Virus record (IMG/VR): IMGVR_UViG_3300044940_000160
Coordinates: 1-29,326 of that record
Strand: one strand, 5' to 3'
Length of the DNA: 29,326 bases
Source of the DNA: a virus
Shown here in pieces: positions 1 to 29,326 of this stretch (the stretch's first letter is position 1; every line of letters begins with the position of its first letter). The notes below the pieces were generated by a model. It was given only the letters and a program-made list of their open reading frames with translations, was not told where the DNA came from and did no database searches. Both the position numbers and the translations under genes were made by a program.

Positions 1-519
1 TAGGGCAGGGTGCGAATTAGGGCTAATCAGCAGTTGTAATTCATTGTTAGCATTCACTTGCAACAAATTAGCTGCATCAGCTGACAGATTCACCGCCAAA
101 TTTTTGCCTGTAATCTTAATGCCTGTTCCTTGTTCTACATCCCTCCAATCCCACAACCTTGTCAATGTACCACCCTGCCATTCGTAAATACCGTTTTCCT
201 CGGGCGTATTTTGAGCAATTAATAACACCCTCTCGCCGTCTTGAGGTGTGTATGCGGGCAAATTAGGGAACACAAATAGCCCTGTCAAATCCACATTTTG
301 AGGAATTAACTTAATGCCCATAGCATCACTTAGCAGCGTAAACAATGCCGACAAATCGGCAGCTACATTATTTTGCAAAGTGCTTAGTTTGCCCAACAAA
401 AAGCCCATGTTAATCAAATCCCAAACATTATTCTCGTCTGGGTGGTAGCCCTCTGTTATCAACCTATTCAAAGGTGTAGAGGTAGTTTTTAAAATATGTC
501 CGTCAAGAGAAGTTGCCAT
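1..519 (-). CDS. Phage tail fibre or tail-tip protein, N-terminal part
   Basis: An open frame of 173 codons starts at ATG 519 (complement) and runs off the left edge without a stop, so only the N-terminus is visible. Residues 95-114 carry GERVLL followed by ENGIYEW, then an aromatic segment RLWDWRD at 121-127. This resembles the small beta domain common in phage tail fibre and receptor-binding proteins (pattern GDRVLV...ENGIYV). The gene is last in the minus-strand tail operon, 27 bases after the preceding gene, which is where Mu-like phages keep fibre genes. The role in host adsorption is inferred from motif and position. Fibre specificity, chaperone genes and the true length cannot be judged because the gene is cut. 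Confidence 0.6.
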   Translation of the reverse strand, partial: MATSLDGHILKTTSTPLNRLITEGYHPDENNVWDLINMGFLLGKLSTLQNNVAADLSALFTLLSDAMGIKLIPQNVDLTGLFVFPNLPAYTPQDGERVLLIAQNTPEENGIYEWQGGTLTRLWDWRDVEQGTGIKITGKNLAVNLSADAANLLQVNANNELQLLISPNSHPAL

Positions 520-546
520 GATGACTGATGAATTACGAATAATGAA

Positions 547-972
547 TTATGAAAGGTAGTATCGGTATTGCAAGACCACCTTGTGCGTAGTCTTTAAGCC
601 CCAATCTGGGCTGGGTATGAACGTGAGCAGATGCCCACTTATCGTAAAGTCATCTCCGTATTGTTGCTTAATCCCATCTACCGTCAAGATGGCATCTTTA
701 TCGGGGTTCACCGGCGTATGCGTAAGGCTAAACGCCGTCTGCCCATCAGTAGTTACGGGCAATGTTTCATTGGCATAAGCCCGCAAGTCCACATTATCAT
801 CAACCCAATTGATAACAGAGTCAATCAACATATACAGAAAATCACGTAATCTCCTTGCAGTTATCAATTTTTGTAGATTATCAGGAAATTGGTTTTCCAC
901 TTGCTGTTTTAAATCTACCCTGCCTGCCTTGTTAGGCAAGTCCAAAATATGTTGTTCGTTTTTGTTGCTCAT
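547..972 (-). CDS. Tail-end structural protein with Ig-like C-terminal domain
   Basis: A 141-residue protein. The N-terminal half is polar and helical (rich in Gln, Asn, Leu, Arg). The C-terminal half, about residues 74-141, reads like the small beta-sandwich found at the end of many phage baseplate or fibre proteins: a segment AFSLTHTPVNPD, then a strand-turn-strand around ILTVDGIKQQYGDDFTI, then the strand HKVVLQYRYYLS. It lies between the LysM-like baseplate gene and the partial fibre gene, so a baseplate or fibre-attachment role is likely by position. I do not recognise a named family for the N-terminal half. Confidence 0.6.
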   Translation of the reverse strand: MSNKNEQHILDLPNKAGRVDLKQQVENQFPDNLQKLITARRLRDFLYMLIDSVINWVDDNVDLRAYANETLPVTTDGQTAFSLTHTPVNPDKDAILTVDGIKQQYGDDFTISGHLLTFIPSPDWGLKTTHKVVLQYRYYLS

Positions 973-983
973 TATTATATTCG

Positions 984-1022
984 TTTAGCCCTCCCCTGTG
1001 GGGAGGGTTGGGTGGGGCTAAA
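984..1022. repeat. GC-rich hairpin repeat between tail genes
   Basis: A perfect 8-bp stem CCCTCCCC/GGGGAGGG (989-996 and 1000-1007, loop TGT) sits inside an outer pairing TTTAGCCC with GGGGCTAAA. The outer arm overlaps the stop codon of the LysM-like gene. It is far more GC-rich than its surroundings. Similar GC-rich hairpins recur between genes in many Bacteroidota genomes. It may slow or end transcription before the two fibre-type genes, but no U-tract follows it on the minus strand. Confidence 0.6.
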
Positions 1023-1314
1023 TAAAAAAGTCCTCGTTAAAGTCATCATTGAACTCCGCAAAAAATAAGAAGTCCTCACCAGTGTTAATTTTCATACCTC
1101 TTTCTGTAAAGTAGGATACGATGTCTTGGCGTATCATCTTTTCAGTGTCTATCACCAATTTTTCGCCAGCTTGTAGTTGGTAGTCAATACCATTCAAATA
1201 CGCATTGTCTGTAACCAACTGCCAAACCCCTTCCAAGCCACCATACTCCTGTATAGCAATGTCCACAAGGTTTTGCCCCTCATACACAGTTATTTCTTTG
1301 TATCTATTAGCCAT
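1018..1314 (-). CDS. LysM-like tail protein (gpX type)
   Basis: A 98-residue protein. Residues 6-55 have the LysM-like order seen in P2 gpX-type tail proteins: a TVYEGQNLVDIA start, a helix, YGGLEGVWQLVTDN, then a second helix-strand ending LQAGEKLVI. The C-terminus is acidic and aromatic (NDDFNEDFFI). In contractile phages small LysM proteins sit at the baseplate hub and may bind peptidoglycan or help place the hub. It follows the wedge-like gene with a 2-base gap and precedes the GC-rich hairpin. The family call rests on the LysM pattern and on position. Confidence 0.7.
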   Translation of the reverse strand: MANRYKEITVYEGQNLVDIAIQEYGGLEGVWQLVTDNAYLNGIDYQLQAGEKLVIDTEKMIRQDIVSYFTERGMKINTGEDFLFFAEFNDDFNEDFFI

Positions 1315-1316
1315 GC

Positions 1317-1613
1317 TTATTGATTGTTGATATAATACCCATTTATCTCGCCATTGGCATAATCAATTTTTGTAACTCTGATGCCATCTAATTCTAACTG
1401 TTTAAGGGTTTCATGCTGTAAATCTGTCAAGTTCATATCATCACTCAACCACCTTCGCAAACCCAACCCCGCAAAAGGAACGAAACGAAAGTCTCCTTTG
1501 TCGCCTACTATCAAATGTTTGATGTGTTGAGGCGTGGACTCCCCTACATCAAAGTCCCCTTTGAATATCACAGGCTTGTTCTCCTCATTATATAGTATGT
1601 CCTTGTACTCCAT
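1317..1613 (-). CDS. Baseplate wedge protein, Mu gp46 / T4 gp25-like
   Basis: A 98-residue protein that directly follows the spike gene, its start overlapping the spike stop by one base, as expected for tight translational coupling. The sequence has a central segment with FRFVPFAGLGLRRWL, then a helix and a beta C-terminus ending NGEINGYYINNQ. In Mu the gene after spike gp45 is gp46, a wedge protein related to gp25/gpW. Size, order and the polar, mixed alpha/beta make-up fit, but the gp25 fold is an inference from position rather than a clear motif match. Confidence 0.55.
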   Translation of the reverse strand: MEYKDILYNEENKPVIFKGDFDVGESTPQHIKHLIVGDKGDFRFVPFAGLGLRRWLSDDMNLTDLQHETLKQLELDGIRVTKIDYANGEINGYYINNQ

Positions 1614-2245
1614 TAGTGCTTTATTTTAGGGTTTTCAAAAGAATTTGCCACAGTGGGTATCATAGGTGGTAACGGAATGGGTACAGCTGGCGTAGTAGGC
1701 AAAGGCAAATGGGCATTGTATAACCCAACAAAAGCATTAAATGCCGTTTGGATAGCATTCAATCTAGTAATGACTGAATTTAAGCCCACAGCCACTGCAT
1801 TCGATGTAACCAAACCTCCGTTAGCGCCATTATTCATGGTGATAGTACCTGCGGCATCTATCGAAATGTTCTGCGAACTCATATTGAGCTGTATTTTGTC
1901 ATCAATATTCACCTTTACAGCCCCGCTTACAAAATCTACCTCTATACTTACCTTATCACTTTTACAAAAAATTTTGTCTATCTCTGTAAATTGTGCGACA
2001 AAGAACTGATTATCATCAATCTGAACCAACAATACCTCACTACCTACTTTGGGTTGTATCAACAAGCCTTTGTCATTTTTATCTATTTTAGCTTGCAACC
2101 TCACATCAAAGAGTTCTGCACCCCCATCAGACGGCAGCACATCACAAGTGAGCAAATCTGTATCTACCCTACTTACCTTGCCTGTTATCACAAACTCTGG
2201 CAATGGATTTACCATGCGTACAGCCTCTTGTAAAATATCTTTCAT
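1613..2245 (-). CDS. Baseplate spike / assembly protein (Mu gp45, P2 gpV type)
   Basis: A 210-residue protein. Residues about 15-85 look like an OB-fold beta barrel: GKVSRVDTDLLTCDVLPSDG, then a strand pattern ending GSEVLLVQIDDNQFFVAQF. Residues about 90-150 give short regular beta repeats (VSIEVDF, AVKVNIDD, KIQLNMSS, NISIDAAG, TITMNN) typical of the triple-stranded beta-helix of spike proteins. The C-terminus is a helix and a Pro-rich tail around PLPTTPAVPIPLPP. The spike pierces the outer membrane when the tail contracts. It lies 3 bases after the hub gene, the Mu gp44-gp45 order. A His-x-His iron-binding tip motif is not evident. Confidence 0.75.
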   Translation of the reverse strand: MKDILQEAVRMVNPLPEFVITGKVSRVDTDLLTCDVLPSDGGAELFDVRLQAKIDKNDKGLLIQPKVGSEVLLVQIDDNQFFVAQFTEIDKIFCKSDKVSIEVDFVSGAVKVNIDDKIQLNMSSQNISIDAAGTITMNNGANGGLVTSNAVAVGLNSVITRLNAIQTAFNAFVGLYNAHLPLPTTPAVPIPLPPMIPTVANSFENPKIKH

Positions 2246-2248
2246 TGC

Positions 2249-3226
2249 TTAGATTTTTTTGCCCAATTCTATCTCACGCCTAAAACCTTTCATGCCGAAG
2301 GTAGTTTTTATAGTATCACAAACATAGTTGCCCTTTCGGTTAGGATATTTGTCATCTTCCAACACTACAGTACCAGAATGAACCAAATACGGTACGCCAA
2401 AACTTACAAACTTACCTCTATACCCTTCAAACTTATATTTTTCCAACTCCACCAAGCCAATTCTCTGCAATGTCTTGGTGTCAGTCGTTGGTATTCTTAG
2501 GTGAATAGTCCGTTGCTCGCCATCACTATCTCCAACCTCTACTTCTACTTTTTTATTATCTCGTAAAATATTGATAACCTTAGCCTTTAACCGCACATCT
2601 TCTTTTTTCTTGTATATCAAATCATCTTTGGCTATGTTTTTTTGAAAATGAAACTTAGCCCTACCACCTACTACCGTTTCCATTGGCTCGGTGTAAGGTA
2701 AACCCACAAATAAGGTAGCTCCTCTGAAATAGGCAGCTAACAAGTAGTTTTCCTTCAATTTTTGCAATGCCTGTGCTACCGTTACTTTTTCCAAACGGAA
2801 CGGAGCTAAGGTGATGTCTGGCACCTCTCCCAACTGTAATGGCTGTTTAATTTGTGTAAAAAGGAAGTTTAACACTTCTTTCAGTGTTATACTTCGCCAA
2901 CTTTTACTAATCAAATTACTGCGTTTCAACAAATAATTACTGTCTTCACAACGTATCTCGAAAGGTGTTTTAGGTTGTATCTCACTGACAAAGCCCAAAA
3001 ACTCTGTTTGCAAATTGCCATTATAGCCCAGCTTTACGGTTACACTATCTCCATGTTTTATTCTATCTTCCAACTTAGTCTGTTTACCTTCGTACCTTGC
3101 AAAGTTGGGCAGTTTGATAGTACAAGTATCACCCAATGTTTTCCAAGAAGTCTGTATCACCACTTCGTTTACACCTGTGATTTTGTACTTACCAATCATG
3201 ATTTCGCAACTTAGATAGTATGCCAT
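2249..3226 (-). CDS. Baseplate hub protein (P2 gpD / Mu gp44 type)
   Basis: A 325-residue protein. The N-terminus has the strand-rich pattern of late-control gpD proteins. A segment HGDSVTVKLGYNGNLQTEFLG near residues 58-78 matches their 'G D x V x V x x G Y ... F x G' signature, followed by FEIRCEDSNYLLKR. A middle helical region (LKEVLNFLFTQI) and a C-terminal beta domain ending RREIELGKKI complete the fold. The hub links the spike to the tail tube and caps the tape measure. Its position just before the spike agrees. The upstream gap (3227-3825) holds an opposite-strand gene and repeats, so this gene may need its own promoter or read-through. Confidence 0.75.
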   Translation of the reverse strand: MAYYLSCEIMIGKYKITGVNEVVIQTSWKTLGDTCTIKLPNFARYEGKQTKLEDRIKHGDSVTVKLGYNGNLQTEFLGFVSEIQPKTPFEIRCEDSNYLLKRSNLISKSWRSITLKEVLNFLFTQIKQPLQLGEVPDITLAPFRLEKVTVAQALQKLKENYLLAAYFRGATLFVGLPYTEPMETVVGGRAKFHFQKNIAKDDLIYKKKEDVRLKAKVINILRDNKKVEVEVGDSDGEQRTIHLRIPTTDTKTLQRIGLVELEKYKFEGYRGKFVSFGVPYLVHSGTVVLEDDKYPNRKGNYVCDTIKTTFGMKGFRREIELGKKI

Positions 3227-3230
3227 GTTA

Positions 3231-3275
3231 ATTATGTATAATATAGGATATATGATGTATGATATAATTTTGTAC
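3231..3275. repeat. Left arm of TATGATGTAT-type repeats
   Basis: A short run of ATGTATAATATAGGATATATGA-like units lies just upstream of the four-helix-bundle gene. Its inverted counterpart is the array at 3770-3832 on the far side of the gene. The same motif family appears at 8047, 19262 and 20813. Confidence 0.6.
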
Positions 3276-3283
3276 TATTACAG

Positions 3284-3661
3284 ATGAAAACTTATACTTC
3301 AATGAATATAACCCAAGAAAAAAGTTTTGCTTTTGCTATTCGTATTGTCAAACTCTACCAACACCTCACCCAAAGAGAACTTAATAAAGAGTTTGTAATG
3401 TCTAAACAGCTACTCCGTGCTGGCACTTCCATTGGTGCTAACATTCGTGGAGCCTATAACGCAGAAAGTGATGCAGACTTTATTCACAAATTGGCTGTCG
3501 CACAAAAAGAATGTGATGAAACTTGTTATTGGTTAGAACTTTTACACCAAACCAACTACTTAAGCAATTCAGAGTTTCAGTCCATACACCAAGACAGCAT
3601 AGCACTCCTTAAAATCATTCGTTCTATTATTTTAACTAAAAAAACAAACTCAAATAAATAG
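3284..3661 (+). CDS. Four-helix-bundle protein (S23 / Avd-like family)
   Basis: A 125-residue protein that matches the four-helix-bundle family (also called S23 or 23S rRNA intervening-sequence protein) well. It has KSFAFAIRIVKLYQHL near residue 13, then the hallmark QLLRAGTSIGANI at about 42-54, then DFIHKLAVAQKECDETCYWLELL at about 65-87 (written here in two parts: DFIHKLAVAQKE and CDETCYWLELL) and a last helix SIALLKIIRSII. The family forms small oligomers and includes the accessory proteins of diversity-generating retroelements, but no reverse transcriptase or variable/template repeat is visible here, so function is unknown. It is on the opposite strand to the surrounding tail operon, enclosed by opposed repeat arms and followed at once by a long hairpin, so it looks like separately acquired cargo. 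Confidence 0.92.
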   Translation: MKTYTSMNITQEKSFAFAIRIVKLYQHLTQRELNKEFVMSKQLLRAGTSIGANIRGAYNAESDADFIHKLAVAQKECDETCYWLELLHQTNYLSNSEFQSIHQDSIALLKIIRSIILTKKTNSNK

Positions 3662-3769
3662 AGGTTATTAAGATTTTGTAACATAGACTTTAGTCTGTGT
3701 AATAATTAACTGATTAGCAAGGTATTCCAAGCACAGACTGGAGTCTATGCTACAGACCTTAATAATCTC
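3661..3769. repeat. Long imperfect inverted repeat after the four-helix gene
   Basis: Outer arms GAGGTTATTAAG (3661-3672) and CTTAATAATCTC (3758-3769) pair with one wobble. Inner arms CATAGACTTTAGTCTGTG (3682-3699) and CACAGACTGGAGTCTATG (3732-3749) pair along 18 positions with two G-T wobbles. Each inner arm is also nearly palindromic. The structure starts at the last base of the stop codon, so it could form the 3' end of the transcript, or it may be a REP- or MITE-like element. Confidence 0.75.
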
Positions 3770-3832
3770 TAATATATCATCTATCCTACATCCTACATCC
3801 TACATCCTACATCCTACATCATATATCATACT
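3770..3832. repeat. Right arm repeats: 7-base CCTACAT array
   Basis: About five tandem copies of CCTACAT flanked by ATATATCATC- and CATATATCATAC-type sequence. The orientation is opposite to the arm at 3231-3275, so the two enclose the four-helix gene and the hairpin. The array ends at the stop of the DUF6046-like gene. Confidence 0.7.
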
Positions 3833-4575
3833 TCATTCAAAACTAATTCTATGTTTTCATCACTCACCGCCTCCAACTCGTAAGCTAAGGCACTTTGCAC
3901 CCCCACCATTGGGGGGAAACTAATCCTTTCAATAACAATATAATGAATACCTAACATTCGTAAAAAGTCGCACTGCACGGGCAAACTAATTGTGTCTTTA
4001 GTTTTCTCCGACTGCTTACGTTTATACAAGTTATTGAGTAACACCAACCAATCTTCAGGAAACTCCTCGTACACCGTACTACTCGTATTTTTCGCCACTC
4101 CGTTGATAGGGTCATAGTTAGTCGCAATGCCTTTAATATTTATCTTGTAGTCGTCAAGGCTTACTATCTCCTTTACTGTATAGTCCCTACCAGCCACAGG
4201 GGTTTTTACGACGTTCTTCACTGCCGATACCGTTATCAAAGGAGCATTTGGCAACAATACTCCATCTATAGTCATCGGGAAAAATAAAGGTGTACCCAAA
4301 TAAGACAACGCCACCTCTTTTGTAAAGTCGTAAGTCCTTACCTTTTCATAGTCTGTGCCTTTATTCCTCTCTGTCGTTTGTGCTGTACTATACCTATCCA
4401 ACAAATCCCCACTTTCTCTTACAGCTATTTCAGTTGCCAAAGGTTTTAGATAAGTGTCTTCTGTGGTAAACAAAGCACCTTGCCTCAATGCACCTTGCAC
4501 AGTTTGCGTATTGCTAACCGTTGGAAAAGCCATAGAGAGTAAGCTCACATACTGACGATTGATACGAAATTCCAT
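3826..4575 (-). CDS. DUF6046-like tail protein
   Basis: A 249-residue protein with an N-terminal helix-strand region, a segment TYLKPLATEIAVRESGDLLD, and an IxVSAVKNVVKTPVAGRDYTVKEIVSLDDY stretch (seen near residues 115-145) typical of a mixed alpha/beta domain. The middle resembles DUF6046, a domain common in Mu-like phages of Bacteroidota. It lies between tape measure and hub, the slot of the Mu gp43 DNA-circulation protein, so a role in the distal tail or baseplate hub is likely. Function is inferred from position. It starts 11 bases after the tape measure stop. Confidence 0.6.
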   Translation of the reverse strand: MEFRINRQYVSLLSMAFPTVSNTQTVQGALRQGALFTTEDTYLKPLATEIAVRESGDLLDRYSTAQTTERNKGTDYEKVRTYDFTKEVALSYLGTPLFFPMTIDGVLLPNAPLITVSAVKNVVKTPVAGRDYTVKEIVSLDDYKINIKGIATNYDPINGVAKNTSSTVYEEFPEDWLVLLNNLYKRKQSEKTKDTISLPVQCDFLRMLGIHYIVIERISFPPMVGVQSALAYELEAVSDENIELVLNEV

Positions 4576-4586
4576 TGCCTTTTACA

Positions 4587-6977
4587 TTAATTACCTTGAT
4601 TTGCACTATTGACCACCCTTAACAGTATCTCTGTCATTTTACTTTCTATATCAGCACTGCCCTCGTCAAGATGTGTCGTGTTGATAACTATACTTTCATT
4701 CAGTTTACCTATCGTAATATTGATAGTCGTTGGCTTGCTACCACCACCCGACACCGTATCTAATCCTTTCAACACTTCTTTATTACTGTCTTTCGTGTCT
4801 GTATTAGTAGTAGCATCTCCAAAAGGCGAATTGGGTATCAGATTGGTCGGAGGTAAATTAGGCTGCATACCTTTAGGAACTTGCAACATATTATTTACAG
4901 GCATCACAGGAGCTTTTGCTCCTAATAAACTCATGTTACCACTACCCATAACTTTATCCAAAACTTCAGGTCTGCTACCCATGAACTTAGAGAGATAGTC
5001 TGGTGGTGCATTGTCTTTTCGGTAGTCGTTTTGACCCGCCACAAAACCATTGCTCATTGCCGTAAATATCTTTGGTATCTTGTCAATGCCCTCACCAACG
5101 CCTGATATTAGTGTACCTACGGTACCTTTGAACAAACCGCCCAAACTTTTGAGCAAACCATCACCCATTTTCCCAAAATCCAACTCAAAAAGACCGACAA
5201 TGACATCGCCCAAACCTGTAAGCAAATCAATCACACCACCAATAAAAGTTTTGCCCACATTATAAAAACCCTCAAACCACACCTTAGCACCCTCAAAAAT
5301 AGCCCACAAAATGCCCCTAAAATTTTCTGATTGGTAGTATAGATAGCCAAACAAACCAGCTACGGCAGCTGCCCCAGCTATAGTCAAAGCAAAAGGATTG
5401 GTTACAGCCAACAATAGTTGTGTACCCAACAAACTCAATGCTGGTATATTTGCGAGTAGCAAAGCACCCCCAAACACTCCTGCACCCACCGCCATACTTT
5501 CAAACAAACCTTTTTTGCTTTCCAAAGCAACTGTCCAACCAACTATTTTATCTAAAATACCACTACCCAACTCCATTGCTTGAAGTTTGTAGGGAACAAG
5601 CATTTCGCCTAACTGTAGTTTGATGTCATCATATTTTTTACTTTGCTTCTCCAGCTTTGCAGCCAAAGTATTATTCATCTTATCAAACTCTTTCTGCAAG
5701 CTAATATTTTCCGAAAAAAGCCTTTTAGAGTTATCAAACATCTCGTCAAACCTACTTACCATTGGGTTCTCTTTTCCCATAGTGCCTAAACTTTGAATCA
5801 ACGCACCTATAGTTTTGCGAGCTTCATTATCATCTAATTTCAGATAACTCATTACTTGCAACTGCTTGCTATTTTCCATGCTACCCATCAGGCGGGCAAA
5901 GTTTTTGACTAACTTATTCACACCCTCATCACTATCAAACGACTTTAGTAATTGGTCTTCAGTCATGCCCATGACTTGAGCAAATCTATCCGTCTCTTTA
6001 ATTACCTTACCAAAAAAGTTTTGCATACCACTGGCAGCCACTTCCGAGTCAATTTTCATTTCTTGCAAAATAGCTCCGTAAGAGGCTAAACTCTCAAAAC
6101 TTAAAGACTTCATAGCTGGTGCTAATCGTGCCACAAAATCAGCTACATTCCTTGCATCGGCAGCACCACTATCACCCAAACCATTTAAGGTAGAACCTAT
6201 CCTACTCATGAGTTCTGGTACGGGCATTCCCTCAGCAACTACTTGGGGAAATAAATTTGATAAAACACCTACTCTTTGCGCTACCTCCTCTGTACTTCCA
6301 AAATCATTTTTTAAGGCTACGGACATTTGGTCTGTGACCTTGGTAAATCCTAAAATATCTTTTTCTGAAATACCCAACTGCCCTCCAATTTCTCCAATTT
6401 TCAACAACTCTTCTAACTTGGTTCTTGTGTCTATGCCCTGCAAAGTCTTTCTAAACTTCAACATATTTTCGTCAGATATGCCTGTAGTTTTTGCCACAGA
6501 AGCCATACCATCTGAAATTTGTGCTGCAAAGTCCACACTTTCATTGCCAAAATTAATTGCCATACCTACACCACCTACCAAACCCAATGTTGCCAAAAGA
6601 TTTTTGGCATAACCAAGCATCTTTTGTATACCACCTGTGTTCACAGGCGGGTCAATTCCCATACCTTGCAAACCCCTAATTTGGGTTTCCAAATTTTGTA
6701 TCTGGTTATTATATTGTTTTATTTCATTTACATTAAAAGCATTATCTCTTGCACCTTTCAACGTGTTTAATTGCGTTTCCAAATCCCTAACAGATTGAGG
6801 TATCATGTCTATAGCCCTATCAACCATCGCCGTTTGTTTGCCCATGAAATCAAAAGACTTCACGTACTTTTCTGCTACGTTGGAGAATTTATCTGTAAAC
6901 TCTATGATATATTCAATGCCTCTGGTCATTTTGTTAGCAATTAATTTGGAATTGATTAATGAAAGTAGGCTTGGCAA
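4587..6977 (-). CDS. Tail tape measure protein
   Basis: A 796-residue protein and the longest tail gene, as expected for a tape measure that sets tail length. The N-terminal 120 residues form a coiled-coil-rich region. Residues about 150-470 look like the TP901-type tape measure core, with segments such as FAAQISDGMASVAKTTGIS, VAQRVGVLSNLF and GDSGAADARNVADFVARLAP. Residues about 490-555 hold several hydrophobic segments (GALLLANIPALSLLG, TIAGAAAVAGLFGYLYY) that could insert in the host membrane during DNA entry. The C-terminus is Gly-, Asn- and Pro-rich and ends in a short helix. The chaperone gene with its frameshift extension lies just upstream, as in most long-tailed phages. Confidence 0.9.
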   Translation of the reverse strand: MPSLLSLINSKLIANKMTRGIEYIIEFTDKFSNVAEKYVKSFDFMGKQTAMVDRAIDMIPQSVRDLETQLNTLKGARDNAFNVNEIKQYNNQIQNLETQIRGLQGMGIDPPVNTGGIQKMLGYAKNLLATLGLVGGVGMAINFGNESVDFAAQISDGMASVAKTTGISDENMLKFRKTLQGIDTRTKLEELLKIGEIGGQLGISEKDILGFTKVTDQMSVALKNDFGSTEEVAQRVGVLSNLFPQVVAEGMPVPELMSRIGSTLNGLGDSGAADARNVADFVARLAPAMKSLSFESLASYGAILQEMKIDSEVAASGMQNFFGKVIKETDRFAQVMGMTEDQLLKSFDSDEGVNKLVKNFARLMGSMENSKQLQVMSYLKLDDNEARKTIGALIQSLGTMGKENPMVSRFDEMFDNSKRLFSENISLQKEFDKMNNTLAAKLEKQSKKYDDIKLQLGEMLVPYKLQAMELGSGILDKIVGWTVALESKKGLFESMAVGAGVFGGALLLANIPALSLLGTQLLLAVTNPFALTIAGAAAVAGLFGYLYYQSENFRGILWAIFEGAKVWFEGFYNVGKTFIGGVIDLLTGLGDVIVGLFELDFGKMGDGLLKSLGGLFKGTVGTLISGVGEGIDKIPKIFTAMSNGFVAGQNDYRKDNAPPDYLSKFMGSRPEVLDKVMGSGNMSLLGAKAPVMPVNNMLQVPKGMQPNLPPTNLIPNSPFGDATTNTDTKDSNKEVLKGLDTVSGGGSKPTTINITIGKLNESIVINTTHLDEGSADIESKMTEILLRVVNSANQGN

Positions 6978-7033
6978 ACAGCCCTTACAGGCTACTTACC
7001 TTACCTACTAAGCTCACCCCATGAGCCAATATT

Positions 7034-7249
7034 TTATGGATTTTGAATGGTGTTACTCTCCTTTTCTTTCTGCCGAATGTACTGCAAAGCACACCACGCT
7101 TGTATTATTTCCTCTTGCTCCATGTTCGTGATGTCCAGTTTCATGTAGTACAAGAGCTGGTACTTTATGAGCGTATAGAGGTTATCTCCGACATTGCTGT
7201 CATCTATGCGATAAGCCTCTATAAGCTCTTTACCTCTGTTTGCCCTGCA
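7034..7249 (-). CDS. Tail assembly chaperone -1 frame extension (G-T type)
   Basis: An open frame of 71 codons without an internal ATG near its 5' end. It lies in the -1 frame relative to the upstream chaperone gene and overlaps its last 10 codons. The only shift-prone spot seen in the overlap is a tetranucleotide A-AAG at 7231-7228. Slipping there would fuse 111 residues of the upstream protein to 64 new residues (ELIEAYRIDDS... to ...KESNTIQNP), 175 in total. Tail chaperone genes before the tape measure are widely made as a short and a frameshifted long form (lambda G/GT, Mu gp41 region). The residue pattern is protein-like, with a helical segment YTLIKYQLLYYMKLD and EEIIQAWCALQYIRQK. The exact slip site is inferred. 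No classical slippery heptamer is visible. Confidence 0.7.
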   Translation of the reverse strand, partial: CRANRGKELIEAYRIDDSNVGDNLYTLIKYQLLYYMKLDITNMEQEEIIQAWCALQYIRQKEKESNTIQNP

Positions 7250-7560
7250 TTAACAAGACTATCAATCTCTCTGGAAATGGAAAGAATAGCATCGTCATGC
7301 TCTTTAATATCTTCATCACCAGCCAACCAACACGAATGAATGATTGTTTTCCCAAACATTGTTGGGTTTTTAGAAGCATTTTTTGTAGCAAGCCCAATTT
7401 CTTGTAGAGTAGGATTGCGTAAATAGCAACGAAAAGTTTGTTCACCCTCTGTATAAGTGAACTCATACACTCTTTTCCATTGCTGTTTCCACAGTTTAAT
7501 TTGCTCGTCAGTGGCTTGATACGCCTTTCTTAATTCTTTGGGTTTATCAGTGGTTGCCAT
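7219..7560 (-). CDS. Tail assembly chaperone, short form
   Basis: A 113-residue, mostly helical protein between the tail tube and tape measure genes. It has a charged N-terminus, then a beta-like segment VYEFTYTEGEQTFRCYLRNP and helices down to SISREIDSLVNAGQTEVKSL (last 20 residues). In Mu and lambda this position holds the chaperone that coats the tape measure while the tube grows. The small size and the downstream open frame in -1 support the call. The 64 bases between it and the tube gene show no clear ribosome-binding site, as is usual in Bacteroidota. Confidence 0.7.
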   Translation of the reverse strand: MATTDKPKELRKAYQATDEQIKLWKQQWKRVYEFTYTEGEQTFRCYLRNPTLQEIGLATKNASKNPTMFGKTIIHSCWLAGDEDIKEHDDAILSISREIDSLVNAGQTEVKSL

Positions 7561-7624
7561 AGTAAATTTTGATTGTTAAATAGTGATTAAATAAACTTTT
7601 AATTCCAAGCCTTCCTACGGGCTG

Positions 7625-8041
7625 TTACGCATTGTATAAAATTCGCGTAACGATAATGGGTAGTTTGATTTCCATTGCCTCACCCCCTGTTTTTAGCTCC
7701 TTACTGACTTCTGTAAAAAAACAGCCCTTCAATATGTCCGTAACCGCATTCGTGTCGCCTTCCATTGCATAGCTTACAGTTATGTCAAATGGAGGAATAT
7801 CTGTCAAAGATTTGCCTTTGGGTAGTGTCCGTTGCATTGCCTCAAATTCACTCTGCAACAATCCTATTTCCCCAGTAGCCTCGTATTTCCCTCGTGTGTA
7901 CGAAATGGCGTGTTTGCCTGTGCCATGTTGTAGTTTAGTTTCTTGCTTGTGTCCGTACTTCACAGAAGTAACTCCAATAGGCTCTTTGTCAAAGATTTTT
8001 ACTTTGATGTCCTCAAAGTCGTATTCTTTCCCCTGTATCAT
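7625..8041 (-). CDS. Tail tube protein (Mu gp40/M-like)
   Basis: A 138-residue beta-rich protein. It starts MIQGKEYDFEDIKVKIF, has a YGHKQETKLQHGTGKHAISYTRGKYEATGEI region (residues about 29-59), a PPFDITVSYAMEGD strand, and ends in VSKELKTGGEAMEIKLPI. The pattern of a 'Y....G....T.G..E' tube subunit with a final 'G.~~~I.LPI~v' strand is seen in Mu-type tail tubes. It follows the sheath gene, as sheath and tube genes nearly always do. Repeated units stack into the inner tube through which DNA passes. The gap to the sheath gene is filled by a repeat array. Confidence 0.8.
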   Translation of the reverse strand: MIQGKEYDFEDIKVKIFDKEPIGVTSVKYGHKQETKLQHGTGKHAISYTRGKYEATGEIGLLQSEFEAMQRTLPKGKSLTDIPPFDITVSYAMEGDTNAVTDILKGCFFTEVSKELKTGGEAMEIKLPIIVTRILYNA

Positions 8042-8043
8042 TT

Positions 8044-8193
8044 TTTTATGTATGATGTATGATGTGATGTATAATGTATAATGTATAATGTATGATGTAT
8101 GATGTATGAAATATGAAGTATGAAATAATTACGTTTTATATATGATATATCATACTTTATACATCATACATCATATATCATATATCATATATC
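8044..8193. repeat. Opposed TATGATGTAT arrays between sheath and tube genes
   Basis: The left arm (about 8047-8126) repeats TGTATGATG/TGTATAATG units of 9 bases. The right arm (about 8147-8192) carries the reverse complement, CATACATCATATATCATA. A short AT-rich spacer with a TATATGATATATCATA palindrome joins them, so the whole gap could form a cruciform or a long RNA hairpin between the sheath and tube genes. No cargo lies between the arms, unlike the related sites at 3231-3832 and 19262-19512. Confidence 0.85.
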
Positions 8194-9426
8194 TTAGTTG
8201 GCTATGCTGATGGCAAAACCTACTTTGATGTTGAACTTACGTTTTGTACCCTTTTTCACTACCTCCACAGCCACTTCAATCGTATCTGTTTGGAGGACAT
8301 TTTGATTAGGGTCTATAAAGCAATTGACGGCACTCACCTCTCCTCGCACAGTCATTTGCTGGTTTAAAGCATTTTCGCACTTGTTCTGCAAATCCTTCGC
8401 TGTAGTTACGGTCATCATGCCTGTACTTGCGTCTATGTCTATCTCGTCAGACAGTTCCTCTACAAACACTTGGTTTACTATACGCACTACCTTGTCTATA
8501 GTACGTGTGTGTGAAACAAAGGCATAATCGTCAGTCAAGGCTACACAAGTAGGGTCGTCATTGAAAAAGAACCCATTTTTGCCTATGATTCTTGTGGCAA
8601 AGATATACCCTTTGTTATTCAACGCATCTAATTCGCCATCTGTGTAACTACTCACGGCATTGCCACCTGAGAAGCTGGCACTGACCCAACCCAAATCACC
8701 GTCTTTCACTCGTGCAATGCTCCGTTGGACAGGAATAGCCGCCAACTTACCCAACAAGCAACCAATCGCAGCCATGTCCACTGCATTATCTATGCCCTTA
8801 TCTACCAACACCGACACTCTTTGCGTATCTCTGGCGACAATTACACCCACACGACTTGCCTCCGTAATTGTACGTAGATTTACTACAGACTCACTTGGAT
8901 TGAAGTTTCTGCCTTCTAAGAATACCAACAAAGGTCGTTTTCTGTTAAATTCTGCGACCGCAAAATTGTTGATTAAAGCCAGCGAATTAGTGATGTCCGT
9001 AATCGTGTGGTGTGTCGCTGCATCAGCCGTTCGGGTGTTGGGGGCGACGCCCATCATTTTGATTTCACCTGCATTGTCGCCTAAATAGGCGGACAAGGCA
9101 TTCGTATTGCCCGCATCAAACAGCGTTGCGTAGGTTTGAGTTCTGTTAAAAGCCAAGATATGAAGGGCAGTCCCTTCGGGTGCTTTCGCATAAAAGTCCT
9201 TGATATGTTCCCACACCAAACACCCATTTGCAATATCTGTATCAGAAGTGATGCCGTAGTCTTCCGCATTGCGAAGACTATAAAAAACCACCCCAGCCGA
9301 CAACGCTGTGTATAATGGCGACGTAGTATCTAAGCCTACGTAAAGCAAACTAATGCCATCGGCGGCGGCAGTTTGTCTGCCCAGCTTCCCTTTTTCTATG
9401 GTTATATTAACACTTGGTCTGCCCAT
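8194..9426 (-). CDS. Contractile tail sheath protein (DUF2586-like)
   Basis: A 410-residue protein with the layout of a phage sheath: an N-terminal strand domain (GRPSVNITIEKGKLG), a large middle domain with LLVFLEGRNF and VGVIVARDTQRVSVLVDKG, and a C-terminal polymerisation domain ending RKFNIKVGFAISIAN. The section DDPTCVALTDDYAFVSHTRT followed by VDKVVRIVNQVFVEELSDEI matches the conserved C-terminal core of DUF2586-type sheaths from Bacteroidota phages. Its presence shows a contractile (myovirus) tail. It starts 2 bases after the stop of the DUF5675-like gene. In Mu the sheath gene (L) precedes the tube gene (M) as here. Confidence 0.85.
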   Translation of the reverse strand: MGRPSVNITIEKGKLGRQTAAADGISLLYVGLDTTSPLYTALSAGVVFYSLRNAEDYGITSDTDIANGCLVWEHIKDFYAKAPEGTALHILAFNRTQTYATLFDAGNTNALSAYLGDNAGEIKMMGVAPNTRTADAATHHTITDITNSLALINNFAVAEFNRKRPLLVFLEGRNFNPSESVVNLRTITEASRVGVIVARDTQRVSVLVDKGIDNAVDMAAIGCLLGKLAAIPVQRSIARVKDGDLGWVSASFSGGNAVSSYTDGELDALNNKGYIFATRIIGKNGFFFNDDPTCVALTDDYAFVSHTRTIDKVVRIVNQVFVEELSDEIDIDASTGMMTVTTAKDLQNKCENALNQQMTVRGEVSAVNCFIDPNQNVLQTDTIEVAVEVVKKGTKRKFNIKVGFAISIAN

Positions 9427-9428
9427 TG

Positions 9429-9893
9429 CTAAATCATTTTAATATTGGGTGCATTCACTATTTCAATCAATACTTCTTTATTAGACAATAACAAAGCTGC
9501 AATTTTAGGATACACTTCTATATAGGTAGATGTGGAGTTATTAACTCTAAAATCACCGTTCACCAATTCGGGCTTTGTACCCACAAGAGGACAGCCCTCT
9601 GTATCTCCTATATCATTGCCAATGTGGAACATCACAAATTTGAAGTTGGGTAGTTCGCATATCTCCAGCATACCTTTGTGAAAAACAAATTTTTGTTGGT
9701 AGATAGTATGTAACCTACCTTCCTTGCGAAACCTAACAGGATAAACACCCGTAGGAATAGCTGTTTGTTTGGCAATCTTAGTTTGCCTAATTGCATCTTC
9801 CAAACAGTAACAAAGCAACTCAGGCTTTCCTGCCTCATTCATAAGGTATAAACTTGACAAGGTAGAGGCTTTGCCCTGCCTATCTCGCACCAA
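9429..9893 (-). CDS. DUF5675-like protein, candidate endolysin
   Basis: A 154-residue protein with the DUF5675 pattern: LLCYCLEDAIR near residue 26, AIPTGVYPVRFR at 45-56, then FHIGNDIGDTEGCPLVG (about 95-111) with the conserved His, Asp and Cys. DUF5675 proteins occur in many phages and are thought to be cell-wall hydrolases of an L,D-transpeptidase-like fold, but activity has to be inferred here. It lies between two small membrane proteins (possible holins) and the sheath gene, a fitting place for lysis. The start is uncertain: the listed start is TTG 9893, while the family match continues upstream (NIRLRL) and no in-frame ATG exists. An ATG at 9919 would fit if one base were added in an A6 run. 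Confidence 0.65.
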   Translation of the reverse strand: MVRDRQGKASTLSSLYLMNEAGKPELLCYCLEDAIRQTKIAKQTAIPTGVYPVRFRKEGRLHTIYQQKFVFHKGMLEICELPNFKFVMFHIGNDIGDTEGCPLVGTKPELVNGDFRVNNSTSTYIEVYPKIAALLLSNKEVLIEIVNAPNIKMI

Positions 9894-9976
9894 TCGTAAT
9901 CGTATATTTTTTCTGCCATTTTCAACAGGAGGAGTTTTTAACCCCTCTTGTTGAGTATTGAAAGGAATTGGTGCGA

Positions 9977-10429
9977 TTAGAACTTTGGGTCCTCATTCGC
10001 CTGCTCACTCAAAGCCATCAGCCTTTCACCCATAGAGTGCAGCGTATCTTCACTAAAACCGCCTTCCTCGAGGGACTTCTCCAACTGCTCAATTAACGTA
10101 ATAATTACGAGCTTTACAGTAGGGTCTTTTATGTCCTTCTCTGCCAATTCTCTTACAGCCTCCAAACCAATCTTAGCTGTGATTTGCTTTTGCTGATTGA
10201 CCAGTTCTTTAAACTCTCCGCTGTCATCAGGATTGTTGTTAGTCAAAATGTCCACCGATTGTTTACCTACCTCAAGGAGTTGCTTACCCACCTTTTGTGC
10301 GATAGTATCTTGCACAGGTGGTGTAGCTCCGCCTTCAGTAGAATTGATTTTTTTCAATTCAGCTTGTAAAATGGCTGCGACGATGGCATAGCCTAACCTT
10401 ACTGCGATTTTCTGCCCTTTGTTTAGCAT
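9977..10429 (-). CDS. Hypothetical helical protein
   Basis: A 150-residue protein not matched to a family. Residues 8-27 form a moderately hydrophobic helix (AVRLGYAIVAAILQAELKK) that may be a weak membrane or amphipathic segment. The rest is charged and helical, with KVGKQLLEVGKQSVDIL and a C-terminal coil-like run of Glu and Leu (LIEQLEKSLEEGG). It lies between the two small membrane proteins and the DUF5675-like gene, so a lysis-related or virion role is possible. This is inference from position only. Confidence 0.6.
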   Translation of the reverse strand: MLNKGQKIAVRLGYAIVAAILQAELKKINSTEGGATPPVQDTIAQKVGKQLLEVGKQSVDILTNNNPDDSGEFKELVNQQKQITAKIGLEAVRELAEKDIKDPTVKLVIITLIEQLEKSLEEGGFSEDTLHSMGERLMALSEQANEDPKF

Positions 10430-10482
10430 AATGTGTATGTAATTTAGTTGTGATAAAAATTTGCCTTAACGTTTCAAGGCAC

Positions 10483-10824
10483 TTAATGAGAGTTCATAGC
10501 TCCTTCGTCATTGTCTTTTTGTTGTTGTTGTTGTAAATACTCTGCAATGATTTGCTTTCTGTATTTTTCATCTTTCTCGTACCTGTATTTAAGGTACAGC
10601 AAGACCATTCTCTGTATTTGAGGCTCAAAAAACAAAAATACTCCAACGCCTGCACCGACAGACAACTTCCCCATAAAGTCGTCTGACAGCTTAAAATTTT
10701 CCAACGATGCCATGACGATATGTAATGTTGGGTACAGCAAAATCATGAAAAAAGCCAGCACATACCGCAGCACAATATGTGTTTTGGTGTTAGTGTACCT
10801 AATCTGCTTTTCTATCTCCTCCAT
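10483..10824 (-). CDS. Small membrane protein, holin candidate
   Basis: A 113-residue protein with two hydrophobic segments, about residues 18-39 (HIVLRYVLAFFMILLYPTL region) and 54-67 (SVGAGVGVFLFF), and a charged, Gln-rich C-terminus (YLQQQQQKDNDEG). Size, two membrane helices and a charged tail fit class II holins. The gene overlaps the upstream membrane-protein gene by 26 bases and lies near the DUF5675-like gene. Sequence alone does not prove holin function. Confidence 0.55.
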   Translation of the reverse strand: MEEIEKQIRYTNTKTHIVLRYVLAFFMILLYPTLHIVMASLENFKLSDDFMGKLSVGAGVGVFLFFEPQIQRMVLLYLKYRYEKDEKYRKQIIAEYLQQQQQKDNDEGAMNSH

Positions 10825-11233
10825 CTTCGTCTGGTGTTTTTAAGTTTTTGTTTTCTGGAATTATCTCCAATACTATTTGCGTAAGAATATTTACCTCTCC
10901 TTGTTGTAAATTTTGTTGGTTTTCAAGACTGTGTACTTTTGTTGATAGTGTTATTTCCAAGTGTTTTAGATTTTCTTTGAGGGTGTCTATATCGGACTTA
11001 AGTATTGCCAATTCCTTGAAAAAGACATCGTTAGTCTTCCAACTTTTGTACTTCACATACGCCCTACTCAAAAAAAACTGTATCAAGCCCGCCACAAATA
11101 TTTGAAACCCAACCCTCGTAATAGCTACCACATCTAACGTAATTGCCTCTTTTAACACCTCCATAAAGGTTGAAGATTGAAGGAGTAGAAGACCTATTAC
11201 CAGTAGATTAACCTTGCTAATTGTAGAATTCAT
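10799..11233 (-). CDS. Membrane protein with coiled coil, possible lysis accessory
   Basis: A 144-residue protein with hydrophobic helices at about 8-22 and 38-56, then a long heptad-like coil at about 72-108 (LAILKSDIDTLKENLKHLEI and following). The C-terminus is charged and Asp-rich. It overlaps the capsid gene by 17 bases and the downstream holin candidate by 26 bases, so the three genes are translationally coupled. It could be a holin partner, an antiholin or a spanin-like protein, but no lipobox is seen. The specific role is unknown. Confidence 0.55.
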   Translation of the reverse strand: MNSTISKVNLLVIGLLLLQSSTFMEVLKEAITLDVVAITRVGFQIFVAGLIQFFLSRAYVKYKSWKTNDVFFKELAILKSDIDTLKENLKHLEITLSTKVHSLENQQNLQQGEVNILTQIVLEIIPENKNLKTPDEDGGDRKAD

Positions 11234-12221
11234 AAGTACTTGGTGCTTCCCAAGTGGTGTAAAGCACTAATTCAGTTCCTTTGGCATAGTTGGCATCTAT
11301 CTTTAGCAAGCCTTTCAAAAAGAATTGTTCAGATTCGGGTCTATGCCTTTTCAGTTCCAAGACTTCCTGTTCGTCAGGCTCATTGACACCAAACCACAAG
11401 TTGCCTGTCAAATCATTGGTGAATACACCATGCACAATGGTATCATCAGGCAAGCCTGAGAGAATGATAATTTCTTTGCCACTAAATGACCTCTTACCTG
11501 CGTCAGTTACGTTTGCACCTTTGAAGTTTTGCCCTTGCTGTGCGGACTCATAAATTTCAAAAGTTTTGGGGTTCATCAAGAATTTCAAATTGGGGTGGTC
11601 TTTGATAGGTACGGGACAAGCTAACTTAACCTCCTCCATTTTGGCAATGATATTAGTTTTGGTCAATACCACAGGCGACGCTATTTTAATGACATTGCTG
11701 TCATTAAGCATTCTCACCAAATACCCATTGAAAAATACATATCTGTTGGCGTTATCAGCAAAACCATTTGCAATAGCATCTGCAATAGCTGTGGAATTCC
11801 TCACAGATTGCCACACAGCTTTTTCAAGATAAGCTGATGCCAACTCCATCACTCTGGCTGTAATCGCAGCCTCCGCATTTTTAGGTAGTTCTGCATCTAA
11901 CAAGTTGGGGTTCATTTGTACGGCAGTCCAATGCGCCTCAAATTTGCGAGGATTGAATAATAGGAAAATCATGACATCTTGAGGCACTAAATTCCGTTCA
12001 TCTATATCTATCCTACCAGAGTGTTTTTCTGTAATTTCACCCTCGATTCGTGGCTGAATAATATTCGTAACTTCCAGCGTTGGAATAGCCTCTCGCAATT
12101 TAATACCGGGCAACACTGCGATGACCCCTTTTTTCATGGAGTCAAAGCCTGTTACAAATGAAGAGATGAATATATCTCTAAATGTCCCCGAATATTTGGT
12201 ATCGTTGATTTGTAAAGACAT
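11217..12221 (-). CDS. Major capsid protein (HK97 fold, Mu gpT-like)
   Basis: A 334-residue protein placed directly after the protease/scaffold gene, as in Mu (I/Z then T). The middle holds segments typical of capsid subunits, such as NPNLLDAELPKNAEAAITARVM, split here as LLDAELPKN and AEAAITARVM, then LKFLMNPKTFEIYESAQQ and GKEIIILSGLPDDTIVHG (the peripheral/axial domain turn). The C-terminus KIDANYAKGTELVLYTTWEAP looks like the final beta strands. No long N-terminal delta domain is present, which fits the separate scaffold region of the upstream gene. About 415 copies would be needed for a T=7 head, but the triangulation number is not known from sequence. Confidence 0.8.
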   Translation of the reverse strand: MSLQINDTKYSGTFRDIFISSFVTGFDSMKKGVIAVLPGIKLREAIPTLEVTNIIQPRIEGEITEKHSGRIDIDERNLVPQDVMIFLLFNPRKFEAHWTAVQMNPNLLDAELPKNAEAAITARVMELASAYLEKAVWQSVRNSTAIADAIANGFADNANRYVFFNGYLVRMLNDSNVIKIASPVVLTKTNIIAKMEEVKLACPVPIKDHPNLKFLMNPKTFEIYESAQQGQNFKGANVTDAGKRSFSGKEIIILSGLPDDTIVHGVFTNDLTGNLWFGVNEPDEQEVLELKRHRPESEQFFLKGLLKIDANYAKGTELVLYTTWEAPSTYEFYN

Positions 12222-12281
12222 CTGTCAAAATATTTTAGTTGTGATAATGAGGTACTTAGTAAAATTTTAATAGTAATCACA

Positions 12282-12884
12282 CTATTTTTTAGGGTGTGCA
12301 AGTGATTTTTGAAGAACCCTTTGAGAAAAAGTAGTAGGCTTTGCTGTGGTATTGCCATCGTCATTGGTAGCCTTCAAATTTTGCATTTTCAACAATTCCG
12401 CTAATTCCGACAGTTTAGATTTCTCTACCTTCACAGGTTTTTGCGTTTTTTGTTCTGCTTGAACGGCTGCTAATTTTTCAATCAATTCACTCGTAGTTTC
12501 TACGTCTTGCAAAGCCAACTTTTTGAAAATTGCTTCATTATCGTTTGTTACAACACCTGCTAACTTGCCAATCGCCAAAACTTTGTTTGCTAACTTCTCT
12601 GCCAATGTTGGCGATTTCGCTTCGCCATCGTCATCAGCTAATTTTTGAATAGCTGCAATGATGTCAGTATCTTTGGCATCGTCTTTTAAACCCAGTTGAG
12701 CCAAACTCACCCCCTTCTCTTTGACTAAGGCTTTGACATCAATGTTTTGCACAGGGGCTTGCGTCTTTGTTGTATCAGACAATTTTTTGATAGCATCAGC
12801 TATCTGCTCTTCAGTGGCATCATCTTTCAAGCCCAAACTTGTAAGGTCAATACCTTTGGTTGTTAGAATATCTTTTAGGTTCAT
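12282..12884 (-). CDS. Possible nested scaffold protein from internal start
   Basis: An in-frame ATG at 12884 (residue 157 of the protease) starts MNLKDILTTKGIDLTSLG, just where the protease domain ends and the repeated scaffold motifs begin. The product would have 200 residues. In Mu and lambda the scaffold is made from an internal start in the same frame as the protease (gpI/gpZ and C/Nu3). The Bacteroidota context gives no Shine-Dalgarno clue, so this start is a hypothesis based on domain borders. Confidence 0.35.
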   Translation of the reverse strand: MNLKDILTTKGIDLTSLGLKDDATEEQIADAIKKLSDTTKTQAPVQNIDVKALVKEKGVSLAQLGLKDDAKDTDIIAAIQKLADDDGEAKSPTLAEKLANKVLAIGKLAGVVTNDNEAIFKKLALQDVETTSELIEKLAAVQAEQKTQKPVKVEKSKLSELAELLKMQNLKATNDDGNTTAKPTTFSQRVLQKSLAHPKK

Positions 12885-13352
12885 CTCTGTATCCGTATTT
12901 TTTGGTAAATCTTTCAGTTGATAATCACTACCATTCTCGCCACATAATTTAATAGCATTTGCATTAGAGGGTATAGGAGCAATACTCAATTCTACTAACC
13001 TGCAAGCCACTACCGTTTCTTTGGTTTGGTTAGGCTTCAAAAATTTCGCCTCCTTGCTGGTTGCCAAGACAATTATGCCCATGCTACAGGCAGTGATATA
13101 ATTGCCTTCTAACTTAGACTTGACTTGCATAGCAAAAGAGTCTTGCTCGTCTAACTCTATATCACAGGTGAGATTACCATTCGCATCTTTCTTAAAGTTG
13201 TAAGCCTTACCAATGGGCAGTTTGTCAGTTTCGTGATTGTAGTACACAGGCACAAAACCAGTAGAAGGTATTTCAATACCAGCCGTTAAAACCCAATAGC
13301 CAAAACTATTTACTGATTCGTCTGATGCTTTAAATGGAAATGTTGTGGGCAT
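12282..13352 (-). CDS. Prohead serine protease fused to scaffold region
   Basis: A 356-residue protein from ATG 13352. The open frame extends upstream to 13517, but that part lacks protein-like character and the conserved N-terminus FPFKASDESVNSFGYW starts here. Residues 1-135 match HK97/Mu-type prohead proteases: His40 in YYNHETDKLPIG, Ser90 in NYITACSMGI and ELSIAPIPSNANA at 121-133. Residues 150-356 are charged and helical, as in scaffolds, and contain two related motifs (LGLKDDATEEQIADAIKKL near 173-191 and LGLKDDAKDTDIIAAIQKL near 220-238). A Met at 157 (ATG 12884) could start a separate scaffold, like Mu gpZ inside gpI. The protease would remove the scaffold before packaging. Confidence 0.85.
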   Translation of the reverse strand: MPTTFPFKASDESVNSFGYWVLTAGIEIPSTGFVPVYYNHETDKLPIGKAYNFKKDANGNLTCDIELDEQDSFAMQVKSKLEGNYITACSMGIIVLATSKEAKFLKPNQTKETVVACRLVELSIAPIPSNANAIKLCGENGSDYQLKDLPKNTDTEMNLKDILTTKGIDLTSLGLKDDATEEQIADAIKKLSDTTKTQAPVQNIDVKALVKEKGVSLAQLGLKDDAKDTDIIAAIQKLADDDGEAKSPTLAEKLANKVLAIGKLAGVVTNDNEAIFKKLALQDVETTSELIEKLAAVQAEQKTQKPVKVEKSKLSELAELLKMQNLKATNDDGNTTAKPTTFSQRVLQKSLAHPKK

Positions 13353-13642
13353 TTTACTAAAAATTTCGTGTGCGAGAATTAATGTGAGACAAATTTGAAA
13401 ACTAATCACACGCCTGTCAAATGATAGTTTCACGACCAACGGATTTGTAAGCTGGATATGCCGATGAAGCAGCACGACAGTAAAAGTCATGTTTGAACAC
13501 ACACTTTTTTTAGTCAATTTTGGGCTATTAAGATTTGATTTAAAGGCTTAATTACGGTTGAGGAGAGAAAAAAAAAGGTGTAACCGTAAATAGTCAATTA
13601 AAGGCAAATTTAACGAAATTAAACGGGAATTTAACGAAGTTT
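13353..13642. promoter_or_regulatory. Divergent late promoter region
   Basis: A gap of 290 bases separates the leftward capsid/tail operon from the rightward terminase operon, so both late transcripts probably start here. It contains an inverted repeat TTACGGTT (13552-13559) and AACCGTAA (13582-13589), a direct repeat TAGTCAATT (13511-13519 and 13591-13599) and a repeated AATTTAACGAA-type motif near 13608 and 13629. These could bind a late activator or repressor. No exact match to the Bacteroidota -7 element TAnnTTTG is visible (13529 TAAGATTTG is one base too long). Confidence 0.5.
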
Positions 13643-14080
13643 ATGCTCGATATAAAAAAAGAAGAAGAAACAGCCCGACAACTATACATCTATGCGAACA
13701 ATTCCTATAAAGAAATAGGCAAATTGTTGGATAGAGACGAGGAAACGATTAGCCGTTGGGCTAAGAAAGGGAAGTGGTCAGAACAAAAAGAGATGATGCA
13801 GAACATCGGCAGTATGCGATTAACTATCACAATGAACCTGTATCAGAAAGCAATGGAAAAATCAAACGGTGATTTTAGTTTTGATGAAATGAACAAAGCT
13901 GCCGCCGCCATCAATGCCTTTGCTCCGAACAGACCCGATTTTGATAATGCCTTAAGGTTTGCACAGGAATTTTTAATCTATCTCACTTCCTTGCCCAAAA
14001 CGGACGAGAACATAGCTTTCGTTGAAACGTACAATCAACGAATAGCTCTTTTTTTGAAAGAGTATGAGAAAAAACGGTAA
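13643..14080 (+). CDS. Terminase small subunit-like protein
   Basis: A 145-residue protein. Residues about 10-45 form a helix-turn-helix of the terminase small-subunit type: QLYIYANNSYKEIGKLLDRD then EETISRWAKKGKWSEQK. The C-terminal half is helical, with FAPNRPDFDNALRFAQEFL and a final helix ending LFLKEYEKKR. Small subunits bind the packaging start site and load the large subunit. It is the first gene of the plus-strand late operon, and the large-subunit gene follows across an unusual 735-base repeat-filled gap. No further family assignment is certain. Confidence 0.75.
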   Translation: MLDIKKEEETARQLYIYANNSYKEIGKLLDRDEETISRWAKKGKWSEQKEMMQNIGSMRLTITMNLYQKAMEKSNGDFSFDEMNKAAAAINAFAPNRPDFDNALRFAQEFLIYLTSLPKTDENIAFVETYNQRIALFLKEYEKKR

Positions 14081-14082
14081 TC

Positions 14083-14157
14083 AGTAATCAGTAATCAGTT
14101 AGCAGTTAGCAGTTATCAGTTAGCAGTTGTTAGTTGTTAGTTGTTCAGTTAGCAGTT
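14083..14157. repeat. Left arm: ATCAGTTAGCAGTTATCAGT repeats
   Basis: Just after the terminase small-subunit stop the sequence runs through 7- to 14-base repeats of ATCAGTA and GTTAGCA/GTTATCA type, then GTTGTTA. These are in the opposite orientation to the array that follows (its unit contains TGATAACTG), with TGTCAATTTTTCAAT as spacer, so the two sides could pair. Confidence 0.75.
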
Positions 14158-14171
14158 GTCAATTTTTCAAT

Positions 14172-14815
14172 CTGTTCACTAATAACTGTTCACTAATAAC
14201 TGTTCACTGATAACTGTTCACTGATAACTGTTCACTAATAACTGTTCACTGATAACTGTTCACTGATAACTGTTCACTAATAACTGTTCACTGATAACTG
14301 TTCACTAATAACTGTTCACTGATAACTGTTCACTGATAACTGTTCACTGTTCACTGATAACTGTTCACTGATAACTGTTCACTAATAACTGTTCACTGAT
14401 AACTGTTCACTAATAACTGTTCACTGATAACTGTTCACTGATAACTGTTCACTGATAACTGTTCACTAATAACTGTTCACTGATAACTGTTCACTGATAA
14501 CTGTTCACTGATAACTGTTCACTGATAACTGTTCACTGATAACTGTTCACTAATAACTGTTCACTGATAACTGTTCACTAATAACTGTTCACTGATAACT
14601 GTTCACTGATAACTGTTCACTGTTCACTGATAACTGTTCACTGATAACTGTTCACTGATAACTGTTCACTGATAACTGTTCACTAATAACTGTTCACTGA
14701 TAACTGTTCACTAATAACTGTTCACTGATAACTGTTCACTGATAACTGTTCACTGATAACTGTTCACTGATAACTGTTCACTGATAACTGTTCACTGATA
14801 ACTGTTCACTGACAA
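14172..14815. repeat. 45-unit, 14-base tandem array between terminase genes
   Basis: The unit is CTGTTCACTRATAA, where R is A or G. I read 42 full units of 14 bases, two lengthened units of 21 bases (CTGTTCACTGTTCACTGATAA at 14340 and 14613, where GTTCACT is doubled) and a last unit ending GACAA right before the ATG of the large subunit; 43 x 14 + 2 x 21 = 644 bases. The A/G order before the two long units is the same (A G A G G), which suggests block duplication of about 20 units. TAA occurs in every unit and the period is not a multiple of 3, so no frame is open. It forms the whole leader of the large-subunit gene. Confidence 0.95.
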
Positions 14816-16432
14816 ATGGGGAAATTAGACAAGTTCTTAAATAAAGCTAACTACTTATTAGCCTCTTACAAAGGAGAGGATTTACCAGATAGCACTACAG
14901 GTATAGATTGGGAGGCTTTCAAGTATCGGCTATCTATGCCCCAACTAGCTGTGTTCAATTCTCGCCAGCAAATAAACTTGTTTCTTGCAGGTCAAGGAAG
15001 TGGAAAAACACATTTGGGGGGTGTATTGTCTGGTTTTTTTATAGACAACTTCCCTCATGTAAGAGGCTTAATAGCTGCCAATACTTATGACCAGCTCAAC
15101 CGTAGTACCTTATTTCGGATTAGAGAAGTGTGGCGTAATGAGTTGGGTTGGAAAGAATTTAACGAGTACACAGGCGAGGGCAACTATGTCGTAGGCATAC
15201 AGCCACCTCCGCACTTCGACCTTACTTACCATAATTTTGATAGGTACAATAACATTATCTCCTTTGAAAATGGTGCAGTCGTATATGTGGGTAGTTTGGA
15301 CAACTACAAACCCTTAGATGGGATTGAAATAGGATGGGCTATCTGTGATGAAACCAAAGACACGAGAGAAGAAGCCATAAAAGAAGTGATAGTAGGTAGG
15401 TTGAGGCAAAAAGGAATGTACCTTGACAAAGATAATACTATTACTTCTGTGGAAAGTGGCAATACACCCTATATGCCCTTCTACGTCTTAACCAGCCCCG
15501 CAAAAGTGGATTGGATTAATGATTGGTTCTATTTGAATGATTATGAAGATGATATTAAACTATCAATCTTTTCGGAAACAAACTTTTTCCAACAAAGTGT
15601 TGGCAATAGGTTTGTAACAATTAGTTCTACATACCACAATGCCGATAACCTACCTTCTAACTATATCGCCAATCAAAAAGCCAATCTCCCCACAGATTTG
15701 CAAGATATGTTGATATACGGTTCACCGTTCAGTAAGTCTGGTGGCGAGTTCTACAAAAACTTTGTAAGGGAAAAAGTAGTGCAAAAGTTAAGTTATAGAC
15801 CCGAACTGCCTTTGCATATTAGCTTTGACTTCAACGTGAACCCCTACATTACATTGGGCATTTACCAAATCATCGAAGGAAAGACAATTTGTAAAATAGG
15901 TGAATTATGTTTGGGAAATCCGCATAACACTACCCGAAGTCTTTGTAGAGAGTTTATGAAACATTACCCAAACCACGAAGCAGGGCTTTTTATTTATGGC
16001 GACCCTTCTGGAAAGAGAGCAGATACACGCAACGAGTTGGGTTTCAATGACTACACAATTATTAAAAGGGAATTAGCCAAATACCACCCTAAAATGAGGC
16101 TGTTTGAGAAAGCACCAGCTGTGGCAATGCGTGGCAATTTTATGAACCTAATTTTTGAGGACAGTTATAGAGGCATCAAATTTTTGATAGATGCAGGTTG
16201 TAAGCATACAATCAATGACTATCAATTTTTGAAAGAAGCACCCGATGGCACCAAACTAAAAGCCAAAGCAAAAGACAAGACAACAGGGGTACAGTACGAA
16301 AAATACGGACATACTTCCGACACTGACGAATACATGATTTGCAAAGCCTTTGAACAAGACTTTAACCACTATGTAAGAGGTGGTACAAAGAAAAGTCGCA
16401 AAGGCAAATACCGTAAAAACAACTCACGTTAA
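14816..16432 (+). CDS. Terminase large subunit
   Basis: A 538-residue DNA packaging motor. The N-terminal ATPase has Walker A GQGSGKT at 59-65, and Walker B WAICDE at 174-179 with the catalytic Glu. The C-terminal nuclease of RNase H fold shows Asp338 in SFDFNVNPY (336-344), Asp396 in YGDPSGKR (394-401) and the last acidic cluster SDTDEY at 501-506 after GHT. The length fits the Mu gp28 class. The start is the ATG right after the 14-base array. A basic C-terminal tail (KKSRKGKYRKNNSR) may contact DNA or portal. It pairs with the small subunit upstream and the portal downstream for headful packaging. Confidence 0.93.
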   Translation: MGKLDKFLNKANYLLASYKGEDLPDSTTGIDWEAFKYRLSMPQLAVFNSRQQINLFLAGQGSGKTHLGGVLSGFFIDNFPHVRGLIAANTYDQLNRSTLFRIREVWRNELGWKEFNEYTGEGNYVVGIQPPPHFDLTYHNFDRYNNIISFENGAVVYVGSLDNYKPLDGIEIGWAICDETKDTREEAIKEVIVGRLRQKGMYLDKDNTITSVESGNTPYMPFYVLTSPAKVDWINDWFYLNDYEDDIKLSIFSETNFFQQSVGNRFVTISSTYHNADNLPSNYIANQKANLPTDLQDMLIYGSPFSKSGGEFYKNFVREKVVQKLSYRPELPLHISFDFNVNPYITLGIYQIIEGKTICKIGELCLGNPHNTTRSLCREFMKHYPNHEAGLFIYGDPSGKRADTRNELGFNDYTIIKRELAKYHPKMRLFEKAPAVAMRGNFMNLIFEDSYRGIKFLIDAGCKHTINDYQFLKEAPDGTKLKAKAKDKTTGVQYEKYGHTSDTDEYMICKAFEQDFNHYVRGGTKKSRKGKYRKNNSR

Positions 16433-16447
16433 ACTCCTTAACAAGTT

Positions 16448-16858
16448 ATGTTTCTGACACAAAACGACTTTATTACGCTTGTAAAAGACAAAAACCTCCA
16501 ACAAATCTTGGAGAGTGAAAGTGCCACCTTTAATATAGTGGCAAATGAAACCGTTGCACAGGTGAAAAGCTACCTCTTTGAGAGGTATGACACCAGTACC
16601 ATTTTTGCAAAAGAAGGTACCGAAAGAGATGACTATTTAGTAAAACTTTGCAAACACATAGCCATTTACGAACTGTATAAACGACTGCCGAAATATATAC
16701 CAGATAACCAAAGAGAGCTCGACTATAAAGAGGCTATTACTGCCCTCGAGAAAATAGCCGCAGGCGAGATAGGCTTGGATTTACCTCGCAAAATTGTGGA
16801 CAGCACTCAAAAATATGCGAAGAGGCGAATGGGGTCGCAGCCTCCTCGTTCACATTAA
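16448..16858 (+). CDS. Mu gp36-like head-tail joining protein (DUF1320-like)
   Basis: A 136-residue protein of the gp36/DUF1320 type: an N-terminal FLTQNDFITLV, a helix around ETVAQVKSYLFERYDT (residues about 33-48), then helices with KLCKHIAIYELYKRLP and REDY-like ends, and a C-terminal basic tail. In Mu gp36 belongs to the head-neck set and is thought to serve as an adaptor below the portal. Here it sits between large terminase and portal, not after the capsid gene. The call rests on the helix pattern 'A...IxSYLxxRYD' and small size. Confidence 0.7.
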   Translation: MFLTQNDFITLVKDKNLQQILESESATFNIVANETVAQVKSYLFERYDTSTIFAKEGTERDDYLVKLCKHIAIYELYKRLPKYIPDNQRELDYKEAITALEKIAAGEIGLDLPRKIVDSTQKYAKRRMGSQPPRSH

Positions 16859-16882
16859 ATCACCATTTAAACGGCATTTACT

Positions 16883-18928
16883 ATGTTGAATACACTATTG
16901 GGTCTATTTGGCAAGTCTGCAACTACGCAAACAGACAGATTATTGACCGACATCAAAAAGAAAAGAGCCAAACTCTCTGACTATACACGCAGGACTATTA
17001 CCAACTATCAAGCATCTCGGTTCAAAGAACGAATGCAAATAGATAAGTGGCAAGAGGCTATTATTAAAGCAGAGCAACCTCCGTATTTTTCTCGTTACGA
17101 CTTGTATGAGATATACAAGTGGACTTGCGATGACGGGCAGGTTATCTCCACTTCACAAACTCGTAGGAACAAAACTTTGGCAGAAGAATTTGCTATTGTT
17201 GCAGCCAACGGTACAAAAAATGAGGCATTGACCAAGCTATTCAAAAAGTTAGCTTTTTACGATTTCATGGAGAATGCCTTAGATACCAAATTTTGGGGGC
17301 ATACACTATTAGAAGTAGAGGCAAACGAAAATGGTTTAATAGCTGTCAATTTGATTGATAGAGAGTTTATTTCGCCTGAAAGGGGCTTGTTTTTAATCAA
17401 TCCTTTATTATCAAGTAGTAACGGTTTCAATTATCGTGAGTTAGCAGAGGAATTAGATTTATTAGAAATAGGCAAACCCAAAGACTTGGGTTTGTTAAGA
17501 AAAGTGGCGAGGTATGCGATTTGGAAAAATTATAGCTTTTCAGATTGGAGCAGACATTCGGAAAAATACGGAATGCCCACACTCATAGCTCATACCAATA
17601 CCAGTGATGAAGTGGAGTTAGATGCAATGGCGAAAGACTTAGCAGATTTAGGCAGCAACGGTTGGGCTATCTTAGACGATAACGACAAAGTTACCTTGCT
17701 ACAAGCTAACTCATCTGACCCCTACCAAATCTATTTGGAGTTTATCAAAGTCAATGACGAGCAAATTTCCAAGATAATTGGAGGACAAACCATGACTGCC
17801 GATAACGGTAGTAGCCGCAGCCAAGCAGAAGTACACGAAAGAGTATTGGATAGCTATGTGGAGGCTGATATGCGTTGGTTGGCATTTATCATTAATGACA
17901 ATCTACTACCTTTTTTGATTCGCAAAGGCATAACCGAATTAGAAGGACATGAATTTGTATGGACTTACTTGCAAGAAAAAGACAAGGAGCAAAAAGACAA
18001 CAACACGAAAGGGAAAAAAGATAAGACAGACACTAAGAACTTAAGTTTTTTTCCCACCGCCCTACTATCAGACAACACCAGTGCAAAACTTGCTAAGGCT
18101 CATTTGAAGTTAGTAGGGCTATACAACTTAGAGAGCTTACCCATAGAGCAACTCAATGCAGAAAATTCGTTTGAGGCTATTTGGGAAACATTAGCACGAG
18201 AACTACACAACGGCTTAACTCCTGATACTACACCCTTACTATTGGCTACGGCAAATAAATTGATGAAGGCGTTACAAGAAGGGGGCGTGTCTTATCAGAG
18301 TGTACCTAACTTGGTAACATACATGACCGAGAACATCTTTGTATTTTCTGGCTTTAAGACTTACCAAGAGTTGCAGCAAGCAAGTTTGTTGCTACGAGAT
18401 GCACAGGGCAAACTACGTTCTTTTGCGGACTTTCGAAAACAAATTAAAAACCTGAGTGCTACCTATAACAGAGCCTACTTGCAAGCAGAATACAACCATG
18501 CTGTAGCCTCCTCGCAAATGGCTGTGAAGTGGCAAGAATTTGATAACCAAAAAGACCACTACGACTTGGTGTATGATGCTGTAGGCGACTTACGGACAAG
18601 ACCAGAACACGCTGCCTTAGATGGTGTGGTAGAGCCTGTCGACAGTCCATTTTGGGACACACACTACCCGCCAAATGGTTGGAACTGCCGATGCACAGTG
18701 TACCAAGTGAACAAAGGAACTAAGGGGACAAAATTACCCAAAGACATACCTGCCAATCCTATCTTGTTCCAAAACAATGTGGGTAAAACAGGTATAATTT
18801 TCCCAAGTTCGCATCCTTACTTTCAACAACTCACTGACGAGCAACGCAAGGTCGTGAATGGAAATATAGAAAAGGCAAGAGCATTATATGAGAGAGAATA
18901 TAAATGGCAATCCGAAGACAACAAATGA
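16883..18928 (+). CDS. Portal protein fused to MuF-type head morphogenesis domain
   Basis: A 681-residue protein made of two parts. Residues 1-365 match Mu gp29 portals (DUF935): FSDWSRHSEKYGMPTLIA at 219-236 and GGQTMTADNGSSRSQAEVHE at 300-319. A charged linker (about 365-388) follows. Residues 490-610 match the SPP1 gp7/MuF (Mu gp30) domain: RTRPEHAALDG at 571-581 and PPNGWNCRC at 596-604. In Mu these are two genes, gp29 and gp30. Here they form one frame. The portal is the dodecameric DNA entrance of the head, and MuF proteins are carried in the head near it. A single chain would fix portal and MuF at equal numbers unless the protein is cut or the C-terminal part starts internally. Confidence 0.88.
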   Translation: MLNTLLGLFGKSATTQTDRLLTDIKKKRAKLSDYTRRTITNYQASRFKERMQIDKWQEAIIKAEQPPYFSRYDLYEIYKWTCDDGQVISTSQTRRNKTLAEEFAIVAANGTKNEALTKLFKKLAFYDFMENALDTKFWGHTLLEVEANENGLIAVNLIDREFISPERGLFLINPLLSSSNGFNYRELAEELDLLEIGKPKDLGLLRKVARYAIWKNYSFSDWSRHSEKYGMPTLIAHTNTSDEVELDAMAKDLADLGSNGWAILDDNDKVTLLQANSSDPYQIYLEFIKVNDEQISKIIGGQTMTADNGSSRSQAEVHERVLDSYVEADMRWLAFIINDNLLPFLIRKGITELEGHEFVWTYLQEKDKEQKDNNTKGKKDKTDTKNLSFFPTALLSDNTSAKLAKAHLKLVGLYNLESLPIEQLNAENSFEAIWETLARELHNGLTPDTTPLLLATANKLMKALQEGGVSYQSVPNLVTYMTENIFVFSGFKTYQELQQASLLLRDAQGKLRSFADFRKQIKNLSATYNRAYLQAEYNHAVASSQMAVKWQEFDNQKDHYDLVYDAVGDLRTRPEHAALDGVVEPVDSPFWDTHYPPNGWNCRCTVYQVNKGTKGTKLPKDIPANPILFQNNVGKTGIIFPSSHPYFQQLTDEQRKVVNGNIEKARALYEREYKWQSEDNK

Positions 18929-19019
18929 AGTTGTTTTTCTTACAGATACGCTATTTGATGTGATAGATATTTATCAGCAAGAAGGAGATGTGTTTGTTTT
19001 TCTCAAAGAAAAATTATAA
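18888..19019 (+). CDS. Small acidic protein of 43 residues
   Basis: An ATG at 18888, inside the end of the portal-MuF gene in another frame, opens 43 codons to TAA 19017-19019. From residue 14 the translation reads VVFLTDTLFDVIDIY followed by QQEGDVFVFLKEKL, with alternating hydrophobic and acidic residues that look like a real small protein. The 41-base overlap fits translational coupling. No family recognised. It could also be a remnant of a longer gene. Confidence 0.5.
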   Translation: MRENINGNPKTTNEVVFLTDTLFDVIDIYQQEGDVFVFLKEKL

Positions 19020-19027
19020 ATTCGTAC

Positions 19028-19219
19028 ATGGAATCTAGGAAAGATTTTTTTGATACAGAATACCCTAAACTTAACCGAAAAGAGAAAATAAATTTTTGGT
19101 TTGGGTATTGCTACCACTTGAATAGGCAAGATAGCTACGGTGAGGAAAACGAAAGTTGTTTTAATCCAACCATTTACCAACAATTGCCCTTAGAAAAAGA
19201 AATAAAACTTTCATCTTAG
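19028..19219 (+). CDS. Small hypothetical protein of 63 residues
   Basis: Starts 8 bases after the previous small gene and runs in the same direction. The product is charged and aromatic (KINFWFGYCYHLNRQDSYGE in the middle) with no membrane segment. No family recognised. Position between the portal-MuF gene and the repeat-bearing gap suggests it is the end of this transcript segment. Confidence 0.45.
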   Translation: MESRKDFFDTEYPKLNRKEKINFWFGYCYHLNRQDSYGEENESCFNPTIYQQLPLEKEIKLSS

Positions 19220-19261
19220 CGCCTCACATCTTTGTTTATCTTTGCTTACCCCATGAGCCAC

Positions 19262-19522
19262 GTTTTTATGTATGATATATAATGTATAATATATAGGCTT
19301 TCCGCATCAAAATTTTTAAGTAATTTGTATGTAATAAAATCTATTTTATTGCTACATAATGGAACACAGCACACACAGAATTACACAGATTTTTCAATTT
19401 TTATCCATAAATCTATATTTTTTCTATGTATCTATGTTACTATGTGGTTAAAATGATTTTGGTGCGGAAAACCTATATAATATATCATACACCATATATC
19501 ACACATCATCTATAATAAAAAC
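19262..19522. repeat. Opposed repeat arms enclosing a 186-base inverted-repeat element
   Basis: This gap of about 300 bases carries no gene. At 19267-19292 and 19476-19512 lie TATGATATATAATG-type and ATATATCATACACCATATATC-type repeats in opposite orientation. Between them sits an element with terminal inverted repeats TATAGGCTTTCCGCATCAAAAT (19292-19313) and its partner ATTTTGGTGCGGAAAACCTATA (19456-19477), two mismatches in 22. The inside is AT-rich and includes ACACACAGAATTACACAGATTT-like repeats but no open frame of note. Confidence 0.75.
19292..19477. mobile_element. MITE-like element with 22-base terminal inverted repeats
   Basis: 186 bases bounded by TIRs that match at 20 of 22 positions. 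Too short for a transposase, so if mobile it would need one supplied in trans. TATA at both ends could be part of a TA-type target duplication, but the flanking repeats make this unclear. It lies between the head genes and the J-like baseplate gene and leaves both intact. Confidence 0.5.
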
Positions 19523-20329
19523 ATGGCACGCACCAAAGAACAAATATTACAAAGCATATTAAACTGCAAGGACAGTTTTGAACAACTATCCGTTCTCAAT
19601 TCGCAATCAATCACCGCCATTTGGAAAAAGTGGGCGAGTGTAGTTGCCACCATCATTTATTACTTTGAAGTCCAGATGGACTTATTCCGTTCAGAAATAG
19701 CCGACATCACAGCCAATGCTGTAGTAGGGCGTGCAGATTGGTACGTGAAAAAAGCCTACGAGTTTCAGTACGGAGATGATTTGGAAGTGATAGACGGTGT
19801 AGTTAAATACCCTGTCATAGACCCTACCAAAAGGCTTATCAAACGTGCAGCCTACGCCAAAGACACCAATAACAACACCTTGCTCAAGGTAGCTACTACT
19901 GACAACACAGGCAAGATTATCGCCATCAACCCCGCACAAATGCAGTCATTTACAGACTACATCAACAACCTGATGTTTGCAGGTTCGTACATCGCCATAC
20001 AGTCCCAAGATACAGACTACCTCAAGCTATTCGTAGATGTGTACTATGACCCCTTAAAATATGCCGATGAAGTAAAAAGCAATGTGGACAGAGCTGTCAA
20101 AAACTATTTGGCTACATTACCCTTTGACGGCAGCGTAAAAAAGAATGCTATCATAGATGCGATACAAGCCGTAGATGGGGTCGAAGATGTGGAAATAACG
20201 ACCATAGAAGTTCGTACAAACACAGGTACATTCTCTCCGATGGGGCGTATCTATACACCTGTGGCGGGTTATATAGAAATAGATAGTGCTTTTGAGCTTA
20301 TCAATCATATTACGCTAAAAACTACGTGA
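19523..20329 (+). CDS. Baseplate J-like protein (Mu gp47 type)
   Basis: A 268-residue protein. It begins with a helical region and a conserved IADITANAVVGRADWYVKKA motif (residues about 54-74), then has the J-type C-terminal order: ILxxINNLMFAGSYIAIQSQ, LFVDVYYDPL, a helix KSNVDRAVKNYLATLPFDGS (about 189-208), and IDAIQAVDGVEDVEITTIEV near 215-234. These last segments are the classic baseplate J / Mu gp47 pattern 'v..ai...~gV.dv.v~~~'. It forms wedge parts around the hub. In Mu it follows gp46. Here it is on the other late operon. Confidence 0.7.
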   Translation: MARTKEQILQSILNCKDSFEQLSVLNSQSITAIWKKWASVVATIIYYFEVQMDLFRSEIADITANAVVGRADWYVKKAYEFQYGDDLEVIDGVVKYPVIDPTKRLIKRAAYAKDTNNNTLLKVATTDNTGKIIAINPAQMQSFTDYINNLMFAGSYIAIQSQDTDYLKLFVDVYYDPLKYADEVKSNVDRAVKNYLATLPFDGSVKKNAIIDAIQAVDGVEDVEITTIEVRTNTGTFSPMGRIYTPVAGYIEIDSAFELINHITLKTT

Positions 20330-20347
20330 GGTAGGCTATAAAGATGT

Positions 20348-20364
20348 AATCTTTTAGAAAGATT
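20348..20364. other. Small perfect hairpin in a 64-base gap
   Basis: AATCTTT and AAAGATT (7 bp) with loop TAG, 16 bases after the stop of the J-like gene. No U-tract follows, so a terminator is unlikely. It may stabilise the 3' end or be chance. Confidence 0.35.
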
Positions 20365-20393
20365 TATAGGGTATCATATATCATAATAAACAC

Positions 20394-20819
20394 ATGAACG
20401 TACTCATTTACAACCTAAACATTGGGAGGCAAATCCAACGCCTCCTATCCACATTTGATAAATACTTTATGAACCCTGTTACGCAGTCTTTAGAAAAACA
20501 GGAGTTCAATGTTTTGTGGCTATATGCCCTGTGTTATCCTTTGATAGAACTCCACAAAACCTTTTTGGAGTTTACTTTGGAACAACGAGAGGAAGCCTAC
20601 GCCAACTCGCAAACATTACTACTTGCGTATAGGCTAAATAGACGTTTTGACACCGTACAACAACGCATCTGGTTGGAGAACCACACCCTCAACGCCACTT
20701 CACCTGCACCTTACCACTTTACGGTTCATGTGCCACAAGGCATAGATACGGAGGCAGTGCGGAGGTTTGTTGCTAAGTACACTATCGTTGATAAAAACTT
20801 TATTATACATAGTGTATGA
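20394..20819 (+). CDS. Hypothetical baseplate-region protein (gp48 position)
   Basis: A 141-residue protein following the J-like gene after a 64-base gap. The N-terminal half is helical and aromatic (NVLWLYALCYPLIELHKTFL at about 39-58). The C-terminal 35 residues are beta-like, with PYHFTVHVPQGIDTEAVRRF then VAKYTIVDKNFIIHSV. The last part resembles the end of tail protein I / Mu gp48-type proteins ('f.v.vp.....~~~~~~l...I...kp.~~~~~'). Position after J supports that role. Its stop lies inside the start of a long repeat region. Confidence 0.5.
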   Translation: MNVLIYNLNIGRQIQRLLSTFDKYFMNPVTQSLEKQEFNVLWLYALCYPLIELHKTFLEFTLEQREEAYANSQTLLLAYRLNRRFDTVQQRIWLENHTLNATSPAPYHFTVHVPQGIDTEAVRRFVAKYTIVDKNFIIHSV

Positions 20820-21067
20820 TGTATGATATAGGATGTATGATATAGGATGTATGATATAGGATATATGATATAGGATATATGATATAGGATATATGATATA
20901 GGATATATGATATATGATATAGGATATATGATATATCATACAGCAAAAACAAAAATATCATACATCATACATCATACATCATACATCATACATCATACAT
21001 CATACATCATACATCATACATCATACATCATACATCATACATCATACATCATACATCATACATCATA
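20813..21067. repeat. Opposed TATGATATAGG and CATACATCAT arrays
   Basis: The left arm (20813-20940) repeats 14- to 16-base TGATATAGGATATA units. A short linker CAGCAAAAACAAAAA follows. The right arm (20957-21067) is a very regular 9-base array, ATCATACAT, about 12 copies. The arms are in reverse orientation to each other and could form a cruciform. The array ends two bases before the ATG of the next gene, so it forms that gene's leader. Confidence 0.9.
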
Positions 21068-21069
21068 AC

Positions 21070-21624
21070 ATGGACTATAAAAAATTTGCACAGCAACTCC
21101 GAGTTACAGAACAAGAAATAAAGGACTTGGAACAAGCAATAGTGCTTGACACCGAAAAAATAGCCTTACGTTACAGCATGAAGGCATTTAAACAGGCTCA
21201 ATGGAATAATCAATCTTGGGAAAAACGAAAAGACAGTAGCCTTAGTAAATATGACAGGCGTAACCGAGATAAACCAAGGGCTTTGTTGTTTAAGTCTGGC
21301 AATCTGCGAAGGTCAGTAACCGCACAAAGCAGTGGTAACAAAGTCATCGTATCCAGTGATATGCCCTACTCACAGCTACACAACGAAGGAGGAACTATAG
21401 ACCACCCTGGGGGTACTCCGTATGTCATCAACGGTAAAACGAAGAAGGCAAAGTTCATCAGTCGCACAAAGGCAGAGCAATTAAGAGGCAGCAATAAAAC
21501 TGTACAAGTTACGAAAGCCCACAAAATTAAAGTACCCAAACGTCAGTTCATCGGCAATTCGCCAGAGTTGGACAAAGAAATAGAGGAAATGATAGATAAA
21601 AAATTAGCTAAACTTTTCAAATGA
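21070..21624 (+). CDS. Phage virion morphogenesis / tail completion protein (Mu gpG-like)
   Basis: A 184-residue protein of the virion morphogenesis family: RALLFKSGNLRRSVTAQS (residues about 71-88), VSSDMPYSQLHNEGGTI (about 95-112), then a C-terminal part with KVPKRQFIGNSPELDKEIEE (about 155-174). The order 'l..sG.L~~s~... ~~~~YA.~HN.G... ~ipaR.Flg~s~~~~~~i' is shared with Mu gpG and P2 gpS tail completion proteins. It helps join tail to head. It overlaps nothing and is followed one base later by the gp37-like gene. Confidence 0.85.
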   Translation: MDYKKFAQQLRVTEQEIKDLEQAIVLDTEKIALRYSMKAFKQAQWNNQSWEKRKDSSLSKYDRRNRDKPRALLFKSGNLRRSVTAQSSGNKVIVSSDMPYSQLHNEGGTIDHPGGTPYVINGKTKKAKFISRTKAEQLRGSNKTVQVTKAHKIKVPKRQFIGNSPELDKEIEEMIDKKLAKLFK

Positions 21625-21625
21625 T

Positions 21626-22117
21626 ATGCTACTAAAAAACTGCTACATCGCCATTCGTGATAGACTAAAAACTATTAACGAGCTACAAGAAGTAACTTGG
21701 TACACCCAGCAAGACCGAGTAAACGAACAGGAAATGTTTGCCGTACCTGTGGCATACATCTTGTTTGATACTATAGAACTCACCTCTCTGCCCCAAAAGG
21801 TGCAAATGGTAGAACGGAAGATTAAATTTAAAGTAAGGCTGGTAAGTGAAAGTTACCAAGATACGGAGGAGGCTATTCTAAGCCACTTAGATTTAGTACA
21901 ACAAATCTACGAGGCGTTGCACAACTATAATCATAAAGGCGGCGACACGCAGCTACTGAACACCATCACCCGCACAGCCATAAAGCCCGAACACGACCTT
22001 AGCAACCTATTGATAACGGAGCAAACTTTTGAAGCTATTGCGTTTGATTATACTAATCAAACAGCCTATGTTAAAAGAAAAGTTGGCTATCAAATCAACG
22101 CTATTACCGTTAAATAA
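21626..22117 (+). CDS. Mu gp37-like tail terminator candidate
   Basis: A 163-residue protein. It opens with a helix (MLLKNCYIAIRDRLKTIN), then has the strand VAYILFDTIELTSLPQK and the strand-helix KIKFKVRLVSESYQDTEEAI, and ends in FEAIAFDYTNQTAYV. Tail terminators and Mu gp37 share this small alpha/beta order and follow the morphogenesis gene. It starts 1 base after that gene's stop. The family assignment is inferred from gene order and fold pattern. Confidence 0.55.
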   Translation: MLLKNCYIAIRDRLKTINELQEVTWYTQQDRVNEQEMFAVPVAYILFDTIELTSLPQKVQMVERKIKFKVRLVSESYQDTEEAILSHLDLVQQIYEALHNYNHKGGDTQLLNTITRTAIKPEHDLSNLLITEQTFEAIAFDYTNQTAYVKRKVGYQINAITVK

Positions 22118-22152
22118 ATACTTTTGTCAATTTATTTTTCCTTAATATTTAT

Positions 22153-22160
22153 TAAATTTG
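22153..22160 (+). promoter_or_regulatory. Bacteroidota-type -7 element before HTH gene
   Basis: TAAATTTG fits TAnnTTTG, the -7 consensus of Bacteroidota, 22 bases before the ATG at 22182. A TTTTG at 22122-22126 could be the -33 element, but its spacing (26 bases) is longer than usual, so this is a weak call. Confidence 0.4.
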
Positions 22161-22181
22161 AGGTCAAAACCCCACAAGCCC

Positions 22182-22400
22182 ATGACGATGATAGCACCAA
22201 CACCAAAACAAAAGGCGGCGATAACTCGGCGAAAAAATACGGAGTTGCGTAATGCTGCCATTATACACCTATTCACCGAGCTGTATCAAGTCAAACGGAT
22301 TAGATTTGATGATACTATACAGGAGTTGTCTATTAAATACGCATTAAGCCACTCCACAATAAGAAAAATCTTGAAAAGCACCAAAACAAAAAAAGCCTAA
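22182..22400 (+). CDS. Small HTH protein, possible regulator
   Basis: A 72-residue basic protein from ATG 22182 (a TTG at 22158 in the same frame is less likely because it lies inside the promoter-like element). The N-terminus is rich in Lys and Arg (PTPKQKAAITRRKNTELRNA). The C-terminus has a helix-turn-helix pattern: IQELSIKYALSHSTIRKILK, with an LSHSTIRKIL recognition-helix style segment. It may bind DNA or RNA and regulate late or lysogeny genes. It is the last gene before the terminator, with its own possible promoter. Confidence 0.6.
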   Translation: MTMIAPTPKQKAAITRRKNTELRNAAIIHLFTELYQVKRIRFDDTIQELSIKYALSHSTIRKILKSTKTKKA

Positions 22401-22421
22401 CTAACGAATTAGTAGGCTTTT
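22391..22421 (+). terminator. Intrinsic terminator after the HTH gene
   Basis: AAAAGCCTA ... TAGGCTTTT forms a stem of about 9 bp, extended by CTAA/TTAG, and is followed by T-rich sequence. It begins within the last codons of the HTH gene and would end the plus-strand late transcript. The sequence is almost the same as the stem at 23541-23570. Confidence 0.8.
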
Positions 22422-22637
22422 ACATATATGCTATGTCCTACTTTAAGAAGATTAATAAATCTCCGAATTTCGGACTTCTTTCAGGGTGTCAAACTGAATT
22501 ATTATGCTGCAAACATACACATATTTATTTACTCTTTATAGGTCGTTTTAGCAAAGAAGAAACACCTTTTAGGGTGTTGATTTCCAAGAACAAGTATAAA
22601 TACGTGCGTATTTATTAGGTTGTTTTTTCATAATGAT
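22422..22637. other. Structured convergent gap, possible small RNA
   Basis: No convincing gene. The region contains TCCGAATTTCGGA (near 22462-22474) inside an AAGAAG/CTTCTT pair, AACACC/GGTGTT (22561-22578), and TAAATACG-TG-CGTATTTA (22597-22614) followed by TTGTTTTTT (22619-22627), a terminator-like end. An open frame of 61 codons (22433-22618, plus) exists, but its end lies in the last hairpin and it has no family resemblance. The sequence could encode a small RNA between two transcription units that meet here. Confidence 0.4.
22597..22628 (+). terminator. Second terminator-like hairpin in the convergent gap
   Basis: An 8-bp perfect stem TAAATACG/CGTATTTA with loop TG, followed by ATTAGGTTGTTTTTT. 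It faces the plus strand and may be a back-up stop for the late transcript or the end of a small RNA. Confidence 0.5.
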
Positions 22638-23516
22638 TTATTGTTTAGTTCTGTAAACCATTTCTCCACTTATCTCAAATTGGAATTTCTTTGCGAAATC
22701 TTCCAACGTCATTTCAACTTTCATAGTTGCACAGTACTCCTTCCAATCTTTTTGGAACACTGCTAAGGGCATACTTATCCTTTTATCTATCTGCGACATC
22801 GGCACTACCGTTGCCAACACACTCGCAACACCTACACTGCGGTTAAGCCTTTGAGGGTTTTCACGTCTTTCAAAATACTTTTGATAGTCCTCCATAATTT
22901 CTTGTTTTTCGTTTTCGCAAAGGGTCTTGGCAGTCGTTTTGTAAACCACAGGAGGCACCGTTTTAGTAGCCATTTTACGTTGTATCTCTCCGTTCTTGAT
23001 GTTCTTCACAAAGTTGCCTATGCTCTTATCATCTTTTAGAGGGAACTCGTTGGCTTTAAAAAAGAATACTAACTCTTCTTTCGTAAAGTCCACGCCCATC
23101 AGCATACCCACTTCCTTCACAGTCTTTTTGTACTTCACTTTAAATATGTCCAGATAAGTGTCCAAAAATAACTTCACCTTGTTAGAGGTTTCAGATTTTT
23201 GGATATACAGTAACAGCACAAAGTCCAGCTTTTGCGTAGTCCAGTCAATCGTATATTTCTTATACATCTCCTTAATGACCTCCATCGTCTTGGCTGTATT
23301 AAGACCTGTGTCTAAGTAGCAAATAAATTCGTTGAGCTGATGGAGATAAATTGTCCTAACTTCAACCACTTTCACCAACCCTAATTCAGCTTTATTTAAC
23401 AAGCATTGAAACTCATTGCCTACAAAAAACTTTGCAGGGTCGTGCAGCCTTAACGTAGTGAATGCGTCGCAAAACAACTTCCCATTCCAATTATTTGAAA
23501 ATTTTAACTGCTCCAT
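22638..23516 (-). CDS. Early-region protein, possible ASCH/PUA-like N-terminus
   Basis: A 292-residue protein, last of the early operon. The first 85 residues (KFSNNWNGKLFCDAFTTLRL, then FFVGNEFQCLL and GLVKVVEVRTIYLHQLNEFI, split here) show the beta order of ASCH/PUA-like domains, which bind RNA or modified bases: 'W..K....~fTT~R......~~vGd.~.v.l~.......a.v~~v~~~~l'. The rest is helical, with a C-terminal segment ISMPLAVFQKDWKEYCATMK. I do not recognise the whole protein. A role in early phage regulation or replication is a guess from its place in the early operon. Confidence 0.45.
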   Translation of the reverse strand: MEQLKFSNNWNGKLFCDAFTTLRLHDPAKFFVGNEFQCLLNKAELGLVKVVEVRTIYLHQLNEFICYLDTGLNTAKTMEVIKEMYKKYTIDWTTQKLDFVLLLYIQKSETSNKVKLFLDTYLDIFKVKYKKTVKEVGMLMGVDFTKEELVFFFKANEFPLKDDKSIGNFVKNIKNGEIQRKMATKTVPPVVYKTTAKTLCENEKQEIMEDYQKYFERRENPQRLNRSVGVASVLATVVPMSQIDKRISMPLAVFQKDWKEYCATMKVEMTLEDFAKKFQFEISGEMVYRTKQ

Positions 23517-23540
23517 GATTAATGATTATTAATTGGTATA

Positions 23541-23570
23541 AAAAAAGCCTACTTTTTACGGTAGGCTTTT
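23541..23570 (-). terminator. Intrinsic terminator within the early operon
   Basis: Read on the minus strand: AAAAGCCTAC, loop CGTAAAAA, GTAGGCTTTT then more T. It lies after the stop of the Gam-like gene and before the last early gene, so part of the early transcript may stop here. The stem core AAGCCTA/TAGGCTT repeats the one at 22391-22421. Confidence 0.75.
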
Positions 23571-23595
23571 AGGTTAGTATTGAGTTTTAGTTTTA

Positions 23596-24042
23596 CTATT
23601 CGTCGTCATCAGACTTTTCCACAACCAATTTGGCTTCGTTAGTCTTTACTTCAATACCGTATGCTGCCAAGTCAATGTTTTGCATATTCTTGAAAGTGAA
23701 TCCTATGGAACTTGGGTAGTCATCTATAAACTTTCCGATAAGCTCCTTATTCTTTTCATTGAAGTTATACACAGGGCTTGCCGTTTTCCAGACCAACTTT
23801 GCAGCACCTAAGTTGCAAGACTTTCTGAACTTACCATTCTCATCTTTAAACCAGTCGGGGTTTTTATTGGCAATTTCGGTCAATTCCTCTGTCGCCTCCT
23901 TGATTTCCTTGTCCAGCAAAGCCTTGTATTCTTTGGCTTCCAAAATCTTACGAGCCAAATCTCTTGCTTTTTGCGTGGTTTCTACGACTTGGACAGCCTC
24001 AACAACCTGTTTTTGGGCTTCCTTTTCTTCTTGAATAAACAT
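23596..24042 (-). CDS. Possible Gam-like nuclease-inhibitor protein
   Basis: A 148-residue protein with a long N-terminal coiled coil (about 5-60, EAQKQVVEAVQVVETTQKAR then ARKILEAKEYKALLDKEIKE), a loop PDWFKDENGKFRKSCNLG near 64-81 and a beta/helix end. Mu Gam has the same plan (a long helix followed by a beta hairpin around a 'G...~....G.i~~r~' stretch), and it binds linear DNA ends to block nucleases. The position in the early operon downstream of MuB fits Mu's kil-gam order loosely. The acidic C-terminus (VEKSDDDE) is unlike Mu Gam. The call is tentative. Confidence 0.45.
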   Translation of the reverse strand: MFIQEEKEAQKQVVEAVQVVETTQKARDLARKILEAKEYKALLDKEIKEATEELTEIANKNPDWFKDENGKFRKSCNLGAAKLVWKTASPVYNFNEKNKELIGKFIDDYPSSIGFTFKNMQNIDLAAYGIEVKTNEAKLVVEKSDDDE

Positions 24043-24088
24043 AGTTAAATGGGGTTTTAATTGTGATTAAATAAACAGTAAACTGATA

Positions 24089-24499
24089 TTAACTACCATC
24101 ATGCAGCATTTTTACAGGTGGCGTAGCACTTTTGTTTTCTCTTTGCCTTTCCCATGTAAAGTGCCTATTGTGCCTTTCATGGATTTGTTTGTAGATACTC
24201 TCAAATGCTGACCAAAACTCTTCTTGTGTTTCCAGCAATTCATAAAGTGTTTCTGCCTCTACCATTGTTAGTTTTATGGTTAGAAAATCCCGCAAAAACC
24301 AACCTTTTTTCCCCGTTGCTTTGTGTAGTTTGCTGTAAACACTGTTCAAAATACTTGCATTCTTTAAGTCCACTAATTTGGTGATGGGTGTAAATACCAC
24401 CAATGCCGTTGATGTCATCATGAGCCACCTACGAAAAGCCTCTACTTCCGTAGGAATAATTTTATACTTAACCAGCTCGTCTATTTCAAAGATGTCCAT
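24089..24499 (-). CDS. Hypothetical early protein
   Basis: A 136-residue protein. It has an N-terminal acidic helix, an aliphatic segment MTSTALVVFTPITKLVDLKN at about 28-47, a central basic stretch KLHKATGKKGWFLRDFLTIK and a C-terminal helix rich in His and Arg (HERHNRHFTWERQRENKS). No family recognised. It starts 3 bases after the stop of the preceding gene and is clearly part of the early operon. Confidence 0.55.
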   Translation of the reverse strand: MDIFEIDELVKYKIIPTEVEAFRRWLMMTSTALVVFTPITKLVDLKNASILNSVYSKLHKATGKKGWFLRDFLTIKLTMVEAETLYELLETQEEFWSAFESIYKQIHERHNRHFTWERQRENKSATPPVKMLHDGS

Positions 24500-24502
24500 G
24501 CG

Positions 24503-25000
24503 CTAATTCTTACTTGTAAATTTATAGAGATAAATAAGGCTTTGCATTGCCCAGCTTTGCACTTCGCTACATTGATGCAGGGTAGTGTAGTGGTATAGCA
24601 TCTCGTCGAGATTGGAAATAATAGTTTCCTCCTCGCTGTCAAACTGACTTTTATAGTAGAAAGGCTTGTGGTAATCGTGATATTGTTTAGGTTTACTTTT
24701 CATATTACCAGCAAGAGGTGCAGCCCCAATATCTGTTACTCTAAAAGCTGTCTGCTGTGTTTTTTGGCATAAACGATTGATAAACAAGGTATCTACTTCG
24801 TTCCATTTTCGTTCCCACACTGCCCAAAACATATTTAGCGTAACTAAATGAGACATATCTTTTCCTTCTTCAACACTTAGTTTGTCTATAAACTGAATAG
24901 CTAATTCAGTAGATAAAATTTGCAGTAGCATACTGTCTATGCCTGTGATGGCTGCTACTTTTTCACGAATATTTGAGTTACTTTTTGTGGCTGTATTCAT
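24503..25000 (-). CDS. Hypothetical early protein after MuB
   Basis: A 165-residue, mostly helical protein. It includes FIDKLSVEEGKDMSHLVTLN and MFWAVWERKWNEVDTLFINR, then a tyrosine- and histidine-rich loop YHDYHKPFYYKSQFDSEEE, and a final helix ending LIYLYKFTSKN. It lies 18 bases after the MuB stop. No family recognised. In Mu-like phages short genes after B are often non-essential early (semi-essential) functions. Confidence 0.55.
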   Translation of the reverse strand: MNTATKSNSNIREKVAAITGIDSMLLQILSTELAIQFIDKLSVEEGKDMSHLVTLNMFWAVWERKWNEVDTLFINRLCQKTQQTAFRVTDIGAAPLAGNMKSKPKQYHDYHKPFYYKSQFDSEEETIISNLDEMLYHYTTLHQCSEVQSWAMQSLIYLYKFTSKN

Positions 25001-25018
25001 AGAGGGTGCATTTAGCTA

Positions 25019-25945
25019 TTAACGTATTCTTTTCAACAGTTCTAAAGAAACCTTAGTATCCTTCGCCAACTTAGCGACATTCGTGATAGAACTTTTTAAC
25101 TTACCAAAGTTGCTTGCGTGATAGGTTTTTATGAAGTTCACACAGTCATCATCGTCAATACCGTATGTCTTACAGATAACCTCCACCAACTTGTCTTCTG
25201 GCTTTTGTATTTCCTGCCAATATTCAATACGCCTGTGCAGTTCTCTAAAACCCATCGTGTCTTTACGGACTCGCATATCCATATAGTTTTTGAAATACGT
25301 AGTACCTGCCAACACGATGCCCAATCTATCTACCGTCCTATCATAAATCAATCGGATTAACCGCAAACAGTTGTCATTGAGTTTGCCCACATCATCCAGC
25401 AACAACAACGTACCCTGTTGCTTGGTAAGTGCCTGCACGACCCCCCGCAGTATCGTAGCCTTGTCGCCTTCCCTTTCCACCCCTAACTCCTCTGCTATGC
25501 CTTGCAAAAACTGTTTTTGGTTCATCAATTCATCACAAAGCACGTAGTACGTTGCCTTTGGATTTTCTTTTTTGTACTCTTGCAAGGAGCAAGTTTTACC
25601 GTAACCAGTTTCTCCGTAAATAGCCAACATTCTGCTATTAATTTGGGCATCTTGGCAAAGATTATGAATAGTCAAAAATCCTTTGCCTTTGATGATACGC
25701 CAGCGAAATTGCTGACTAACCTCATTTATTTCTACAGTATCTTGTTGGCATACAGCCTCTACTTTCCACCAAATCTCGTCTGATATTTTTTCCCATTTAT
25801 CATTTAATATGTTAGAGATATTGGCTGTAGAAACCTTAGCAATCTCTGAGAAACGATTTTGGCTAATTCCCTTACTCTGCAAATAGGAGTCTATCTTCTT
25901 TTTAATAGCTTCCTTTTGTAGCTGTGTTAAAGCTGGTGTTTTCAT
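25019..25945 (-). CDS. MuB-like AAA+ ATPase, transposition target selector
   Basis: A 308-residue protein. Residues about 10-45 form a helix-turn-helix (KGISQNRFSEIAKVSTANIS), as in MuB. The AAA+ core follows: Walker A GETGYGKT at 111-118, Walker B LLLLDD at 180-185, and IVLAGT (sensor-type) at 210-215. The C-terminal region carries helices ending NVAKLAKDTKVSLELLKRIR. MuB binds target DNA with ATP, recruits MuA and stops self-insertion. The usual Walker B ends in Asp-Glu. Here the second acidic residue is Asp, so hydrolysis may be altered. The gene follows MuA by 13 bases, the normal A-B order. Confidence 0.9.
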   Translation of the reverse strand: MKTPALTQLQKEAIKKKIDSYLQSKGISQNRFSEIAKVSTANISNILNDKWEKISDEIWWKVEAVCQQDTVEINEVSQQFRWRIIKGKGFLTIHNLCQDAQINSRMLAIYGETGYGKTCSLQEYKKENPKATYYVLCDELMNQKQFLQGIAEELGVEREGDKATILRGVVQALTKQQGTLLLLDDVGKLNDNCLRLIRLIYDRTVDRLGIVLAGTTYFKNYMDMRVRKDTMGFRELHRRIEYWQEIQKPEDKLVEVICKTYGIDDDDCVNFIKTYHASNFGKLKSSITNVAKLAKDTKVSLELLKRIR

Positions 25946-25958
25946 AATGTATGTAGAT

Positions 25959-28277
25959 TTAGTCGTTTACGTATTCATAACTTGGCTCTTCACCATCGTA
26001 CAAGCCTGTGTTCTGTTCTGTTGATAGTGTAAATGCCGTTTCACTTTGTGGACTTACTGTAGTCCACTTGCGTACAGGGCTGTGTGCTTGTATTTGGCTT
26101 TCAAAGTCTGCCACAAGGCTTTCGTACATTGCCTTGTGTGCTTCATGTTGTCTTTGAAGCCTTTTCAACTCCGCATTTCCATCGCCAATTATCAATTTAT
26201 CTTCCTCCGTTTGTTCTACCTTAGCTCTCTGTGCCGTTGGTTTTTCATAAACCTCACAGATAAAAACTTCCGTAGTAGGGTTGTAGAGATAAATTTTGTT
26301 AGTGTCATGAGGCAGGTATTTAACCTTGTAAAGCCCATCGGCAGAGACTTTTTTGCGAATATCCTCTCGGCTCAACAAATCCACAGGCAGTTTGTAAATC
26401 CTATCTTTGACTTGGAGTTCAAATCTCCTCTCTGCCACCGTAGTTACACAGCCTAAATGATGGGCAAAAATTTGCACCATTGCCAATTCGTCAAGCACAG
26501 TACATTGGGGTTGAATATTTTCTAAAAAGTACTCTAAACGAGTCTTTTTACGGTTCTTCGGGTGCCTTTCATTACACTTAAAGTCCCTATATTCATTCCA
26601 CTTCGATATTACTTGCTCAGTAGTTACGCATTGATGAGGGCTATTCGCCTTACGAACATCTGGGTTTTGTTTACCAGATTGCTTGGTGGACTGTATGTTG
26701 TTGCCCACGTACCATTGCAGTTGCGAAAAGAACTCGTCTTGAGCTATTCGCTGCCTACTCTCGGCCAATTTTGCTTGTGGCTTTTGGCGTAAAGTCGTGA
26801 AATGAAATAGTCTTTGCAGTTCCTTTTCAAATTCACTCTTCACCCTTTTATTCTGTCCATCCTGTCTATCCTGTCCATCCTGTCTATCCTGTCCATCCTG
26901 TCCATCCTGTCTATCCTGTCCATCCTGTCTATCCTGTCCATCCTGTCCATCCTGTCTATCCTGTCCATCCTGTAATCCTGTCCTTTTCCTAGCACCCTTC
27001 GTGAAAATTCTCTCCATTTCCACTTCGTAAGGTGCGATAAACTTCCCTGTTTTTTCTTTAATGAACAGCATAGCATTGTAGAGAGCCTTAAAAACAAGTT
27101 CTTTATTATAACTAAGACCATGAGCAGACCCCAAAGGTATATCTGTGGCAGCATCCCAAATAGTGTAGGTGATTAACCTATCCGTACTTGCGACCAGCGT
27201 ACCATTAGGTTTGGTTTTTAGTAGATAGAAGTTGTTGTAGTAATCATCCATTGTTACCAAACTTAATGAATATGTAGGCAATTTCAACCTGCTAAAAGGA
27301 CTGTACTTATCGTTATGGTACTTCGTTCCGTGCCTATAAGCATCTGCGTTCACTACAAAATCTTTGTCCGTAATGAACCTTCTAACAGTTTCAAAATCTA
27401 CTATTTCGTAACTGTATTCATGCAAATTCTTGTTAAAAACCAAATCTCCAACTTGTATCACCTCACCTGTTTGCGTATTTACATACTCAACTTTCGTGTA
27501 CAGGCTTTTATCACTCATTCCCCTGCTGTTATTATCAATAATTTGCCCTCTAAAATTCCTTTTGGGCAATACTTTGAGAGGCATATCTCGCAAAATCTCT
27601 TTCGCTATCTTGCAAAATGCACTGTAAATAGCCGGTGCAGATAGCTTAGTAGTGCCTTCGGTGTACAGTTTGTAGATGATAGCCTTGTGCCACTGTTGAA
27701 ACTTCGAATTATTTTGGTTGTTCTTTCGCCCGTCTATCAGGCTTTTCCAGCCTTTTTCTTGAAAAACTTTGATTTTGTTTTTCAATGCGAGTGAAGTTTT
27801 AAGAGCTTTACCGTAAATACTGCCACTTTGCCACTCCTCGTTCATCAACAGAAGTAATTCTTCCCAACTTACTTTACTTGTAAAGTTTGGCACTGCCTCC
27901 AGCCACCCAACTAACGACATCATTTGTTGGGCTTCTTTTTCCGTAAGCCCTTCTTGGATACATTCAGCATAAATTGATAACTTAGGTTTGATGTGGCTAA
28001 GTATATCTAACTTCAATAACTCTTTTTGATGGCTTCCCAACAAACTTTGCTCATGCATAGCCTCTGACAGCAATTTTTCTCTACTGCCTAACTTCTCTCT
28101 ATGACTTTTTAACTTCTCATCATATAGAATATACTTTTTGCACTGATACTCCATTTGTTGTATAACATTTTGAGCCACTTTTACTCGCACATAATCATAA
28201 AACTTCATATCTACTTGCCGCACTCTGTCATAGCTGACCCATAATTGGTTAGCTAATAGCATTACGTTTGGTGTCAT
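25959..28277 (-). CDS. MuA-type DDE transposase with in-frame repeat insertion
   Basis: A 772-residue protein in the A position beside MuB. Residues about 140-340 correspond to DNA-binding and linker domains. The DDE core starts with Asp344 or Asp345 in SLVTMDDYYNN (339-349), continues with IWDAATDIPLGSAHG (373-387), and reaches the Glu candidate E506 in AKLAESRQRIAQ (502-513). In the usual place of the second Asp, after PYEVEM, the sequence has Glu422 (PYEVEMERIF). A 39-residue run of DGQ/DRQ units (437-475) follows at once. Residues 640-772 form the beta-barrel and C-terminal MuB-contact part, acidic at the end (GEEPSYEYVND). It would cut and join phage ends if active. Confidence 0.85.
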   Translation of the reverse strand: MTPNVMLLANQLWVSYDRVRQVDMKFYDYVRVKVAQNVIQQMEYQCKKYILYDEKLKSHREKLGSREKLLSEAMHEQSLLGSHQKELLKLDILSHIKPKLSIYAECIQEGLTEKEAQQMMSLVGWLEAVPNFTSKVSWEELLLLMNEEWQSGSIYGKALKTSLALKNKIKVFQEKGWKSLIDGRKNNQNNSKFQQWHKAIIYKLYTEGTTKLSAPAIYSAFCKIAKEILRDMPLKVLPKRNFRGQIIDNNSRGMSDKSLYTKVEYVNTQTGEVIQVGDLVFNKNLHEYSYEIVDFETVRRFITDKDFVVNADAYRHGTKYHNDKYSPFSRLKLPTYSLSLVTMDDYYNNFYLLKTKPNGTLVASTDRLITYTIWDAATDIPLGSAHGLSYNKELVFKALYNAMLFIKEKTGKFIAPYEVEMERIFTKGARKRTGLQDGQDRQDGQDGQDRQDGQDRQDGQDGQDRQDGQDRQDGQNKRVKSEFEKELQRLFHFTTLRQKPQAKLAESRQRIAQDEFFSQLQWYVGNNIQSTKQSGKQNPDVRKANSPHQCVTTEQVISKWNEYRDFKCNERHPKNRKKTRLEYFLENIQPQCTVLDELAMVQIFAHHLGCVTTVAERRFELQVKDRIYKLPVDLLSREDIRKKVSADGLYKVKYLPHDTNKIYLYNPTTEVFICEVYEKPTAQRAKVEQTEEDKLIIGDGNAELKRLQRQHEAHKAMYESLVADFESQIQAHSPVRKWTTVSPQSETAFTLSTEQNTGLYDGEEPSYEYVND
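26853..26969. repeat. Thirteen 9-base repeats inside the transposase gene
   Basis: On the plus strand the unit is CTGTCCATC or CTGTCTATC (Y = C/T). On the coding strand it gives GATGGACAG (Asp-Gly-Gln) or GATAGACAG (Asp-Arg-Gln). The order shows a higher 45-base period (C T C T C). The period of 9 keeps the reading frame open. The same TCCTGTC-type motif forms the array at 29137-29326. Confidence 0.95.
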
Positions 28278-28298
28278 AGCTTTATCGTTTTTATTTTT

Positions 28299-28336
28299 AA
28301 AAAAACACTACCAACAACCCTAAAATTGTTGGTAGT
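28299..28336 (-). terminator. Terminator-like hairpin upstream of the transposase
   Basis: ACTACCAACAA (28307-28317) and TTGTTGGTAGT (28326-28336) form a perfect 11-bp stem. On the minus strand it is followed by GTTTTTTT, so it is a classic intrinsic terminator just 22 bases before the transposase start codon. It could stop transcripts from the two small upstream genes, or act as an attenuator in front of the transposase. Confidence 0.8.
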
Positions 28337-28386
28337 TCATGATTTGCCTAATACCCAATACACATGGGTAGCAATAGATTGGTACT

Positions 28387-28833
28387 TCAATCTCTTGCCG
28401 TTGCTCCGCCACAACCAGACTGTTTGTCGTCTCCGTCTCTTCGTCTTTCACCCTTGCTTCTTGTAGTATTAGGCGACAACTCGAGTAAGACTGGGTAATG
28501 CGTGTAAGATTTGGGATTGTGGTACACCACATAGAGCTGGTTATCAGCATCCATCAAGTACCTTTTGCGGTAGTCCATCACCAAACCAACCGTAAATAAA
28601 CTTGAGGGAGTAGCCTCATAAACTAAATATTCCAAGACACGTAAAGCCGTATCTCTTTTGTCATAGTAGTCCATTACCAAGTCTTTACACTCAAAATCAT
28701 CCCCCATTTCATTCATCTCTATCCTCACGATTAATACTTTATAGCTATCTTTAGGAATAGAAATGTCCTTTGTCTGCTCATTCAGATAGTCTTTAATCTT
28801 CCGAATAGCACTGTTTTTCAATTCAATGGGCAT
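28387..28833 (-). CDS. Hypothetical early protein, C-terminus possibly frame-shifted
   Basis: A 148-residue protein. Residues 1-117 look like a compact alpha/beta protein: SYKVLIVRIEMNEMGDDFEC, a long helix with TALRVLEYLVYEA, and QLYVVYHNPKSYTHYPVLLE. The last 30 residues are Gly-, Arg- and Asp-rich (SKGERRRDGDDKQSGCGG) and unlike the rest. A neighbouring +1 frame from about 28475 to 28320 reads ILQEARVKDEETETTNSLVV and VPIYCYPCVLGIRQIMNYQQ, more protein-like, and ends in the terminator hairpin. So one base change near 28465-28475 may have moved the C-terminus. No family recognised. Confidence 0.5.
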   Translation of the reverse strand: MPIELKNSAIRKIKDYLNEQTKDISIPKDSYKVLIVRIEMNEMGDDFECKDLVMDYYDKRDTALRVLEYLVYEATPSSLFTVGLVMDYRKRYLMDADNQLYVVYHNPKSYTHYPVLLELSPNTTRSKGERRRDGDDKQSGCGGATARD

Positions 28834-28835
28834 AT

Positions 28836-28994
28836 TTACTCACCGTCGTTTATATCCCGCAGTAAATCTTCAATTCCTTTTCGAGAAGCACGAAGCCTCT
28901 CTACTTCCGCCTGTGCATCAAGCTCTACTTGCTTTTTCCAACCTGCATGATTACAAACTTGATAACATCCAGACTCTTCTTTTTTATGATTCAT
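28836..28994 (-). CDS. Small early protein of 52 residues
   Basis: An ATG at 28994 opens 52 codons to TAA 28836-28838, ending 2 bases before the next gene's ATG. The product begins MNHKKEESGCYQVCNHAGWK, with a Cys-x-x-Cys-x-His group, and continues as a charged helix (QVELDAQAEVERLRASRKGI). It is the first early gene in view. It may be a small metal- or DNA-binding protein, but no family is recognised. Confidence 0.55.
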   Translation of the reverse strand: MNHKKEESGCYQVCNHAGWKKQVELDAQAEVERLRASRKGIEDLLRDINDGE

Positions 28995-29020
28995 GACTGA
29001 AAAAAGATTAAAAGATTAAT

Positions 29021-29050
29021 TAAAAATTTGAACTCCCAACAGAGTTCAAA
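29021..29050 (-). terminator. Hairpin before the first early gene
   Basis: TTTGAACTC (29027-29035) and GAGTTCAAA (29042-29050) form a perfect 9-bp stem, followed on the minus strand by ATTTTTAATTAAT. It lies 26 bases before the ATG at 28994, so it is either a terminator of upstream transcription or a leader hairpin. Confidence 0.6.
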
Positions 29051-29053
29051 GCA

Positions 29054-29095
29054 GTAGATACTATGATTATATACATCTATGTCAAAGAACTTTTT
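29054..29095 (-). promoter_or_regulatory. Possible early promoter with GTTCTTTGACA motif
   Basis: On the minus strand AAAAAGTTCTTTGACATAGATG is followed by ATATAATCATAGTATC. A TTTG-bearing -33 element of this form is common in front of Bacteroidota genes. The -7 element expected about 20 bases on (TAnnTTTG) has no exact match here, so the call is tentative. It would drive the early operon. Confidence 0.35.
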
Positions 29096-29136
29096 GCAAA
29101 CCTTCCGTCTGCATAGCACAGGCTTTAACTGTGTCT

Positions 29137-29326
29137 TACAATCCTGTCAATCCTGTCAATCCTGTCAATCCTGTCAATCCTGTCAATCCTGTCCATCCTA
29201 CAATCCTGTCAATCCTACAATCCTGTCAATCCTGTCAATCCTACAATCCTGTCCATCCTACAATCCTGTCCATCCTACAATCCTGTCCATCCTACAATCC
29301 TGTCCATCCTACAATCCTGTCCATCC
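29137..29326. repeat. TCCTGTCAA / TCCTGTCCATCCTACAA array at the right edge
   Basis: It begins as 9-base units TCCTGTCAA (about six copies) and changes to a 17-base unit made of TCCTGTCCA plus TCCTACAA, repeated to the edge. It continues beyond the window. The motif is the same family as the repeat inside the transposase gene. Before it lies CACAGGCTTTAACTGTG (29118-29134), a small palindromic REP-like sequence. Confidence 0.9.

Follow-up and report, generated by a model that had tools for sequence, protein, structure and literature searches.

A nine-base tandem array in the catalytic domain of a MuA-type phage transposase, and a group of relatives with glutamate at the second catalytic position

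In a Mu-like phage, the gene for the transposase carries an in-frame array of 9-bp units, which probably represents a recent expansion in an insertion-tolerant surface loop of the MuA-type catalytic domain, grown by slippage or unequal recombination, tolerated by the enzyme, and closer to neutrality than to a switch shaped by selection. The DNA analysed, referred to here as the window, is an IMG/VR virus record of 29,326 bases whose gene content is that of a Mu-like phage. Besides the features collected in Table 1, it holds genes for a terminase, a portal, a DUF2586 protein, a tape-measure-like protein and a baseplate. In our view, the more interesting result is not the repeat but a D-E-E subfamily of MuA-type transposases, in which a glutamate stands in the place of the second catalytic aspartate (Asp2).

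Table 1. Coordinates of the transposase region, its catalytic codons and the 9-bp arrays in the window
Feature	Position	Strand	Basis
MuA-like transposase, 772 aa (phrog_310 family)	25959..28277	-	phrog_310 match E 2.8e-25, best stretch residues 487-724; AF2 model vs 1bco; MuB gene follows
MuB-like AAA ATPase with N-terminal HTH, partner gene	25019..25945	-	phrog_296 E 7.4e-53; AAA_22
Possible Gam	23596-24042	-	Mu_Gam-like Pfam match below cut-off
Asp344 codon, first catalytic acid (TMDD motif)	27246..27248	-	invariant in alignments
Glu422 codon GAG, column of the second catalytic Asp, right after strand b4	27012..27014	-	alignments; model
Glu506 codon, third catalytic acid (KLAE)	26760..26762	-	invariant in alignments
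Thirteen 9-bp units GATGGACAG/GATAGACAG = (Asp-Gly/Arg-Gln)13, residues 437-475	26853..26969	-	sequence, TRF, shuffle test
Degenerate upstream unit ACAGGATTACAG, residues T-G-L-Q, array start	26970..26983	-	TRF, sequence
Related array outside evident genes, period 9 and 8+9=17, cut off by contig end	29137..29326	.	TRF, sequence

An earlier note on this DNA had described thirteen 9-base units at 26853-26969, read in frame as Asp-Gly-Gln or Asp-Arg-Gln, and both the borders and the reading hold exactly, as does its remark that a 9-base period preserves the reading frame. The units follow the order G R G G R G R G G R G R G and are identical except for one variable base, the fourth. For the pattern GATRGACAG, present 13 times, a two-unit search matches 12 times with overlaps counted, and never in 100 dinucleotide shuffles. 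With the degenerate first unit counted in, TRF reports a period of 9 and 14.7 copies over 26853-26983; these unit counts rest on the assembly, in which short reads may have led to collapsed units or a wrong copy number. A block of five units (45 bp) is present twice, forming a higher-order repeat, so that 45-bp blocks were probably duplicated. The near-uniform units, together with this 45-bp repeat, therefore indicate a young array and point to a recent expansion. The 39 residues encoded comprise 13 Asp and 5 Arg, with a net charge of about -8. In the 13 coding units the variable base is G or A, never T, which occupies that position in 15 of the 21 units of the non-coding array; T would give a TGA stop in the transposase frame.

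The non-coding array, at the end of the record, shares with the coding one an ACAGGAT.G core on the same strand, and consists of GATTGAC (8 units), GATTGT (7) and GATGGAC (6). Its units would put stops in the Asp-x-Gln frame, the other frames are also stopped, and the 8-bp variant shifts the frame. A four-unit string of GATNGACAG occurs in 26 stretches among 84,980 prokaryote genomes, from many phyla and mostly outside evident genes. Among 2.9 million viral contigs, the three-unit string of the 9-bp repeat was found in 4 stretches and not once in a transposase; among 395 Bacteroidota genomes it was found in one, that genome having been chosen beforehand for carrying it. Owing to this rarity, two arrays within 3 kb are no coincidence, and a common origin is likely. 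It had been proposed that an intergenic repeat family entered the gene: the kinship of the two arrays is borne out by the shared core, the strand and the rarity of the unit, but the direction of spread is not.

Several candidate kin of the arrays were discarded. The viral 9-mer matches proved to be low-complexity genes (GSTGST or DPVDPV) read in another frame, and three of the DGQ-rich matches from Bacteroidota genomes (L124, L128, L129) were collagen-like DGxDGx proteins built on unrelated DNA units. A blastn search of both arrays against plasmids gave no match, a search in which the low-complexity filter of BLAST may hide such repeats. The long form of the repeat was not found printed in the open-access literature, and the listed matches to its short forms were unrelated. 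In one Spirochaetaceae MAG (GH23; L097, L102, L114), several GATNGACAG arrays lie on different contigs, and the repeat therefore multiplies within some genomes.

Since an array of the same unit family lies at a distance of 2.2 kb and is itself cut by the end of the contig, the coding array could have been stitched in from its intergenic neighbour by the assembler. We consider such an artefact highly improbable. The coding unit GATAGACAG is absent from the other array, while GATTGAC and GATTGT are absent from the coding one; moreover, an open homologous frame continues on both flanks, and the array, of 117-131 bp, can be spanned by a 150-base read.

The growth of the array would proceed through gain and loss of units by replication slippage or unequal recombination, mechanisms suggested because the units are homogeneous, blocks are duplicated and other arrays of the phage vary. 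With a period of 9 and only G or A at the fourth base, each event would add or remove whole Asp-Gly/Arg-Gln triplets and leave the protein unstopped. Such growth would yield a loop that is disordered, acidic and hydrophilic, that the enzyme would tolerate, and that we regard as nearly neutral more than as a switch shaped by selection. In bacteria, repeats whose period is a multiple of three occur preferentially in coding regions (Mrazek 2007, cited in PMC4679880). That copy number does change in this phage is seen directly by comparison with a sister contig, L007 (IMGVR_UViG_3300044993_000211), which covers 17909-25798 and ends within MuB, short of the transposase: the heptamer arrays at 20815-20940 and 20957-21067 differ from it by 56 bp (8 units) and 35 bp (5 units), respectively. 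The coding array itself would likewise vary in copy number, and the enzyme would tolerate its loop.

Other heptamer arrays are present in the window. Between an ORF ending at 14080 and the terminase gene, a 641-bp array (14172-14812) holds about 47 copies of TAACTGTTCACTGA, 31 of them perfect, and resembles the TAACTGA heptamer family of Beggiatoaceae and Bacteroidetes (PMC4679880). Amid the tail genes, and on the opposite strand, 3284-3661 encodes a four-helix-bundle protein of the 23S rRNA intervening-sequence type (PF05635, E 1.5e-25); this gene is flanked by heptamer arrays (3237-3266 and 3772-3836) and resembles an inserted cassette. The TAACTGA heptamers described in Beggiatoaceae, Cyanobacteria and Bacteroidetes (MacGregor 2015, PMC4679880) are comparable to the coding array in forming long perfect tandem arrays and in their taxonomic range. 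These intergenic repeats differ from it in having a period of 7 instead of 9, and in stopping a reading frame when in forward orientation.

The place of the array in the protein was examined with an AlphaFold2 model built from the window protein and 36 IMG/VR homologues, which has a mean pLDDT of 61.6 and values of about 80-90 in the RNase H core. The model contains strands at 340-355, 361-375 and 381-387, a helix at 392-410, strand b4 at 418-421, and helices at 474-490 and 502-515. It matches the Mu transposase core 1bco with a TMt of 0.66 (Foldseek) and a Z of 17.7 at 3.5 A over 247 residues (VIA-align), and it also matches the Mu transpososome (4fcy), 1bcm and TnsB structures. Residues 427-476, with the array inside them between b4 and helix 474-490, fall below a pLDDT of 50 and are almost structureless. 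The array is thus modelled as what is probably a disordered, hydrophilic and acidic loop right after the strand carrying the second catalytic acid, and the flexible linker suggested in the earlier note is probable on the same grounds.

This loop varies in length among relatives, L058, L051, L060 and L027 having some 7 to 16 additional residues and L164 having 10. The 39-residue repeat of the window has no counterpart in them: no repeat occurs at this position among more than 150 relatives inspected. Within the D-E-E group, the spacing between the second and third catalytic acids is 35-36 residues in 86 of the 88 members, 46 in L164 and 85 in the window, where it would also be 46 without the array. 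An equally long acidic loop lacking DNA repeats, which the earlier note had named as the observation that would refute its idea, is thus absent from these homologues. In MuA of phage Mu, the region of about residues 350-360, including site R355, between D336 and E392, accepts pentapeptide insertions as well as natural indels (PMC3362531). Against such tolerance in the window protein, subdomain II-alpha of MuA is mostly insertion-intolerant, and the neighbourhood of the active site is a more hazardous place for an insertion than a distant loop. By analogy with the biology of Mu, the transposase would be essential in this phage.

In some core loops of MuA, insertions increase activity by as much as about twofold (PMC3362531), and one could imagine a tunable linker, a dial similar to a contingency locus, whose copy number is selected and whose length adjusts the assembly or activity of the transpososome. 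The period and the base choice preserve the frame, and other arrays of the phage change copy number quickly, which favours such a dial. However, a selected dial predicts recurrence in related phages, and the repeat is confined to the window among the relatives inspected; we regard this reading as distinctly unlikely.

With respect to the catalytic residues, the array had been placed between the second Asp and the Glu. The place is correct and the residue is not, since Glu422 stands there: of the strict D-D-E triad, the window transposase has the first Asp and the Glu, and Asp2 is absent. The motif of the window reads EMER, and every intact core among the MuB-anchored homologues of Bacteroidota phages has PYEIVxDN or an Asp-bearing variant of it. 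Three relatives obtained by searching Bacteroidota genomes with the window protein show NDR or SDR at the same place. A frameshift hiding a normal DNQGG motif was discarded, as inspection of the remaining frames by eye over about 26970-27060 showed no such motif. A private inactivating mutation was also dropped, as Glu occupies the same column in L164 and L168, and then in 80 more proteins.

The resulting group comprises 87 sequences (L164, L168, L174-L178 and L191-L270) and the window. L164 and L168 came from a wider search, and the others from three gut phage records, two more genomes and a scan of IMG/VR, where 275 stretches encode relatives of the group, 80 of which were read. Glu fills the Asp2 column in 88 of 88 members, with the signature D344 D345, E420, E422 and E506 in window numbering; Asp stands there in more than 70 other relatives and in 11 of the 11 DDE-type references aligned with the 88. 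A MuB gene lies on the same strand close behind the transposase in all 77 fetched viral loci with room downstream. In a model of L191 the Glu ends strand b4 (370-374), and this model matches Mu transposase and TnsB structures. Three group members tested against Pfam gave no match above the cut-off, and PHROGs places the same three in phrog_310. These sequences make it more likely that the missing Asp is a trait of a MuA lineage with a natural D-E-E triad than that it is damage. From the conservation and the gene context, we infer that the members of the group would be active as transposases. No relevant description of a DEE-type Mu transposase was found among the open-access papers listed, though one may exist elsewhere.

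An early alignment suggested that the array Asp might be the catalytic one: a simple MAFFT run paired an array Asp with the catalytic Asp, and each unit offers one. That the repeat itself is catalytic, its Asp residues standing in for Asp2, is nevertheless scarcely credible, and the pairing was rejected, given that better-sampled alignments put Glu422 in the Asp2 column. Furthermore, the first array Asp lies 15 residues downstream, in the stretch modelled as disordered, and the Glu-bearing relatives do without any array.

Whether the window belongs with these relatives was addressed by trees from which the array residues were excluded. With all sequences, the window joins the long-branched DDE pair L088/L093, weakly (73/78). 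When these two and the likewise long-branched L137 and L166 are left out, it is placed inside the Glu clade (97/93), and a single change accounts for the trait. A single clade of all Glu-bearing proteins is not rejected by the AU test (p 0.352). The window protein is at most about 19-20% identical to any relative, L164 being the highest, and sits on a very long branch; no close relatives of it appeared in the viral and genome contigs searched directly. Common descent of the window with the Glu clade is likely on this phylogenetic evidence.

That long branch and low identity also bear against the favoured reading of a tolerated, near-neutral expansion, as they could also mean relaxed constraint on a decaying enzyme. 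A dying prophage would have lost Asp2 (D to E) in its transposase, and the repeat would then have drifted into the loop. Asp2 is invariant in the DDE-type relatives, and in piggyBac the equivalent Asp-to-Glu change at the second acid, D346E, blocks or strongly cuts excision (PMC2533014). The sister contig L007 also carries, at 3202-3751, an extra 551 bp with a small, putative gemA-like ORF that is absent from the window at 22598-22599. However, the Glu recurs in 87 other open-frame genes and is not necessarily a lesion, the 772-residue frame is open, and the non-T base in 13 of 13 units suggests that the frame still mattered. The comparison with L007 also speaks against decay: 17 substitutions in 7,799 aligned bases (0.22%; 99.8% identity), with no small frameshifting gaps. 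Six of those 17 substitutions fall within 11 bp of the MuB gene (25324-25334) and resemble one multi-base event. Decay appears unlikely in consequence, and our order of likelihood runs from near-neutral tolerance through gene decay to a selected dial.

A broader reading, which we put forward tentatively, is that a large and common phage subfamily, with Bacteroidota hosts as far as known, relies on a D-E-E triad that is active and accompanied by an invariant E-x-E motif in the strand, and that in the window the acidic loop grown by slippage directly after the Glu may, through its length, modulate this unusual active site. The group and the window share the D-D...E-x-E...E signature and a MuB gene downstream, and differ in that the group is without the array. 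MuA of phage Mu (1bco/1bcm, 4fcy; D269, D336, E392) is alike in the RNase H-fold core, the positions of the acids, the MuB partner and a loop after Asp2 that tolerates insertions. Unlike MuA, with which it shares about 15% identity in the core, the window protein has a Glu for D336 and a 39-residue repeat loop, and it gives no match to the Pfam Mu transposase models. The MuA-like transposases of Bacteroidota phages (Porphyromonas phage010a, Flavobacterium fF4, Bacteroides p00 type) belong to phrog_310 as well, with the transposase followed by MuB. In contrast to the window, they keep Asp2, mostly as PYEIVxDN, and have no repeat; from Asp2 to the Glu there are 36 residues in the Porphyromonas and Flavobacterium members measured.

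The coding array is a clear natural case of tandem growth in the catalytic domain of a transposase, at a place where laboratory insertions in MuA are tolerated, and it offers a ready test of the loop length that a transpososome can accommodate. Of more consequence, dozens of intact Mu-type transposases have an invariant Glu as their second catalytic residue, which calls into question the strictness of the DDE triad; scans in which the lack of Asp2 marks a transposase as dead would mistakenly drop a whole phage group.
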